This document shows positions 1-54,555 of a DNA stretch of 54,555 nt, piece after piece. The DNA comes from a virus. The translations under genes and the position numbers were made by a program. A model generated the notes under the pieces. That model worked only from the letters and a program-made list of their open reading frames with translations. It ran no database searches and was not told the DNA's origin. The DNA lies in the IMG/VR virus record IMGVR_UViG_3300037153_000401, positions 1-54,555 of that record. One strand, written 5' to 3'. Within the stretch, counting starts at the first letter, position 1; each line of letters starts with the position of its first letter.

Positions 1-247
1 CGCTGCTGATGCGACCGCTGGCTTCGGGCGGCGCGACGCCCATGCTGCCGAAAAACGGGCGCAATGGGATTTCGATTCCGTCGCCGAAACGTCCCACCAT
101 CCTCTTTTCATCCAAGGGAATGATCTTTATCTTGTCTCCGAAACTTCCAAAAAGGTAAGTTGAAGGATTGACAAGTATTAAAGCCGTGGTATCCTGCCGA
201 AGCTTTCCAAAACTCTCGCCATTCCTACCATAAATCCCAACCAAATA
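1..247 (-). CDS. acetamidase/formamidase-like fragment (partial)
   Basis: The minus strand is open from base 247 (in-frame TAA at 248-250) to the window edge, about 82 codons. The last third contains IPLRPFFGSMGVAPPEASGR, which matches the hallmark segment of the acetamidase/formamidase (FmdA/AmdA) family; this family hydrolyses formamide or short amides to ammonia and the acid. A typical lead-in (GDGIEIPL) precedes it. A full enzyme would have well over 100 residues upstream, but there is a stop instead, so the gene looks truncated, or the homology starts only near base 165. It may be host chromosome beside an inserted phage or a chimeric edge. The plus-strand reading of the same bases is a shadow. 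Confidence 0.55.
168..195 (+). promoter_or_regulatory. sigma70-like promoter for the first small plus-strand gene
   Basis: TTGACA at 168-173 is a perfect -35 box. It is followed after 16 bases by TATCCT (190-195), a fair -10 box. Transcription would start near base 202 and read into the acidic small protein gene at 264, which has a strong AGGAAGGA ribosome binding site. No experimental support. Confidence 0.55.
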
Positions 248-263
248 GGAAGGAATTTATCCA

Positions 264-386
264 ATGCCGACCGATATGAATCTCGAACAGTCAGAAGAAG
301 AATCTGTACCGACATCCGATGCGACCGAGCCGACAACTAACGAAGACGAAGACGAACTGGAAGAGTCGGAAGATTTGGAGTGCTAA
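264..386 (+). CDS. small acidic protein, 40 aa, unknown function
   Basis: ATG at 264 lies 9 bases after a strong AGGAAGGA Shine-Dalgarno site and the frame ends with TAA at 384-386. The 40-residue product is dominated by Glu, Asp, Ser and Thr and ends in Glu-Cys. It has no domain I recognise. It sits alone between a promoter (168-195) and a rho-independent terminator (395-431), so it looks like a short independent transcription unit. Small acidic phage proteins can act as DNA mimics or host-takeover factors, but that is speculation here. Confidence 0.6.
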   Translation: MPTDMNLEQSEEESVPTSDATEPTTNEDEDELEESEDLEC

Positions 387-394
387 CAAGTAAT

Positions 395-431
395 GCCCTG
401 CGCTCACACCGGGCGCGGGGCTTCGGTTTTT
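395..431 (+). terminator. rho-independent terminator
   Basis: A 9-bp stem (395-403 with 413-421, one G-U pair) encloses a 9-base loop and is followed by TTCGG and a run of five T (427-431). It ends the transcript of the 40-aa gene and lies immediately before the ParB-like start at 435, so it may also attenuate that gene. Confidence 0.65.
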
Positions 432-434
432 CTT

Positions 435-1271
435 ATGAACCAAAACACGGAACTTGAATTTCACGAGGCAGCGAACATTTTCCCGTTAGACGAAGATCAT
501 CTGGAGGATCTTGCTGCTGACATTCGCAAGAACGGACAACAGGTCACAATTGAACTGCTCGACGGTAAAATTCTCGACGGGCGACGGCGCTATCTTGCCT
601 GCAATAAGATCGGGATAGAACCAAAGTTCAGAGAGGTAAAAGTCTCAGATCCTATCGCATACGTCCTTTCGCTCAATTTGTATCGCCGACACCTCAACCC
701 ATCGCAATGGGCGATGGTTGGCGCACGGGCGCGGGACATCTACGACAGGCAGGCGAAGGAGCGGCAGAAGGGGGCGGCGAGTTCAACAAACGCAAAGATG
801 GGTCGCAGCCACAATCAGACGCTTATGGAAAATTTACCACAAGCGTCTGGTGCCGCCCGCGACCACGCAGCCAAAGCGGTCGGCGTCTCTGGTAAGAGCA
901 TCGACTTCGCAACGAAGGTAATCAAGGACGCAGTACCAGAAGTCGTGAAGGCTGTGGACGAAGGCCGCATGGCCGTGAGCACGGCGGCGGCCCTTGCCTC
1001 TGAGCCAGAGGACGTTCAACGACACCAGGCCCAGTTTATTCCGGACGGCCGTCCACGCATTCGCAAATATAAAGCGACCGCGAACGGCGCTGAAAAACCT
1101 GCCCCACAGCAACCGTCAGAAGAAGACGGAAATCATGAAATTAAGCCGCTAGGTGTGGGCGTTGACCGCGCTCACGACGCTATCAATTGCTTAAGAAAGA
1201 TCCCGCGAAACGACGGTCTACGAAAGCAAGGCTTTCAAATAGTAGCGGACTGGATTAAGCAAAACCTCTAA
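435..1271 (+). CDS. ParB N-terminal domain protein
   Basis: The product is 278 residues. An N-terminal ParB/Srx-type nuclease domain (about residues 10-85) shows the LDGRRRYLAC motif, in the position of the GERR-type nucleotide-binding box of ParB proteins. A helical region follows with RHLNPSQWAM, like the KorB/ParB helix-turn-helix linker. The C-terminal quarter is charged and low in complexity. ParB proteins bind centromere-like sites and hydrolyse CTP; phage homologues serve in plasmid-like partition or regulation. No ParA lies nearby. ATG 435 is preferred because the other in-frame ATG (393) would lie in the terminator stem; neither has a good ribosome site. Confidence 0.75.
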   Translation: MNQNTELEFHEAANIFPLDEDHLEDLAADIRKNGQQVTIELLDGKILDGRRRYLACNKIGIEPKFREVKVSDPIAYVLSLNLYRRHLNPSQWAMVGARARDIYDRQAKERQKGAASSTNAKMGRSHNQTLMENLPQASGAARDHAAKAVGVSGKSIDFATKVIKDAVPEVVKAVDEGRMAVSTAAALASEPEDVQRHQAQFIPDGRPRIRKYKATANGAEKPAPQQPSEEDGNHEIKPLGVGVDRAHDAINCLRKIPRNDGLRKQGFQIVADWIKQNL

Positions 1272-1285
1272 AGGAACGTTAGTTT

Positions 1286-2107
1286 ATGGCCAAAATCTTG
1301 AACACTAGGGACTACCGCTTATTCCATACAAGCAGCGGTGAGAACCGACCGCTCAACATTCAAAAGCACAGAAAACTTGAAGCATCGATGAAGAAGCATG
1401 GGTTCATAGAAGGCTTCCCCGTCATCGTAGGCCGAGATCCGAAAAATAACTTGATAGTGAAAGACGGACAACACCGTCTTGCGATCGCGGAAAAGCTCGG
1501 CCTTTCCGTCTATTACGTGGAGGTACAGACCATCTTTGACGTGGCGGAAATCAACACTACAACTGAGACATGGCGACCAATAGACTATGCTCAAATGTAT
1601 GCTGATAACGGCCTCAAACCCTATCAAAGAGGGCTGGAATTCGCTAAACAGCATAATCTCTCTATAGGCATGGCCTTTGCGCTATTGGCGGGCACCCTTG
1701 GTTACTCAAATATCCAAGACGCATTTAAAAGTGGGCACTTTCAGATAAAAGACCAGCTATTCGCTGACAGCGTAGCCCACATCTACGTCCCACTTGTCAC
1801 TATGTGCAAGGAAATAAGAAGCAGCCGCCTGCTGGAGGCATGCATGGCGGTATGTCGCGTCCCCGACTTCGACGCCAATCGACTAATACGCGGGGCATCG
1901 CACTGCCGCGAAAAGCTTATCGCTTATGCAACCAAGGACGCCTACCTGGATATGCTGGAAGATATATACAACTTTCGGCGCCATCAATTGGTTGGACTCA
2001 AAACTGCCGCGCTTATGGCAATGCGCGAACGTAACGTGTCCACAAAAACACGGCCGTCAACGGTCGAGCTAGCTAAATCTAAAACGGTGGTCAATGGGCT
2101 TCGTTGA
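1286..2107 (+). CDS. second ParB/sulfiredoxin-fold protein
   Basis: A 273-residue protein starting 14 bases after the ParB-like gene, so probably co-transcribed. Residues 20-80 contain VKDGQHRLAIAEKLG, a ParB/Srx-fold signature (D-G-x-H-R) also seen in ParB-domain proteins that use nucleotides. Unlike its neighbour, the remaining 190 residues show no obvious helix-turn-helix; they are mixed helical, with a Lys/Arg-rich tail. It may be a plasmid-like partition or regulatory partner, or an independent ParB-fold nuclease. It appears AT-richer than the genes from 2266 on (by eye). Confidence 0.7.
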   Translation: MAKILNTRDYRLFHTSSGENRPLNIQKHRKLEASMKKHGFIEGFPVIVGRDPKNNLIVKDGQHRLAIAEKLGLSVYYVEVQTIFDVAEINTTTETWRPIDYAQMYADNGLKPYQRGLEFAKQHNLSIGMAFALLAGTLGYSNIQDAFKSGHFQIKDQLFADSVAHIYVPLVTMCKEIRSSRLLEACMAVCRVPDFDANRLIRGASHCREKLIAYATKDAYLDMLEDIYNFRRHQLVGLKTAALMAMRERNVSTKTRPSTVELAKSKTVVNGLR

Positions 2108-2125
2108 CTCTTAACAACGGCGACA

Positions 2126-2161
2126 GCCCGCGCGACTTCCCACAAAGAATCTCGCGCGGGC
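2126..2161 (+). terminator. strong hairpin after the ParB-like pair
   Basis: GCCCGCGCGA (2126-2135) is exactly complementary to TCGCGCGGGC (2152-2161), a 10-bp GC-rich stem with a 16-base loop. The T-tract after it is poor (CGTTTACC), so it may be a weak terminator or an RNA-stabilising hairpin. Confidence 0.5.
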
Positions 2162-2265
2162 CGTTTACCGCATTACCTCTTAACACGAGATGCGGCGGAC
2201 GTAAATTACAGCAGTAGTTGTGTTTTGTCACGCCCATCTCCCTTTTCACAGAAGGGAGCAATCGC

Positions 2266-3090
2266 ATGAATCCATGGCGCAAACTTCTACTCTTTACTTT
2301 TATTGTCATTCTGCCGGCCGTTGTCGTCGGCATGTCGAATTTCAAAGCGTTTCCGGAGTCGTCATTCTTAGCGACGGTGATGCTTCTGACCACAATGGGC
2401 GTCGCCGGCTTATTCACCTGGAAGTCCAATCACGCGACGCCGAAGATCGTCCGCTACTGCATCATCGCCGACATAATCATCTGCGCCCTTCTCTGCGTGA
2501 ACGTCGGCTGCCACTGGATATTCTCTCGCGAATTGAGCGGCGCCAAGCAGAGCACGGTCGAGCGCCACACGGAAGAGGATCGGGAAGAGAAGCGCAAGGC
2601 CGCCGAAGCCGACCGCCAGCTCGCGCTCAAGAAAGCGGACGCGGATCTCGCCGCGAAGAACGCCCAGGTGATCGCGGCCGAGGAGCGCAGGCTCGCGCGG
2701 CTGCCGCGCTGGATGCGGCAATCGCAAACGCCGATCGCGGCGCCGGCCGCCCCGGCGCCTACGCCTTCCACGCTGGCATTGAGCGCGGATTCCGCGCCCG
2801 AGTCTCAGGCGGCCGCGAAACCGAAAGCCACCGAGGAGCAGGTGAGGGAAAACTGGTGGTGGACACTGATCGCGCTAGCGTTCGCCGAATGCTTCGCCTC
2901 AATTCTCGCGGGCGGCATATTGATGGGCGTATGGGAATGGGACCGCAACCATGATGGGATTCCCGATCACCTGCAGCAGGGAAGGGGGGCGCACCTCGTG
3001 CCTGGAGCGCAGCCGGTCGCCGGCTTTGCTCGGGGGTCACGCGACGAGCGAGGAGAATCAGACCCAAAAGCCAGGTCGGATCAGGGGTAG
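2266..3090 (+). CDS. membrane protein with central coiled coil, unknown
   Basis: The start at ATG 2266 follows GAAGGGAG, giving 274 residues. There are about three hydrophobic segments near the N-terminus (residues 7-25, 34-50 and 63-82), then a long Glu/Lys/Ala-rich coiled coil (about 95-145), an Ala/Pro-rich linker, and another membrane segment near residues 205-230 (WWWTLIALAFAECFASILAG). The tail is hydrophilic and ends with a low-complexity stretch. This is the layout of phage membrane proteins of unknown role; a holin- or spanin-like or a superinfection-exclusion role is possible but unproven. Confidence 0.6.
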   Translation: MNPWRKLLLFTFIVILPAVVVGMSNFKAFPESSFLATVMLLTTMGVAGLFTWKSNHATPKIVRYCIIADIIICALLCVNVGCHWIFSRELSGAKQSTVERHTEEDREEKRKAAEADRQLALKKADADLAAKNAQVIAAEERRLARLPRWMRQSQTPIAAPAAPAPTPSTLALSADSAPESQAAAKPKATEEQVRENWWWTLIALAFAECFASILAGGILMGVWEWDRNHDGIPDHLQQGRGAHLVPGAQPVAGFARGSRDERGESDPKARSDQG

Positions 3091-3135
3091 GGGCCGCACC
3101 GGATTCGACGGTTCGATGGGCGGCGAAAGAGGTGA

Positions 3136-3306
3136 ATGATGAAACGACAATTCAAACGATTCACGACGATACGGATGGCGCCGAAACGAATATGGCAAGT
3201 GATTCTGGGGCTGATCTTCCTGATAGGGTTTTACCTGTTCCTTCCGGCCCCGGAGACAGCGATCGCGCGCCAGTGGTTAGAGACATTTTTAGGGAAGTGG
3301 AGGTAA
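3136..3306 (+). CDS. small single-pass membrane protein, 56 aa
   Basis: ATGATG at 3136 follows AGAGGTG. The frame encodes 56 residues: a strongly basic N-terminus, one clear transmembrane helix (VILGLIFLIGFYLFLP, about residues 22-37), and a short amphipathic tail ending in KWR. This frame is more convincing than the long overlapping frame from GTG 3132, whose product is low in complexity and runs through the tandem repeats. The role is unknown; size and topology fit a small phage membrane protein such as a pinholin or an exclusion factor. Confidence 0.5.
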   Translation: MMKRQFKRFTTIRMAPKRIWQVILGLIFLIGFYLFLPAPETAIARQWLETFLGKWR

Positions 3307-3344
3307 ATACCCCAAAAGCTGATGGGACAAACGCCACGGAAAAG

Positions 3345-3438
3345 TTGGGGAAACACCCCAAACACCCCAAGATCGATCTTGGGGAAACACCCCAAACACC
3401 CCAAGATCGATCTTGGGGAAACACCCCAAACACCCCAA
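3345..3438. repeat. 34-bp tandem repeat (2.8 copies) with 20-bp perfect palindromes
   Basis: Two identical 34-bp units (3345-3378 and 3379-3412) and a 26-bp partial third (3413-3438) lie between two small genes. Each junction forms the perfect palindrome CCCCAAGATCGATCTTGGGG (3365-3384 and 3399-3418), and each unit also contains TTGGGG and CCCCAA arms that can pair. The period is not a multiple of three, arguing against a coding constraint. This resembles iterons of a replication or partition site, or an operator array. Confidence 0.75.
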
Positions 3439-3507
3439 TAGCAACTCTTGCAAATACAGAGTTTGCCCAGTCAACCGGTTGGAGCAAGCTATGGAGGATG
3501 GAGCGAA

Positions 3508-3882
3508 ATGGAGCCTACTACAGATTCAAATTACGATTCACAGAGTCCAACGATACACCCCAAGAATTCCGCAAAGTCACGCGGCAAGGCGGCAAAATTA
3601 CCCCAAAAATCGAGCGAGCGCTCGCCGGGCGACCAGGGTCGGGACGACACGCGGCCAGCAGATTGGAAGCCAGCCGGTTCCGAAGTCGGTCTCTCAATCT
3701 TGCAAGCCGGATTCGATCAAGCCCTGGACGAGGGGTTGAGGGCGAAGCTAGTGGAAGCGCCGGCGACCGGGACGCTTCCATATCGGATCTTGATCGAGGT
3801 CTGGTACGCGAGGATATGCCAGGAATGCCAAGCGTGGACGGAAGAGACGACCTGCCCGGCGTGCGGGAATCAGATTGGGTAA
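3508..3882 (+). CDS. zinc-ribbon protein, 124 aa
   Basis: ATG 3508 lies downstream of GGAGGATGGAG. The N-terminal half is polar and low in complexity. The C-terminal half is well ordered and ends in CQECQAWTEETTCPACG, a C-x2-C-x9-C-x2-C zinc ribbon next to the stop. A long alternative frame (3132-3887) overlaps the whole gene, but its product is repetitive and arginine-rich. A short nucleic-acid-binding or protein-docking role is likely from the zinc ribbon; nothing more can be said. Confidence 0.6.
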   Translation: MEPTTDSNYDSQSPTIHPKNSAKSRGKAAKLPQKSSERSPGDQGRDDTRPADWKPAGSEVGLSILQAGFDQALDEGLRAKLVEAPATGTLPYRILIEVWYARICQECQAWTEETTCPACGNQIG

Positions 3883-3886
3883 TGTG

Positions 3887-4417
3887 ATGAACAAAAGATT
3901 GATTTACATCCTTATCCCGATCGTGGCTCTCGTCAGTCTCGGCGCTTATACGCCAGAGCCCTCTCACGCGCCCATCAGGATTTACGCGACCGGCGGCGAT
4001 ATCACTCCAATAGTGGACAGACTCCGTCTAAAGCTGATCCATGACGGCGTGCTGTTCGCAATCGCTGATAAGCCGGAAGAGGCGGATGTGACGATAAACC
4101 TTATGGAAGGGCCCGGAATTCCAGTATCCGGCGGCCACGTCGTCGGCTATTCGCACGCGATCACCGGGACAATTGACTATGCGTACCGCCAGGACGAGGA
4201 CGGCAATATCCTGCTTCACGAGATATTGCACTGCGCGGGAGCCGGCCACGAATCTGATCCGAAATCAGTAATGTATTGGGAAACCGAGCAGGGACAGGAA
4301 TTGCGACCCTGGCATATAGAAGAACTGCGCGGGTTGGCGGGCATAACACCGATTGGCCGCGCTCGGGCGCAGATTCGGATGACGTTTTTGAATCTGAAAA
4401 CTTTGATTGTCGGCTAA
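3887..4417 (+). CDS. secreted metzincin-like metalloprotease
   Basis: The 176-residue protein starts 4 bases after the previous stop. It has an N-terminal signal peptide or anchor (residues 1-21). The zinc-protease motif HEILHCAGAGHE (residues 111-122) fits HExxHxxGxxH, with E112 as general base and H111, H115 and H121 as ligands. SVMY (127-130) follows at Met-turn distance, as in matrixin/astacin-type metzincins. The catalytic domain is small, with no prodomain cysteine switch seen. A secreted or periplasmic role is inferred, perhaps trimming surface proteins or conversion of the lysogen. Confidence 0.65.
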   Translation: MNKRLIYILIPIVALVSLGAYTPEPSHAPIRIYATGGDITPIVDRLRLKLIHDGVLFAIADKPEEADVTINLMEGPGIPVSGGHVVGYSHAITGTIDYAYRQDEDGNILLHEILHCAGAGHESDPKSVMYWETEQGQELRPWHIEELRGLAGITPIGRARAQIRMTFLNLKTLIVG

Positions 4418-4442
4418 ACGGGGAAAGAGAGGGAATGGCGCA

Positions 4443-4922
4443 TTGCAATACGCAAAAGACACATCGGTCAGCAGCGAACAATCACAAGCGGAGATCCGAA
4501 AGACGCTCACCAGGTACGGCGCTACGAAGTTCGCCTACCTGGAGGAAGAGGAGCGCGCGGCGATCATGTTCGAGATCGCGAACCGCCGCATTCGCTTCGT
4601 CCTTCCGCTTCCAAATCGCAAGGATCCCAGGTTCTGGAAGACGCCGGGCCGGAAGATACAGCGGACGTCCGATGCGGCTTTCAAGGAGTGGGAGCAGTCC
4701 TGCCGGCAGCGCTGGCGCGCGCTCGCGCTGGCGATCAAGGCGAAGCTCGAGGCGGTCGAGAGTGGAATCGCGACGTTTGAAGAAGAGTTTTTAAGTTACA
4801 TCATTATGCCCGACGGGCAGACCGTCGGCGAGCACGTCTTGCCGAATATCGAGAAGGCGTATCTGACAAACCAGATGCCGCCGCTGTTGCCGGCGATCGG
4901 CGGGACAGGAGGAGGGAAATGA
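4443..4922 (+). CDS. conserved phage protein of unknown function
   Basis: About 159 residues if translation starts at TTG 4443, which has AGAGGGA 8 bases upstream; an upstream TTG at 4407 would overlap the protease gene. The sequence (YAKDTSVSSEQSQAEI, then a GATKF segment, a PLPN segment with FWKTPGRK, and a helical RWRALALAIKAKLEAVE stretch with IIMPDGQTVGE) is typical of a widespread family of small phage proteins seen in early or recombination-adjacent gene strings. No enzymatic motif is visible. Confidence 0.7.
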   Translation: MQYAKDTSVSSEQSQAEIRKTLTRYGATKFAYLEEEERAAIMFEIANRRIRFVLPLPNRKDPRFWKTPGRKIQRTSDAAFKEWEQSCRQRWRALALAIKAKLEAVESGIATFEEEFLSYIIMPDGQTVGEHVLPNIEKAYLTNQMPPLLPAIGGTGGGK

Positions 4923-5119
4923 TGACGCCGAAAGAGCTGGCTCAACAAATCGCCGCGCTCTTATTCACGACCGGCAACGGACAGAAAGCGAAACGCCTCG
5001 TCCTGATTGACGAAGACGGACGCGATCTGGGCGGCTGGGGCGAGCGGCCGGTGGCGGATTTGATTGAGGACGTGCTGACCGGACGGAGAAAGCCGGCCAA
5101 GAAAGGGAAGAGGAAATGA
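4919..5119 (+). CDS. small phage protein, 66 aa
   Basis: Starts at ATGATG overlapping the previous stop by 4 bases, with GGAGGAGGG just upstream. It has an N-terminal amphipathic helix, an LVLIDEDGRDLGGWGE stretch, and a strongly basic tail (KPAKKGKRK) that may touch nucleic acid. It is translationally coupled to both neighbours. No family is recognised beyond small phage hypothetical proteins. Confidence 0.6.
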   Translation: MMTPKELAQQIAALLFTTGNGQKAKRLVLIDEDGRDLGGWGERPVADLIEDVLTGRRKPAKKGKRK

Positions 5120-5652
5120 AACTACACGCCGATCATAGAACGGTCTTCGAACTTCAGTACGGCATGCTAGGCCGCCAGGTCGCGTGCTTCGAGCGCGCCG
5201 AAGACGCCGAGGCTTACGCGCGCCTGGCCAACGAGGCGAGAGGAGAAGCCGCTCCGCAAAATTTGCAAATCATGGCCGACTTGAAAGACGCCCAGGCGAA
5301 GACCGAAGAGTTAAGGGCAAAGTTGAAGGAAGGACGGCAAACGCTCGATGAGGCCGTATCCGAGCGTAACCGGGCTTTGGAGATGTCGATCGGATACGAA
5401 GCCCAGCGCAACCAGGCGAACCGCCGCGCCGAGCAGGCCGAAGCCGCGCTCGCTGACAGAATAGAGCATTGCGAGAAACATCACTCCGGCTCGGCGATCG
5501 TCAAGACGCTCACTAACCAACATGGCCAAGCGTTCGCCATCTACTTGTCGGACGGCCAGAAAATCGGCATCCAGCGCGACGGCGCCGCGGCCTGGCTCCG
5601 GATTGAGCCGACGCCGATCGTGCGGGAGGCGGGCGAAGGAGGAAAAGAGTGA
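5116..5652 (+). CDS. coiled-coil phage protein, 178 aa
   Basis: Overlaps the previous gene by 4 bases. The N-terminal 35 residues are an ordered domain (FELQYGMLGRQVACFER). Residues 50-120 form a long Ala/Glu/Arg coiled coil. The last 50 residues look like a small beta domain (AFAIYLSDGQKIGIQRDG). No catalytic motif. It resembles small host-interaction or scaffolding proteins in phage early operons. Confidence 0.6.
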   Translation: MKLHADHRTVFELQYGMLGRQVACFERAEDAEAYARLANEARGEAAPQNLQIMADLKDAQAKTEELRAKLKEGRQTLDEAVSERNRALEMSIGYEAQRNQANRRAEQAEAALADRIEHCEKHHSGSAIVKTLTNQHGQAFAIYLSDGQKIGIQRDGAAAWLRIEPTPIVREAGEGGKE

Positions 5653-5918
5653 GATTCCAGGACCTGGTATTCCGCGAGCATGAACACGTCTCGCCGCCGG
5701 CGCTCGTCTGCAACTACTGCGGGAAGGCTGGCGTCATCCTGAGCGCGGAGATCCCGCTGCCCAACGGCGACTCGGCTCTGGTTACGCTGTGCTCGCGCGA
5801 CTGCGAGAGCGCTTTCAAGCGAGAAGAGAAGGCGGGCGAGTGGCTCGCCGACTTCCTGGCCAAGGCGGAGAACTTTCGCGGCGCCGACGTGGAATGGCCG
5901 GAGGAGATCGATGCGTAG
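5649..5918 (+). CDS. small zinc-finger protein, 89 aa
   Basis: GTG start at 5649 overlaps the previous stop and follows GGAGGAAAAGA. It contains VCNYCGKAG and later LCSRDCESAF, two Cys pairs about 27 residues apart, consistent with a treble-clef or MYM-type zinc finger. The tail is an acidic helix. Probably a nucleic-acid or protein adaptor in the early string; function unknown. Confidence 0.6.
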   Translation: MRFQDLVFREHEHVSPPALVCNYCGKAGVILSAEIPLPNGDSALVTLCSRDCESAFKREEKAGEWLADFLAKAENFRGADVEWPEEIDA

Positions 5919-6399
5919 ATCGACAGCCGGCAATCAGCGTCTCGAACGCCAGCGCCTGAGCTTCGCCACGTGCAGGAAGTGCAAGAAGACCTTCGCAGTG
6001 CTGGGGATTGAAGGCCAGGACGTCGGCCACATTCTTTACGAGAACGGCTTCCGATTGCCGAGCGCGATGGATATTTTTCTAGCTAGATTTCGCTGGTATC
6101 GCCGCTGGCGCGGCGGCAAATGGGCGCGCACGACGGGCCTGTTCTGGGGCCGGAATTGGATTCGCATCCATCCGGCCGACGAATGCTTCGAGCGCGTCGA
6201 GGAGGAGTGGCCGCCATGGGAATGGCCGCGTGGGCGCTACAACGGCCGGCCGATCGTCGGCGTCGAATTCGAGATCATCATCGACCTGTCGTGCTGGCGC
6301 TGGAAACCGGCCTACGTCAAATACAGTGGAGGCCTGCATTGGCTGTGCTTTCGAACTTTCACGCACTGGCATTACAGATGGAGGAGAAATAGTGATTAA
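5911..6399 (+). CDS. Trp/Arg-rich phage protein, 162 aa, unknown
   Basis: Overlaps its neighbours by 8 bases at both ends, so it is in the same operon. An N-terminal CRKCKKTF pair could bind zinc with later residues. The rest is unusually rich in Trp, Arg and Tyr (WYRRWRGGKW, PPWEWPRGRY, HWHYRWRR), with a short hydrophobic strand VEFEIIIDL. A frame on the opposite strand (6079-7014) is longer but reads like a shadow. No family is recognised. Confidence 0.5.
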   Translation: MRRSTAGNQRLERQRLSFATCRKCKKTFAVLGIEGQDVGHILYENGFRLPSAMDIFLARFRWYRRWRGGKWARTTGLFWGRNWIRIHPADECFERVEEEWPPWEWPRGRYNGRPIVGVEFEIIIDLSCWRWKPAYVKYSGGLHWLCFRTFTHWHYRWRRNSD

Positions 6400-7090
6400 A
6401 GCGAGCGTTACAAACCCGAACAACCCGATATTCATCCTCGGCCTGTCCGAGGTCAACGTCCAGCGCCTGAAGGCCGGCCAGCCGATCCTGACGTCGCTCA
6501 AGTCCTTCGGCGTCGAGCAGGCCGGCCAGGTCGTCATCCTGTACGGCCAGACCGAGCAGGCCATCGCTGACGACATGGTGAGAAACGGCATGATCGGCAA
6601 CGAGACCGTCTTCGTCGGCGACCCGAAGATGGACGCCATCGACGCGATCCCGAGGAAGACCGACAAGCTGCTGATCGCGACCGTCGGGCTGCCACGGTCA
6701 GGGAAGAGCACCTGGAGCCAGAGCCAGGCGTACCCGATCGTCAACCCGGACAGCATTCGCCTCGCGATCCACGGCCAGCGTTTTATCGGCGAGGCCGAGC
6801 CGTTCGTTTGGGCGACGGCGAAGGCAATGGTTTCCGCGCTCTTCCTGGCCGGCCATTCGGTGGTCGTCCTCGACGCCTGCAATAACACGCGCCGCCGGCG
6901 GGACGAGTGGAAGTCGGACAAGTGGGACACCGTGTTTAAAGTGATCAACGAGACGAAGGAAACGTGCCTGGAGCGCGCCAAAGAAGCGCTTGCGGTCGGC
7001 CAGGATTGGGACATGGAGTTGTTAGGCGTGATTGATCGGATGGCGGCCGAGCACGAGCCGCTCGGGGAGGATGAGATCGTATGGCCGTGA
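6392..7090 (+). CDS. P-loop kinase (polynucleotide-kinase-like)
   Basis: A GTG start at 6392 follows GGAGGAG, giving 232 residues. Residues 1-85 are a small alpha/beta domain. Residues 90-232 are a P-loop NTPase with Walker A GLPRSGKST (99-107), NPDSIRLAIHG as the nucleoside-monophosphate-kinase-like segment, and VVVLDACNNTRRRRDEW as the strand plus lid arginines. This is the AAA_33/PNK 5'-kinase arrangement, which phosphorylates 5'-OH ends of nucleic acid or related small substrates. No phosphatase domain is attached. A tRNA or DNA end repair role is possible; the substrate cannot be told. Confidence 0.75.
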   Translation: MIKASVTNPNNPIFILGLSEVNVQRLKAGQPILTSLKSFGVEQAGQVVILYGQTEQAIADDMVRNGMIGNETVFVGDPKMDAIDAIPRKTDKLLIATVGLPRSGKSTWSQSQAYPIVNPDSIRLAIHGQRFIGEAEPFVWATAKAMVSALFLAGHSVVVLDACNNTRRRRDEWKSDKWDTVFKVINETKETCLERAKEALAVGQDWDMELLGVIDRMAAEHEPLGEDEIVWP

Positions 7091-7302
7091 AGAAAGCGGA
7101 AGGCAAACTAGAGCAGAGGATCAGAGAGCAGAAAGAACATCACGAGATCAATTACGATCCGCCGGATGATGACGAGTTCGACGGCTACACCGACGAGGAC
7201 GCGATCGACGATCTGCTTGACGAATGTGGGATGACGGCCGGCGGCGGCTGCTCGCTGGCTGGAAGCGAATATTGCGAGTTTGAATGCCCGTTCCGGGATT
7301 AA
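7081..7302 (+). CDS. small acidic Cys-containing protein, 73 aa
   Basis: Overlaps the kinase gene by 10 bases. A basic N-terminal helix is followed by a very acidic middle (DPPDDDEFDG, DEDAIDDLLDECG) and a Cys-rich end (CSLAGSEYCEFECPF) with four Cys that could hold one metal ion. Translationally coupled. Function unknown. Confidence 0.6.
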   Translation: MAVKKAEGKLEQRIREQKEHHEINYDPPDDDEFDGYTDEDAIDDLLDECGMTAGGGCSLAGSEYCEFECPFRD

Positions 7303-7314
7303 GGGGTAAGAGGA

Positions 7315-7548
7315 ATGACAGGACGACAGGAAATCGCGGAACATAATCCCGGAGGGGATATTTTAGTCCCGCCCAGTAAGTGGAACGCTAGCGCTGACGA
7401 GATCTATCAGGACGCCCTGTTTCAGATCCTGAATCCTCTCGTTCAAATCCCCGCTGAGTATTGCAAGCACTATCGCAAGCGCGTGATGTCGTTCCCGAGC
7501 GGCGCGGAATCTATCATGTGCATTCAGTGCGGAGTCAATATCAAATGA
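7315..7548 (+). CDS. small zinc-binding protein, 77 aa
   Basis: ATG 7315 lies 13 bases after the previous stop, near AAGAGG. The C-terminal half has EYCKHYRKRVMSF followed by MCIQCGVNIK, so C/H then C-x2-C, a likely zinc site close to the C-terminus. Part of the same run of small early proteins. No family recognised. Confidence 0.55.
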   Translation: MTGRQEIAEHNPGGDILVPPSKWNASADEIYQDALFQILNPLVQIPAEYCKHYRKRVMSFPSGAESIMCIQCGVNIK

Positions 7549-7661
7549 AACTCAAAGCCGCATTCAGGCTATTCGATAAATGGCTTACCCGCGGGGTCCG
7601 GCTGTCTGCCGCGATGGTTTGCCACGACGGTAAAAGGAGAATTGAGCGATGCAGGAAATAA
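7545..7661 (+). CDS. very small basic protein, 38 aa
   Basis: The ATG at 7545 overlaps the previous stop (ATGA) and the frame ends inside the next gene, the same coupling seen throughout this string. The product is basic and amphipathic (FDKWLTRGVRLSAA) with two Cys. Small size makes the call uncertain; the spacing is the main evidence. Confidence 0.4.
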   Translation: MKLKAAFRLFDKWLTRGVRLSAAMVCHDGKRRIERCRK

Positions 7662-8098
7662 AAGCGCCTGAAGCGCTGCCGAGGCGCATCTTTCTTGCCG
7701 GCAGCATCGAGATGGGGAAGGCCGAGAACTGGCAGGAGAGGGTTGTGCGCGACCTGTCGGACGTGCCGAATCTAACGATACTGAATCCGCGGCGCGACGA
7801 CTGGGACGCTTCATGGATTCAATCGATCGCCAACGCCCAATTCAGAGGGCAAGTCGAATGGGAGATCGTCGCGCAGGAGATGGCCGACAAGATTTTCATG
7901 TACTTCGCTCCGGACACCAAATCGCCGATCACGCTCCTGGAGCTAGGACTGTTCGCGCGGTCAGGCAAGTTGATCGTCTGCTGCCCCGATGGATTCTGGC
8001 GTAAAGGCAACGTCGAGGTCGTCTGTCATCATTTTGGCGTAAGGTATTTCGATGCGCTGGAAGCTGGGATTGCGCACTTAAGACGGTTCTTGCCGTAG
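7649..8098 (+). CDS. nucleoside 2-deoxyribosyltransferase-like protein
   Basis: A 149-residue protein with the family layout: FLAGSIEMG near the N-terminus (substrate loop), LNPRRDDWDASW, a central QVEWEIVAQEMAD helix, then SPITLLELGLFARSG holding the likely catalytic Glu, and CPDGFWRKGNVEVVC. Such proteins exchange bases on deoxynucleosides or act as nucleotide hydrolases; phage and bacterial relatives are often annotated DUF4406 or nucleoside 2-deoxyribosyltransferase-like. It suggests a role in nucleotide pools or modified bases, perhaps with the kinase upstream. The exact reaction is uncertain. Confidence 0.75.
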   Translation: MQEIKAPEALPRRIFLAGSIEMGKAENWQERVVRDLSDVPNLTILNPRRDDWDASWIQSIANAQFRGQVEWEIVAQEMADKIFMYFAPDTKSPITLLELGLFARSGKLIVCCPDGFWRKGNVEVVCHHFGVRYFDALEAGIAHLRRFLP

Positions 8099-8116
8099 CG
8101 ATATAACGGGAATTAT

Positions 8117-8971
8117 ATGAACCATTCGCAAGACGAAAACAAAGGATTTAGCGACGTGGATTTCTGGATCGCCGAATGGCTCAAGCCGACCGGCAAGCGC
8201 CGCAGCGAACACACCGCCCTCGCCTACCGGGCCGACGTGAAAGCGTTCCTGAAGCGCGCGGGAAAGCCATTCGACCAGGTCGAAGTCGCCGACCTGCAGG
8301 ACTACCAGTCTTACCTGGCCGACGAGTACGGCGCCGAGAAGACGCGCGCGCGGAAGATGGCCAGCGTCTGCAGTTTCTATCGCTTCTTGAACAATCGCGA
8401 GGTGACGGAGCTGAACCTGGCGCGGATTGAACGAACAAAGATAGATCGCTCAATCAATCACGATGAACTGCTCACGGTCGAACAGATCCGCGCCATCATC
8501 GCCGCTACGGCGGCTAATTCCCTGCACCACGCGCTACTCAAATTCCTCTACCTGACTGGCGTGCGGATCAGCGAGGCGCTAGGGCTTCGCTGGCGCGACC
8601 TACGCCAACTCGACGACGCCGGCGAGGCTCATATTCTCGGCAAGGGCGGAAAGAGACGTATGGTCTTTCTGCCAGCCGACCTATGGCGAGACCTGATGGC
8701 GCTGCGCGGCGCCGCTGATGATAAGGATCACCCCTTCCCTTTCTCGTCACAGAACGCTTGGAAGGTCGTAAAGAAGGCCGGCATCGCCGCTGGCGTCGCA
8801 GACGTTCACCCTCACCAGTTCAGGCACGCTTATGTGTCTCACCTGCTGGCAGAGAACGCGCCTCTGGCCGACGTGAGTGAGGCTGTAGGACACGCCAGCA
8901 TTGCAACCACAGGGCTCTACGCGCACCCGACGAAAGGGCGTGATTTGGCCTTAAAACTGAGCGCAGAATGA
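8117..8971 (+). CDS. tyrosine recombinase / integrase
   Basis: A 284-residue XerC/D-like protein. The N-terminal SAM-like core-binding domain covers residues about 10-105. The catalytic domain carries the full set: R150 (LTGVRISEAL), a beta-hairpin Lys near 176-179 (GKGGKR), H233-x2-R236-H237 (HPHQFRH), H259 (VGHAS) and nucleophile Y268 (LYAHP). It would cut and rejoin DNA through a 3'-phosphotyrosine, for prophage integration or dimer resolution. The gene closes the early plus-strand string, followed by the toxin-antitoxin pair. No excisionase was recognised. Confidence 0.9.
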   Translation: MNHSQDENKGFSDVDFWIAEWLKPTGKRRSEHTALAYRADVKAFLKRAGKPFDQVEVADLQDYQSYLADEYGAEKTRARKMASVCSFYRFLNNREVTELNLARIERTKIDRSINHDELLTVEQIRAIIAATAANSLHHALLKFLYLTGVRISEALGLRWRDLRQLDDAGEAHILGKGGKRRMVFLPADLWRDLMALRGAADDKDHPFPFSSQNAWKVVKKAGIAAGVADVHPHQFRHAYVSHLLAENAPLADVSEAVGHASIATTGLYAHPTKGRDLALKLSAE

Positions 8972-8988
8972 TGACTGACGCGCGTCTC

Positions 8989-9002
8989 TTTGCAAATTTT
9001 GC
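8989..9002. repeat. 14-bp direct repeat, left copy flanking higBA
   Basis: TTTGCAAATTTTGC lies 17 bases after the integrase stop. The same 14 bases recur at 9877-9890, just past the toxin-antitoxin terminator. The pair brackets the whole cassette and could mark its insertion, or be a recombinase core site. Confidence 0.55.
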
Positions 9003-9026
9003 GACCAGTGCTGCGCTTGACACCTA

Positions 9027-9043
9027 GTTCTCTATATGAGAAC
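9027..9043 (+). promoter_or_regulatory. toxin-antitoxin operator, 17-bp inverted repeat
   Basis: GTTCTC-TATAT-GAGAAC is a perfect 6-5-6 inverted repeat about 90 bases upstream of the toxin start, with a TTGACA box at 9017-9022 just before it. Such palindromes are bound by HigA-type antitoxins to repress their own promoter. No convincing -10 box at standard spacing was found. Confidence 0.6.
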
Positions 9044-9130
9044 CTAGCCGCGTCAGAATGATGATCGCGAAGTAAGGAAGTGGGGAATCATGACTCGCAT
9101 AATTTTTTTCAGACTGAAGGAGCCGGGGAA

Positions 9131-9433
9131 ATGCGGATTATTTCCTACCCTAAATTACGCGAATTTTACGAGAAGCATCCTGATAGCGAGACGGCCCTCG
9201 AAGGCTGGTATACGGCTGTCAAGAACGCCGATTGGAAGACGCCCGCCGACGTGCGTAAAACATTCAGGTCAGCGGACTTCTACAAGAATTGCACAGTATT
9301 CGACATCGGCGGCAATAAATATCGACTAATCGCGTGGGTCAACTATCGGACTCACGCCGTTTACATCAGAGCGATTCTGACCCATAACGACTATGACAAA
9401 GGCAAATGGAAAGCTGATTGCGGTTCCGGGTGA
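9131..9433 (+). CDS. higB: HigB-family toxin (mRNA interferase)
   Basis: A 100-residue protein with the HigB-family pattern: MRIISYPKLREF, GWYTAVKNADW, FDIGGNKYRLIAWVNY and the end segment VYIRAILTHNDYDKGKW. HigB toxins are RelE-like ribosome-dependent endoribonucleases that cut translated mRNA. The start at ATG 9131 follows GGGGAA; an upstream in-frame ATG (9080) is less likely. The order toxin first, antitoxin second is typical of higBA. It overlaps the antitoxin start by 41 bases. It could stabilise the prophage or act in exclusion of other phages. Confidence 0.85.
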   Translation: MRIISYPKLREFYEKHPDSETALEGWYTAVKNADWKTPADVRKTFRSADFYKNCTVFDIGGNKYRLIAWVNYRTHAVYIRAILTHNDYDKGKWKADCGSG

Positions 9434-9821
9434 TCCGAAGAAATACGGCTCCCTGCTCGCCCAAACGCTTCCGGCCGTCATCCAGACCGAGGAGCAGAAT
9501 GAACAGTACCTGGCGATCGTCGAGAAACTGATGCGCAAGGGCGAGGAGAATCTGTCGCCTGAAGAAAATACGCTGCTCGACCTGCTCGTGCATCTGATCG
9601 AAGATTTCGAGAAGAGATACTATAAACCACGTAAGGCCACGCCGCTTGAAGTGCTACACGAGTTGATGGCCGCGAACGACCTCAAACAGTCCGACCTGGT
9701 CCCGATCTTCGGCTCCAAGGGGATCACTTCGGAAGTAGTCAACGGCAAGCGCGGAATCAGTAAGGCGAACGCGAAAGCGCTGGGCGAACTCTTCAGTATC
9801 TCGCCCGCCGCCTTTATCTAG
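9393..9821 (+). CDS. higA: HigA-family antitoxin with helix-turn-helix
   Basis: A 142-residue partner of the toxin. Residues 1-75 form a helical N-terminal domain rich in Glu (EEQNEQYLAIVEKLM). Residues 85-140 hold a Cro/C1-type helix-turn-helix (LKQSDLVPIFGSKGITSEVVNGKRGISKANAKALGELF in overview, with core DLVPIFGSKGITSEV). It should neutralise the toxin and bind the palindrome at 9027-9043. ATG 9393 lies inside the toxin gene, giving translational coupling. Confidence 0.85.
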   Translation: MTKANGKLIAVPGDPKKYGSLLAQTLPAVIQTEEQNEQYLAIVEKLMRKGEENLSPEENTLLDLLVHLIEDFEKRYYKPRKATPLEVLHELMAANDLKQSDLVPIFGSKGITSEVVNGKRGISKANAKALGELFSISPAAFI

Positions 9822-9839
9822 GAGCGCCACAAACAAAAA

Positions 9840-9879
9840 GGCCGGCCAGGGCTTAATTCCCTAGCCGGCCTTCCCTTTT
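9840..9879. terminator. bidirectional terminator between convergent operons
   Basis: GGCCGGC (9840-9846) pairs with GCCGGCC (9864-9870); after a single C/A mismatch, AGGG and CCCT add four more pairs around a CTTAATT loop. The right side is followed by TTCCCTTTT and the left side is preceded by AAAAA, so it can stop both the higBA transcript and the late minus-strand transcript. Confidence 0.85.
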
Positions 9880-9890
9880 GCAAATTTTGC
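9877..9890. repeat. 14-bp direct repeat, right copy flanking higBA
   Basis: TTTGCAAATTTTGC, the second copy of the repeat at 8989-9002, in the same orientation and 888 bases away, between the terminator and the end of the late operon. Confidence 0.55.
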
Positions 9891-9896
9891 AATCCC

Positions 9897-12800
9897 CTAC
9901 TGCAACGCCGCCGCAGCCGCCTTCCGCCTCTCCTTCCGCTCCGATTCCCGCACGCTCTCCAGGATACGAGCCGGATTGAACAGGTAGAGAGCTGGACGTT
10001 TCTCGCCGCTCTGCTTCGAGATTTGTTCATTGAGGTATTTCAATGCGGCTTTCCGCACTTCCGGCAGCGCTGCTTTGTAGCCCTCCGATCTGACCAATTC
10101 CAGTCCGTACTTCGTATTCCACTCGTTCGCGAGTGATCGCCGCGCCGCAAACTGCGCAGGCGTCTCCTCGCCCTTCTTTAGTGACTTCGGCCCCTGGTAG
10201 GTGAAGATGTCCTTAAGTTGTTGGGTTATAGGCTTCGGCGCAGCCTGCGCAGGTTCCTCACCGCGTTTCGGTTCGAGAACCGATCTTGTCATTCCGGCGG
10301 CTTTCTGTTCAGCGCGCAGCTCGGGCGGCGTCTCAATGAAGTCCGGCTTCGCGCGGTCGGGATAGGTATTTATGCGTGCGCCGAGAGCCGACAGCGATGT
10401 CTTTGCCGCGCCAGTCTTGCCTTCCTCGCGATACGCGTCGGTCAGATCCTTGAGCAGCATCGGGACCGGCGCCATTTCCCATACTTTTTCCGCCGTAGAC
10501 ATTTCCTTGAAGGATTTGCCTTCAAATGTCCGTCCGCGCCCAAACGCCAAGACGTCCGAGAGAAGGGGCGATGCTTTGCCTTCCGCAAACTTTTGGGCCA
10601 CGCTGAGGGCGTCCTTGCCCGGTAAATTCCCCTCACCTCTGGCGCTGTTGTAGGCGGCCGCAATCAATCGTGCCACAAATTGCACTTGCGACTTCTTGCC
10701 GAACGTCAGATCGAGTCGCGTGTTGCCAGCGCGCGCCTGCATAAAGTCATCGTCCAGCGGATTGAATCCGACCTTGACGCCCGCCGCGTTCAGGAGCGCC
10801 GCCGTGCCGACCATTGCGCCGAGCGTCGTCAGCGAATCTTTCAGCGCCAGTTTGCGCGCCGCGGGCTCCATCCGCGCATATCTCACCGGATCGAGCAATT
10901 GGAAATTAGCGACCAGGTTGCGCGGCGCGAAAATGGTGGCGCCCATCAGGTCAGACGCTTGTTCAACCATGCCGCCCTTGCGCAACTGCCCGCGACCGGA
11001 AGCGATATTGATGAACGCGGCCGCGTCCTTATAGGCTTTGGGATTGTTCTCCCAGGTGATGCCGGCCTTATCCAGCGACTTGACATAGCTTTCCCACACG
11101 GACATACGTAGCGTATCGAGATAGGTCCGATAGCCTCGTTCGAGCTGCCGGAAGCCCGGTTTTTCAGCGAGAAAACCGCGATAAGCCTCTTCCCCGCCCG
11201 CCTTGTTGCCCTTCAGCCGCTCGCCCGTCGCGAAATATACACCGGACTTCTCGGCGAGCTTGCGTAGCGGATGGAATGCGATTTCGGTGTCGATGGCGTC
11301 GCTCTGCGATTGAGACAGAGAGCGAAACATCTTCGACATTGAGCCAGGTACTTTGGACGGATGCGACGCGCTGAGCCAGAAGCCTTGAGCGCCAGGGGCG
11401 CCAAAGTCGAACGAGGTCATCAACGTCCGCATTTCGTTGCCGAGGCCTTTGGCGTACTTGCCGATCGTAGACCCAAGCCCCTCGGTTTCAATATCAGCTT
11501 TCGTCGGGTTGGCCTTAGGCGCGCCGCGCTTGCTGAAGAGCCCCTGAAGCGCGCCGAAGCCGGAGCCCATCACGTGGCCCTTGCCTTCCCGGAACGTCGC
11601 CGCGATGTAGTGATTGCCTTTGTCATCTTGAACCAAATCGCCGCGATCGGCCTCGGATAATGACTGCGGATAATCGTGGCGGTGTAAGGCGATCCGCCCT
11701 TCATCCCTGAGCTTGACCATCGCCGCGTCGAAGTCGGCCTTGCTCATGTTTGGAAACTCCGCGCGCAATCGGCTGATTGATACCGGTGCGCCACCACGCG
11801 CTGATGGTTTTATTTTCAGCATGCCTCGCACGAGCTCGGCCGGCGTCGCCGCCTTGCCCCTCAGCTCAGGCATCGCCTCCGCCGGGATAGCATAACTGGC
11901 GCGCGGGCCCGCTTTGGCCGCTACGGTTTTTCCCGCAAGCGGTGATCGCGGCGCGTTCGGCGCTGTCAATTCGGGCATCGCGCCGGCGGGGATAGCGCCG
12001 GTTGATTTTACGAAGGCGGCCTGTCTATTTCCGCCACCTCTGGCCCTTGGATTCTGGATCGTCCGATCGTTACCTTCGGCGTCAATCACGCGCAGCTTAC
12101 CCCGTGGGACGCCTTTCTGGTTGGCGCTCTCAGTCACCAGGCCCAACGTGCTGTGCTGAATCTGACGACCTTCCGGTGGCGCTTCCGCCGCCTTCGCTGC
12201 GCGCCCCGGTGTTCGCGGCGCAATCCGATTGGCCGGCTCAATGCCAATCTGCTGCTGAAGTCTTCGCCGTTCTTTCTGCTGATCAATCGCGACCTTCAGG
12301 TCGAAGTTGTTCGCTTCGACCTGCGCCGGCGTGAGCTTCGATCGGCCGCGAATAGCCTGATTCTTGATCTCTTGAAGCCCGCGAATCTCATCCACGAGCT
12401 CCTCGTCGCTGAGCCGCTCGAAATGACCCTGCCGAGCATCCTCGCGGGAAACGTGGCTCTCGGCAACCTTCGGGCCGCCTGGGACTTGAACTTCCTGCGT
12501 CACCTTCCGCCCCGGCGCCAGTGTTTCCGGCATCGGTCCCGTCCGGGGCTCGAGTGCGGCGCGCCTGGCCGATCGCTCCTCCGGAGGCGGAGCTATCTGC
12601 TCCGGACGTCCGCCAGGCGGCGGGGCGAGTTCCTTTGGAGCACGCTCATTGTCATAGTCGCGGATCGCGGCCTGCAGTTCGTTGTATTCGTCTCTCAAGT
12701 CTCCGGTGAAATTGCCGCGGCGGTCATAGGCGAGCCTGCCGAGCGCATCACGCCTCGCCCTGAGCGAATCAATATTCGCGTCAGTCGCCTTGGAGACTTG

Positions 12801-15533
12801 AAGGCGTTCGGTCGGGGGACGGCGCGCGCCTGGCGTCTCGATCGGCTGGCCTTCGAGCGGCTTCGATACGCCGCGCGGCAGTTCAGCGCCAGCGCCTTCG
12901 ATGATCCGGTTCGTCGGCTCCTGCGCGAGAGTCTCCGCCACTGCGGCCTGCGCGGTTCGCCGTTGTTCCACCGTCTGCCGTACCGGCGATTGCGACGCCT
13001 GAGGCTGCCCGGGTAATGTCCGTGTCGTCGCATTCTCGGCGGCGATCCGTTCTCTGATCGCAGGCATTTGATCTGTCGGCTGCGCTGGCCCCTGCACCGG
13101 CGGCATTTCGGCGGTTTCCGGCGCATTTGGGAAACCGGTCAGGCTTTCCGTTGGCAGCATTTGCGTGCTGGCCGGTGGTAAGAGTTTGCGCGGCGACACG
13201 TATCCGAACGGCTCTGGATTCAGCTCCTGTGACGACGGCTGCGCCAGGATTGCGCCACGCAAACGTCCAGTTAGATCCGTAGTCGGCGCTGGTAATTTGG
13301 ACGCAGCCGACGCCTGTAATTGTTTTATGATCTGATCGGCGCGCGACCTGCCGACGCCGAGGCGATTTTGCAGATAGGTGGAGGCGTAACGGTCGTTGAT
13401 ATCCATTCCGCCACGGCTCAGCGTCTGCTGAGCGCGAGTAAACAACGGATCTGACGTTGGCGTTACCCTAGACGCTGTGGGTTGAGGCTGGGGCGGTAGC
13501 GACTCCGCCCCAGGTTGTACGGTCGATAGTTCTGGCTGAGCGGTCGGTTGAGACTGTGGGCGCAGCGCCTGCTCGATCATCGGACGCAGCATCGTTTCGT
13601 TCACACGGCGGCCATCAATCCGATCCGGAGCCAGGACAAGAACGGTCTCTACCGCGCCGTCAGGCTGCTCAATGTCGAACGGTATCTGTCGCTGACCTTT
13701 TTCACGCGGCGGGATTTGCTCGCCCTGTCGGAGGATCTTTACACCCGGTGGTAATGTGGATATTTCCGCTTGCGGCGCGGCCTCCGGAGGCGCGGCTTGC
13801 TCAACCGGCGCCTGCGAGGCCTGGCGCGCCGCGGCTCTTTCGGCCTGGAAGTTGGCGCGGGCCTCGGCCAGTTGCGCGGCTTTCGTTCCCGGATCCACGT
13901 TCGAGCGGTTGATGGTATCTACCGTCTGCGTGTAACGATCGATCGCCTGACGAATACCGACGTCCTTCGCTCCCGGAGCCTGGGCCGGGGCTTTAGGGAC
14001 GCCCAAATCAACACCGCTCGCTGCCCCAGCGCGAGAGATTCTCGGCGCCATCGCCATTTGCAGTCCGGCGCCTGTCATAGCCTGCTCGGCCACGTCTTCG
14101 GCGGTAATCGGCCGTCCGAGAGCAGCCGAGGTGGCCGCATATTGGCCTGCGTTCAAGCCCGCGCCGGTGGCTCCTTCAACGGCCAACTGCGCGGCTTTCT
14201 GCGCGGGTGTCGAGGCGAAGCGGGCGGACGCGCGGCCGGCCAGAGGTGATAACGCCTTACCGGCGGCCATCGCAACCGGCGCCGCGATAGTCGAAGCCAG
14301 AGCGCCCGCCGGATCGTGTTCGACGTCGGATTCGAGAGCGGTGAGAGCCGTCACGCCCGCGGGTCCGGTAAGCGCGGCCGCGGGCGCGAGCGTCAGCGCC
14401 TGTCCGGCGCCCGCCGCGGTTCCTCGAACGACCCTGCTTCGCATCCGATTGGCGATCGCTTCTTCCCTCGCCAGCTGCCTGGCCGCCTCTTCCCCTCTCG
14501 CCTGCTCGGCCTCGACCTGTTCGCCCTGCCCGACCGCGCGCATCAGCGGATCGGTAATTCTGTGGACACCGCGGTTGATGCCCGCGCCCGCCTCCGCGGC
14601 GCCGCTGAGTATTTCCTGTCCGAGCTGCCGGTAAAGCGGCTGCGAGTAATACTCTGCGCGCTGTCGCTCCTCTTCGGCGGACGGCGCCGTGGCCGCGGCT
14701 TGAGACGCCGGAGCGAATCCGGTCCCGGCCTTTGGCTTCACATATGGCCAGCCGCCTTCGCCCACGCCTACTTCCATCAGATCGCCGAAGCGATTCTTGA
14801 TATAGGCGGCAACCTGGTTCGCTCTCTGGAGATCCCCTTGGCGCTTGAGATCCTCGAACGCCTTGATCTGGCCAGTAAGTACACTCTGTCTTTGCCTGCG
14901 CGCGACCTCGGCATCGGACGCTTTCGTTTCCTGTGGCGTGAGCGGTTTAGGCGTCGGCGGGAAGGGATTGCCCGGCGTGCCGGCGGGCGATGGAGTGGAT
15001 GTCGGTTTCGCGGCTTGTTGCCCGCTCAAATCGAAGCGCATCCCATCGGATGGCGCAGTCCCTGGCGCTTGGGGTGAAGTGGCTGGCTGAGAGTCGTTGT
15101 ATGCCTTCCAGCGTTTTGCAACGGTTGTGACGTAAGCCGAAGGATTCGAGAGACCGTCTTTTGATTTTGCGCTCAGTGCGCCGTCCGACTTTACGGCGTC
15201 CGGCCCACCATAATAATACCCGGCAGCCGCAAGCCAGCGCTGATTATCGTCCTTCAGGTTTGAATACCGCTCGTATCCTTCGCGTAAATTCTTCGCCGCG
15301 CCGGCGATCTGGTGAAAAGGATCGTTCCGATCGAGGCCGTAACCACTCGCGGTAGCCTGTGTGAGTTGAAATTCTCCACGCACACCGGTCGGGGAGACGG
15401 CGTTCACATCGCCGCCCGATTCCTGCCCCCTAATGCTCTCCCACAAGCCCTTCGGAATGCCATAGCGCTCACGGGCCTGCTCGCGAAACTCGTCGAGGGT
15501 TAGTTCGGTTTTCGGTTGTGGGTCTTGTGGCAT
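9897..15533 (-). CDS. giant ejection protein with lytic transglycosylase domain
   Basis: At 1,878 residues this is the longest gene. Residues about 20-150 are an SLT-type lytic transglycosylase: RGQESGGDVNAVSPTG with catalytic E38, GEFQLTQATASGYG and a YYYGGPDAV end. A Pro/Gln/Ala-rich stretch of about 900 residues follows, then a winged-helix-like segment (ISRLRAEFPNMSKADFD), helical domains, and a final section resembling large polyvalent phage proteins. T7 gp16-like internal virion proteins combine such a domain with a long body injected into the cell to cross peptidoglycan and periplasm. It is the last gene of the late transcript, ending beside the terminator. Confidence 0.85.
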   Translation of the reverse strand: MPQDPQPKTELTLDEFREQARERYGIPKGLWESIRGQESGGDVNAVSPTGVRGEFQLTQATASGYGLDRNDPFHQIAGAAKNLREGYERYSNLKDDNQRWLAAAGYYYGGPDAVKSDGALSAKSKDGLSNPSAYVTTVAKRWKAYNDSQPATSPQAPGTAPSDGMRFDLSGQQAAKPTSTPSPAGTPGNPFPPTPKPLTPQETKASDAEVARRQRQSVLTGQIKAFEDLKRQGDLQRANQVAAYIKNRFGDLMEVGVGEGGWPYVKPKAGTGFAPASQAAATAPSAEEERQRAEYYSQPLYRQLGQEILSGAAEAGAGINRGVHRITDPLMRAVGQGEQVEAEQARGEEAARQLAREEAIANRMRSRVVRGTAAGAGQALTLAPAAALTGPAGVTALTALESDVEHDPAGALASTIAAPVAMAAGKALSPLAGRASARFASTPAQKAAQLAVEGATGAGLNAGQYAATSAALGRPITAEDVAEQAMTGAGLQMAMAPRISRAGAASGVDLGVPKAPAQAPGAKDVGIRQAIDRYTQTVDTINRSNVDPGTKAAQLAEARANFQAERAAARQASQAPVEQAAPPEAAPQAEISTLPPGVKILRQGEQIPPREKGQRQIPFDIEQPDGAVETVLVLAPDRIDGRRVNETMLRPMIEQALRPQSQPTAQPELSTVQPGAESLPPQPQPTASRVTPTSDPLFTRAQQTLSRGGMDINDRYASTYLQNRLGVGRSRADQIIKQLQASAASKLPAPTTDLTGRLRGAILAQPSSQELNPEPFGYVSPRKLLPPASTQMLPTESLTGFPNAPETAEMPPVQGPAQPTDQMPAIRERIAAENATTRTLPGQPQASQSPVRQTVEQRRTAQAAVAETLAQEPTNRIIEGAGAELPRGVSKPLEGQPIETPGARRPPTERLQVSKATDANIDSLRARRDALGRLAYDRRGNFTGDLRDEYNELQAAIRDYDNERAPKELAPPPGGRPEQIAPPPEERSARRAALEPRTGPMPETLAPGRKVTQEVQVPGGPKVAESHVSREDARQGHFERLSDEELVDEIRGLQEIKNQAIRGRSKLTPAQVEANNFDLKVAIDQQKERRRLQQQIGIEPANRIAPRTPGRAAKAAEAPPEGRQIQHSTLGLVTESANQKGVPRGKLRVIDAEGNDRTIQNPRARGGGNRQAAFVKSTGAIPAGAMPELTAPNAPRSPLAGKTVAAKAGPRASYAIPAEAMPELRGKAATPAELVRGMLKIKPSARGGAPVSISRLRAEFPNMSKADFDAAMVKLRDEGRIALHRHDYPQSLSEADRGDLVQDDKGNHYIAATFREGKGHVMGSGFGALQGLFSKRGAPKANPTKADIETEGLGSTIGKYAKGLGNEMRTLMTSFDFGAPGAQGFWLSASHPSKVPGSMSKMFRSLSQSQSDAIDTEIAFHPLRKLAEKSGVYFATGERLKGNKAGGEEAYRGFLAEKPGFRQLERGYRTYLDTLRMSVWESYVKSLDKAGITWENNPKAYKDAAAFINIASGRGQLRKGGMVEQASDLMGATIFAPRNLVANFQLLDPVRYARMEPAARKLALKDSLTTLGAMVGTAALLNAAGVKVGFNPLDDDFMQARAGNTRLDLTFGKKSQVQFVARLIAAAYNSARGEGNLPGKDALSVAQKFAEGKASPLLSDVLAFGRGRTFEGKSFKEMSTAEKVWEMAPVPMLLKDLTDAYREEGKTGAAKTSLSALGARINTYPDRAKPDFIETPPELRAEQKAAGMTRSVLEPKRGEEPAQAAPKPITQQLKDIFTYQGPKSLKKGEETPAQFAARRSLANEWNTKYGLELVRSEGYKAALPEVRKAALKYLNEQISKQSGEKRPALYLFNPARILESVRESERKERRKAAAAALQ

Positions 15534-15537
15534 AAGG

Positions 15538-16680
15538 CTACTTCAACAGGTCAGCCGCCTCGCTCACTGAGATCGCCGTGCGCCCCGGCATCCCTTTCCT
15601 ACCAAGCCTGCGCCGGTCAATCTCTGCCTTCCTTCTCTGCGCTGTGTCTCGCTGGATGGACTTCAGTTCGTCCGCTTGTATCTTGCCCCATTTGGCGTGA
15701 GCGCTCTTGATAGTGTCCGGAAAGTCGTCTTTGGTTATCTTGCCTTCAACGATGCGACGCTCGTCGGGCGTGAGATGTTTCTTCAGCATCTCACGCCGGC
15801 CTTCCATACTGCGCTGCGACTCCTCTTCGACCGTGCCCTGTTGGGCATCGAGTTGTGCGGCGATTCTGGCCTTTTCGTCCGCCGGCGAAGCCTTCGTCTC
15901 TTTCGGTAATGGCTCAGTGCCGGCAATGATCTGGCCGGTTGTCGTATCGTAGAGTCCGCGCGCCGTCTTGATCGGAGCTGGAGCCTTCGGCGCTACCGGC
16001 ATGAGCGCCCTGCGCGCGTCCGCCGTATTCTTCGCGGCTTGAGATCTCTTCAGCTCCGCGTCCATTGCGTCAGCCGCCGCCTGGCGCGCAGCCGCGCGAT
16101 CGGCGTCCTCGTACGCCCACCGCTCTTGAATCTTCGGCAGGATCTTCTGATTGAACTCCATTTCCCTGGCGCCCTTTGGATTGATTCCGCCGAACGCGCC
16201 ACCGGCAACTGCGCCGCCCACAGCTGCGCCGAGGCCGCCGCCTGTGGCGAACCCTTGCGCCGCGCCCTTGAGCGCGTTAAGCGCGGCAGATTTGACTCGC
16301 CCGGGCGTCTTTTGCAGATAGGCGTCTAACGCCTCCTTCTTCTCTTCATAACGAGTTGGCTGCTTGACTGGAGGCGGTCCGCCTATACCGGCAGGCGGCC
16401 CAGACGACACAGGCGCTGGCATCGGCGTGATTGGCCCCATGCCCACTTCCGGTAGATCACCTGGCTGCGGCGAGCTGGGCATCGGCCCATTCGCTATTGC
16501 GCCAGGGATGCCGCGCGGCGGCGCGGGGAGAGGGCGCGGGCTTGGCGCGGGAATGTCCGGCAGCCTGATAGGCGTAGGCGCGTCGGGGTTGATCGACGGC
16601 GTCATCGTCATATCTCTGTCTAATAGCCCCCGTGCGACCAGAAGTCGGCGGCGGTCATTGGCAAGTGGAAATATTGGCAT
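15538..16680 (-). CDS. Pro-rich virion-associated protein, 380 aa
   Basis: The start at ATG 16680 follows GAGGTAGAG. Residues 20-110 are very rich in Pro, Gly and Met. Residues about 130-180 hold an Ala/Gly helical stretch (AVGGAVAGGAFGG) that could enter membranes. The C-terminal half is a charged helical region (DERRIVEGKITKDDF, QIDRR-type basic end). It lies 4 bases before the giant ejection gene, in the position of T7-like internal virion proteins, so a role in ejection is inferred from order only. Confidence 0.6.
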   Translation of the reverse strand: MPIFPLANDRRRLLVARGLLDRDMTMTPSINPDAPTPIRLPDIPAPSPRPLPAPPRGIPGAIANGPMPSSPQPGDLPEVGMGPITPMPAPVSSGPPAGIGGPPPVKQPTRYEEKKEALDAYLQKTPGRVKSAALNALKGAAQGFATGGGLGAAVGGAVAGGAFGGINPKGAREMEFNQKILPKIQERWAYEDADRAAARQAAADAMDAELKRSQAAKNTADARRALMPVAPKAPAPIKTARGLYDTTTGQIIAGTEPLPKETKASPADEKARIAAQLDAQQGTVEEESQRSMEGRREMLKKHLTPDERRIVEGKITKDDFPDTIKSAHAKWGKIQADELKSIQRDTAQRRKAEIDRRRLGRKGMPGRTAISVSEAADLLK

Positions 16681-16691
16681 AATCTCTACCT

Positions 16692-16820
16692 CTAAATCTG
16701 CGAGGCGAAGGCAACGGCCTCGATCCAATCAACACCAAAACTGACGCCATTCACCAGAACATCCGCCCCCACGCGCTGGCGCACGTCGGTTACAACGCTG
16801 CGAAGCAGGTCGTCCCGCAT
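16692..16820 (-). CDS. possible small protein, 42 aa
   Basis: ATG at 16820 opens a 42-codon frame whose stop codon touches the ribosome site of the next gene. The product (VVTDVRQRVGADVLVNGVSF core) looks ordered rather than random. There is no good Shine-Dalgarno, and a rival 25-28 codon frame overlaps. It fills the 197-base gap between tail fibre and Pro-rich genes; evidence is spacing only. Confidence 0.35.
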   Translation of the reverse strand: MRDDLLRSVVTDVRQRVGADVLVNGVSFGVDWIEAVAFASQI

Positions 16821-16877
16821 GCGCTCGCGGCGCCGATTAAAACGGCAAGTTTTCCTTGTCTGTCCATGACGCCCATT

Positions 16878-19130
16878 CTATCTGATCCGCTCAATATAAC
16901 CACGCAGGAATTGAAGTGTGTTGGCCGCGTTCGCCGTTCCCCACTGCGCGGTAATATCGATCACTTGATTAGCGGTGAAATCAACCACCACACTCGCGCC
17001 GCTGGCAAGGAAGTTTGTTGGCGTGATTGTGCCAGTCCCCGCTGTTAGCTCGCCACGCATGTAGACTCTCACGGAGCCGCCAGCGCCGACCGCTGCGGCG
17101 TATATGTCCGCCTGAATGGCAAAGAGTCCGTTTGAATTATTTGGGCTAGTTACTGCTGTTCCGTTGGCTATCAGGGTGGCGCCGAAATATATGCGGAACT
17201 GTATTGTGGGCGTGCCGGTCGTGGTGAAAGTTCCAAATAGCCTGATGCGGTACACCGTGCCCGCCATAGTGACGCCGCCCTGCAATGTCAACGTCGAACC
17301 TGTGCTCCCCGTCGCGCCGGTGAGGATTGATGTTTCAGTGGTCGTATTAGCAACAGCATTGCCGGCAGTGACATTGCTATATACCGAGGTTGAGACTGGG
17401 AATCGCGAAGTGCTGAGCGATTGCACGGTCGTCCCGCTTCCCGTTTGCAACGGATACCGTGCGGCTAGCTGTCCCTGCTCGGCGTTACCTGTCCCCCGAC
17501 CGCCATGCAAATCAAGCGCGACGCCAGCGGTATTCGTTCCGCTAGCGTCCGGCCCGCCGATGATCCCGGCCACAGGCGAACCGCCCGGCGTTCCGACGCC
17601 GAGCTTGCCAGTCCCTTTCGGCGTAATCGTGAAGTCAAGATTGCTATCGCTTCCGGTCGGACTGAAACTTGGACTCGCGCCCGTCGCGCTGTTGCTCAGC
17701 GTGAATCCGTTGACCGCACTGCCCGCTGGCGAGAGAGTAACAAACGTATTGCCATTGACATCGAGAATGGATGTCCCAATTCTCGGCGAGGTCAGGGTCT
17801 TATTGGCGAGCGTCTGCGTCCCGGCCAGCGTGACGACATCGGAGCCAATGTCCAGCGTCGGATTCCCGGCCACCCCGTCGCCGTTCGTTACGCCGATCCG
17901 ATTTGCCGTCCCGGTGATAGTTCGCGTCGTCCATGTGTCAGTGGCGGTTCGCGTGGCGATGCCGCTGGTAGAAAGGCCCTCGACTGCCGCGAGGTCGTTG
18001 GCCAGGACAAATGTCGGATTGCCGCTCACGCCATCATTGTTCGTGATCGTGAATCCTGCGGCTGGCGCTTGGAAGAGTCTCGCGGCGCCCGTCCCCGCGC
18101 CTGTCCGCGCCCAAAAACCATTTGTCGAATTGGACGCAAGCGCATTCAGGTCCGAATCCACTGTGACATTGGTGCGAGAATTCCCCGGATCGTCGGCGGC
18201 CGTCAGTCCGCTGCCGATAAAGTTCAGCGTCGGCTGCTGCGGTAAATTACTTCCCTCTTCCTGAATCCGATTGAGAACGTTATTGACACTAAGTTGGCCA
18301 GCAGAGATCGTGAACTGTGACGGGTTGATCGTCAGGCAGGTCTGCACGTTGCCCGTAGACGCGTAATAGATCAGTTGATTGATCGTGCAGCTCGGGAATC
18401 TCGCATCAATCTGCGCGGCCGTGTAGAAGTTGGCGGGCGGACTTGGAGGCGTCGGCGGGGTGCTGTTGAAAGAGCAGATCTGCGCCCAGCTCGTCGGCGT
18501 GGTTAGATGGTTCAGTTTGAATTCATCCACGCAACCCGGATAGCTCTGCATGAATCCGCCGGCCTGCGTGTACAGTCCCGCGACGTAGGTCGCTAATGGG
18601 TTACTGCTGTCGGTCGTGGCCGGCAGATTGTCGATCTGAGGTATGTAGGCGACATTCTGCGCTCCGTCGTTGATGACGCTCACGCCGTATCGCCGATACC
18701 ATGCAGTCGTGCCAGGCGAGCCGGACTGGATCACGGTCGTCGAGCCAGCAGGGACGAAGGGCGACGTGACATAAATGCGCAAGTGGACGAACTTGTACAG
18801 AGTTCCAGTCACCGTGCCGGAAGTGGCGAGGTAGTTGCTCGTCAGCGTAAATACGCTCCGGGAGGCGACAGATGCGATATCGTAAGTGACCGCCGGCGTC
18901 CCGAGCGATACCTTGAGGCCGCTGATGCCGACCGCTCCGGTGGGCAAGCAGTTCGAGCAAGTGACGGCGGCCGAGCCGAGCGTGACCGTTACCCCACTGA
19001 GCGGTGTGTCCACGCCAGCATTGCTCGTGTTCAGTCCGACGATGTTCGACGCGCCTATATCAATGTCCGTACAGAATGCGCGTGCTGTGAGAGCAAAGAA
19101 GGCAACGAGCAGGAAAAGAAGTTTTTTCAT
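16878..19130 (-). CDS. tail fibre / spike-like protein, 750 aa, with N-terminal signal-like segment
   Basis: The body is rich in Thr, Ser, Gly and Asn, with the repeated NKTLTSPRIG / GTQTLANKT pattern and short beta-strand modules typical of phage tail fibres and trimeric spikes. Residues 1-20 (MKKLLFLLVAFFALTARAF) look like a cleavable Sec signal, which is unusual for a virion protein. C-terminal part (about 580-750) could be a receptor-binding domain with VDFTANQVIDITAQW. It probably determines host range. Confidence 0.7.
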   Translation of the reverse strand: MKKLLFLLVAFFALTARAFCTDIDIGASNIVGLNTSNAGVDTPLSGVTVTLGSAAVTCSNCLPTGAVGISGLKVSLGTPAVTYDIASVASRSVFTLTSNYLATSGTVTGTLYKFVHLRIYVTSPFVPAGSTTVIQSGSPGTTAWYRRYGVSVINDGAQNVAYIPQIDNLPATTDSSNPLATYVAGLYTQAGGFMQSYPGCVDEFKLNHLTTPTSWAQICSFNSTPPTPPSPPANFYTAAQIDARFPSCTINQLIYYASTGNVQTCLTINPSQFTISAGQLSVNNVLNRIQEEGSNLPQQPTLNFIGSGLTAADDPGNSRTNVTVDSDLNALASNSTNGFWARTGAGTGAARLFQAPAAGFTITNNDGVSGNPTFVLANDLAAVEGLSTSGIATRTATDTWTTRTITGTANRIGVTNGDGVAGNPTLDIGSDVVTLAGTQTLANKTLTSPRIGTSILDVNGNTFVTLSPAGSAVNGFTLSNSATGASPSFSPTGSDSNLDFTITPKGTGKLGVGTPGGSPVAGIIGGPDASGTNTAGVALDLHGGRGTGNAEQGQLAARYPLQTGSGTTVQSLSTSRFPVSTSVYSNVTAGNAVANTTTETSILTGATGSTGSTLTLQGGVTMAGTVYRIRLFGTFTTTGTPTIQFRIYFGATLIANGTAVTSPNNSNGLFAIQADIYAAAVGAGGSVRVYMRGELTAGTGTITPTNFLASGASVVVDFTANQVIDITAQWGTANAANTLQFLRGYIERIR

Positions 19131-19141
19131 ATATTCGTAAT

Positions 19142-19585
19142 TCAGTAACTCGAAATGATTGCGCCCGGAGATTCGAAAAGAGTCTCCACGGTCTCGCGGT
19201 TATTGTGTCGCTCGCACAGGATCCAGTAATGAGAATCCAAATCGGCGAGGAATTGCGTGAGGTCGCCGCACGCTTCGCACTTATGCGCCGAGTTCGGGTC
19301 TTTCAGATTGAGTTTCAAGCGATGATCGAGCAGGTAGCGCTTGTAACACTCTGCCGCTTCTTCCGCCGTCGCGTGGCCGTCGGAGTGATATTTGTCCTTG
19401 TGCGGTAGGAGTTTCTCCTCCCATTCACGCTTCCATTGATCATTGTGAGCCTCGTCGTAGAGATCGAACGGCTTCCACTCGCGCCAGCCGGCGCAGTAAC
19501 CGACCGGCCGGATGTCGTCATCGTTGCCCTTGGTGTAATCCCAGCGATGATCCTTTTCGCGCTGTCTTGCCTGGTAGTAATTCAT
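19142..19585 (-). CDS. hydrophilic phage protein with zinc-finger-like motif, 147 aa
   Basis: Starts at ATG 19585 after GGAGAAAAC and overlaps the previous gene by 4 bases. It is very rich in Trp, Lys, Asp and His. The C-terminal third has CEACGDLTQF and later CERHNN, a C-x2-C with C/H partner that may bind zinc. A longer frame up to 19984 is a shadow of the membrane gene. Function unknown; it sits between tail fibre and a membrane enzyme. Confidence 0.55.
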   Translation of the reverse strand: MNYYQARQREKDHRWDYTKGNDDDIRPVGYCAGWREWKPFDLYDEAHNDQWKREWEEKLLPHKDKYHSDGHATAEEAAECYKRYLLDHRLKLNLKDPNSAHKCEACGDLTQFLADLDSHYWILCERHNNRETVETLFESPGAIISSY

Positions 19586-20079
19586 TGGAGTTTTCCGGAG
19601 AGGATCCGGTTTTCGATAATTCCTCGGCGAACGATCAACATCACATAAGCGATCATCGGGAACACCGCCCACCATTGGCCGAGCAGCCCTGCGTCGCCAC
19701 AGGCAGAGAGAATGAAGCCGAAGTAGCCTGGATGGCTGCAAAAGCGATATGGTCCGTCCTTCACTCGAAGGTCCGGCGGGATGTAGATGATGGCCGGGAC
19801 GAAGCACGAATTGACGCGATGCGCCCAAATGTGCAGAACGCTGCCGACAGCAAGAAGTACAGTACCGATTATTCGCGCCACGACCGGGAACGAGCCGGGG
19901 GCAACAAAGCTCTGAATCGCCGCGACTATCCAGATCGAAAATGACAGAGCGGCGACCAGCCAGAACTCGGCATCCTTGCGGCACCGCTTGTAATTGCTGC
20001 GGTATTCAGCCGGGACGAATAAGATCCTACCCGCGACCGAGGCCCCGCTGAGCGCCATGAAAATAAGCCACCAAATCAT
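19582..20079 (-). CDS. ICMT/PEMT-like membrane methyltransferase, 165 aa
   Basis: Four or five membrane helices (near residues 3-20, 40-60, 68-84, 118-150). VKDGPYRFCSHPGYFGFIL (about 106-124) matches the G-P-Y-R-x-x-R/S-H-P-x-Y-x-G box by which isoprenylcysteine carboxyl methyltransferase and phospholipid methyltransferase (NnrU/PEMT-like) proteins bind S-adenosylmethionine. The usual conserved C-terminal Glu pair with following Tyr is short here (IIENRIL then end), so activity is uncertain. Methylation of a membrane lipid or protein is inferred. It is an odd gene in a tail operon and may alter the lysogen surface. Confidence 0.7.
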   Translation of the reverse strand: MIWWLIFMALSGASVAGRILFVPAEYRSNYKRCRKDAEFWLVAALSFSIWIVAAIQSFVAPGSFPVVARIIGTVLLAVGSVLHIWAHRVNSCFVPAIIYIPPDLRVKDGPYRFCSHPGYFGFILSACGDAGLLGQWWAVFPMIAYVMLIVRRGIIENRILSGKLQ

Positions 20080-20081
20080 AC

Positions 20082-20720
20082 CTAAATCTTGGTCACAGCA
20101 GCGCTGCCTACCTGACCGGCCGCGCCTAAAAAGCTATTGAGAAAACCAGGCTGCTGCACGACCTGCGTGCCGTAGCCACTGCCCGACGAATTGCCGCCCG
20201 TCTGGACAAGCTGCGGCAGCAGTAGCCGTCGCCGTTCAAGGTCCGCCGCCGTCGTCTGCGAGGCAATATTGTTAGCCATATTGGCCTTATTAAGCTCAGA
20301 CTGGTCCGCCATCTGCGCGCGCGTCGTCAGCGCCTGATTTTTCAATTGCTGATTCTGGTACTGCGCCTGCTGGTCTTCGGTGGCCGCATTCGACCTCTCC
20401 GCACGCAGTTCTTTCTCCATGTTCGCCTGGCGGATGAAAGTCGGCACGCCGCTTGAGAACGCCGAGTTATATCTATCCGTAACGGCTTGCTCGGCGAGGT
20501 CATGGCGACGCGCGACACCCGGATCGACATTGAAGTCGGTGGGGATATCCTGATACGCCTTGCCTTGATAGGCGTTCGGGTCGCCGAAGTTGAGTGGCAG
20601 ACCGAGAAAATCCTCGACACCGGGCGAGCCGGCCGAGAGCGGCGACATATAAGAGTATGTATTAGCGGTTTGCTGATTGCTTGCGTACGGAGTCTGAATC
20701 GATTTGGTTGATCCGCCCAT
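20082..20720 (-). CDS. Gln/Asn-rich structural protein, 212 aa
   Basis: ATG 20720 (after GGCGGAT) gives 212 residues. The sequence is rich in Gln, Asn, Ala and Ser, with a long helical centre (KELRAERSNAATEDQQ, QYQNQQLKNQALTTRAQ) and a Gly/Ser-rich end closing in AAGQVGSAAVTKI. This looks like an internal virion or ejection component. It overlaps the upstream gene by 59 bases. Function unproven. Confidence 0.6.
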   Translation of the reverse strand: MGGSTKSIQTPYASNQQTANTYSYMSPLSAGSPGVEDFLGLPLNFGDPNAYQGKAYQDIPTDFNVDPGVARRHDLAEQAVTDRYNSAFSSGVPTFIRQANMEKELRAERSNAATEDQQAQYQNQQLKNQALTTRAQMADQSELNKANMANNIASQTTAADLERRRLLLPQLVQTGGNSSGSGYGTQVVQQPGFLNSFLGAAGQVGSAAVTKI

Positions 20721-21141
20721 AGTAATCCGCCTTTTTAATCGCAAAGATCTGGAACTGTACGCCGTTTTGCTCGTACTCGCCTTTCGGCGCCATCCAACTG
20801 CGAATAGCCAACCTGCGCGCCGCGCGATTCCACGCTGGAAACGCCGCTTCCAGTTCATCTATGCCGTTTTGGTAGAGATAATCAGCGAGCGTGATCAGCA
20901 GATTCGCCAGGTCCCACGGATGAATCGTTCGACGCTCCTTCGAGACGTGGAAGCGCATGATGCGCCCGAGTTGTTCCATTGAAATTGACGCGCAGAATCG
21001 CCCGTCTTGATATACCCCGAAGTTCACCCGCTGGGGCTCGGACAGAAGTCCCGCATAATCGTCAATGTTGACGTTCTCGCCGAATTCCCACCTGGCGACC
21101 TGCGCGTACTGGTCACGTCGCAACGGTTCGAGTTCCAGCAT
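20662..21141 (-). CDS. small phage protein, GNAT-like fold possible, 159 aa
   Basis: The product begins MLELEPLRRDQYAQVARWEF and continues with NFGVYQDGRFCASI, FHVSKERRTIHPWDLANLLI and a helix followed by VQFQIFAIKK. This order of strand and helix is like N-acetyltransferase-related phage proteins, including the T7 gp13 group of internal proteins, but the acetyl-CoA pyrophosphate loop is not clear. Position next to the ejection genes fits a virion-assembly role. Low certainty on function. Confidence 0.55.
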   Translation of the reverse strand: MLELEPLRRDQYAQVARWEFGENVNIDDYAGLLSEPQRVNFGVYQDGRFCASISMEQLGRIMRFHVSKERRTIHPWDLANLLITLADYLYQNGIDELEAAFPAWNRAARRLAIRSWMAPKGEYEQNGVQFQIFAIKKADYYGRINQIDSDSVRKQSANR

Positions 21142-21578
21142 TATGTAAAGCCGATCGTGCGAACGCGCTGAGTTACAAAATCATAGAAGATCAGCGCGCT
21201 TTCGCCCGGATTCAGCGTAATATCCGCGCCCATGTGAGTCAGAATTCTATTCTGGGCCAGACTCCCGGCATTGTCGTTTGCCAGCACTACATCCTGAGAG
21301 CCTATATTGGTGACCGACTTAATCCCGATGCCGACGTTGGCAAAGCCGGTAATGGTCCTCAACGCGTCCGATGTGAAAAGGTGCGTTATGGTGCCGACGT
21401 TGAGAGAGAAATCATCCTGGTCGGCCGTCAGTTGCGGGTAAAGCTGCTGCGCGTTAGGCGACAACTGTAAGCCTACTTGAACCTGCCCGACCTGCGCCGG
21501 CGTCAGCTTCGGACGCGTCAGCGCATATATATGCCCACCGTCGCCGCCACCGTATCTGTTCTGGCCCTCGTATCTCAT
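21141..21578 (-). CDS. virion-associated beta protein, 145 aa
   Basis: It starts 4 bases inside the preceding gene. After a Gly-rich N-terminus and an LTPAQVGQVQVGL stretch, the last 70 residues form a beta-rich module (NVGIGIKSVTNIGSQDVVL, LNPGESALIFYDF) like receptor or fibre tip modules in phage proteins. A role as head/tail decoration or fibre is inferred; none is shown. Confidence 0.55.
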   Translation of the reverse strand: MRYEGQNRYGGGDGGHIYALTRPKLTPAQVGQVQVGLQLSPNAQQLYPQLTADQDDFSLNVGTITHLFTSDALRTITGFANVGIGIKSVTNIGSQDVVLANDNAGSLAQNRILTHMGADITLNPGESALIFYDFVTQRVRTIGFT

Positions 21579-23584
21579 CGTCGTTCACCTATCGGCGTCC
21601 CGGCCGCGACCAGCTTGTCGCACTTGCCGTCGTTGGAGGGAAAATCAATGCGGAAAGCGAGCGCCTTGCCGCCGATGTTCGTCCCGATCTCAGGCTCGGC
21701 AATGTCCGTGTCGGAGAGCGTAAAACTTGCTGTAGCGGCGCTTGTGTTGGTGACATCCGGGACGGCGCCGCCCGGCGGGACTGCGTAAACTCTCAAGGTC
21801 CCGGCCTTGCCTACGAACGCCAGGCGTTTCACTCGGTTGCGCGCGAGCAAGCGCGGGTCGTAATACTGGCTCGCGACATAGCGCGTGCCGCCTATCCCGG
21901 CACCGCCCTCCCATTCATTCACGCGATAATTGCCGCCGCTGAGATAGGTCACATACAGCGCGCCGTCTACGACTTGCGTATCAATGATCCGCGCCGAGAA
22001 ATTCAATTCGGGCCCCCATACTCCATGCTGCGTCATAAACGGCAGCACAACCGTCGTGCTGCCATTGTCGTAGATAAAGAGCACGGCCTTATTGATAGGA
22101 TCTACCGCCAGCTTCACGCCGGCCGCGTCCCACGTCTTCATGACCTCGCGGACCGCCGTCGCAAACTCAAAGTCTAGGTTTTCCGAGGCCTGAGTGCGGA
22201 ACGGCATTCCGTTAAAGCCGTAAAAGTAATCGCCTTCGAGCACGCCATTCGTGCCGGCTTTAAAGCCGGGCTGGGCGATTGTCTTGATTTTGTATGGTTC
22301 GGTTGGGTCGCTGGTAAAGCTGATAACTTCGAGCGACGTCATGGTCATCAGGTAAATCGGCCCGTCGCCACCGAGCGCGTTTAGTATGTCGCTCCCTGAA
22401 TCCGAGCCGATCGCCTGCGTAAGATCGCAGTGCTCGGGATTGAACGGCAGCATTGGAACAAGCACGTTGCCGGTCGGATTGACGGCCGTAGCCGCCGACT
22501 TGTCGCCCACGCCCCAGATAAAGACGCGTCCGGCATACTTCAGGACGCCCGCGCAAAGAGGCGGCGCGGCCGTGTCCTGGCTGACCAGCGCGCCGAGCTC
22601 CGCGTCGTACCAGTTAGCGGCGGCGGAACGAATGATTATCGCGTAGCCGCTATTGGTTGCGCTGAGAAAATTGGTAGTCAGCGTGATCTGCGTAGGCGTG
22701 ACGCCGCCTGTCGCGATCTCGTAGGTATTCCCGCTGATATTGATCAGGTCATGCTCGCGCAGGTCCTGAATCCAAAACGTGCCGACAGGCGCCGTCAGAT
22801 TCGGCGAGCCAAGCGTCCCGGTGAACGTGCCGCGCGGCTGAAGGCGAATGTAGCGCACGACGCGGATTTCGCCGCTGCGATCATCCCAGCGCGTGCCACA
22901 ATAGATCCACCCATCTTGTCCGGCGGGATGACTGGGCAGACCCGAGGCCAGGCCGAGGGTGATTACGGCCGACCCTTGAGCCGGAACGTTGCTGTAAATG
23001 ATATCCGAAGGCGGCCCTATCGCGTCGGTCGTGATACGCCAGGGCGCGAGCGCGACGCCGATGAGTCCGGCCATTGGCCGGTTTCCGAGTACGCCGGGAT
23101 CGGCGGTGTTGACGGAGACATCGGCGGCTGTCAGTAATGGCTTGTCAAAACCGGCGTCGAAGTCATCATATCCGCCTCCGCCGTTGGGGATCGCCACGCG
23201 CAGGCGTCCAGCCGTCGGGGAGGTCGTGACGCCGCTGACCGCGAACTCGTCGAGGTAAAGCTGCGCATTTGCCGCCTCCGATACATATATCAGCGCCGCG
23301 TTGTCGTGGCGAATCAAGCCGGCGTAAGGCAGGCGCGAACCGACCAGCGCGTCGGCAAAAGTCGCCCGCTGGGTGTTCGCGGCGAATATCCTCGCGCCGA
23401 CATTCTGCGAGGACGTTTGAAGCAGCCCGTTCGCCACCTCTGGCTTTCCGGTCGGACGTATCCAGACGTTCGATCCTGCGCGGATCGTGCCCAGGAACTC
23501 GGCGTGCGGGATGGCGCTCGCGGACGGGAAATATCCCCGCTCGAAGGTGATCTCTAAGGGTTCAAGATCTTTTGGGATTGGCAT
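21575..23584 (-). CDS. tail nozzle / stopper-like protein, 669 aa
   Basis: The ATG (23584) overlaps the preceding stop by one base. The protein is all-beta with many repeated WYD, GRVFIWG, GALYVTYL-type blades, as in podoviral nozzle proteins (T7 gp12-like) or packaged-DNA stabilisation proteins (P22 gp10-like). Start near PLEITFERGYFPSAS and end in RIDFPSNDGKCDKL. Gene order, after neck genes and before fibres and ejection proteins, supports a tail assignment. Size also fits. Confidence 0.65.
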   Translation of the reverse strand: MPIPKDLEPLEITFERGYFPSASAIPHAEFLGTIRAGSNVWIRPTGKPEVANGLLQTSSQNVGARIFAANTQRATFADALVGSRLPYAGLIRHDNAALIYVSEAANAQLYLDEFAVSGVTTSPTAGRLRVAIPNGGGGYDDFDAGFDKPLLTAADVSVNTADPGVLGNRPMAGLIGVALAPWRITTDAIGPPSDIIYSNVPAQGSAVITLGLASGLPSHPAGQDGWIYCGTRWDDRSGEIRVVRYIRLQPRGTFTGTLGSPNLTAPVGTFWIQDLREHDLINISGNTYEIATGGVTPTQITLTTNFLSATNSGYAIIIRSAAANWYDAELGALVSQDTAAPPLCAGVLKYAGRVFIWGVGDKSAATAVNPTGNVLVPMLPFNPEHCDLTQAIGSDSGSDILNALGGDGPIYLMTMTSLEVISFTSDPTEPYKIKTIAQPGFKAGTNGVLEGDYFYGFNGMPFRTQASENLDFEFATAVREVMKTWDAAGVKLAVDPINKAVLFIYDNGSTTVVLPFMTQHGVWGPELNFSARIIDTQVVDGALYVTYLSGGNYRVNEWEGGAGIGGTRYVASQYYDPRLLARNRVKRLAFVGKAGTLRVYAVPPGGAVPDVTNTSAATASFTLSDTDIAEPEIGTNIGGKALAFRIDFPSNDGKCDKLVAAGTPIGERR

Positions 23585-24159
23585 TACGCGGGCGTCACCT
23601 TGCGGGCGACGACGTTGCAAAGGGTTTGCACGAGTCTATCGTCGAGTTCAGGCGGAAAGTTGCTGACATCCGCCGGCGTGAAGTTGGCTGTAATCACAAG
23701 CGGACCATTGGCGCCCTGAATACTGCCTGGATCGGTTACTTGTACGCCCTTAGCGCGAGTCAAAATCTTGTCCCGATCCTTGATATGGTAGTGACCGATG
23801 GCGGTCGTCTGAGGCCGCAGGAAGTCGGCATAGTGGAGGATCGGATACAATTGATTGCCATCGTTATCGAGTACAACGCCAGACCTAATGCCGTCGAGCA
23901 AAATCTCGCCCGCGACGCCCGTGATACTGCCCGTTGCCGCCAACAGATCACCCTGCCCGTTCGCATCGAGCGGGACGGAGTAAGTCTGTTGCAGGAGCGC
24001 CCGCAGATACGGATCACGCATCACCTCATTGGCGAGATCGTTCGCCGCGAGCAATACACAGGCGTCAATATCTATCTCGGCGTCCGGCCAGCTACGAGGC
24101 TGCGGCGCGCCGGCATTGAGTTGCCGTTTCGCCCTTTCAACCAGTTCGTCTTTTGTCAT
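23584..24159 (-). CDS. neck/adaptor candidate, 191 aa
   Basis: The product starts MTKDELVERAKRQLNAGAP and continues with DAEIDIDACVLLAANDLANEVM (a helical stretch given here in two parts in the sequence), then a beta-rich section and VVARKVTPA at the end. It sits immediately upstream of the nozzle-like gene, the usual position of a head-tail connector. The helical start and beta end are consistent with that. No motif proves it. Confidence 0.5.
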   Translation of the reverse strand: MTKDELVERAKRQLNAGAPQPRSWPDAEIDIDACVLLAANDLANEVMRDPYLRALLQQTYSVPLDANGQGDLLAATGSITGVAGEILLDGIRSGVVLDNDGNQLYPILHYADFLRPQTTAIGHYHIKDRDKILTRAKGVQVTDPGSIQGANGPLVITANFTPADVSNFPPELDDRLVQTLCNVVARKVTPA

Positions 24160-24869
24160 GTTGCGCTCGGCGCCGCCTGCGCCTCTCCGTATAGAGTGGG
24201 GTTACCGTAATTGCGAATCTCCGCGAGATGCGCCTGCCATTGGGCATTAGCGCCGGCGAAGAGATCGCCGAACAAGGATTCTTTTAGCGCCAATTTCGCG
24301 ACCGCCCCTTGAATCAGACCGCCTTCGTGGTGATCGTCAAGATCGATGTTGCCAGCGAAGGATGTTGGCCGCTCGTAAACGCAAACGTCAACGAGAACGT
24401 TCGTCCGCGTGTGCTCGATCCTGCCACTGTTGATTGCGTACCAATACCGTGTCGAGCCGCTGTAAATGGTGGCCGAGAATCTATTGAAGCTCCGAATGCT
24501 GTCCAACGCCGCCCGCTCAAGCGTCTCATTGTTCCCGGAGTCTCGGACTGCGCCCGGAATGCCGATGATAAGCTTGAGAGTCCCGGCGCCCGTGCGTGGT
24601 ATGGCCGCTCGATTGGCAAGAGCCGCCGTGCTATCGGCATATCGCGCACGCTCGGGATGGAGCGGCGTCGAGGCGATCGCTTCGACGATCTCGCCCTGGG
24701 CCGCGACAACCGCGTCTTGAACCTGGCTTGCGAGAAAATCCGGCCCGAACACCGTCGAGGTTGACGGTGTGGCGGTATAGTTGGCGTCCGCCGTTGTGGG
24801 ATTTTCCCCGAGCACAGCGCCGAGGAGGTTGAGAATTTCTTGAGTTACCTTGGCGTAGGTTATGGGCAT
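24156..24869 (-). CDS. neck or tail completion protein candidate, 237 aa
   Basis: It overlaps the next gene by 4 bases. The N-terminal part (VTQEILNLLGAVLGEN, QVQDAVVAAQGEIVEAI) is helical; the middle has RTGAGTLKLIIGIPGAVRD and a beta region ending in a long Ala/Leu helix. It resembles phage genes annotated as head-tail joining proteins, but the identification is by position only. Confidence 0.5.
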   Translation of the reverse strand: MPITYAKVTQEILNLLGAVLGENPTTADANYTATPSTSTVFGPDFLASQVQDAVVAAQGEIVEAIASTPLHPERARYADSTAALANRAAIPRTGAGTLKLIIGIPGAVRDSGNNETLERAALDSIRSFNRFSATIYSGSTRYWYAINSGRIEHTRTNVLVDVCVYERPTSFAGNIDLDDHHEGGLIQGAVAKLALKESLFGDLFAGANAQWQAHLAEIRNYGNPTLYGEAQAAPSAT

Positions 24870-25198
24870 TACCTTGCAAGACTGCGTTGAATATAGGCGT
24901 CAATGACGCCACCCGTGATGCCGGAGCTGATTCTGAGTCGGCCAACGGCGCCCTCCGGGATGATGCGATCCGACAATACGAGCGGGGCGCTGCCGGCAAA
25001 TGTGATCGTCAGCTCGGTTGTCCATGTACCGCTGTAGTCGCCGCCAGGCGCGCTTTCGAGCTGCACGGCGCCACCGTTCACTCCGGTCTTGAAGTCGATC
25101 TCGACAACGATGTCGTCGGTTAGTCCGAATATCTCGCTAAGCGTGTTCAGCGCCGATACGTTGTTGAGTACTTTTATAGGCGTTGCGTCGATGAGCAT
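24869..25198 (-). CDS. beta-sandwich structural protein, 109 aa (paralogue of the next gene)
   Basis: A 109-residue protein with VLNNVSALNTLSEIFG, VVEIDFKTGVNGGAVQLESA and RIIPEGAVGRLRISSG. Nearly the same domain forms the first 105 residues of the protein at 25220-26338, and the DNA is also similar (an identical 20-base run at 24949-24968 and 26089-26108). This is a recent local duplication. It is probably a virion surface or decoration protein. Confidence 0.65.
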   Translation of the reverse strand: MLIDATPIKVLNNVSALNTLSEIFGLTDDIVVEIDFKTGVNGGAVQLESAPGGDYSGTWTTELTITFAGSAPLVLSDRIIPEGAVGRLRISSGITGGVIDAYIQRSLAR

Positions 25199-25219
25199 AG
25201 ACGTCCTTCCACTTGGGCT

Positions 25220-26338
25220 TTATAGACCGTATTTGGCCTTCCAGTAGTTATAGAGCTGGGTCTGCTGCGCTGGAGTTAACGCTTCCGCGCAGACCACCAA
25301 TGCTGCAAAATCGCCGTTCCAAACTCTGGAAATGGCCCCCGACGCGTCCGGCTTGCCCCAGAATAGGTTTGATTCATAATTGGCATAATTATTGGTGGTC
25401 GTGCCACTGCCCGGCGTGCCCGCTCCTCCGTCAACCTGAATAGTCACATTCTTGGTCGCGCCGTCATTGGTCATGTTGTCGAATGTGCCAATGGCGACGT
25501 GAAAACCCGCGCCATCGTTGAATGGTGAAAAAGCGGCTTCCGGAAGTTGGTTCGATCCACCAAACGCCGCGGCGATGAGATTGCCTCCCCCGCCATCACC
25601 GAGCGATAAGCTGATCTCGTCCTCGGTCCCGAATCCATTTCCAGCCGGGTCGCCAGCCCATAGCATTATCTCCCCGTCCACCGGGTTGTTGGTCTGGAAC
25701 ACGGCCGCGAAAGTCACCTTAGAGGCGTTGTCATTCTTCGGGCTGTAAGGAGAGGTCATCCAGTGACCATCGCCGGCATCCAGATGAGTGAATCTGGCTA
25801 CAGGCTTCCCGTTTAATCGACCCGTAATAAAGGCCGGCTTGTTCGCCGCAACGCTTTGAGCGAAATGGTTCGCTAGCCCTGACAAGTCGTTGGCGGTAGT
25901 AATGGGATCGCCGTTGTTCAGCCCGGTTACGCTCTGGTCTACTTCAATCCATATACGCAAAGCGGGAAGTTGAAGCGGACTGAAAGGCGCAGCGCCTGAT
26001 CGCGCGCGCCTTGTTCTCAAGCTGCGCTGGATGTGAGCGTCGACCACTCCGCCCGTGATACCGGAACTGATTCTCAGCCGACCGACAGCGCCCTCCGGGA
26101 TGATGCGGTCGGACAGCGTGAGCGGGGCCGAACCGGAAAAGGTGATTATTCCCTCAATCTTCCAAACGCCGGCGTAATCAGCGCCAGGCGCGCTTTCGAG
26201 CTGCACGGCGCCGCCGTTCACTCCGGCCTTGAAATCAACTTCAAGAACGACTACGTCGGCAATGGCGAATGGCGCTGACAGAGTATTCAGCGCCGAAACG
26301 CCATCCAGAACCTTTACAGGCTTTGCGTCAAGCAACAT
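25220..26338 (-). CDS. decoration/fibre protein with LamG-like domain, 372 aa
   Basis: ATG at 26338. Residues 1-105 are a paralogous copy of the neighbouring 109-residue protein. Residues about 125-372 form a concanavalin-like (LamG) jelly roll: LRIWIEVDQSVTGLN, NDLSGLANHF, KPVARFTHLDAGD and a WKAKYGL end, the usual layout of carbohydrate-binding virion proteins. It likely binds a cell-surface glycan or decorates the capsid. The stretch TTTNNYANYESNLFWG is unusual in Asn/Thr. The longer frame to 26530 is less likely. Confidence 0.7.
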   Translation of the reverse strand: MLLDAKPVKVLDGVSALNTLSAPFAIADVVVLEVDFKAGVNGGAVQLESAPGADYAGVWKIEGIITFSGSAPLTLSDRIIPEGAVGRLRISSGITGGVVDAHIQRSLRTRRARSGAAPFSPLQLPALRIWIEVDQSVTGLNNGDPITTANDLSGLANHFAQSVAANKPAFITGRLNGKPVARFTHLDAGDGHWMTSPYSPKNDNASKVTFAAVFQTNNPVDGEIMLWAGDPAGNGFGTEDEISLSLGDGGGGNLIAAAFGGSNQLPEAAFSPFNDGAGFHVAIGTFDNMTNDGATKNVTIQVDGGAGTPGSGTTTNNYANYESNLFWGKPDASGAISRVWNGDFAALVVCAEALTPAQQTQLYNYWKAKYGL

Positions 26339-26340
26339 TG

Positions 26341-27117
26341 CTAATAGGAAGAGTACTTGCGGAAGCCGATCCGCGCATTGTGAAGCGACCGGACGTACAA
26401 CTCGAAATCCTTCGTGTAGCGCTGCGCATCCGCGCCGAGCGTGACAAGCCGCGTCTTCCGCTGGTCGGCGTTCATCGCCTCGACAGCCTTCCATTGCTCC
26501 GAGCCGATCTCCGAGTCGGAAAGCCACCATTTCGCATCAGGTAGACACGAGATCGCGGCGCGCGTCTCGATCAGGTGATGATGTTCACTGAGCACGGGCG
26601 ACGAATCGAGCGCGGCCGATTCCGCCCATGGGCCAACGGCGTAAATGACCTTGTAGACCGCAGTCGCCTGCGGGACGGGCCGAATGCGAGCGTGAACGGC
26701 CTGCCCGGCCGGTTCTCGGTAGAAAGCAATACCCAAAGCCGTATGATTGCTTCCGTCGAGAAACCCGCCGAACCAATTCGCGCCGTCTCGCGGGCCCTCA
26801 TAGGCGAGCGGCAGATTCTGCACGTTGAAGAACGGGACCGTCCGCTCCCAGTGACCTGGCGTTGTGGTGTCCTCGGTGTAGACAAGCAGCGCTCGCCCCC
26901 AGTCCTGGGCAGTAATCAAATAATCGGCCTTGTCCTTCTGGACTACGAGCGGGATTTCCAACGTCGCCCAGGCTTTTGATGTGTTATTAAGGTGGTTGTA
27001 GACAGACTGGGTGTGATTCAAGACGTGCTTGAACACCTGCCGAAAGCCAGGAAACTGCGGCTGCGGATCGCCGAGCGTGGTGCGGACGCTAGAGACAATC
27101 TCGTCGAGAGTAGCCAT
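26341..27117 (-). CDS. virion protein, 258 aa (adaptor/tail-tube candidate)
   Basis: The protein begins MATLDEIVSSVRTTLGDP, a helical start typical of head-tail adaptors, then a beta-rich middle (LEIPLVVQKDKADYLITA) and a helical C-terminus (EQWKAVEAMNADQRKTR). It is contiguous with the following gene, 2 bases apart, so one operon. It may be the connector following the capsid genes; no proof beyond position. Confidence 0.5.
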   Translation of the reverse strand: MATLDEIVSSVRTTLGDPQPQFPGFRQVFKHVLNHTQSVYNHLNNTSKAWATLEIPLVVQKDKADYLITAQDWGRALLVYTEDTTTPGHWERTVPFFNVQNLPLAYEGPRDGANWFGGFLDGSNHTALGIAFYREPAGQAVHARIRPVPQATAVYKVIYAVGPWAESAALDSSPVLSEHHHLIETRAAISCLPDAKWWLSDSEIGSEQWKAVEAMNADQRKTRLVTLGADAQRYTKDFELYVRSLHNARIGFRKYSSY

Positions 27118-28146
27118 TTAGTTTTTGGTCGCCTTCGGAGTCTTTGGCGCGTCGGCGGGAGCTGGAAGCGCTGGAGCGGCCAGCCGATCAACAAGCGTTT
27201 CGAGCGCCGTGGCCAATTGCGCCTGATTCTCTGACAGTTTTTGGAGAATATCCGTGACCGGAATATCCTTCTTATCCGCCTGTGCTTTGATAAGATCGCC
27301 GACCGACTTGCTAAACTGATTTTGCAATTGCGCCGTCTCAAGCAACTGCTTGGATTGCGGCGTGATCTCAAGCTGCGCCATTAACTGCTCGGCGACGTCA
27401 CTGAGCCGATACGTCCAGCCGTCCTTGGTCGTGCCGACCTGCACAAGCGTCTCTTCGAACTTGATTCGCTCCATCGCCCACAGGCGAAACTGGTCACAGG
27501 CCGAAAGCATCTCGTCGCCGATCTCCCGCAAATCGCGCTCGCCGGTATTCCTTTTACCGGCTTCGATAGACTCGGAAAGCTCGCGTAGCGTCGGCGGCAA
27601 CTGAGGCCACAGCGGAAAGAAGAGTGATTGAAGTCGCTCGGCGACAACCTGATCCCAGGTCACGGTCCTGAGCGCCTCAATCTCCACGACGCCTTTGCTA
27701 TTGCCCTGATCGTTGCGAGCCGCCGTGAGAACGGCGCCGATCGACTCACCGGGGAACGTCTTGACGCCGGGTAGAACATTGGTCCACTTCGCGCCCTCCG
27801 TGAAAGTCCCTCGAAACGTCGGCGTCCCTTCCGGTATCAGATCCGGCGGCGTCCAGACGGCCGCGGTTTCGAGTGGCGTCAGCAAGGCGCGCGGCAGCAC
27901 GCCTTTTGTTCGCAGCAAACAGGGCGTGTTGATCTCTTCGCCGCCGTTCGAATAAAGCCTGAAAGCGTCGCCGTTCGAGCTCTGAATACCGAAACCGGTC
28001 AGGTCCTTCATCTCACGCTTGCGGCGCGGACCGAGAGCGTCGCCGGGAAAAAACAACCACCGCACCGCGTCTTTCGGGACGGCGTCGTCGTCTATGAATC
28101 GTGGCATCTGCTCGTCCACGACGGGCATAGCTAATACTGCTTGCAT
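27118..28146 (-). CDS. structural protein, 342 aa, unknown
   Basis: The stop is directly adjacent to the next gene. N-terminal half mixed alpha/beta (VRWLFFPGDALGPRRKREM, FGIQSSNGDAFRLY); C-terminal half helical (QLLETAQLQNQFSKSVGDL, DILQKLSENQAQLATAL) with a Pro/Ala/Lys tail. It lies downstream of the capsid and a 286-residue gene of unknown function. Not recognised; perhaps a virion or assembly protein. Confidence 0.5.
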   Translation of the reverse strand: MQAVLAMPVVDEQMPRFIDDDAVPKDAVRWLFFPGDALGPRRKREMKDLTGFGIQSSNGDAFRLYSNGGEEINTPCLLRTKGVLPRALLTPLETAAVWTPPDLIPEGTPTFRGTFTEGAKWTNVLPGVKTFPGESIGAVLTAARNDQGNSKGVVEIEALRTVTWDQVVAERLQSLFFPLWPQLPPTLRELSESIEAGKRNTGERDLREIGDEMLSACDQFRLWAMERIKFEETLVQVGTTKDGWTYRLSDVAEQLMAQLEITPQSKQLLETAQLQNQFSKSVGDLIKAQADKKDIPVTDILQKLSENQAQLATALETLVDRLAAPALPAPADAPKTPKATKN

Positions 28147-28159
28147 TTTTGCTCCTTGC

Positions 28160-29020
28160 TTAGTCGGGAATTGAAAGACCCGACTTGTCGTCGATGTTAA
28201 ATGTAGTAGGCCATGCGAACTTATACTTGCCGTGCTTCAAGGTTTTGTAGTTATCCTCGAACGCGCGCCAACCGTGGGAATTGATCCACGAATGCCAGAA
28301 GTCGTGATTGATCCGTTTGCCCTCTTCCTCGATCTCTCGAGCCTCCGCATAGGCCAGACGCTGCGCCTCATCGAGCGCCCAATCCGGCAACGGTTCGTGT
28401 GGTGAGGTTTTCTGAGGGTCGTTATCCCGCAGGCGCACGGCCTTTTGCAGAATCTGCAGATCCGCGGTAGAAGGCTCGCGATAGTAGCCCCAACATCTAC
28501 GCCGGTGGCCACGCCAAGCCCTTTCGCAACAGGTTTCGTTTGGATCATGCTCGGCGACCGTGCGAAGGTAGCCGTACCATCCGTCAATCGGCGGATCGCC
28601 GCGCTTGTCTATCGTCCGGCCGAGTACCGGATCATAGACGTAACGCGACCGTTGCCAGGTCTGCCAATACTGGCCAGGCTCGTAGCGCTGCTCGAGGATC
28701 CAGCGCGGGATAGAGATGTCCACCTCGTCATCGCCGACCTTGACAGTCATAAAGCGATACTTCGCCCGCCACTCGCCCTTTGTCGGCTTACCCAACCCGT
28801 CAAATTCGACGTGGAAGAACTCGCGCGACTGCCAGGCCCAAACCAGACGGACGATCGACTTGCCGTCCGCTGTACCGCAAATACGATTCAGTCGCTTCTG
28901 GAACTTAACGACGTTGAACGTCGGCGGATTCCAGATCCCTCGCTCGCCCCATTTACGCGGGTTGTCGTAGGTCGGATGGCGGTCCTTGGTGGCAAGATGG
29001 TCGGCTGCGTCAATCATCAA
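28160..29020 (-). CDS. unknown protein in the capsid operon, 286 aa
   Basis: ATG 29020 overlaps the preceding stop by 4 bases. The protein is unusually rich in Trp, Tyr and Arg (WAWQSREFFHVEF, RWILEQRYEPGQYWQTW, CWGYYREPS), with CCERAWRGHRRRC in the middle giving three Cys and a His that could hold a metal. The C-terminus is helical and charged. It has no family I know, and codon use is like its neighbours. It lies between two virion genes. Confidence 0.55.
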   Translation of the reverse strand: MMIDAADHLATKDRHPTYDNPRKWGERGIWNPPTFNVVKFQKRLNRICGTADGKSIVRLVWAWQSREFFHVEFDGLGKPTKGEWRAKYRFMTVKVGDDEVDISIPRWILEQRYEPGQYWQTWQRSRYVYDPVLGRTIDKRGDPPIDGWYGYLRTVAEHDPNETCCERAWRGHRRRCWGYYREPSTADLQILQKAVRLRDNDPQKTSPHEPLPDWALDEAQRLAYAEAREIEEEGKRINHDFWHSWINSHGWRAFEDNYKTLKHGKYKFAWPTTFNIDDKSGLSIPD

Positions 29021-29295
29021 ATATCGCCTTTGATTTCGACGTGAACGGTGGTGTTCGCCAGTTGAACGCGCGCCTCGAGAGTTAGGGTCGTTCCGGCCAG
29101 CGTCTCGGTGGCGCCAACGATAGCTATAGCGCCGCCCAAGACCTTCGCGTTGCGGTGAACGTGCTGACAGATGTAGCTCGCCTGGTCGCCGACGGCGCCC
29201 GTTGAGCCGGTGACGGCGACAATCTCAGACGCTTCGCTACTGCGCCTGTCTTCCGGCCCAAGATCCTTGCCGGCAAAAGCCGCTGAAATAGACAT
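29017..29295 (-). CDS. small capsid-associated protein, 92 aa
   Basis: The ATG at 29295 follows TTGGAGATATTC. The sequence is beta-rich (SEIVAVTGSTGAVGDQAS, GATETLAGTTLTLEARV) and lacks Cys beyond one. A terminator hairpin precedes it, directly after the major capsid gene, so it may be transcribed by partial read-through. The size and position fit a decoration or head fibre protein. Confidence 0.55.
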   Translation of the reverse strand: MSISAAFAGKDLGPEDRRSSEASEIVAVTGSTGAVGDQASYICQHVHRNAKVLGGAIAIVGATETLAGTTLTLEARVQLANTTVHVEIKGDI

Positions 29296-29310
29296 GAGAA
29301 TATCTCCAAG

Positions 29311-29339
29311 AAAAACGGGAGAGATCGAAACCTCTCCCG
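29311..29339 (-). terminator. intrinsic terminator after the major capsid gene
   Basis: On the minus strand an 8-bp GC-rich stem (29332-29339 with 29316-29323), with an 8-base loop, is followed by five T (29311-29315). It lies 31 bases past the capsid stop. It would lower expression of all tail genes relative to capsid, a common stoichiometry device. Confidence 0.8.
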
Positions 29340-29369
29340 GCATTGTTTTGTGTTATGCGTGAAGCCTGC

Positions 29370-30644
29370 TTAACTAGTGGCTTGCGTCACAACGCCCGAA
29401 ATGGACGCGCGTTTAATGAACCCGCTCGAACGGGGCAGCAACGTGCCGGGATTGGCGCGATAGCCAATGGCGCGCTGATAGTCGTCCGAACCGGTGTTGT
29501 TCGCACCGAGCAGCATGCGCCACTCTTGATTGTCGAGGTCGTACTCGCCGAAGGGCATTTCTTCGAACATTTTGTATTGATCGCCCTGAACCAGATAGTT
29601 GCGATCCTCATCCATGTCCGCGTCGCGCACGTAAATGGTATCACCGTCCTCGTACCGCTTGGCGACGCCCTTGACAGTGTCACCCCCCTCGGCTGAACGC
29701 ATATAGAAGCCAAGGGTGTATCCCTGCTTCCGCAAGACTGAATGCTGACCGAAAGTGATGAAGCCGATGAGCTTCGATTCAGCGTCTTCGGTATTATTTC
29801 GAGTGTTGATCATGGATTTGAGAGTCTCCTGGGCCGCCGGCGACATTATGACGCCGTTGAGGTCCAGGACAGGCGCATTGAGGTCGGGGAAGTTGCCGGT
29901 ATTGAGCCCCTGCAAGACGCGAGTCTGATCGGAGATGAGGTGCCCCAGGCCGCGCATATAGCGGTTGTAGGAGCCGACATCAACAATCGGGTCGCCGGAC
30001 GAGATCGTGCCGGAAGTGACATTGATAGTCGCCGAGGTCTTGCCGGGAGTCACCACCGTGAACGTCCCGCGCACGGCGCCGGTCGAGGTGTTGATCGCCT
30101 GATAAGTGTGGCCTTCTTCCAGCCTCACGCCGCCCTTGGTCTGGCCCGGAGTCGTGGCCGCCGCGGTCGTAAAATTGCAACTGGTAACTCCAGTGCCGCC
30201 GATCGCCGACGCGCTGAAAGCCAGAGCGCCAGAACCGTCGCCATAGAAAATCTGGTTTGCTCTTTTGGTCGCGGTTTCGGTGTAGAGCTTGAGGATGTCG
30301 AGCAGGCTGACAATGTTGTTCTTCTGATCTTTCTTGAAGGCCCTGATCGAAGCGCCCTGCCAGACCATCGGCAATGCGTACCCGACCGGGTAAACAAACA
30401 TTGATTGAGTCTGCATCGGGACCGCGGCGTTGAAGCTGGAGGAAGATGGCACGAAGCCGGTATGTCCGCCCGGACGACGCGAGTAGTAAGGAATCCGATA
30501 ACCTTTCTCGGTCAGCTCCTTATGCTCGACGTCCTTTTCGAACGCATTGTAACCGGGCGCGTTGTTCTCAAAGAACGAGCGCACCATCATTTCGACGTCC
30601 TGACGCTTGAGGTCAGGAAGATTCGAGAAATCTACGTTGGACAT
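29370..30644 (-). CDS. major capsid protein, 424 aa
   Basis: A protein of 424 residues beginning MSNVDFSNLPDLKRQDVEMM, with EKGYRIPYYSRRPGG, FVYPVGYALPMVWQGASI, and GYRANPGTLLPRSSG near the end. Length, the Pro/Tyr-rich N-arm followed by a beta-hairpin, and position right after the scaffold gene fit a HK97-fold capsid of a podovirus. It is followed by a strong terminator. The specific homologue cannot be named by eye. Confidence 0.75.
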   Translation of the reverse strand: MSNVDFSNLPDLKRQDVEMMVRSFFENNAPGYNAFEKDVEHKELTEKGYRIPYYSRRPGGHTGFVPSSSSFNAAVPMQTQSMFVYPVGYALPMVWQGASIRAFKKDQKNNIVSLLDILKLYTETATKRANQIFYGDGSGALAFSASAIGGTGVTSCNFTTAAATTPGQTKGGVRLEEGHTYQAINTSTGAVRGTFTVVTPGKTSATINVTSGTISSGDPIVDVGSYNRYMRGLGHLISDQTRVLQGLNTGNFPDLNAPVLDLNGVIMSPAAQETLKSMINTRNNTEDAESKLIGFITFGQHSVLRKQGYTLGFYMRSAEGGDTVKGVAKRYEDGDTIYVRDADMDEDRNYLVQGDQYKMFEEMPFGEYDLDNQEWRMLLGANNTGSDDYQRAIGYRANPGTLLPRSSGFIKRASISGVVTQATS

Positions 30645-30659
30645 GGATCGTTACTCCTG

Positions 30660-32135
30660 TTAGCCCGCGCGCTGTTCGCGCAGTTGGCGCAGATACTCCA
30701 TGGTGAATGGCTGTGCGGTCGGTTTGACCACGCCATTGCCATGAATAGCGCCGCCGCTTACTCCAGGCCGGGCCAGAGCGCCCAGCTTCGAGTTCTCGAC
30801 TTCCCGCAGTTCTTGATTGCCGCCCGCGATGACCTTCGCGACCTTGAGCGCAATCCCGCTGAGCTTGGCGAGCGCGCCGTTGTAGAGGCGATTGACTTCG
30901 CCTCGCGCCTTGCCCAGCGCGGCGTCATTGCGGTATTGGGCATAGGCGGGATTACCCGCCACGGCTTCGTACCACTTGACGGCGCGCGCCTGATCGCCGA
31001 GCGCATCCAGGGAATCGAAAAAGCCCTGGTCGAGCGTGACGCCGAGCGCGTTAAGCGTTGATTCAGTGGCAAAACGCAGCTCGGGACTGAGCAGATTGGC
31101 CATAATGGCCATAACTGCCCCAGACTGGACGGCGTTGGTTGCTGGATCAGCCGAGAATTGAACCTGAGAGCTAAGATTTTTTACTATGGAGGTCAGTCCG
31201 TCCTGACGCAGCTTGCCCGCATATTCTTGGAATGAGTGTTCCACGCTGGCGCGAAATTCCTGGCCCTGCCTGACCGCATGCTCCGCTTGCGCCTGGTTGT
31301 AGCGCTCGCGAAACTGGCGGTTTTCGAAGGCTTCCTGTTTTTCGGCCAGATACTCTTGAAGCTGTTCCGGCTCCATCTGCTGCGCCTGATAGCGCTGATT
31401 AGGAGACAGATTCTTGTAGAGTTCGTGATACTGCTGCGGAACGTACGCAAGCTCATCAGACGAGACGACTCCGGGTGTTGCTACCGATTTGTTTGGGTTT
31501 TGGGTAAGCGCCTGGTAGTCAGCGAGGCGATTTGGATCGAGGCCTAGAGTCTGGAACATCCTCTGCGCGCCCGTCAGACCGTCCGCGCCTTTCGCGCCCC
31601 AGAATCCATAAAGCAATTGATCCGCAAGGGCGGGGCTGCTTTCCTGAATCTGAGAGACGAAGGTATGCGGCGAAGAGATCGGCAAGCCGGTGTGCTCGTC
31701 ATAAAGCACGTTGCCGTGCTCGTCCTGCGCGTACCCATACAGACCGTCAAGCAGTTCAAGGCTGCTTTTGATCGCGTCCGTGTCGCCGTAGTCGGCGAGC
31801 GGCTGATACTGTCCCTTGAGCGTCTTGTGGTCTGTTTCGAGTGATTTGTAGCCTTGAAGTAACGATGTGAACTTTTCACGCCACTGTTCAGGAGCCTGCG
31901 CCAGTTCCTCTTCGGTAACTGGCAGTTGAAACTCCCCAGTGCCGGCGTCAGCGCTGCTCTCGTCCCCTGCTACCGCCGCGGGCGGTGTCCCTTGAGCCGG
32001 AGTAGTTCCGGTCGAAGGCTCGCCGCCGCTCGTAATTGCCCCTTGCCCGCCGGTGTCAGCGGGAGCGGAAGCCGGACTTGATTCCGCTGCAGGCGGGGCG
32101 CCTGCCGTTACACCTGTATTCGTTGATTCGTCCAT
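30660..32135 (-). CDS. scaffold protein, 491 aa
   Basis: The start ATG 32135 follows GGATTACC. Residues 1-85 are disordered, Pro/Ala/Gly/Thr rich. The rest is long, helical, Gln/Glu/Ala-rich (EQWREKFTSLLQGYKSLE, RYQAQQMEPEQLQEY, AKLSGIALKVAKVI), with a short basic C-terminus. Coiled, acidic proteins immediately upstream of the capsid gene act as scaffolds that direct procapsid assembly and leave before packaging. A terminator lies just before the gene. Confidence 0.7.
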   Translation of the reverse strand: MDESTNTGVTAGAPPAAESSPASAPADTGGQGAITSGGEPSTGTTPAQGTPPAAVAGDESSADAGTGEFQLPVTEEELAQAPEQWREKFTSLLQGYKSLETDHKTLKGQYQPLADYGDTDAIKSSLELLDGLYGYAQDEHGNVLYDEHTGLPISSPHTFVSQIQESSPALADQLLYGFWGAKGADGLTGAQRMFQTLGLDPNRLADYQALTQNPNKSVATPGVVSSDELAYVPQQYHELYKNLSPNQRYQAQQMEPEQLQEYLAEKQEAFENRQFRERYNQAQAEHAVRQGQEFRASVEHSFQEYAGKLRQDGLTSIVKNLSSQVQFSADPATNAVQSGAVMAIMANLLSPELRFATESTLNALGVTLDQGFFDSLDALGDQARAVKWYEAVAGNPAYAQYRNDAALGKARGEVNRLYNGALAKLSGIALKVAKVIAGGNQELREVENSKLGALARPGVSGGAIHGNGVVKPTAQPFTMEYLRQLREQRAG

Positions 32136-32143
32136 TGGTAATC

Positions 32144-32205
32144 CAAAAGAAAAAGGCCGCCAACCGGCGACCGATCCGAATGGACCAATCACCGAATTGG
32201 CGGCC
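32144..32205 (-). terminator. terminator upstream of the scaffold gene
   Basis: On the minus strand GGCCGCCAA (32197-32205 read backwards) pairs with TTGGCGGCC (32155-32163), a 9-bp stem with a long internal loop, followed by TTTTTCTTTT (32145-32154). It would limit read-through into the scaffold-capsid block, so a promoter is probably present near 32140. Confidence 0.6.
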
Positions 32206-32289
32206 TGTGCTTAGGTAGTGTTCCGCGCCGAACAAACGCCCAACGCGGCTAATGACTAAACAAAAACCTTTATGAAATTGTGAGTGCGG

Positions 32290-32457
32290 TTATCTGAAAC
32301 TGCCGGTCGAAACGAGCAAACTCATCATCGTCTTTGCGCGGGCAGGTTCGTGTTCGAACATCCGCGCCCAACCAACCAGACAGGCAATGATATTCACCCT
32401 GTTCGACTGCTCGCTTACTTCCGCGCCACAGAGCGAGCAGGCATCGTTATTAACCAT
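32290..32457 (-). CDS. small Cys-rich protein, 55 aa
   Basis: ATG 32457 overlaps the preceding stop (ATGGTTAA). The 55-residue product begins MVNNDACSLCGAEVSEQ, a C-x2-C knuckle, and continues with a hydrophobic stretch (IIACLVGWARMF) and a basic end. One further Cys may complete a zinc site. It belongs to a short coupled group of three small genes upstream of the scaffold. Function unknown. Confidence 0.5.
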   Translation of the reverse strand: MVNNDACSLCGAEVSEQSNRVNIIACLVGWARMFEHEPARAKTMMSLLVSTGSFR

Positions 32458-32689
32458 TCTTTTTCCCTAGATCGAATTTCCGCTCAATCCCTTTAACGAT
32501 CAGGAGAAGTCCGTCGCGCACGAATGTGGCAATATCGCGGGCGTCATCCCATGAGAAAGACTTCGGCGCGGGCTTGCTAATATGCTCTTTCACACTACCT
32601 ATGCGGCCCATTGATCCTTCAGGCGGGGAAACCGGAGCCCGAAAGGCATAGGGAATGCGATAGCCTTTCTGTTGCGGTTCGTCGCTCAT
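32450..32689 (-). CDS. small protein with capsid-like GYRIPY motif, 79 aa
   Basis: A 79-residue protein with QQKGYRIPYAFRAPV at residues 6-20. The major capsid protein carries KGYRIPYYSRRPGG at about residues 47-60. The remaining part has a helix (DDARDIATFVRDGLLLIV) and a basic end. It could bind or mimic part of the capsid during assembly. The ATGA overlap with the next gene shows coupling. Confidence 0.5.
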   Translation of the reverse strand: MSDEPQQKGYRIPYAFRAPVSPPEGSMGRIGSVKEHISKPAPKSFSWDDARDIATFVRDGLLLIVKGIERKFDLGKKNG

Positions 32690-32838
32690 CCCCTCAGCGC
32701 CCCCGCCGCCTTGGCCTTAAAATATTCAACTTGCGCGATCCTCTTCCTGGCCTGCTTCTTGGAGAGATTCGGCTTGCTCAGGTTCTTGGCACCGCTTTCG
32801 GATTTGACTTGGTAGCCTTTGCCGGTTTTAACGATCAT
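32686..32838 (-). CDS. small basic phage protein, 50 aa
   Basis: ATG 32838 starts a 50-residue protein, MIVKTGKGYQVKSESGAKN followed by LSKPNLSKKQARKRIAQVE, ending in an Ala-rich stretch. This pattern of a short Lys/Gly beta-hairpin then a Lys/Arg helix (KKQAxKRxxQVEYFK) is a common phage small-protein family. The three copies of ATGTTGCAT (32890-32942) lie just upstream, so this gene may be regulated from there. Confidence 0.65.
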   Translation of the reverse strand: MIVKTGKGYQVKSESGAKNLSKPNLSKKQARKRIAQVEYFKAKAAGALRG

Positions 32839-32889
32839 ACTTTAGCGATAACCGAGCAGAATTTAATGTAAAGATTCTGCACTTGCCGA

Positions 32890-32942
32890 ATGTTGCATTA
32901 ACAACGATTCGATGTTGCATTATCATGCGGCGGATGTTGCAT
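32890..32942. repeat. three ATGTTGCAT repeats at an exact 22-bp period
   Basis: ATGTTGCAT occurs at 32890-32898, 32912-32920 and 32934-32942, in the same orientation and spaced exactly 22 bases, or two helical turns, so a bound protein would sit on one face. The repeats lie in a divergent intergenic region between the 50-aa gene (minus) and the DUF559 gene (plus). Likely an operator array or iterons; the binding protein is unknown. Confidence 0.75.
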
Positions 32943-32990
32943 CGTCGCCGCTAAGCACTCTAGTCGCAACTAGTTACAAGCAGAAAAGTA

Positions 32991-33018
32991 TTGACAAAGA
33001 AAGTACCATCCCTAGAAT
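32991..33018 (+). promoter_or_regulatory. sigma70-like promoter for the DUF559 gene
   Basis: TTGACA (32991-32996), a 16-base spacer and TAGAAT (33013-33018) make a good promoter. Its spacer is the left arm of a 13-bp inverted repeat. It transcribes against the late genes. Confidence 0.7.
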
Positions 33019-33063
33019 AGCGCCGTCTTTTCCAGTTACGACAATCTAAGAGGGATGGTACTT
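33001..33063 (+). promoter_or_regulatory. 13-bp perfect inverted repeat around the promoter and start of the DUF559 gene
   Basis: AAGTACCATCCCT (33001-33013) lies between the -35 and -10 boxes. Its perfect complement AGGGATGGTACTT (33051-33063) covers the ribosome binding site and ends at the ATG. The left arm is upstream of the transcript, so the pair is more likely two half-sites of a repressor looping the promoter than an RNA hairpin. Confidence 0.75.
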
Positions 33064-33456
33064 ATGACAAACTCAAATGCCAAGCAATTACCACTGTTCA
33101 ACGACGCGCGCAACTTCACCCAACCGCACGAATCATTTATCGAGGCGCGCCTCGCGCACGCCCTAAATGTAAGAGAAATCCCGCACAAACGAGAGCATCC
33201 AATTGGACGCTACAGAGCCGATTTTGCTTTCCTTGAACACAGCCTAATCGTCGAGGTCGACGGCTACGAGTTCCACCATACCAAGAACCAGCGAGAGCAC
33301 GATGCGCAGCGAGATCGAATATTTATGCTATTAGGCTGGCGTGTCATCAGATTTACCGGATCGGAAATCCACCGAGATATTGAGCGTTGCGTGGCAGTGA
33401 TTACGTTACTATTAAAGACTCTGGCCAATTCTCATCAGGAGGCGAAGGCAGCTTAA
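33064..33456 (+). CDS. DUF559-family PD-(D/E)XK endonuclease, Vsr-like
   Basis: A 130-residue protein on the opposite strand to all late genes. Residues 25-115 match DUF559: ESFIEARLAHAL, then YRADFAFLEHSLIVEVDGYE (D then E-V-D, a PD-(D/E)XK core) and HDAQRDRIFMLLGWRVIRF. The fold is shared with Vsr mismatch endonucleases. It could be a selfish or defensive nuclease. Its 3' end overlaps the converging HTH gene by 56 bases. It has its own promoter and operator-like repeats and looks like a moron. Confidence 0.75.
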   Translation: MTNSNAKQLPLFNDARNFTQPHESFIEARLAHALNVREIPHKREHPIGRYRADFAFLEHSLIVEVDGYEFHHTKNQREHDAQRDRIFMLLGWRVIRFTGSEIHRDIERCVAVITLLLKTLANSHQEAKAA

Positions 33457-33943
33457 TAATCCCATGCTCACGGTTGAGCAATTGTAACCGCTCAGCTTCG
33501 GTAATTATTTCCTTCAAACAGGCATCTGCCATCTCACGACCGTAGGTGCGAGCAAGAGATTTGGGCAAAAGAGGCTCTTTACCATCTAAGAGAAGACGGG
33601 CGTCTAGCCTAATCGCGGCTTTATAGAACCAATCAAAGAAAGCGCCTTTTAGGTATTTTCCCTCAGCTGTATGCGCGCCTCTTTTGCGGTGGTGGCATAT
33701 CTCATGCATCTTCTCCGCTACTAGGACAGCCCATAGTTGCGTCCGACTATACATAATGCGGTTTACACCGAAAGGCCCCTTCTCACAGTTAATCCGTCCA
33801 TCCTTACGCCAACGCCATAAAGTGGAACGGGTAATGCCAAGAATTACCGCGGCCTCTTTCTCGTCATACATGGACGCATATGGCACAAGCGCTAAACGCT
33901 CTTGGGCATATCGCTCGATTATTTCCTCTACAGGATGGGTCAT
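33401..33943 (-). CDS. helix-turn-helix DNA-binding protein, 180 aa
   Basis: The 180-residue protein has a MerR/HTH_17-like motif near residues 28-50 (EKEAAVILGITRSTLWRWRK), followed by GRINCEKGPFG, then long helical regions with MHEICHHRKRGAHTAEG. The C-terminal end overlaps the DUF559 gene tail to tail. It overlaps the portal start by 4 bases. It could be a packaging or regulatory factor; its place just ahead of the portal in the order of minus transcription's neighbour set does not tell. Perhaps binds the repeats at 32890-32942. Confidence 0.65.
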   Translation of the reverse strand: MTHPVEEIIERYAQERLALVPYASMYDEKEAAVILGITRSTLWRWRKDGRINCEKGPFGVNRIMYSRTQLWAVLVAEKMHEICHHRKRGAHTAEGKYLKGAFFDWFYKAAIRLDARLLLDGKEPLLPKSLARTYGREMADACLKEIITEAERLQLLNREHGIIKLPSPPDENWPESLIVT

Positions 33944-36531
33944 TGAGCTGCGTCTCCTTCGGCTTTTAGCGCCCCTCGCCCATTCGGCGGTGGTCCTTGC
34001 GGCATCGGCGGCGCGCCCGCCATCTGCACCTGAGCAGCCTGCATCGCAATCGCCCCTTCTTGCATCCCGCCGAGTTGAAAATGTGTCTGAATTAGGAATT
34101 CAACGCCCTGCCGTAATGGCAACGGCGCGTCCTGTCCTTCGTCGGTGTCGAGCCAGGATTGGAACCACAGCGCTTTCCCCTTGTGATCCCTTTCCATCAT
34201 ACTGATTGGCGGCTGAATGGCCTGCAGCATCACCATCGGATCGGCCATCCCCATTTGTACCACCTGCTTCATCTGCTCGAGACGCTTACGACAGATTTGC
34301 GCGGTCACGTCGAACGTCACACCGCCAAGGAATCCTTGCACCTTGTAAAGCCGCTCAAGCCCGGCGACCAGCTCCGGCGCCTGTTGTTTCGCAATCAGAT
34401 AGTTAGCCATCCCGCCGAACAGCCCGATGAAAAAGGCATTCGCGTTATCGCGCTTCGTGACGCTGTTCTCCGGCAGTTCACTTTCCTTCGCGATCTCGTA
34501 ACGCAGGTCGGCCTCAAGATTCGCGGACGAAAGCCAGATGCCAGGCTGCTGCGAATGCTCGCCGCCGAGGGAGAAATAACGCTTGATCGGAAAATAAGTA
34601 CGGTAATTCTTTACGACATTCTCGGCGATACTCATCCGGCCGTCACCTTTGACCATCACGACGGGCAGAATCAGGGAGTTCGCGTTGGCGTCGGCAATCA
34701 TCGCTCCACGCGCCGTGTCGTTGCGCTGAGCCATGAGTCCGCCATTCGTGAAGTCCGTCGCGTGCGAAGTCGTAGCAAACGCCTGCGTCAAGAATTGCTG
34801 TACGTACTGAGTGAATCCGGCCGGCACGGAGCCTGGCGGCAATGACATGACGGCGTCGCGAAGGCTCTTCAGCTCAGGCAGTTTCGAGATGTCTACCGGG
34901 ATATTGGCGCGCGGATGGTTGATATAGCCCATATCATCGGAATCAACCATGTCCTTGTAATAAAAGACCGCCGGCGTCGCCATCGCGTCCATGTATTCGA
35001 GTTGTTGCGAGTCGAGCTTGTTGATGCGCTTTTGGACTTCGACCATATCCTGACCGCCGCGTCCGGCTCCGGACATCGGCCGCATATGCCAAACGGTTGA
35101 GGTGATGTGGTCGCAGTGTTTCTCGGCATAAACACCGAGAACTAGCGACATCCCATTGAGCCCCACCGCGACCAACCCATCGGGGAATAGGTCCGTCAGC
35201 TTTCCGCCTCGCGGCAATGGCGCGCCCTGTCCTTGCGCCGATGCCACGGTTTGCTCATCGCCCTTCAGATCAATATCAGCGTAATCGTCAGGCGAGAGCC
35301 ACATCTCGCAGAGGTTGACCTTGTCTTGACTCAAGAAGCTACGGCGGCGACGTCCGCCGGCGTGGCCGTCCGTCGCCTGACCGATGTAGGCCAAATTTTG
35401 CGAGACGTCGAGGCCAAGGTCCTGGTCGCCCGCATTGCCGGGAATCTGGACGCGCCCGAGCAGCCGGCGAATAGCGCCGACGGGAATCTTCTGTTGATGC
35501 AGAAACCAAGTAGACTTCTCGGCGCGCGCATTCAGATCCCAACGGCAAGCCGGGAACAGTAATTGGTCCAGGCAGAGGTCGCCGAGCTGCACCTGTTCCT
35601 GACCGACGACGGTCGGCATTGTCTCTGTCGCTGGCGGCTCAACGAGCGCGTATTCGCTCCCACAGCGCGGGCAAGCGGTTGCCGACCGTGGTCCGGCTGG
35701 CGTATCAACTGCGCCAGTGAACTGATCCGCAGTACCCGCGTATCCACAATCACCGCAGTACCCAGAGCCTTCGCCGAGCGTGACATCCCGATTCTCGACA
35801 ATCTCCCGTAAGCCGATCACGCCTTGAATCCCTGGGTCGTAGCGCAGGCGATTCAGCGACGTCCCGAACGTCAGAATCTGCAACGCTTCCTGCAAGTGAG
35901 GCCACGGCTTGAAGAATTCATTTTCGTAATGGTCGACAATAATCCCGCCAGCCTTCGACGCGGCTTCGCTCTGATCGGTGTCGCGCCCGGGCCTGACGAC
36001 CACATCGGGATTGCTTTGAACATACTTGACAATGCAGTTCGTCACGTAGAACTGCATCATATTCAGCGCCCGCTTGGCGCTGTTATCTTCCTGCGGCGGC
36101 TTGATAACAAGCCATCCGCCTGTCCACGGGTTGCGCTCAAGGATCTGATCGCCCTGAAGGAAGCGCGCGACCAGATCACCGGCGTTGATCATTTCCCGCC
36201 AGACCAGCTTTTCAATATTCCAGAAGTGCTTGAACCTCTCCTTTAATGCATCGCAAAAATAATGCGAGCCGCCCGGCTGCTCTCTGAGATTGAGCAACGG
36301 TTGCAACGGCGCATAATTTACGCCCGGCCGAACTGGAATTATTTGCGAGTAACCACCCTCCTTCTTCTCTGGTGGTTGAACGTCAGCGCTATCTGGTATC
36401 AGTGATGGTAAATTTGCCCTAGATACCGCAGCGCTCGGATACGACATGGCGGACTGCGCATGCTGATAATTAGGCTGCCTGATCAAAGCCCCCATGTCTC
36501 CCGCCTGCGGTTGTAGCACGTTTCTGGCCAT
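33940..36531 (-). CDS. portal protein, 863 aa, with an inserted zinc ribbon
   Basis: An 863-residue protein upstream of scaffold and capsid and downstream of terminase. The first 240 residues contain the typical portal stem lead-in (WTGGWLVIKPPQE, IIVDHYENEFFKPWPHL). A C-x2-C-x24-C-x2-C zinc ribbon (C259, C262, C287, C290) is inserted before the main body. Later regions include PMSGAGRGGQDMVEVQKRIN and a long helical C-terminal barrel-like part with Gln/Met-rich end. Portals form a dodecameric gate for DNA packaging. The zinc ribbon is uncommon. Confidence 0.8.
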   Translation of the reverse strand: MARNVLQPQAGDMGALIRQPNYQHAQSAMSYPSAAVSRANLPSLIPDSADVQPPEKKEGGYSQIIPVRPGVNYAPLQPLLNLREQPGGSHYFCDALKERFKHFWNIEKLVWREMINAGDLVARFLQGDQILERNPWTGGWLVIKPPQEDNSAKRALNMMQFYVTNCIVKYVQSNPDVVVRPGRDTDQSEAASKAGGIIVDHYENEFFKPWPHLQEALQILTFGTSLNRLRYDPGIQGVIGLREIVENRDVTLGEGSGYCGDCGYAGTADQFTGAVDTPAGPRSATACPRCGSEYALVEPPATETMPTVVGQEQVQLGDLCLDQLLFPACRWDLNARAEKSTWFLHQQKIPVGAIRRLLGRVQIPGNAGDQDLGLDVSQNLAYIGQATDGHAGGRRRRSFLSQDKVNLCEMWLSPDDYADIDLKGDEQTVASAQGQGAPLPRGGKLTDLFPDGLVAVGLNGMSLVLGVYAEKHCDHITSTVWHMRPMSGAGRGGQDMVEVQKRINKLDSQQLEYMDAMATPAVFYYKDMVDSDDMGYINHPRANIPVDISKLPELKSLRDAVMSLPPGSVPAGFTQYVQQFLTQAFATTSHATDFTNGGLMAQRNDTARGAMIADANANSLILPVVMVKGDGRMSIAENVVKNYRTYFPIKRYFSLGGEHSQQPGIWLSSANLEADLRYEIAKESELPENSVTKRDNANAFFIGLFGGMANYLIAKQQAPELVAGLERLYKVQGFLGGVTFDVTAQICRKRLEQMKQVVQMGMADPMVMLQAIQPPISMMERDHKGKALWFQSWLDTDEGQDAPLPLRQGVEFLIQTHFQLGGMQEGAIAMQAAQVQMAGAPPMPQGPPPNGRGALKAEGDAAQ

Positions 36532-36533
36532 GG

Positions 36534-36914
36534 TTAATCAGGCAGTACGAAGTCTTCTTCCACCTGCGGGGTCACGCTCTCACCACGCCGCAGCCGGCTG
36601 AGCATCAGGTCAATCTCAGTCGGCGTCTTGCCCAGCCTCAGTCCCTCAAGGCGCACGGCTTCCAGGTAGGCTTCCGCCACTGGTGACGGTTCCGGCGCCT
36701 GCGGCTTCGTCTCTTCTCGCCGCTTCGGCTGCGTGACCCCTTTCGGAAGGCCGAAGCAGCCGGCGGCGGTAAGAACGCGATCCGTGAGCGCCAACATGAT
36801 TCGCTCTGTCTTCGCCCGCTCTTCGCGCAGCTCGGCCTCAAGCTCGAATAATCGAGCCTTCAGGTCCTTGTTTTCGCGAAGCATTCGGCGAAGATTGAGA
36901 AGACGAAAAAGCAT
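36534..36914 (-). CDS. coiled-coil protein, 126 aa
   Basis: Residues 10-45 form a coiled coil (ENKDLKARLFELEAELREER), followed by a Pro/Lys stretch and a helical region TEIDLMLSRLRRGESV near the end. It is 2 bases upstream of the portal and coupled to the next gene. It may be an assembly factor; not recognised. Confidence 0.55.
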   Translation of the reverse strand: MLFRLLNLRRMLRENKDLKARLFELEAELREERAKTERIMLALTDRVLTAAGCFGLPKGVTQPKRREETKPQAPEPSPVAEAYLEAVRLEGLRLGKTPTEIDLMLSRLRRGESVTPQVEEDFVLPD

Positions 36915-37225
36915 TACTGGATCATCTGATGGCGCTCTTGAGTCGAGCCCGCTTGCGTCAGATCAAGCAATCCCTGCACCGTGGTAAGGGGGGCGATCAG
37001 CGCGTCGGTCAGCTCCGACGAATACGAGCCGAGATCAACGGCGCGCTGGAAACGATGTTGATTCGGCGCCTGGTCGGCGTGTCCGCCGGCCATTAGGGCG
37101 CGAACGCCCGCGACCGTATCAGCCGCCGCGACATTCGTATTAGTCAGATATCCTTCGTCCTGCGCGGCTCGAAGGTTGCCGCCGATTTCACTCGACAGCC
37201 TAAGTTGATCAGCGTGTAAAGCCAT
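36914..37225 (-). CDS. small phage protein, 103 aa
   Basis: Starts at ATG 37225 after AAAGGAGCG and overlaps the next gene by one base. It is Ala/Asn/Gln-rich (LRAAQDEGYLTNTNVAAAD) with a C-terminal helix (LIAPLTTVQGLLDLTQ). No Cys, no motif. Part of the terminase-portal region; perhaps a virion or packaging accessory. Confidence 0.5.
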   Translation of the reverse strand: MALHADQLRLSSEIGGNLRAAQDEGYLTNTNVAAADTVAGVRALMAGGHADQAPNQHRFQRAVDLGSYSSELTDALIAPLTTVQGLLDLTQAGSTQERHQMIQ

Positions 37226-37271
37226 AGTAAACGCTCCTTTGCGTTAGACGAACGGTGGACAGATCCGCCGA

Positions 37272-38027
37272 TTACCAACCGGTGCTGATAACCGAATACC
37301 AGACCTTGACGCGCACGACATTATCATTCGCCGCGTTGCCGGCAATCTCAGCGCCTGACGTATTGTGAAGCACAAGCCCTTTATTTTCGACGCCCGCTTT
37401 CGCCACGATGCCGTCAATCACGGGAATAGCGCCCGTAGCCGTATCCGCCGACTGGTCAATGAAGCCGGTCGTCTCGATCGTTCCCGACACGACGACGCCC
37501 GAGCCGTCCGTATAGCGGATGGCGAGGTTGTTTGTCGATTCAGTGAAAACGTTCGAGCCGCCGTAATCGAGCAACAATTCAGCTCCGAGAAGCCGAACAA
37601 TCGTTCCCGCCCCCTGCGCCTGAACCAATGTAATCGGCGTGGCGCGAATAGCCTTCACCTGCGCTGCCGTCAGCGAAATTTCGGCGATGAAAACTGTTTG
37701 CTGTGGCGCGATGTTGTACCAACTCCCGACGCCATCGGAAACAAATTCCATCGACTGGCCTTGCTGGCGTAGAACAGACCCGCCCACGATCGAGCCCGCG
37801 GCGGCCGAAATCGTCACCGGAAATGAACTGGCGTCCGTCTTGACGACGCGAACACGTCCAGCGCCTATCGGCGAGGTGAGCGGCGAGCGCCCGATAGGCG
37901 TCGGCAAAGTAACGGTCACGGCGCCGCCGGAGGCGTCAATCAAAATCAAATCGTCGGCGTCTGCGACCGTGTAGTTCGAGGTCTTCGCCACGATCTGTTC
38001 ATAAACGGAACCAAACTTATTTCCCAT
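37272..38027 (-). CDS. beta-rich virion protein, 251 aa
   Basis: The start MGNKFGSVYEQIVAKTSNY leads to a beta-rich domain (ADDLILIDASGGAVTVTLP, VRVVKTDASSFPVTIS) with the SMEFVSDGVGSWYNIA strand. This is the common short tail-fibre or decoration module with a TVTLP signature. The second half (LLGAELLLDYGGSNVF, TIETTGFIDQSADT) is another beta domain. It is probably a capsid decoration or fibre protein placed by the portal. Confidence 0.6.
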   Translation of the reverse strand: MGNKFGSVYEQIVAKTSNYTVADADDLILIDASGGAVTVTLPTPIGRSPLTSPIGAGRVRVVKTDASSFPVTISAAAGSIVGGSVLRQQGQSMEFVSDGVGSWYNIAPQQTVFIAEISLTAAQVKAIRATPITLVQAQGAGTIVRLLGAELLLDYGGSNVFTESTNNLAIRYTDGSGVVVSGTIETTGFIDQSADTATGAIPVIDGIVAKAGVENKGLVLHNTSGAEIAGNAANDNVVRVKVWYSVISTGW

Positions 38028-38066
38028 AAATCCTCCTAGTTAATCGAAACGGTCGTAACTGGCGAG

Positions 38067-38483
38067 CTATTTCTTCGCCCTGGCCCGCGTCGGCTTCGGC
38101 GCAGGTTCTTGCGCGGGCGCCGACGGCTCCGCGCCTGAGTTATCCGGCGCGTCGGTCCCGCTTTGGCCTTCAATGGGAACGTCGTCGCCGCATTCAGGCG
38201 CAACAACCTCTTCGCCGGCCGGCGCAGGCGTCTCGCTCGCGGGTGCTGGCGGCGCCTCAGGTATAGGCGTGACCGGTGAAACAGCCCGCGGCGGATTCAG
38301 AATGCGATACGCCTCGCAGTCGAAATCGTCTTCGAGGCGACCAGTCTTCGCCACGCTCTCGACCTTGTAAGCGAGGCGCAATCTGTGCTCGTGCGAGCAC
38401 TTTACAAACAGTGGATCATCGTCAGTCTTGACCCGGTCCCAGGCCTGCCCGGCGATATTTAATGCTTCTTGATGTGTCATCAT
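38067..38483 (-). CDS. Pro/Ala-rich tailed protein, 138 aa
   Basis: The first 65 residues are ordered (HQEALNIAGQAWDRVK, CSHEHRLRLAYKVESVAK), with a Cys/His pair that might bind metal. The remainder is a Pro/Ala/Glu disordered tail ending in basic KPTRARAKK. A small ordered head with a disordered tail is typical of phage linker proteins. Function unknown. Confidence 0.55.
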   Translation of the reverse strand: MMTHQEALNIAGQAWDRVKTDDDPLFVKCSHEHRLRLAYKVESVAKTGRLEDDFDCEAYRILNPPRAVSPVTPIPEAPPAPASETPAPAGEEVVAPECGDDVPIEGQSGTDAPDNSGAEPSAPAQEPAPKPTRARAKK

Positions 38484-38585
38484 CGATTCCTATAGTTATG
38501 AAGAAAACGCGCTGCTCGCGCGCAATAAAGTGAATAGCGCCAGGAATGGCCGGCGGATCTGGCGCGGAGAATATTGCGAATGAAT

Positions 38586-40283
38586 TCAATCAATCCGCCT
38601 CCCAAATTCATCGAAACGTTGAATCGCGGGTTTTACCTGCTTCTTCGCGCGCTGCCTGGCCAGCACGTACGCTAATTCGGCTTCCGGCGTCAGCCCTTCA
38701 CCAAACGGCGCGCGCTCGCGTAGATCTTCATATCTTTGGCCTTCCGGAATACGGTCCTCCACTTTTTCATGAAGTGTCATCGCCTTGGCCGCCGGGAACC
38801 ATCGCGCCGCAATCCCGCGCTGGGCATCCATAAAGTGATTAAAATGGTCGAAAGGCAGAATCCGATTCGAGCCTTTGCTCTCCGTGACCTTCTGCTCGAT
38901 ATACTTGTACTCGCGGAATTCAGCGCGCAGCATAGCTAAGCCTTCGTCGCCTTTCGGGTTGATCATCTGATCATCCGGCACGATAACGTAATAGTTCGGC
39001 CGGCCCTGGAGCCACGACTTGAACGGATGCGGCTTGTCGAGATCTCGCAGTTTTAAAGCGTGCTGCATCTGCGCAATCCCGCCGTGCGCATCCGGCTTCC
39101 ATTTCGAGAACGCCAGACCGCTTTTGATCCGGTAGGTTTCCTGTTGTGAGCTGGCTTCGTGCGACATCACGCGATACTGAATACGGCTCGCCCAGCCGTT
39201 CTCGGCCTCAATCAGCTTGATCTTCTCGCCGACATGATCGGGGATCTCGCCCTGAGACGTCAGGATCTGCGGCACGAAGATCGAGCCAGATAACGGAACG
39301 CCATCAACCTTTGGCGAGTTCTCAGCCGCGACGAAGTTCCAAATAGTCGCACATGGATCCGGATCGAAGCCCCAATCCTGGCCGCAGGCGCCGAGCCAGT
39401 GCAAAGGAATCCGCCGCTCGCCGAATACGCTCGCAAATTGCGACCAGGTAATGACGTGATGCGAGTCTGGGCCGTCTGTCCAAGCCTTGTAGATATTGCC
39501 CTGCGGCCTGATCCGCCAGTCGCCGCGGCGCAGTTGCGCGCGCGTGACCTCGTCAAGCTCCGCAAGCGATCGCTCGTAAGTCGCCTGATCGAGAAAGGGA
39601 TTATCTTCGAGCCTCGCCGGCACGAAGGCGCGACCCTGTTTCTCGTGAACGCGTAGCGCTTCAGCGTCTTCCGGCTGCCAGTCGTCGGGAATGAATCGCT
39701 CGTATACCCAATCGGCGCCGATTCCTCCCGGGTTTGACGCGCTGCGCATCCGGATCGGCACGTCAGTCTCCGCGAGACGTCGCAGGCGCGAAAACAAATA
39801 AGTGTACTGCCGCGCCGTAAACTGCGTCAGTTCGTCGAAGGCGACGAACTGATATTCGGCCGATTGGTACTGGTAAACGTCAGCGTCGTTTTCCAAGTAC
39901 CCAAACGCCAGCACGGCGCGACTCGGAAAGCGCCATTGCTTTCGCTGATCATTCCACTGCGCGCCGGAGCCTTGCAGCCATTCGCGTGAGCGATCGAGAA
40001 GCGCCCCGGGCTTCGCCAGGTCTTGAAACGTACGCCGCAGAATCAGGGCCGAATACTTCGGGACGTCGGCGTATTGCAACCCCGCCATCAAGAGAGCGTC
40101 CGATTTCCCACCGCCGGCGCTGCCGCCATAAAACGCTTCAAGGTGCGGCAGATCGAGAAAGAGCCGCTGGCGATCCGTCGGCTCGTGCGGCGAGTATGGG
40201 CTCGTGCGGGCCTCAATCGAGAGCAGCGTCTCCAACTCGCGCGCCTCAGCCTCGGTGAGTTTTGAGAGATCAAGCCGACTCAA
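38586..40283 (-). CDS. terminase large subunit
   Basis: A 565-residue protein with the packaging ATPase motifs: Walker A GGSAGGGKS (53-61) and Walker B FVAFDELTQF with D150-E151. The nuclease domain follows, with GQDWGFDPDP as the first acidic cluster, and later conserved acidic positions. It powers DNA translocation into the procapsid and cuts the concatemer. The start overlaps the small protein gene by 4 bases. Confident by motif; headful or cos type cannot be told. Confidence 0.9.
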   Translation of the reverse strand: MSRLDLSKLTEAEARELETLLSIEARTSPYSPHEPTDRQRLFLDLPHLEAFYGGSAGGGKSDALLMAGLQYADVPKYSALILRRTFQDLAKPGALLDRSREWLQGSGAQWNDQRKQWRFPSRAVLAFGYLENDADVYQYQSAEYQFVAFDELTQFTARQYTYLFSRLRRLAETDVPIRMRSASNPGGIGADWVYERFIPDDWQPEDAEALRVHEKQGRAFVPARLEDNPFLDQATYERSLAELDEVTRAQLRRGDWRIRPQGNIYKAWTDGPDSHHVITWSQFASVFGERRIPLHWLGACGQDWGFDPDPCATIWNFVAAENSPKVDGVPLSGSIFVPQILTSQGEIPDHVGEKIKLIEAENGWASRIQYRVMSHEASSQQETYRIKSGLAFSKWKPDAHGGIAQMQHALKLRDLDKPHPFKSWLQGRPNYYVIVPDDQMINPKGDEGLAMLRAEFREYKYIEQKVTESKGSNRILPFDHFNHFMDAQRGIAARWFPAAKAMTLHEKVEDRIPEGQRYEDLRERAPFGEGLTPEAELAYVLARQRAKKQVKPAIQRFDEFGRRID

Positions 40284-40696
40284 GCAACCTTCGCCTTTTC
40301 CACCAGTTCAAGAATTCGCTCGCGCCGGCGCTCCGGCGAGGCGTGCGTCACGTCTTTGGAGATCGTGTTGGGCTCGCCGCGCAGCAGAAGCAGCTTGTCA
40401 ATGAATGCGGCGGTCTCGATGCCGGAGATCTTCGAGGGATCAGCCTTTTTCTGCTCGAGCGAGGCGACGACGGTCTCTTCGAGCAATTCCGCGAGATCCG
40501 CTTTTTTTTCGTGTCGACTTTCCGACACGTCAGTATTAACTCGCCCCTGCGCCCATTCTCGGAGAGTGATACGAGGGATACCGAGTTTTCGCGCAGCCTT
40601 CAACTCGTTGCCCCCGCAGAAATCGAGGATCACGAGCGCGGAGGCTTTCTCCTTATCCGAGTAATTGCGCTGTTTGCGTTTCTTTGGCGCGGCCAT
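40280..40696 (-). CDS. small terminase-like helix-turn-helix protein, 138 aa
   Basis: ATG 40696. A very basic N-terminus (MAAPKKRKQRNYSDKEK) precedes a Tnp-type helix-turn-helix (ALVILDFCGGNELKAARKLG then IPRITLREWAQGR), followed by a helical oligomerisation part. The 4-base overlap with the terminase large subunit gene and the usual small-subunit position make DNA recognition of the packaging site likely. A longer frame to 40756 is less likely because this ATG fits better. Confidence 0.7.
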   Translation of the reverse strand: MAAPKKRKQRNYSDKEKASALVILDFCGGNELKAARKLGIPRITLREWAQGRVNTDVSESRHEKKADLAELLEETVVASLEQKKADPSKISGIETAAFIDKLLLLRGEPNTISKDVTHASPERRRERILELVEKAKVA

Positions 40697-40703
40697 TCGA
40701 TAC

Positions 40704-40928
40704 TCAGGACAACTCGACCGTAATCTGGACCGTCGCGCCGATCGGCGGATCGCCAAGGTCGGCAGCGCGCAAGGTTACGCTGAAGTGCGGCATGAATTCG
40801 TATTTGCCAGACTCATCCATAGCTTGCGGAATATACGACGAAGATGTCTGTAGGGAGAGAATGACCTCATTATTCGGATCGAGGAATTTCGAGGCGACGA
40901 TGCCTTTAAGAATAATCGGTTGATTCAT
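40704..40928 (-). CDS. small beta protein, 74 aa
   Basis: A 74-residue protein (MNQPIILKGIVASKFLDP, VTLRAADLGDPPIGATV), beta-rich with no Cys. It sits between the small terminase and the lysis genes. Perhaps a decoration or DNA-mimic protein; nothing decisive. Confidence 0.45.
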   Translation of the reverse strand: MNQPIILKGIVASKFLDPNNEVILSLQTSSSYIPQAMDESGKYEFMPHFSVTLRAADLGDPPIGATVQITVELS

Positions 40929-40977
40929 TTGACTCGTCCTTTTCCGTTGAATTCAATTACGCGCCGGAGGCGTCGCT

Positions 40978-41271
40978 CTATTTCTCGCCATCGATAGTCG
41001 GGCATCCTCGGGCGTCGAAGACTTTATATTCCGCGATCTCGCGGCCAAGGGCCTTGAGCTGATCAAGGGAAGCCGCCGAAGAGTTCGCGCGTAAGGCTTC
41101 GGCTTCGAGATCCTTCGCGATCCGGAGCGCGTTTGCGATCGCCTCACAACCGCTCTCCACCTCGTCCCATGACTGCGCGTGAGCGACGGCCTGGCTCAAG
41201 GTGTGAAGCACGAAGCGCTTGGCCTTCGGTTCGTAAGAATGCGGAGCCTGCAGCGTCACTTCCGTCATCAA
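40978..41271 (-). CDS. helical phage protein, 97 aa
   Basis: 97 residues, starting MMTEVTLQAPHSYEPKAKRF, with a long helical body (HTLSQAVAHAQSWDEVESG) and FDARGCPTIDGEK at the end. Its stop is followed at once by the next start. It belongs to the lysis-terminase border. No recognised domain. Confidence 0.45.
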   Translation of the reverse strand: MMTEVTLQAPHSYEPKAKRFVLHTLSQAVAHAQSWDEVESGCEAIANALRIAKDLEAEALRANSSAASLDQLKALGREIAEYKVFDARGCPTIDGEK

Positions 41272-41502
41272 CTATTTCTTCGTCGGATCGAAGGCGACCT
41301 GGCTCACCCCAAGCGGGCTCTGCTTGAGATAGGCGACCACCGTCGTGAGCGCGGCGCCGCCGGCCGCCACGCCGATCGTCTTGAGACCAACCGGCGTTCC
41401 CGTCAGCGTCAGAGCCGTGGTCGTTACCACGCTATTCACCGCGGCCCCGGTGATAGCCGCGAGCAGCCCCTTGCCCCACGATTTCCAATCAAAACTACCC
41501 AT
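41272..41502 (-). CDS. holin candidate, 76 aa
   Basis: A 76-residue protein with a basic/aromatic N-terminus (MGSFDWKSWGKG), two hydrophobic segments (about residues 13-35 and 42-58, rich in Ala, Thr, Val and Gly) and a polar end. It immediately follows (in transcription) the endolysin, overlapping it by 8 bases. Two-segment small proteins next to an endolysin often act as holins. The low Leu content makes this tentative. Confidence 0.5.
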   Translation of the reverse strand: MGSFDWKSWGKGLLAAITGAAVNSVVTTTALTLTGTPVGLKTIGVAAGGAALTTVVAYLKQSPLGVSQVAFDPTKK

Positions 41503-41995
41503 GGTGTTCTCCTTTTACGGCCGAAAGGAATAATTCCCTCTCGGCCGATCTGCGTTTGACGAGACCCGGAAGCCTTCGGCCGCCGGCCTTCGTCCACTTC
41601 AAAAACTCTTCAGCCGCCGCCTCCGCGGCCCCGACGTTCAGCAGCCTGAGCAGCGTGGAACTCTTCAATGCGTTCGCGCCGAGGTTATAGACGAACGACA
41701 CAAGCGCATCGAACTGATTCTGATTGAGCGGGACCTTGACGAAAGCGTTCACCGCGGATTCGAACGCCCGCGCGTCCTCGGCAATCCACGCATCGGCCTG
41801 TGCCTGCGTGATCGGCGCGCCGACGGTCATCTCGGCGACGCCATGGCCGGTTGTGCCGTAACCGGCGGTTTTGATCCCAACGGTGTCCAAATAAACTTCG
41901 AGCCTGAGGCCTTCGAAGCGCTTGATCAGATCAAGCCCCTTCGGGCTGATTCGGAGAGTCGTGGCTTTGGTCTCGTTATCGCTTGTCTCAGCCAT
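41495..41995 (-). CDS. endolysin, GH24 lysozyme
   Basis: The 166-residue protein is a T4/lambdoid-type lysozyme. It carries the E-x8-D-x5-T triad: E28 (KRFEGLRLEVYLD), D37 and T43 (KTAGYG). A further conserved part, NQNQFDALVSFVYNLGANAL, and the GRRLPGLVKRRSAERELF end are typical. It cleaves the MurNAc-GlcNAc bond of peptidoglycan. No signal sequence or SAR segment is visible, so it depends on a holin for release. Confidence 0.9.
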   Translation of the reverse strand: MAETSDNETKATTLRISPKGLDLIKRFEGLRLEVYLDTVGIKTAGYGTTGHGVAEMTVGAPITQAQADAWIAEDARAFESAVNAFVKVPLNQNQFDALVSFVYNLGANALKSSTLLRLLNVGAAEAAAEEFLKWTKAGGRRLPGLVKRRSAERELFLSAVKGEHHG

Positions 41996-42000
41996 GCGAA

Positions 42001-42216
42001 TTAAGCGCCCCAGTCCGGCCCCGGCGGATCAATCAGCCCATTCACCAGGTGAACGGAACCGCCCGACGACGGCGCCACGATCGCGCGCAGCGACGCGACC
42101 TCGACCGTGAGCGCCTCGATCCGCTCGCGCAATTCGGCGATTTCACGCCGCTGCGCGCCGGGTTCGGGCGGTTTTCTTTTCACCTGCCTGGGCTTTGATT
42201 TAACCGATTTCTTCAT
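42001..42216 (-). CDS. small coiled-coil protein, 71 aa
   Basis: ATG 42216. A basic N-terminus (MKKSVKSKPRQVKRKPPEP) precedes a coiled coil (REIAELRERIEALTVEVASL) and a short end (IDPPGPDWGA). Next to the endolysin. Possibly an antiholin or a structural spacer; unknown. Confidence 0.5.
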   Translation of the reverse strand: MKKSVKSKPRQVKRKPPEPGAQRREIAELRERIEALTVEVASLRAIVAPSSGGSVHLVNGLIDPPGPDWGA

Positions 42217-42572
42217 TGCAATTCGGTCGGCCTGCTCGAATGCGATAAGGCCTGTGTCCCACTGGCCGGACGTGGGATGAATTCGTAATGCCCGCAAAGG
42301 CTCGCGGTGTTCTCTCTGTTCCCTGCTCCGTTGTCCGATCTCACCCGCACCGTCGAGTCGTACCAGACCTTCAGGCTGCCGTCGGCGCAAAAGACCAATC
42401 TCATGCCGTTGTAACTGATCTCACCTGTGATCGGGGCTCCGTCCATGGCCTTCAGCTCCAGCCGCTTATATTGAATCCCGGCCGCTCGCGCCTCGAAGCG
42501 GTGTCTGGCCTCCTGCGGGCTATATTGGCCGTCGAGCGTGACGATCTCGGTGTCGGTAATCACGGGGCTCAA
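42213..42572 (-). CDS. small phage protein, 119 aa
   Basis: TTG 42572 overlaps the preceding stop (TTGA); GTG 42563 is an alternative. The product shows a beta-rich domain (KAMDGAPITGEISYNGMRL, VFCADGSLKVWYDSTVRV) with a polar end. It is translationally coupled both sides. Function unknown. Confidence 0.5.
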   Translation of the reverse strand: MSPVITDTEIVTLDGQYSPQEARHRFEARAAGIQYKRLELKAMDGAPITGEISYNGMRLVFCADGSLKVWYDSTVRVRSDNGAGNRENTASLCGHYEFIPRPASGTQALSHSSRPTELQ

Positions 42573-42793
42573 TCATCATCGCGAGGTTGACTGCGACGCC
42601 TGTCTCCGCTCTTTTCAGCATTGCCGACGTGAAAATGGCCGCAAAATTTGCAACGGTACGCTCCCAGAAACCATCCGGCGATCTTGATTGCCGCGCGCCG
42701 AACCTTGAACCGCTTGACCTCGGCCTGCGCCTGACTATAGGTGAGAAAGCAACTTTTTCCGCTCCTGCAGCCGCAGTTATACTTATCGCCCAC
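42569..42793 (-). CDS. zinc-binding small protein, about 74 aa
   Basis: GTG 42793 follows GGAAGG and is preferred to GTG 42814. Residues include NCGCRSGKSC near the start and later CKFCGHFHVGN, so two Cys clusters with His: a likely zinc finger. Basic helix in between (RFKVRRAAIKIAGW). The DNA for CKFC happens to match the TTTGCAAATTTTGC repeat but only by codon coincidence. Function unknown. Confidence 0.55.
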   Translation of the reverse strand: MGDKYNCGCRSGKSCFLTYSQAQAEVKRFKVRRAAIKIAGWFLGAYRCKFCGHFHVGNAEKSGDRRRSQPRDDD

Positions 42794-43130
42794 CGGAGGC
42801 CGCCTTCCAACCACCCCGATCCACGCCGTAAGTCTCCAGGATCTCGCGCTGGCGCCGGACCGGGTCGGCTAAGTACCGCGGGTCCTTGATCGCGTCAGAC
42901 TCCTTCGGCCAGGTCGAGGGAATGGAGACTTCGATTCCCCGCTCGCGATCGCGCAGGAGATGCTTCCCGGCTTCCCATACAACATCGACGCCGCAGCGTG
43001 GCTGCGCGACGCGCTTGCTGACGCGCACGGTCAGCTTCTGGCGAAGGTACGCGCCCCATTCAGCGTTCGGCACGAGCCACCGCAGCTCGCGGAATTCGAT
43101 GTAACGTTGTTCCCTGCGACGCGTAGCCAT
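42783..43130 (-). CDS. basic phage protein, 115 aa
   Basis: ATG 43130 lies directly after the T-tract of a terminator and opens a 115-residue protein (REQRYIEFRELRWLVPNAEW, PRYLADPVRRQREILETY). The upstream extension of the frame to 43316 crosses the terminator and has low-complexity residues, so it is rejected. Very Arg-rich. No known family. Confidence 0.5.
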   Translation of the reverse strand: MATRRREQRYIEFRELRWLVPNAEWGAYLRQKLTVRVSKRVAQPRCGVDVVWEAGKHLLRDRERGIEVSIPSTWPKESDAIKDPRYLADPVRRQREILETYGVDRGGWKAASGGR

Positions 43131-43197
43131 AAAAAGAAAAAGCTCCGCCGGAAACGCGCGCCACAAAGCACCTCGCGGCGCGCCATCCAACGGAGCT
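43131..43197 (-). terminator. terminator before the 115-aa gene
   Basis: AGCTCCG (43141-43147) pairs with CGGAGCT (43191-43197), a 7-bp outer stem enclosing GC-rich inner hairpins; the minus strand then reads TTTTCTTTTT (43131-43140). It closes the beta-barrel/holin-like unit above it. Confidence 0.65.
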
Positions 43198-43329
43198 CGA
43201 CTCCTCGAAGGAGAGAAAAACGAGGAGGAGCACACCCTTTTGAATTGTAGCTTCGGCCCCCGGCGCGTTGCGTCCCTGCCGTTCGTGTGCTCCCGTACTA
43301 TCGAACGGCGCATCACCAGGGGCCGAAAA

Positions 43330-43611
43330 TCAAACCTTCGCCTTCAACTCGTTCTTTAGTTCCTTGAACTCGGCCCGAGTCTCGGCGCGAAATTCCCTAA
43401 CCAACAAATCAACCTTGTTAAACGCCTGCTCGAATTCGGCGCGAGTCATACGCCCGGCTAGGTCTTTTTCCAGCAAGTCGAGGCGCTTCACCGCATCCTT
43501 GAACTCGGATTTACTGATCTTGGTTACTGAACTGGCGAGCCATCCGACAGCGGCGGACACGCTCGCGGTTATGATGGTTTCACTGAGCGGCATAGATTCA
43601 GTTTGCTGCAT
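43330..43611 (-). CDS. membrane/coiled-coil protein, 93 aa, holin-like
   Basis: ATG 43611 (alternative 43593). The N-terminal segment (IITASVSAAVGWLAS) is a single membrane helix candidate, followed by a long coiled coil (EFKDAVKRLDLLEKDLAG and EFKELKNELKAKV). Membrane helix plus coiled coil is the layout of XhlA/haemolysin-type phage lysis proteins or spanins, though the order here is reversed compared with XhlA. Between endolysin region and beta-barrel gene, so lysis is likely. Confidence 0.5.
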   Translation of the reverse strand: MQQTESMPLSETIITASVSAAVGWLASSVTKISKSEFKDAVKRLDLLEKDLAGRMTRAEFEQAFNKVDLLVREFRAETRAEFKELKNELKAKV

Positions 43612-43675
43612 TTCCGCACCTACGCGGGGGATAGGTAAGCCTGGGGGCCGGAACTTGCGACAATGCTCAGCAGCT

Positions 43676-44203
43676 TTAGAATCTGACGCCGACACCCGCG
43701 CCGAAGCGCTGCGTCGCTGGCGAAAGCAATCCTTCGGTGCGAATCCAGTCAACGACCACGGGGCGAATGAACACATGGCCCAGGTTTATATCCACCCCGG
43801 CGCCGTAAGTGCGCGTGAATACCCGGTCGCCGCTGTATGAGGTCCTGAAGCCAAAGAGGGCGTGACCGAACGGGGAGACGAAGCCTTTCGCCAGGTCAAC
43901 CGAGAGCTGCGGCCCGAAGCTGTAGGTATCGAGCGGGATATCGGCGCCGATCGCGGAGCGGTTGTACTGAAAGACGCCGCCAAGCCGGAAGGCGCTTTTC
44001 TTGAACATCCGCGCGTCGAGCTCGGCCGTCAGGCCCTGCTGGTACTCGGTCGAAAACAGAGACTCGAACGAGTATTCGGTGTTGGTGAAGCCGACCGACA
44101 GTTTCAGTTTGTCAGGCTGCGCTTTGTCCTGCGCGGACGTGAAGGAAGCAGCGAGTAGGAGAAGGGTTGCGAGGGCTGCGATTCTGATCGGTGTTATTTT
44201 CAT
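43676..44203 (-). CDS. outer-membrane beta-barrel protein with signal peptide, 175 aa
   Basis: A Sec signal peptide (MKITPIRIAALATLLLLAAS, cleavage likely after FTSAQ, about residue 25) is followed by alternating strands (LKLSVGFTNTEYSFE, FGPQLSVDLAKGF, FGHALFGFRTSYSG, AGVDINLGHVFIRPVV) and a terminal Phe in GAGVGVRF, the classic signal for outer-membrane insertion. About eight strands, size of OmpX/OmpW-like. It points to a diderm host. Terminators on both sides suggest an independent moron, perhaps for surface change or superinfection exclusion. Confidence 0.75.
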   Translation of the reverse strand: MKITPIRIAALATLLLLAASFTSAQDKAQPDKLKLSVGFTNTEYSFESLFSTEYQQGLTAELDARMFKKSAFRLGGVFQYNRSAIGADIPLDTYSFGPQLSVDLAKGFVSPFGHALFGFRTSYSGDRVFTRTYGAGVDINLGHVFIRPVVVDWIRTEGLLSPATQRFGAGVGVRF

Positions 44204-44227
44204 AAAGTGTGTAGTTTGTGTGACCTT

Positions 44228-44259
44228 AAAAACGAAAAGCCGCCCAACACCGCAGCGGC
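44228..44259 (-). terminator. terminator upstream of the beta-barrel gene
   Basis: On the minus strand GCCGC (44255-44259) pairs with GCGGC (44239-44243), then TTTTCGTTTTT (44228-44238). It stops the transcript coming from the CRISPR side and isolates the beta-barrel gene. Confidence 0.65.
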
Positions 44260-44334
44260 ATTCCGATTTATTTCAGTCGGCGCAAAGCTGCGAATTGGAC
44301 GGCGCGTGTCCCGGTTATTTCACCGGGCCGAAGC

Positions 44335-44517
44335 CTATTTGGTTTTCAGCTGCTCGACGAGTTCATCGCAGAGCTTTATCGCGCCCGCGAGCGCGCGGCG
44401 GATCATAATCACGACCAGCCTTAAACTTGTCGGGCTAAGCATATGCGCAGTTTGGGATTCCGCGCAAGTGTTTTCTTCTTTCTCTTTAGTTTGTGAGGAA
44501 TTGTCGGATTGAGTCAT
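44335..44517 (-). CDS. small protein, 60 aa, downstream of the CRISPR array
   Basis: ATG 44517 opens a 60-residue frame: a polar N-terminus (MTQSDNSSQTKEKEENTC) and an amphipathic helix (LRLVVIMIRRALAGAIK, then LCDELVEQLKTK). AAAGGAG lies about 25 bases upstream, too far for an ideal site. In the direction of minus transcription it follows the array by 76 bases, and a terminator follows it. It could be translated from the same transcript as the crRNA precursor. No known family. Confidence 0.45.
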   Translation of the reverse strand: MTQSDNSSQTKEKEENTCAESQTAHMLSPTSLRLVVIMIRRALAGAIKLCDELVEQLKTK

Positions 44518-44593
44518 AGTTGTTACTGCTTTGCTTCTTCTCCTTTAATCGCTTTCGCCGGTAGCCTGCGAAACTTTACCTGACTCCCTTGTC

Positions 44594-45991
44594 GTGCCGA
44601 GAGCCTTTCCCTCGACCAACCCAAATCACCTGTATTTTCAAAACGATAATTTCTACTCCTGTTGTGCCGAGAGCCTTTCCCTCGACCAACCCAAATCACG
44701 ATTCGGTTTGAATTCGAGCGCGAGCTCCTGCTCCTCAAGTGCCGAGAGCCTTTCCCTCGACCAACCCAAATCACGTCATTCACCGTAGAGCGACGTGTGA
44801 TCACTTCAGTGCCGAGAGCCTTTCCCTCGACCAACCCAAATCACCCGCACCACGTCAGCAATTGCAGGTAGTACCCACAAGGTGCCGAGAGCCTTTCCCT
44901 CGACCAACCCAAATCACCGGGGACACGGTGACACTGGTGACACTTCAGCCAAGTGCCGAGAGCCTTTCCCTCGACCAACCCAAATCACCTGAAGCGTGTT
45001 GGACAGAGTGGCGGCTGCGCGGCTTGTGCCGAGAGCCTTTCCCTCGACCAACCCAAATCACTTTTGCTGTTAATCTTTTCCGGGTCTACTCCAGTCTGTG
45101 CCGAGAGCCTTTCCCTCGACCAACCCAAATCACTCGGTGATTTCGATGATCCTATTTCCGAGTTCAACGTGCCGAGAGCCTTTCCCTCGACCAACCCAAA
45201 TCACCACGCCGAGTGAGATCAATTTGTTTCCAAGCCACTTGTGCCGAGAGCCTTTCCCTCGACCAACCCAAATCACTCATGGCTTCGTCCCCAATCAATT
45301 CCGCCGACAATGTGCCGAGAGCCTTTCCCTCGACCAACCCAAATCACGCAGAGCGAGGCGGGCAATCCAATACTGATCGAAGTGCCGAGAGCCTTTCCCT
45401 CGACCAACCCAAATCACTTTCATGAATTTCATCAACGGGATGGCTGAAACTACGTGCCGAGAGCCTTTCCCTCGACCAACCCAAATCACATCGAGTCCCA
45501 CAGTCGCCGCATAGCGTGCCGCGAGTGCCGAGAGCCTTTCCCTCGACCAACCCAAATCACCGTGACGCGCGGCTGATCAGGTTTGAACGTGTAGCGACGT
45601 GCCGAGAGCCTTTCCCTCGACCAACCCAAATCACCGGCTGGGAATTCCAGCGCGGCCGGCTGCTCGCTGTGCCGAGAGCCTTTCCCTCGACCAACCCAAA
45701 TCACCAGATAACTGTGGATTTGCTGGGTTGATTATTGTAAGTGCCGAGAGCCTTTCCCTCGACCAACCCAAATCACTTCAGGCCACGCAGGAACTGCCGG
45801 CGGTTCAAGGACGTGCCGAGAGCCTTTCCCTCGACCAACCCAAATCACAACTGTGGATTTGCTGGGTTGATTATTATAGTATCGTGCCGAGAGCCTTTCC
45901 CTCGACCAACCCAAATCACGGTGTTACCTTGGGATCGTCAGATACATTTCGGAATGTGCCGAGAGCCTTTCCCTCGACCAACCCAAATCAC
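44594..45991 (-). CRISPR. CRISPR array, 20 identical 36-bp repeats, 19 spacers
   Basis: Repeats start at 44594, 44664, 44739, 44809, 44882, 44953, 45026, 45098, 45169, 45241, 45312, 45382, 45454, 45525, 45599, 45669, 45741, 45813, 45884 and 45956; all 20 read identical. Spacers are 34-39 nt (mean about 35.7). On the minus strand the repeat starts GTGATTTGGGTT and ends CTCTCGGCAC; CGAG and CTCG arms form a hairpin 4 nt from its 3' end, typical of type V crRNA handles, so minus transcription is preferred. The array starts 5 bases after the effector stop. There is no AT-rich leader and no degenerate end repeat. Spacers 16 and 18 (45705-45740 and 45849-45883) share 27 nt. The 76 bases after the last repeat (44518-44593) hold no visible tracr anti-repeat. 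Confidence 0.99.
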
Positions 45992-45996
45992 TGCAA

Positions 45997-47727
45997 TTAC
46001 CCAACCTCAATCGCCATCTCACTTGCCGCCATAACTCGCACGTATCGCCGCAAATGATCAGGGATTTCGACCGGCGACGCGGAGATGCTTGCGCCGCCTT
46101 CTATCTCGCTGAGCAATAAACGACTTGTATTAACGTCGTTATCCTGTTTATGGCCGTTTTCGCACACGCGGAGGAGCTTGCGTCCCTTTTCGACCTTTCC
46201 GCCGCATTCAGAGCAGGTCTGCGTCGAATACGCCGCCTTGTGGTTCCGCAGCGCGCCTTTGTTTTTTGGATCAAGCTCCGGGTCGTGGCGAAACTTTTGC
46301 GCTGCCTGCTTGATTCGCTCCCGCAGATAATACTGCCCGACCAGCTGGCGATACTTCTGCGAGGGATCGCCCGCGCCTGCTTCCGCCATTTGCTTCAGCG
46401 ATAGGTCGCCTTCCCACGCCACGATATCAAAGCTGCGCATAATCCATGCCGCGACCTGCTTATAAACCTCTTCCTTCAACTGCGCGAATTCGAGTTCAAG
46501 CGCCCGCTTTTTGTGGTGAAGCCAGTCGATGATCAAGGCCAGTTTCCAAAGCAAACTTGCAGCTTCCAGGTCCGTCCCTTCCAACTTCTCGCGCAGGCGT
46601 TCAAGTCCGCCCTGACGCATCTTGGTAAAGCCCAGCATCGTTTGCCGCGCTTCCTCCGGCCACTGGTCTTTTTTGCGATCATAGATCGCCTTCAACGCTT
46701 GCTTGCAGTTTTCCACACAGTCCCCTGTTTGCTCGGACAGCAAAACCAATCGCCGAACGTCTTTCTTTTTGGGTTCAATGCATTTCTTATCTGCGCGACT
46801 ACTAAAGTCGAACGGCATGGCAATCTCGTAGGAATGGCCAGCATTGTCGGTGAGAACCCCCACTCTCACCCGATCACCCATTAGCCGCCATCCGCCCGAG
46901 TCGTAGCCCGCCACGCGGCCCGTCATCTCGCGTGGCAGATTAAGCGGGGGCATTTCAAGAGAAAATTGGATTTCGTATCTGTCTCGAAAGCCCCGCTCCG
47001 ACTGTCGCACCAATGTAACACGCTTAACTATCGCGTGCGGCGGCGGCAGTCTGTGTATGCTGACCAATAGCTTCAAGTGTCGCAGTTTTACATCGGCGCC
47101 CTGCGGCGTTTTCACTCGAAATTCAAGATTATGCTTAGCGCCCGGCGCCGCCTCCGGTAACCGATAAAGCGACACATTGCCGCCTTCGCCGTATAGATCA
47201 GCCCATGTCGTTTCTTGACCCGCCACCGCATTGAAATTAACCGGCAAATTCAAATTGAACTCACGATCGAGATATTTCGGCGACGGCATGCCCATTTCCC
47301 ATGAGGTATAGCCCTTGGCGGCCTTCGCCCGCTGGCGCCGCGCGGGCCATTCCTTCAGCGCCAACAGAAACCGATCCACCACGGCGTAATAACAATCGCT
47401 GGTTATTTGACCGCGATACTTCTGGCCGAACGCGCGCAGGAATTTTGTATCCTTGAATTGTTTTACTATCGCGTTTCGCGCATCTTGTTTAGCCTTTACG
47501 ACATCGTCGGGATCGCTACCGGCAATCCTGTGCGGCGCGACTTGGCGCTTTAATTCAAACGCCATGTCATTCCACAGCTGCCGTTGAAGCTCTTCGGTAG
47601 ACTTGATCCATGTCGGCATGTCGCCAACTACCTCGCACGCGAATGCCCATGCGCGAATCGGCCAATCGCGCAAGCGTTCGCGACGCGGCAGTTTCTGTTT
47701 CTTCTTTTCGGTGATCTGAATTTCCAT
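45997..47727 (-). CDS. compact type V CRISPR effector (Cas12-like, RuvC)
   Basis: ATG 47727 gives 576 residues; TTG 47733 is an alternative overlapping the upstream stop. The N-terminal half (1-265) is a helical/beta recognition region without recognisable motifs. The C-terminal half is a split RuvC nuclease: RuvC-I GYDSGGWRL (D276), bridge-like helices with W402-HHKKRALELEF, RuvC-II DIVAWEGDLSL (E439), a zinc finger CSECGG...CENGH (C505, C508, C522, H526, so CCCH) and RuvC-III KQDNDVNTSRLL (D529/D531). All acidic catalytic positions look present. The GxDxGWR-like element and length recall V-M (V-U1, Cas12m) effectors, but subtype is not proven. No cas1, cas2 or tracrRNA nearby; acts with crRNA from the adjoining array. 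Confidence 0.85.
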   Translation of the reverse strand: MEIQITEKKKQKLPRRERLRDWPIRAWAFACEVVGDMPTWIKSTEELQRQLWNDMAFELKRQVAPHRIAGSDPDDVVKAKQDARNAIVKQFKDTKFLRAFGQKYRGQITSDCYYAVVDRFLLALKEWPARRQRAKAAKGYTSWEMGMPSPKYLDREFNLNLPVNFNAVAGQETTWADLYGEGGNVSLYRLPEAAPGAKHNLEFRVKTPQGADVKLRHLKLLVSIHRLPPPHAIVKRVTLVRQSERGFRDRYEIQFSLEMPPLNLPREMTGRVAGYDSGGWRLMGDRVRVGVLTDNAGHSYEIAMPFDFSSRADKKCIEPKKKDVRRLVLLSEQTGDCVENCKQALKAIYDRKKDQWPEEARQTMLGFTKMRQGGLERLREKLEGTDLEAASLLWKLALIIDWLHHKKRALELEFAQLKEEVYKQVAAWIMRSFDIVAWEGDLSLKQMAEAGAGDPSQKYRQLVGQYYLRERIKQAAQKFRHDPELDPKNKGALRNHKAAYSTQTCSECGGKVEKGRKLLRVCENGHKQDNDVNTSRLLLSEIEGGASISASPVEIPDHLRRYVRVMAASEMAIEVG

Positions 47728-47729
47728 GT

Positions 47730-47987
47730 TCAATGTTCTCCTTTTTTATCCGCTTCTGTTTTCGGTCTGTAACTCGGATCGAAATCGGCGATGATGTACC
47801 GGCCCGTCTTTTCATCGAAATCAATCGCGCGCTGGTACGCGCCGTCAACCTCGATCAGCAGGGCATAACCTCGTTTCAACATATCCGAGATGATGCGTCT
47901 GGCGCGGATCGCTTCCGCCGCGTTGTCTTTGTCGAATGTGATTTCCACGTCTCCCTCGTAAACGTTAAGGATTGACAGCATTCCCAC
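47730..47987 (-). CDS. small conserved phage protein, 85 aa, coupled to the Cas gene
   Basis: GTG 47987 follows GGAGGG at 7 bases. The product is compact alpha/beta: MLSILNVYEGDVEITFDKDN, AAEAIRARRIISDMLKRGYA, LLIEVDGAYQRAIDFDEKTG, ending in DFDPSYRPKTEADKKGEH. It resembles small phage proteins of unknown role. Its stop (47730-47732) sits 2 bases upstream of the effector ATG, so it may drive effector translation by coupling. Whether it helps the CRISPR system is unknown. Confidence 0.65.
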   Translation of the reverse strand: MGMLSILNVYEGDVEITFDKDNAAEAIRARRIISDMLKRGYALLIEVDGAYQRAIDFDEKTGRYIIADFDPSYRPKTEADKKGEH

Positions 47988-47989
47988 GG

Positions 47990-48244
47990 CTATGCCCTCC
48001 TTTTGTCACGGATTTTCTGGATCTCCTCATCGAGAGCATCGCGCTTGTCGTCGAGAGCATCGACATACTCGGAGACGGCCGACTCGTAAGATCCTGTGCC
48101 CTCAAATTCGTAATGGACTTTCAGGAACTCATCGGCCGCGAGCGCCAAGTCTTCGAGCTTGCGAACGCGATCAGCCTCAGCGGCTTCGCGTTCTTTGCGC
48201 CGATCGTGGCGCTTCTGCTCTTTGATTTCGCTATCGTCCATCAC
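47990..48244 (-). CDS. helical/coiled-coil protein, 84 aa
   Basis: Starts with ATGATG (48244) and has strongly charged helices (IKEQKRHDRRKEREAAEA, LDDKRDALDEEIQKIRDK). No Cys or motif. 4 bases overlap with the preceding gene and 2 bases before the next start. Part of the operon feeding into the CRISPR effector. Confidence 0.6.
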   Translation of the reverse strand: MMDDSEIKEQKRHDRRKEREAAEADRVRKLEDLALAADEFLKVHYEFEGTGSYESAVSEYVDALDDKRDALDEEIQKIRDKRRA

Positions 48245-48498
48245 GCCCTCCTCTCGTTGATCAGCTTCGGATGCGCCGCACGAATCACGCCGAGCGCCTC
48301 AATGTAATCAGCCAGCGCTACGGAGTGTTTCTCCTTCATCTCCTCGTCGCAGCGGCAGTGCTTGCTGCAAAATTTGCAAAGTTCGCAATAGTCGTGAAAC
48401 GAGGCGCAGCCACACGCATATCCGCGAACGCAGCCGGTGTTTCGGTACTCGGCGCCGCAGCAGTCGCAGGGCGGTGGCGAGAAAATTGAACGGCTCAT
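48241..48498 (-). CDS. Cys-rich zinc-binding protein, 85 aa
   Basis: Eleven Cys in the first 52 residues (CDCCGAEY, CVRGYACGCAS, CELCKFCSKHCRC) could form two or three zinc sites, RING- or HNH-like in look. The last 30 residues are a helical tail. The CKFC codons match TTTGCAAATTTTGC by coincidence. It may bind nucleic acid; it lies in the operon upstream of the effector. Confidence 0.6.
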   Translation of the reverse strand: MSRSIFSPPPCDCCGAEYRNTGCVRGYACGCASFHDYCELCKFCSKHCRCDEEMKEKHSVALADYIEALGVIRAAHPKLINERRA

Positions 48499-48504
48499 AA
48501 CTTG

Positions 48505-49803
48505 TTAACCTCCTAAGGTAGGCAAAATCGCCTGTACTGACCCGTCATGCATCACTCGATCCGTGAGCATATCGCCGATCTCCTCGTCGCCTGACCAGCG
48601 ATTCGGCCAAGTGTTAGCCTCGATCAGTTCGAGAATCCGGCCGTGCTCTTCTTCATTGATCAGTTCTACGATTGGCCGCCCTTCCACGTGGGCCGCTTCG
48701 TTGATTTCATCCTGGATCTCAAGCACCTTTCTCAATCCAAACAACCTCGCCTCCAGCGTCAACGGCCCGAGGCGGCCGGGATTCTTCACCAGCTCACCAT
48801 TCGCCTTGGTTTCAATCCCCTTGCGGAGTCTCCATTGAGGCTTGGTCAGTTCGGCGTAAAGCGGTTTCAGGCGTTTGAACGGCGCGAGGTAAGACCAATG
48901 TGGGAGGCGCAGAATGCGATCGAGCGCTGTATCGCGGCTCGCCAGGTTGCAACCGACGCAGCCTGTGCGCCCGGCAAGTTCAATAGCATCGCCTTCCCTT
49001 TCGCCCTGGCCGTAGATTTCGGCGACCTGGCACGTCGGAAATCCGTGCTCGATAAATCCGTCGCGTGTGGTCATTCCCTCAAAGCCTAGCCAGTCGGCGA
49101 CGTGGCAGATTCGCCAGTGAAGAAGCGGCGCGAGCGTATCGGCGATCGCGCTCGGCGTCGTCTCCTGAAACCATCCCTGGCCACACTCGGCGCCGTCACG
49201 CGAACAGCTCATCACGATACGCTGATCTCGTGCAGCGCTTTCACCTAGACGGACGCCAGTCAGCATCAGGAGCTTTTCACCGGCCGCCTCGCGGAGAGAC
49301 TTCAACGCGTTGAGCATTGGCTCAATCTTCAGTTGTGGCGTACACCAGCGGAAACGGTTCTTCGGTGGCGGGACCCCGCGGCCGAACATATAGACGAAGA
49401 AACGATCATCCAGCTCAGGCGTCACGATCTGCGTCCGGAAGCCGCGGCGGCGACATTCGGCCAGGATCGTCAGGGCGGACGCCATCAACGGCGGTAGTTC
49501 CATTCGCGTATCGCTCATCAAGACGGTCAACGACTCTGGCGCTGGAATGTGCCCTGTGGCAATTAGTGACGCGATGGCCGTCACGGTCGCTGAAGAGTCT
49601 TTGCCGCCGCTGAACGCGATGGCCCAATGTTTGTAGCGCTCGCCATAGGCGCGGAGAGATTGCGCGGTCAGTTCCAGCGCTTCACCCTGCGTCATTCGCG
49701 CGCCTTCGAATAAGTTCTGATTTCTCACTTTTCCCCACCCTCCAAAATCGCCGAGCATAACGCTTGCGCCAGACCGACCTAATCGATCAATTTTTATCCG
49801 CAT
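48505..49803 (-). CDS. PAPS reductase-like PP-loop protein, 432 aa
   Basis: ATG 49803 is chosen, but the start is uncertain. The adenylate-binding PP-loop is AFSGGKDSSATV (64-75). Next come a long helical part, a basic RRRGFRTQIVTPELDDRF segment and TGCVGCNLASRD, a C-x2-C pair typical of PAPS-reductase-family proteins (CysH, DndC-like). The family moves sulphur using ATP or PAPS. Phage members are often linked to DNA phosphorothioation or tRNA thiolation. No dndB, dndD or dndE partners were seen, so the target is unknown. It lies two genes before the DNA methyltransferase in the order of the minus operon. Confidence 0.7.
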   Translation of the reverse strand: MRIKIDRLGRSGASVMLGDFGGWGKVRNQNLFEGARMTQGEALELTAQSLRAYGERYKHWAIAFSGGKDSSATVTAIASLIATGHIPAPESLTVLMSDTRMELPPLMASALTILAECRRRGFRTQIVTPELDDRFFVYMFGRGVPPPKNRFRWCTPQLKIEPMLNALKSLREAAGEKLLMLTGVRLGESAARDQRIVMSCSRDGAECGQGWFQETTPSAIADTLAPLLHWRICHVADWLGFEGMTTRDGFIEHGFPTCQVAEIYGQGEREGDAIELAGRTGCVGCNLASRDTALDRILRLPHWSYLAPFKRLKPLYAELTKPQWRLRKGIETKANGELVKNPGRLGPLTLEARLFGLRKVLEIQDEINEAAHVEGRPIVELINEEEHGRILELIEANTWPNRWSGDEEIGDMLTDRVMHDGSVQAILPTLGG

Positions 49804-50350
49804 TGAGGCGTGCCCAGGCGTCGAGTTTACGCATTCGATCAACAGCGCTACTCAATTGGCCCGTGCTATCCGTCAACGTATCCCCCGATGCGAGCAACTT
49901 CGTTCCCGCGTAATACCGTATCGTTGCTTCGGTTACCTTGCCGGTCAGGTCCGCGCTAATTTCAAGCGCCTCGCGATTGATCGCCGTCGCCTCCAACAGG
50001 TCCGCGCCGAGCATGACAGCCTCGGTCTGCGCTTCGCGTCGCTGCGAGGTGGCTATGTGATATAAAACTTCAATCCGATAATTCGTCGGCACGGTAGCCG
50101 CCGCCCGGGCCTTTACACCCTTGCTTGCCGCTTTTGCAGGCACATATAGCCACAATCTATAAACGCGAATTTTGTATAGGTCGCCATTTGCTTCATAGCT
50201 TTCAGTCTTAAAGCTATCGGGCTTACTGATCAATTCGATCTGCTCCTTCAGATCGTCAGCTTGTTTATTGACCTCGCGCCGTCGAGCGGTTTGCCCGAAC
50301 GCTGTTCCAGCCACTAACAACATTGTGATAAGCGTAAATACTCGAATCAT
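49787..50350 (-). CDS. secreted/periplasmic protein, 187 aa, unknown
   Basis: ATG 50350 follows GGGAGA at 9 bases. Residues 1-19 (MIRVFTLITMLLVAGTAFG) are a signal peptide. The mature part has basic and helical segments (DDLKEQIELISKPDSF, QTEAVMLGADLLEATAIN) and a polar end (RKLDAWARLNADKN). No Cys in the mature part. It is probably exported by the infected cell. Not a known family by eye. Confidence 0.6.
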   Translation of the reverse strand: MIRVFTLITMLLVAGTAFGQTARRREVNKQADDLKEQIELISKPDSFKTESYEANGDLYKIRVYRLWLYVPAKAASKGVKARAAATVPTNYRIEVLYHIATSQRREAQTEAVMLGADLLEATAINREALEISADLTGKVTEATIRYYAGTKLLASGDTLTDSTGQLSSAVDRMRKLDAWARLNADKN

Positions 50351-50368
50351 TGTGTAATCTCCCATCTT

Positions 50369-50449
50369 TCAAAACTCCCATCTGTCGTAATACTTCTCCA
50401 ACACAATCAATCCTCGCCGCGTGAATCCGCATTTCTTCCAGCCCGCCAT
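50369..50449 (-). CDS. mini protein, 26 aa
   Basis: ATG 50449 follows GGAGTAACGCA with 8-base spacing, a good ribosome site just after the methyltransferase stop. The product is 26 residues: MAGWKKCGFTRRGLIVLEKY then YDRWEF. Basic and amphipathic. The clean ribosome site is the main support; an overlapping longer frame (50369-50623) is antisense-like to the methyltransferase end. Could be a leader or a micro-regulator. Confidence 0.5.
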   Translation of the reverse strand: MAGWKKCGFTRRGLIVLEKYYDRWEF

Positions 50450-50453
50450 TGCG

Positions 50454-52286
50454 TTACTCCGATGAAAGAATCGCTGAGCACAGCGCCTGTGCGAGGCCGA
50501 CGGCCACGGCATTGCCGATTTGTTTGACCTTCTGCTCGCGATTACCAACGAAGTGGTAGGTCTTCGGGAAGCCCATCGCCATCGCGAGTTCGTGCGGCTG
50601 GAGCATCCTGAAATGGACATCAAGAAGCGCGATCTCCTCGCCCGGCTTCAATTCGGGAATGACCAGACCGAACCGATCCTTTCCGGTCACGGTGTCGAGC
50701 GGGTCGTCTATAGATTGCGCCCCGGCCGTGCCGTTATATTTCACGAGATAGGGCTGCACGAGACCGTGTGCGCCGCCCTTAGCCGTCGTAATCGTGTTCA
50801 GCGGTTTATCGATGGACCTCACGTGGCCGCCGTGTTCCATCGCCACAAGGAACGGCTGAACCAATCCGAGATGATCGCGGGTCACCACCGTGTTGAGTGG
50901 TTCGTCCGTGCTGCGTGGCGCGATGTCTCGGCCGCCCGAATTGATAATGAAGGGTTGGACAAGGCCAAAGTGGTTCGACGTGACGAGCGTCGGAAGCGGC
51001 TCGTCAACGCTGGCGTTGCGCTGGTCGCCGTCTTTGCGACCCTCGTGGTTCCCGTTGTAGCGGACTAAAAACGGCTGCGCCAGACCAAAGTGTTGACCAT
51101 TTGCCGCCAGCGTCCGCAATGGCTCATCAAGAGATTGCGCATCTGCGTTATTGCGCAAGACGACCAGAAACGGCCGACAAAGCGCGTGATGCATTCCTTT
51201 CGTGGTTATAGTTGACAGTGGCGCATCAATCGAGCGGGCGTCCTGACCGTTGCGCAGCTCAACGATAAACGGCTGAGCGAGGCCGTAATGCTCATAGTTG
51301 GCCGTGATCGCCGGCAGAGGCTCGTCAACGGATTGCGCGTCGTGCCCGCCGTAATACTTCACCAAGAAGAGTTGAATCAGAGCGCCCGCGCCATGCGAAG
51401 TGACCGCGGGGAGAGGCTTATCAATTGAGTGGTTTCGCGGCTTCTGCCCTTCGCGCTCGCCAAAGTTCGGTACGATGAAGGGCAGCCCGCAAAACTTCTG
51501 AAGTCCCGCCCAGATTCTGGCCAACGTGTTGGGACTGAGCGGTCTTTTGCGTGTAAAAATTGACTCGCTCGGGATCTCCCAATCAATGATATCGCGCGCG
51601 GGTCTATGCGGCTGCAGCTTCGGCATCTCGAAGAGCGTGCGAGTTCCATTGCCGTTCGTCTTCGCTTTCGACGCCGGCGCGTGCGTTGGCTCGGGCCAGC
51701 AGATCGCCTTCCGGCCGCGTCGAGCCTGGATAAACAATCGCTCTCGTGATGTCGGATCGCCGAAGTCGGCGGCGTTCAGAATGCGGTCTTCGACCGTGTA
51801 GCCGAGCGCGCGCAGGGCGTTCAGAAAAGCGAAGTACGTTTCACCGCGGCGCTTCTTTAGCGGCCGGCCGTTGACGCCGAGCGGCCCCCAGGTCCGGAAC
51901 TCTTTCACGTTCTCGATCAGGACGTGGTCAACTGTGATCTGTGAGCACCATTCGACAATGCGCCAGGCGCTCGCCCGGGATTGATCGTTGATCGGTTTGC
52001 CGCCTCGGGCGATTGAATGATGCGTACATTCCGGGCTCGCGACCAGCAGGTTGAGCCTGCCGCCTGGAACGATCGTTCGCGGATCTACGGACTCAAGAAG
52101 CGCGCACACGTGATCGGCCTCCGGATGATTCGCCGTGTGTGTGCTGATCGCGATCTCCCAGTGATTGACCGCGATCAGTTTCAGGTGAATTCCCTGCCGC
52201 TCGCAGGCTTGCCGCAGGCCGCTACTGGTCCCACCGGCGCCGCAGAAGAGATCAGCCGCAATGATTTGTTTTGACTTTCTCACCAC
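50454..52286 (-). CDS. dcm: DNA (cytosine-5) methyltransferase with eight internal repeats, 610 aa
   Basis: GTG 52286. C5-MTase motifs in order: I DLFCGAGGTSSGL (12-24), IV SPECTHHSIARGG (84-96; Cys87 nucleophile in an S-P-E-C variant of PCQ), VI LIENVKEF (123-130), VIII RERLFIQARRGRK (181-193), X IGNAVAVGLAQAL (590-602). It puts a methyl on C5 of cytosine. Between VIII and X (about residues 286-543) there are eight copies of a 30-40 residue unit built on S-x-D-x-P-L-x-T-x-T and GLxQPFLV. No restriction enzyme is adjacent. Probably for anti-restriction or regulation. Confidence 0.9.
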   Translation of the reverse strand: MVRKSKQIIAADLFCGAGGTSSGLRQACERQGIHLKLIAVNHWEIAISTHTANHPEADHVCALLESVDPRTIVPGGRLNLLVASPECTHHSIARGGKPINDQSRASAWRIVEWCSQITVDHVLIENVKEFRTWGPLGVNGRPLKKRRGETYFAFLNALRALGYTVEDRILNAADFGDPTSRERLFIQARRGRKAICWPEPTHAPASKAKTNGNGTRTLFEMPKLQPHRPARDIIDWEIPSESIFTRKRPLSPNTLARIWAGLQKFCGLPFIVPNFGEREGQKPRNHSIDKPLPAVTSHGAGALIQLFLVKYYGGHDAQSVDEPLPAITANYEHYGLAQPFIVELRNGQDARSIDAPLSTITTKGMHHALCRPFLVVLRNNADAQSLDEPLRTLAANGQHFGLAQPFLVRYNGNHEGRKDGDQRNASVDEPLPTLVTSNHFGLVQPFIINSGGRDIAPRSTDEPLNTVVTRDHLGLVQPFLVAMEHGGHVRSIDKPLNTITTAKGGAHGLVQPYLVKYNGTAGAQSIDDPLDTVTGKDRFGLVIPELKPGEEIALLDVHFRMLQPHELAMAMGFPKTYHFVGNREQKVKQIGNAVAVGLAQALCSAILSSE

Positions 52287-52651
52287 AAATCCCCCGTGTA
52301 GCGAAAGCCTTGGAATCCGCGCCTAGCGATCGGCTCCGGCGGGCGGCTAACAGGCCCCGTGCAAACCGCCCAGAACTTCGAAGTGCGGGTAACGCCGTCC
52401 CAGCATTTCAGCCGTAGCGCATCGCCACCCTTAACGTACTCGGCTATATTGAGTCTCACTTCGACCTTGCCCTCGACCAGCAGGTACATATGCAAGACAT
52501 CAGTCTTTGGCAGCGCCGGCAGGGCGATGTAAATCATCTCGACCTCGCCGCGATCCATGCCTTTAATCGAAGCCTCGTAGCGATCGCGGCCGACGTGGCC
52601 CGGTTCAAGGCTCGGCAGTGTGCGGATGATCCCAGTCGGACGTTCTTTCAC
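52280..52651 (-). CDS. small phage protein, 123 aa, unknown
   Basis: It overlaps the methyltransferase start by 7 bases and the preceding gene by 4. Mixed beta domain (VEMIYIALPALPKTDVLHMY, LLVEGKVEVRLNIAEYV) with one Trp/Cys-rich segment (CWDGVTRTSKFWAVCTG) and a basic end. It may bind the modified or hemimethylated site; unproven. Confidence 0.5.
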   Translation of the reverse strand: MKERPTGIIRTLPSLEPGHVGRDRYEASIKGMDRGEVEMIYIALPALPKTDVLHMYLLVEGKVEVRLNIAEYVKGGDALRLKCWDGVTRTSKFWAVCTGPVSRPPEPIARRGFQGFRYTGDLW

Positions 52652-53562
52652 TGAACTACCTCCGGGAAAGCACTATATTCGACGCCGTCGAGCAACCGCC
52701 CAGCAACCTTCTTCCCGACGCGAAACATCGAGGCTACGCTGCCGTTGTGATCCAGGTTCTGGCCTGCCGTGCTGACCTTCGAAGCTACGATCCACTCCGG
52801 CGACGAAGCGTCGTAGTTGCTCGGCCACCACTCGCCATTCTGTTTGTGGAAGTAAGCCACGTGGGCGTCAAGACACTGGTCACGAAGGGCGCGAAACCAA
52901 TCCGGATGAGACGGTCTCGCGTTCGGGCCGGATTCCCCGCCTGTGATCACCCAATTCACTCTCGGATCAGCGCACCAGCAAGTTGACGGATCAAGACAGG
53001 ATTCGCATCGCAAATAGCGAGATACGTCTATCGGTCCGAGTAGCGGCTCGCAGCTTAGGAATCGAACAACGGCCGGAATCTTGAGCAATTCAGGAATCCG
53101 CTTGTCGGCCATTTCCTGATTCTCGACCGTTGTCCCCAACCAGACGTGGGGCCACATATCGGCGTCCGGCGCGATCCAGTCGTGCGGCCATAACCGCACG
53201 ATGTTCTCTGGACGCTTGGTGAGGAGAAGCCAGTCAAGCGCTGGCGTGTCAGCGATAAGCGAGAACAACTCGTATCGCCATTTGCGTAGCTCCTCGCGAT
53301 CCTCGAAAACATCAGCCAGGCTCGCGCAGAACACGCGCCGGCGCTCTCCCGATTTCTCTGCCTCTCGGTTCCATATCAACGGCTCTCGCCAATAACTCTC
53401 GCTCGTTCGGCGACGCTTAGCCTGATCGCCCCACTGGACGAGGCCCGAGCGCTTCGCCCAGGCCTCGGCATAGCAGTTAGCGCAGGCCGATGAGACCTTG
53501 CTACAACCCAGCCAGGGATTCCAAGAATGGTGACACCATTCGATCTTAGAATTTGCGCCCAT
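52648..53562 (-). CDS. DUF5131 (phage Gp37/Gp68-like) protein, 304 aa
   Basis: ATG 53562 follows GGGAGA. N-terminal IEWCHHSWNPWLGCSKVSSA then CANCYAE gives Cys at 10, 20, 27 and 30, a cluster like that of radical-SAM or Fe-S proteins, and the start SKIEWCHHSWNPWLGC is the DUF5131 hallmark. Later segments WLLLTKRPENIVRLWP, VWLGTTVENQEMADKRI, FLSCEPLLGPIDVS and NWVITGGESGPNARP are the same family. Biochemistry is unproven; a radical-SAM fold is suspected. It is common in phages and in mobile islands, and may modify DNA bases or tRNA. Confidence 0.85.
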   Translation of the reverse strand: MGANSKIEWCHHSWNPWLGCSKVSSACANCYAEAWAKRSGLVQWGDQAKRRRTSESYWREPLIWNREAEKSGERRRVFCASLADVFEDREELRKWRYELFSLIADTPALDWLLLTKRPENIVRLWPHDWIAPDADMWPHVWLGTTVENQEMADKRIPELLKIPAVVRFLSCEPLLGPIDVSRYLRCESCLDPSTCWCADPRVNWVITGGESGPNARPSHPDWFRALRDQCLDAHVAYFHKQNGEWWPSNYDASSPEWIVASKVSTAGQNLDHNGSVASMFRVGKKVAGRLLDGVEYSAFPEVVQ

Positions 53563-53992
53563 CGCATTCTCCCTTCTCACCACGTTCCAAAGTCCGCAGC
53601 GTCGCGAGCGCGGCTTCCATCGCCGCGTTCTCCCCTTCGATCCTGTTTTTAGCCTCTTCCAGTTGGGCGGCCCCGATGAGATGCGACATAAGCGCGTGAG
53701 CGCGCGGGTGATGCGCGCGGCGCATCTTGATCACGCTCTCGACGGCCTTGATCTGATCGGCGAGTGTGATTTCAGCCACGTGACGCGGCTTTTCTTCGGT
53801 GAGCGCAAACACCGGATCATGTTTGGCCATATGTTTTAGCCCGCATGCCTCGCAGGGTCTGGCGGGATTCGCCGCGCTCGTGTCGCCGCCGAAGCAGCCG
53901 CACGCGGGCAGCAGGCAATCGTCATTGGGCGTTACCAGCCAATGGCGATTACAAATCGGGCAAGTGCTTTCGCCTGCATTCATCTCAGCCAT
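53546..53992 (-). CDS. zinc-finger protein, 148 aa
   Basis: ATG 53992. Two or three zinc sites in the first 60 residues: CPICNRH, CLLPACGCFGG and CEACGLKHMAKHD. The second part is helical (LADQIKAVESVIKMRRAHH). 8 bases overlap with the next gene. Possibly nucleic-acid binding; unknown. Confidence 0.55.
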   Translation of the reverse strand: MAEMNAGESTCPICNRHWLVTPNDDCLLPACGCFGGDTSAANPARPCEACGLKHMAKHDPVFALTEEKPRHVAEITLADQIKAVESVIKMRRAHHPRAHALMSHLIGAAQLEEAKNRIEGENAAMEAALATLRTLERGEKGECDGRKF

Positions 53993-54239
53993 ACGCCACC
54001 TCCACGCCGATCTGCGCGAGCAGCTCCTTGACCGCCTCGAAGGCCGTCGGCCCGGTAACGGGCAGATAGAGATATCGCTCGTCATTCCTGAAGGTCGCGA
54101 TGCATGCGTCGCTTTTGCGCGAATGCTCGATATCGATCTTCAGCTCATCGACCATCGCCCAGGCTTCCGCCGGCGTAATCGCCTGCTCCGGCCGTATCGC
54201 CTCAGCTTTCGCTGTCGCCGTCGCTGTTACGTTGTTCAA
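53985..54239 (-). CDS. small phage protein, 84 aa
   Basis: TTG 54239 follows GGAGG at 6 bases, a strong site. The product has TATATAKAEAIRPEQAITP, a helix (EAWAMVDELKIDIEHSRK) and a short beta/helix end (YLYLPVTGPTAFEAVKELLA). Overlaps both neighbours; coupled. Not recognised. Confidence 0.55.
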   Translation of the reverse strand: MNNVTATATAKAEAIRPEQAITPAEAWAMVDELKIDIEHSRKSDACIATFRNDERYLYLPVTGPTAFEAVKELLAQIGVEVAYG

Positions 54240-54555
54240 TTTGCGCCTCCTTCGTTTTGTGACAGTTGCAAGAGCAAACCAGCGTCGCGCCGTCGCGGCT
54301 GACCCGCCGCTTGCAGTATTTGTGTTCGCCAGCGTGGCAGCCGAGCATCACGTACTCTCCGCGCGCCGACAGGTAAGTCGCTTGGATCAGAAAGAACTCC
54401 CGCCGGGCCGAGTGGATAGCGCCGACCAGGTCGCGGTCGCGATCGTCTGGCGCATGGGCGATGTCGGGGTCCTCGACGATGCGCTGCGCCCGCTCGATCG
54501 TGAGCGCGCGGACGCGCTCTTTCGTGGCCAGGTACAGGGCCTCGACGTCGCCGGT
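54202..54555 (-). CDS. partial Cys-rich protein at window end, at least 117 aa
   Basis: The minus frame is open from the window edge to the TGA at 54202-54204. The visible 117 residues include VEALYLATKERVRALTIERA, IHSARREFFLIQATYLS, and a Cys/His cluster (GCHAGEHKYCKRRV, CSCNCHKTKE) that could bind zinc. The start is outside the window. It overlaps the next gene by 38 bases. Function unknown. Confidence 0.6.
   Translation of the reverse strand, partial: TGDVEALYLATKERVRALTIERAQRIVEDPDIAHAPDDRDRDLVGAIHSARREFFLIQATYLSARGEYVMLGCHAGEHKYCKRRVSRDGATLVCSCNCHKTKEAQIEQRNSDGDSES

Follow-up and report, generated by a model that had tools for sequence, protein, structure and literature searches.

A promoter-containing hairpin may govern translation of a Vsr-like nuclease gene in the variable cargo slot of a phage

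A DUF559 nuclease gene set into the structural operon of a phage is probably a self-contained cargo cassette, one in which translation depends on the point at which the message starts. The leader of this gene contains a 13-bp inverted repeat that spans a promoter-like site and the ribosome site, and that is better read, on the sequence, as a hairpin hiding the ribosome site with a promoter inside it. The window (the whole stretch of viral DNA analyzed, a record of 54,555 bases) has plus-strand genes up to about 9.8 kb, beyond which lies a structural operon almost wholly on the minus strand. Within that operon the nuclease gene is on the plus strand and both flanking genes are on the minus strand; the HTH gene is convergent with it and overlaps its last 56 bp. 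The leader is 225 bp long, and a 22-bp-period array, two promoter-like sites (P1 and P2), and the inverted repeat all fall inside it (Table 1).

Table 1. Features of the nuclease locus, with positions in the window
Feature	Position	Strand	Remarks
50-aa ORF	32686-32838	minus	ATG at 32838
Variable cargo slot, portal to 50-aa ORF	32839-33939	.	from comparison with L005 and L032
Array, three copies of ATGTTGCAT	32890-32898, 32912-32920, 32934-32942	+	exact 22-bp period
P1, TTAACA-17-TATCAT	32898-32926	+	10/12 sigma70-like, inferred promoter; expected start ~32933
P2, TTGACA-16-TAGAAT	32991-32996 and 33013-33018	+	11/12 sigma70-like; expected start ~33025
Left hairpin arm, AAGTACCATCCCT	33001-33013	+	in P2 spacer; predicted not to be transcribed from P2
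Shine-Dalgarno, GAGGG	33050-33054	+	9 nt before ATG 33064; read from sequence
Right hairpin arm, AGGGATGGTACTT	33051-33063	+	covers most of Shine-Dalgarno; abuts ATG
DUF559/Vsr-like endonuclease, 130 aa	33064-33456	+	profile, conserved residues, predicted structure
HTH_17 protein, 180 aa	33401-33943	minus	domain match
Portal gene	33940-36531	minus	

An earlier note on this DNA had singled out the opposite-strand position of the gene, three copies of ATGTTGCAT at an exact 22-bp period, and a 13-bp inverted repeat over the promoter spacer and ribosome site, and had taken them together as dense, dedicated regulation; all of these observations held up, with the array coordinates confirmed and its spacing non-random. 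A search for ATGTTGCAT elsewhere in the 54.6-kb phage, which the note had proposed, returned only the three leader copies (0.24 exact copies expected in the window). Three identical 9-mers at any fixed period of 15-35 bp occurred in none of 8 simulated windows, and the real window has one other such triple, in a tandem minisatellite at 3345. There, 34-bp repeats (3345-3438, 2.8 copies) with a 20-bp palindrome, CCCCAAGATCGATCTTGGGG, lie inside a predicted early gene. The two arms of the inverted repeat are 100% complementary over 13 bp and are separated by a loop of 37 nt. Perfect inverted repeats of at least 13 bp with loops of up to 60 number two in the window, compared with 0.07 expected, the second being at 3365-3418. 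Of the 50 gene starts compared, no other has so long a perfect repeat across the ribosome site as the nuclease gene (13 bp, against 7 bp for the next). A search for known RNA families matching the leader found none at E up to 1.

The promoter-like sites are similarly concentrated in the leader. P2 is the only site in the window, on either strand, to score at least 11/12 against the sigma70 consensus, which is assumed here and may not be that of the host; at a threshold of at least 10/12 on both strands there are one 11/12 and two 10/12 sites, and P1 and P2 are two of these three. Together with the long repeat at the ribosome site, this speaks for the dense control devoted to one gene that the note had proposed. 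The P2 hexamers flank the left arm, whose final base also opens the P2 -10 hexamer, so that a transcript from the predicted P2 start would lack the 5' arm. P1, itself a consensus match, would give transcripts holding both arms. P1 lies within array repeats 1-2: repeat 1 runs one base into its -35, repeat 2 abuts its -10, and repeat 3 begins at its expected transcript start. P1 and the array should not be counted as separate evidence, because the two P1 hexamers overlap in part with the 14-mer that recurs in the array.

Predicted folding separates the two kinds of transcript. The long RNA forms the 13-bp stem at -23 kcal/mol, a stability reached by 0 of 200 shuffles, and by computation the Shine-Dalgarno sequence (SD) of long transcripts sits in that stable stem. 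Opening the SD would cost 15.1 kcal/mol in a transcript from the P1 start, compared with 3.8 kcal/mol from the P2 start at 33025; for starts at or upstream of 33000 the cost is 12-15 kcal/mol. In 300 shuffles of the leader the cost averaged 5.3 and peaked at 12.4, always below that of the P1 start; the predicted P2 transcript has no structure near the SD and is less structured than its own shuffles. One other start, that of the scaffold gene at 32192, outranked the nuclease in opening energy; this start has probably been called too far upstream, given an ATG in the same frame deeper inside the gene, and the hairpin there seems to be intergenic. Between a 79-aa ORF and the scaffold gene, at about 32155-32206, lies a strong inverted repeat, GGCCGCCAA...TTGGCGGCC.

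The locus itself is variable among relatives. The contig L005 has a portal 81% identical to that of this phage, and its slot holds an unrelated 174-aa gene, with homology resuming exactly at the ATG of the 50-aa ORF (BLAST); in L032, the scaffold region comes next after the portal. Neither the nuclease nor the HTH gene was found anywhere in these two contigs, both of which may be fragments, and the control region, array included, is absent from them as well. The absence from two related phages marks the nuclease, the HTH gene, and the control region as variable cargo. There is no clean empty site of the kind looked for with a homing endonuclease gene, as L005 carries other cargo and the HTH gene is also missing in both relatives. 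Searches of viral contigs, genome contigs, phages, and plasmids found no diverged homologs of the leader; a single further copy turned up, matching this one at 99.95% identity across 10.4 kb and showing no difference in the leader. The phage also carries a CRISPR-like array at 44580-47733 (20 repeats of the 36-nt GTGCCGAGAGCCTTTCCCTCGACCAACCCAAATCAC, with spacers of 34-39 nt), adjoined by a 578-aa Cas12-like protein (PADLOC Cas12u1, 1e-15); together, these are a compact type V system carried by the phage.

The product of the cargo gene matches the DUF559 domain (E 1e-16), and its structure is predicted with a pLDDT of 85. In structure comparison, the catalytic domain of I-Bth0305I ranks first (Foldseek E 6e-5, TM 0.81 by target), followed by a Neisseria endonuclease-like protein and Vsr; the profile match to I-Bth0305I is weak (E 0.039). 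DUF559 proteins have been described as Vsr-like, and VsrA contains DUF559 (PMC12907096). Since twelve viral sequences all keep the same six residues (E27, D53, E64, D66, H71, and D80), the nuclease looks catalytically intact. A C5 cytosine methyltransferase is encoded at 50454-52286 of the same phage, and a methylase/Vsr pairing is conceivable. An inverted repeat of at least 7 bp over a plausible start was found at 0 of 16 further viral DUF559 loci, a set that includes several near-duplicates; the L041 and L045 loci have a 9-bp repeat at an implausible GTG start. This absence indicates that the hairpin belongs to the cassette described here and not to the DUF559 family.

These features would fit together as a switch set by the site of initiation. 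P2 sits inside the stem-coding sequence, and messages begun there (~33025) would lack the left arm, because the arm lies between the P2 -35 and -10 and hence upstream of the start; their SD would be free, and the nuclease would be made. Messages from P1, or from antisense late-operon read-through, would carry both 13-nt arms and would fold into the hairpin, hiding the SD and yielding little nuclease in the cell. Any need to guard against upstream messages would rest on P1 or antisense transcription, since no plus-strand gene lies close upstream of the leader. The array is a plausible candidate for a protein-binding site, possibly for the neighboring HTH protein. Its copies would lie on roughly one face of the DNA, given about two helical turns per repeat, and its position could let a bound protein control P1. 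Overlapping P1 as it does, the array would most likely bind a regulator, with the HTH protein as first candidate: it is a natural one, as its gene belongs to the same module and both gene and array are missing from the relatives. The HTH_17 match is excisionase-like, a domain that gives no binding site. A more ambitious proposal has a mobile Vsr-like cassette, from outside the T4 group, bring along everything needed for its own timing: two tandem host-type promoters would give a silenced and a translatable message, and the array and HTH protein would choose between them; we regard this as rather unlikely in its full form.

The earlier note had read the inverted repeat as a repressor operator. 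In one version of such a reading, the arms would form a DNA operator pair at which the HTH protein, the nuclease itself, or a lysogenic repressor blocks P2, perhaps by looping. Both arms do sit where a repressor would block transcription, the HTH gene belongs to the same module, and the homing endonuclease I-TevI represses itself by binding an operator over its own promoter (PMC2988022). However, single arms are not clear palindromes, no further copies of the arm 13-mer were found within 2 mismatches, and two DNA operators could work as a pair without being inverted or perfectly complementary. The asymmetric arms, 50 bp apart center to center, instead match the layout known from T4, and we consider an operator pair unlikely, and not the best reading of the repeat.

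Two further alternatives concern the array or the whole leader. The array could serve replication or partition as an iteron-type site, with no link to the nuclease: ATGTTGCAT arrays with periods of 21-23 bp occur in unrelated contigs (L009:3506-3581, L025:1235-1306, and L063:4480-4532), where they adjoin winged-HTH or replication-type genes. These contigs were selected by searching for the 9-mer, however, and are therefore a lead only; matches to ATGTTGCAT elsewhere include several real arrays and also coding, minisatellite, or low-complexity repeats. In the phage, moreover, the sequence between the repeats is not conserved, the array overlaps P1, and it is missing from relatives. DnaA boxes are not enriched and GC skew does not turn at 32.9 kb; the combination of DnaA boxes, a skew change, and an adjacent initiator that would mark a replication origin was not found, and that reading of the array was rejected. 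An iteron-type role is quite improbable. It is also conceivable that the gene is moron-like prophage cargo, expressed constitutively from P2, with the inverted repeat and array lacking any function. Such cargo would be expected to resemble this gene in its strong promoter of its own, its opposite orientation, and its absence from relatives, and the phage may be temperate, as it has a tyrosine integrase (8117-8971). But chance alone would seldom produce either the inverted repeat or the array, and placement over both promoter and SD makes coincidence less likely still, so that this explanation is very improbable. Adjoining the integrase, a HigB-like toxin gene followed by a 142-aa ORF (9080-9821) forms a possible toxin-antitoxin pair.

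If the hairpin switch operates as proposed, hiding the ribosome site of a nuclease gene unless its own promoter is used would seem to be a more general and portable safeguard than T4 alone suggests; it would have originated, or been spread, beyond the T4-like phages and together with another family of nucleases. This arrangement, with one arm in a promoter spacer and the other on the SD, is easily searchable, and might point to phage genes of unknown function that are toxic or mobile.

Precedent for such a switch comes from T4 and its relatives, where the design with a promoter inside the hairpin has been demonstrated by experiment for gene e and I-TevI (PMC2988022, PMC3014915). There, early I-TevI messages are silenced by a hairpin and late-promoter messages are translated, segB and Aeh1 mobE are described with the same type of arrangement (PMC2988022), and the hairpin of the lysozyme gene e has a 100-fold reducing effect (PMC3014915). 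In our computations, the T4 control genes e, segB, 49, regB, and denV all show the hairpin feature. In the early genes regB and denV (L071:16725-16800 and 19340-19420), the left arm lies in the spacer of a sigma70-type promoter and the right arm on the SD; the available portions of the same reviews do not name these two genes as hairpin-regulated. The T4 precedents therefore cover both the context, a nuclease gene (I-TevI and segB), and the exact promoter geometry (regB and denV).

The cassette described here resembles I-TevI, segB, and Aeh1 mobE in combining a nuclease gene, an SD in a stem, and a predicted promoter transcript without the 5' arm. The T4 cases have late promoters, encode GIY-YIG or HNH nucleases, and belong to T-even phages, whereas here the promoter is sigma70-like, the nuclease is Vsr-like, the phage is unrelated, the gene lies in opposite orientation, and a 22-bp array is added. 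With regB and denV it shares the position of both arms, the left one between the -35 and -10 of a sigma70-type promoter and the right one on the SD. In those two genes the perfect arms are 7-10 bp and the loops 23-27 nt, compared with 13 bp and 37 nt here; unlike the nuclease gene, neither is placed in an opposite-strand operon. The enzyme has a DUF559 domain, like VsrA-type proteins (Caulobacter CCNA_02930), and has a catalytic fold in common with I-Bth0305I, an EDxHD, Vsr-like phage homing endonuclease, but it is a single domain of 130 aa without the extended DNA-binding region of that protein. The switch layout itself is thus known from T4, and, as far as sequence comparison can indicate, the present case extends it to another type of nuclease and to a phage not related to T4.

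What the first reader, a model, noticed from the sequence alone, without database searches (positions are those of the whole stretch)
50454..52286. C5 methyltransferase with eight ~30-40-residue internal repeats
Between motifs VIII and X (residues about 286-543), where the target-recognition domain sits, a unit built on SxDxPLxTxT and GLxQPFLV occurs eight times. Typical phage or bacterial C5-MTases carry far fewer. The repeats may be swappable recognition modules or a beta-solenoid, giving several specificities or new target binding. Motif IV is S-P-E-C rather than P-C-Q.
Basis: partly seen in the sequence, partly recalled or inferred. Interest (0 to 1): 0.75.

Follow-up and report, generated by a model that had tools for sequence, protein, structure and literature searches.

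The report
Phage cytosine methylase with eight swappable modules
This viral gene encodes a DNA-methylating enzyme whose target-reading part is a row of eight related 33-residue modules that relatives gain, lose and swap one at a time, so it probably shields the phage from several restriction enzymes at once, as a few Bacillus phage enzymes are known to do.

Summary
The 610-aa C5-cytosine methyltransferase (minus strand) has an intact catalytic core and eight ~33-aa units between motifs VIII and IX. A profile built without this protein finds all eight (27-45 bits; best of 1000 shuffles 5.7). The enzyme belongs to a very widespread, generically annotated family in phages, prophages and plasmids. 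I examined 167 relatives and found 3-11 detected units each.

Four results support recognition modules. (1) Each unit is a paired loop1 + SxDxPLxTIT + loop2, and the two loops co-vary within a unit. (2) The same unit types recur in distant proteins at different positions. (3) A protein almost never carries one type twice: 3 cases against 26±4.6 expected. (4) Enzymes 94-97% identical in the catalytic domain differ by clean one-unit insertions, deletions or replacements.

Best explanation: one catalytic core served by several tandem target-recognition modules, giving several specificities against host restriction. This is the principle known from Bacillus phage multispecific methyltransferases, with more modules and visible cassette exchange. 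Not shown: methylation, the targets, or how many units work. Sequence homology to known recognition domains is only suggestive, and AlphaFold does not resolve the repeats. SPEC at motif IV is family-wide (P-D/E/T/S-C), not a defect. Verdict: new variant of a known kind.

The parts
50454..52286 (-). Complete C5-cytosine DNA methyltransferase gene (610 aa, GTG start)
   Evidence: PF00145 E 2.7e-31, TIGR00675 E 1.3e-29, phrog_116 matching residues 4-609
51483..52286 (-). Catalytic part, residues 1-268: motif I DLFCGAGG, motif IV SPEC (catalytic Cys87), motif VI ENV (Glu125), motif VIII RER (Arg181, Arg183)
   Evidence: D12, C87, E125, N126, R181 and R183 invariant in 60 relatives; AlphaFold pLDDT mostly above 90
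51363..51464 (-). Unit 1, residues 275-308, loops NFGEREGQ | SHGAG
   Evidence: HMM 27.3 bits; type found in 11 proteins
51264..51362 (-). Unit 2, residues 309-341, loops KYYGGHDA | NYEHYG
   Evidence: 39.9 bits; type in 4 proteins
51165..51263 (-). Unit 3, residues 342-374, loops ELRNGQDA | TKGMHHA
   Evidence: 39.7 bits; type in 20 proteins; matches unit 4 of L001
51066..51164 (-). Unit 4, residues 375-407, loops VLRNNADA | ANGQHFG
   Evidence: 40.1 bits; same cluster as unit 3; matches unit 3 of L001 (order reversed relative to unit 3)
50946..51065 (-). Unit 5, residues 408-447, loops NHEGRKDGDQRN | TSNHFG
   Evidence: 37.5 bits; type in 7 proteins
50847..50945 (-). Unit 6, residues 448-480, loops NSGGRDIAP | TRDHLG
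   Evidence: 40.0 bits; type in 4 proteins
50745..50846 (-). Unit 7, residues 481-514, loops AMEHGGHV | TAKGGAHG
   Evidence: 45.4 bits; type in 16 proteins including phiH Dcm5
50646..50744 (-). Unit 8, residues 515-547, loops KYNGTAG | KDRFG; last unit, a type usually found next to motif IX, probably fixed or structural
   Evidence: 28.5 bits; type in 51 proteins, usually last
50457..50645 (-). Residues 548-610: motif IX (RMLQPHEL) and motif X (QIGNAV, Asn592)
   Evidence: aligns with HhaI 258-309 and with DNMT1/MET1

Best explanation
This is a phage-type orphan C5-cytosine DNA methyltransferase with an intact AdoMet-dependent core. Its single recognition domain is replaced by a tandem array of about eight small, homologous recognition modules. 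Each ~33-aa module consists of a strand (FLV), loop 1, a framework (SxDxPLxTIT), loop 2 and a strand (GLVxP). Loops 1 and 2 together probably read one short target, as the two recognition loops of the M.HhaI domain do. The core serves whichever module has engaged its site, so one enzyme methylates several sequences and protects the virus against several host restriction enzymes. The last module (DRFGLV type) is nearly constant and may be structural or a default specificity. Modules are gained, lost and replaced one at a time, and redundant copies are avoided. Shown: the repeat array, the intact core, the unit boundaries, loop covariation, recurring types, one-unit swaps and avoidance of duplicates. 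Inferred: that units are target-recognition domains, that they act independently, that methylation occurs, and the anti-restriction role.
For: Eight units confirmed by an independent HMM. Core residues invariant in relatives. Unit count varies 3-11 in 167 relatives, spacing median 34 aa. For pairs of units in different proteins with similar loop 2, the preceding loop 1 is far more similar than expected (0.352 against a null of 0.133+-0.008, maximum 0.167, with loops permuted inside each protein). The following loop is only slightly more similar (0.205 against 0.154+-0.007). This sets the module boundary. 25 recurrent types hold 278 of 403 units from 70 non-redundant proteins. The same type occurs twice in a protein 3 times against 26.1+-4.6 expected (minimum 13 in 2000 permutations), and the deficit holds in both clades; order of shared types is concordant 450 times and discordant 106 times. 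Single units are replaced or inserted between near-identical neighbours, for example L064/L056 against L144 unit 3 and L077 against L078. 45 of 64 gaps of at least 10 aa between close relatives are 28-45 aa long. The repeat framework resembles the TL segment upstream of motif IX in classical enzymes; the best HMM hit of several Bacillus/Streptococcus phage enzymes, and the hhalign hit, fall on 'EPxFT(L/V)xxxDRHGV'. Precedent: one enzyme arraying several recognition domains in Bacillus phages (PMC12707154). Found in hundreds of phage and plasmid records.
Against: Matches to characterised recognition domains are below significance on their own (best 4.9 bits, E 0.26; hhalign P 0.087). AlphaFold resolves the core but not the repeats, and in a 3-unit relative only the last unit reaches fair confidence. 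I found no member with an experimentally determined specificity. Halovirus phiH1, whose Dcm5 has seven units, showed no detectable modified base in an HPLC study cited in PMC6210493, though that method could miss rare sites. Motif IV lacks the usual Pro before Cys. The relatives examined are the best hits to a repeat-bearing query, not an unbiased census.
Confidence: 0.72

Rival explanations
1. Only one or two units contact DNA (probably the last one, next to motif IX). The rest are a repetitive scaffold or beta-solenoid with a non-recognition role such as stability or protein binding.
For: The last unit is the only one predicted with fair confidence in the 3-unit relative, and its DRFGLV loop is nearly constant. 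Repeat number varies freely.
Against: A neutral scaffold should not conserve loop pairs across distant proteins, avoid duplicate types, or have whole units replaced between near-identical neighbours. AlphaFold shows no solenoid.
Confidence: 0.15
2. The units jointly read one longer site, each contacting a sub-site, like a TALE or PUF array.
For: Tandem homologous units with hypervariable loops.
Against: An array code needs the same unit type to be reused within a protein, but duplicates are strongly avoided (3 against 26 expected). There are far more types than bases, and single-unit insertion between otherwise unchanged neighbours would shift the register.
Confidence: 0.05
3. The protein is a decaying or inactive methyltransferase; the altered motif IV (SPEC) means that it binds but does not methylate, or transfers another group such as carboxymethyl.
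For: Pro before the catalytic Cys is missing. The structural neighbours include the C5-carboxymethyltransferase structure 8yf3. No modified bases were detected in phiH (PMC6210493).
Against: P-D/E/T/S-C is family-wide with Cys conserved, and all core residues are invariant. Motif X keeps the Asn (Asn592) that CmoX replaces with Arg350 (PMC12783734), so ordinary SAM use is expected.
Confidence: 0.08

Closest known systems
Multispecific C5-methyltransferases of Bacillus temperate phages (SPbeta, phi3T, rho11s, H2, SPR) and M.phiBssHII
   Same: Phage-borne C5-methyltransferase with several recognition domains in series between motifs VIII and IX, a module size in the 30-40 residue range (the ~38-aa domain size is from my own knowledge), one catalytic core, and a presumed anti-restriction role (review PMC12707154; PMC8936443).
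   Different: Here the units are clearly homologous to one another with a shared framework, there are eight (up to 11 in relatives), and single-unit exchange and duplicate avoidance are visible. The whole-protein profile match is strong (hhalign 99.7%), but SPbeta MtbP gives no significant hit to the repeat HMM and has the classical PC motif IV. Specificities here are unknown.
Classical single-domain C5-methyltransferases (M.HhaI, M.HaeIII, DNMT1)
   Same: Same fold and motifs; motif IX/X aligns with HhaI 258-309; top structural matches.
   Different: One recognition domain instead of an array; motif IV PCQ instead of P-x-C.
Domain movement (DOMO) of recognition domains in Type I/IIG specificity subunits of Helicobacter pylori
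   Same: Recognition domains flanked by conserved repeats move between positions and change in number (PMC3077401).
   Different: A different enzyme class with two half-site domains; here it is a single-chain C5-methyltransferase with many small modules.
CmoX, phage DNA cytosine C5-carboxymethyltransferase
   Same: Phage C5-methyltransferase fold (8yf3).
   Different: CmoX has SPPC and Arg350 in place of HhaI Asn304; this protein has SPEC and keeps Asn.

Membership tests
C5-cytosine DNA methyltransferase (PF00145) | Motifs I, IV (Cys), VI (ENV), VIII (RxR), IX and X in order | tested here: met
   PF00145 E 2.7e-31; core residues invariant
C5-cytosine DNA methyltransferase (PF00145) | Pro-Cys dipeptide in motif IV | tested here: not met
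   SPEC; the family has P-D/E/T/S-C with Cys kept, so a family variant rather than a loss
C5-cytosine DNA methyltransferase (PF00145) | Transfers methyl to cytosine C5 of DNA | not testable with these tools
   needs expression and LC-MS or bisulfite sequencing
Multispecific (multi-TRD) C5-methyltransferase | Several recognition modules in tandem between motifs VIII and IX | tested here: met
   eight units in that interval; modular behaviour
Multispecific (multi-TRD) C5-methyltransferase | Units homologous to characterised recognition domains | tested here: inconclusive
   best hits fall on SPbeta-type recognition segments but are sub-significant
Multispecific (multi-TRD) C5-methyltransferase | Methylates more than one distinct target, each abolished by mutating one module | not testable with these tools
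   no specificity data found for any member
C5-carboxymethyltransferase (CmoX) | Arg in place of HhaI Asn304 in motif X | tested here: not met
   Asn592 present, G591 and N592 invariant in 60 relatives; criterion from PMC12783734
Beta-solenoid repeat protein | Confident regular solenoid of the repeats | tested here: inconclusive
   repeats pLDDT mostly below 50, no solenoid

The most novel reading that the evidence does not exclude
The family is a natural plug-and-play library: each ~33-aa cassette (loop 1 + loop 2) is an autonomous, portable recognition domain for one short target. Phages collect up to about eleven in one enzyme and update the set by cassette exchange to match the restriction enzymes of their hosts. 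A unit-to-target code could then be read off and used to build programmable 5mC methyltransferases.
Probability: 0.45. Interest if true: 0.75.

Novelty: new variant of a known kind. Interest (0 to 1): 0.58.

Why it matters
Multispecific methyltransferases have been known since the 1980s, mainly from a handful of Bacillus phages. This family appears to apply the same principle in hundreds of phages, plasmids and prophages of bacteria and archaea, under the bare label 'DNA methyltransferase'. Many natural module combinations, including near-isogenic pairs that differ by one unit, make the module-to-sequence code directly testable. If confirmed, a phage's module set would be a readable record of the restriction systems it faces and a source of small portable recognition domains.

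Tried and rejected
AlphaFold on the full protein with 60 relatives: good core, unusable repeats. On a 3-unit relative: only the last unit fair. Foldseek returned the expected C5-methyltransferases and said nothing decisive about the units. A whole-unit similarity test for repulsion between units of one protein was confounded by framework similarity: 160 similar pairs against 98 expected at the loosest cut-off. The loop-based type test replaced it. A direct HMM hit to SPbeta recognition domains was not significant. A carboxymethyltransferase was considered and rejected because Asn is kept in motif X. A TALE-like code is disfavoured by duplicate avoidance. The 1988 and 1996 EMBO J papers on Bacillus multispecific enzymes are not in the library; they are cited through reviews. 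The Burkholderia, Acinetobacter and lactococcal phage papers gave nothing on repeats or multiple recognition domains beyond a reference to the Bacillus phage enzymes.

Full report
WHAT IS THERE. The window is an IMG/VR virus record (G000). The gene at 50454..52286 (-) encodes a 610-aa protein with no internal stop. It is a C5-cytosine DNA methyltransferase (PF00145 E 2.7e-31; TIGR00675 E 1.3e-29; phrog_116 matching residues 4-609). Core residues D12, C87, E125/N126, R181/R183, R560/M561 and G591/N592 are invariant in an alignment of 60 relatives, and AlphaFold models the core with high confidence. Between motifs VIII and IX lie eight units beginning SxDxPL at 287, 319, 352, 385, 426, 459, 491 and 525. 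An HMM trained on other proteins finds all eight (27.3-45.4 bits; best of 1000 shuffles 5.7). The units are 27-61% identical to one another.

MOTIF IV. SPEC is real. In the family the pattern is P-D (84), P-E (about 40), P-T (16) or P-S (12) before Cys, with the Cys kept in the 154 of 167 proteins that the simple pattern caught. It is a lineage trait, not a sign of decay.

A WIDESPREAD FAMILY. tblastn finds relatives in 417 phage records, 294 with at least 80% of the query in one place, all below 60% identity, and in 493 plasmid records, 190 of them at least 80% covered. These counts include classical enzymes at the low end. In the 167 best relatives that I extracted, the number of detected units is 3 to 11, mean 6.8, spacing median 34 aa. 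They were selected as best hits to a repeat-bearing query, so this is not an unbiased census.

WHAT A UNIT IS. Reading the relatives side by side showed that the loop after the FLV strand (loop 1) and the loop after TIT (loop 2) travel together, for example AMEHGG with TAKGGAHG, GQQSG with KGAIS, and NFGEREGQ with SHGAG. Quantified on 70 non-redundant proteins: for interior units in different proteins with loop-2 similarity above 0.6, the preceding loop has mean similarity 0.352 (null 0.133±0.008, maximum 0.167, loops permuted within each protein) and the following loop 0.205 (null 0.154±0.007). The unit of inheritance is therefore loop 1 + SxDxPLxTIT + loop 2.

A SHARED LIBRARY OF TYPES. Clustering 403 units gave 104 clusters. 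The 25 clusters with at least four members hold 278 units. All eight units of this protein fall in such clusters (units 3 and 4 in the same one), which also contain proteins from other lineages. The DRFGLV type usually stands last. The same type occurs twice in one protein 3 times, where position-stratified shuffling predicts 26.1±4.6 (minimum 13 of 2000); the deficit holds in both halves of the family (2 against 13.3, 1 against 16.9). Order of shared types is concordant 450 times and discordant 106 times. Against the nearest relative L001 (nine units) the order of units 3 and 4 is reversed.

EXCHANGE IN PROGRESS. Between enzymes with 94-97% identical catalytic domains, individual units are about 35% identical or less while neighbours are 90-100% identical: L064 or L056 against L144 (unit 3), L085 against L165 (units 1, 4, 5). 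In other pairs exactly one unit is inserted or missing, for example L077 against L078 (32 aa), L121 against L129 and L007 against L145. Of 64 alignment gaps of at least 10 aa among 37 close pairs, 45 are 28-45 aa.

LINK TO KNOWN RECOGNITION DOMAINS. The last unit and motif IX/X align with HhaI 258-309 just after the region of its conserved TL dipeptide (the TL and recognition-loop assignment in HhaI is established knowledge, not tested here). SPbeta MtbP, a known two-specificity enzyme (own knowledge), was retrieved. The repeat HMM's two hits on it fall at its two T-L/V sites, below significance. In Streptococcus phage relatives the best hit is the segment EPMFTLTSQDRHGV (4.9 bits), and hhalign's best place is the SPbeta equivalent (P 0.087). 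Whole-protein profile comparison gives 99.7%, carried mostly by the catalytic core. Homology to bona fide recognition domains is likely but not demonstrated.

MECHANISM. [quoted passage not shown] Duplicate avoidance and one-unit exchange are what selection for distinct specificities would produce, and what neither a scaffold nor a TALE-like code predicts. I therefore favour independent modules served by one core. How inactive modules move aside is unknown. AlphaFold does not resolve the repeats.

CAUTIONS. Halovirus phiH1 carries a seven-unit homologue (Dcm5; unit count), yet an HPLC study cited in PMC6210493 detected no modified base. Rare site-specific 5mC could have been missed, or the enzyme may be silent. 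No member with a measured specificity was found. The library holds open-access papers only, so an existing description may have been missed. CmoX-type carboxymethylation is unlikely because the motif X Asn is kept.

VERDICT.

Noticed in passing
window 44595-45991 and 45997-47733 (-): A virus-borne CRISPR array of 20 copies of a ~36-nt repeat (GTGCCGAGAGCCTTTCCCTCGACCAACCCAAATCAC) at ~72-nt spacing, next to a 578-aa compact Cas12 effector matching Cas12m in the PDB (E 1.4e-8) and PADLOC Cas12u1 (E 1.1e-15). RuvC residues and spacer targets were not examined.
   Followed up: partly
window 48505-49842 (-): Phage PAPS-reductase-like protein (phrog_12882 E 3.8e-143) with similarity to the DndC phosphorothioation enzyme (PADLOC E 2.4e-30), close to the methyltransferase.
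   Followed up: no
window 52648-53583 (-): DUF5131 protein that also matches PADLOC candidate defence models PDC-M30B and PDC-M41B. The related contig L001 has a protein resembling it (shared C-terminal GGES...HPDWFR segment) at 7882-8940 near its methyltransferase.
   Followed up: no
   Followed up: no
phiH1 dcm5, L004:2986-4872: The intact halovirus Dcm5 is a seven-unit member; an older record splits it into dcm5a and dcm5b.
   Followed up: partly
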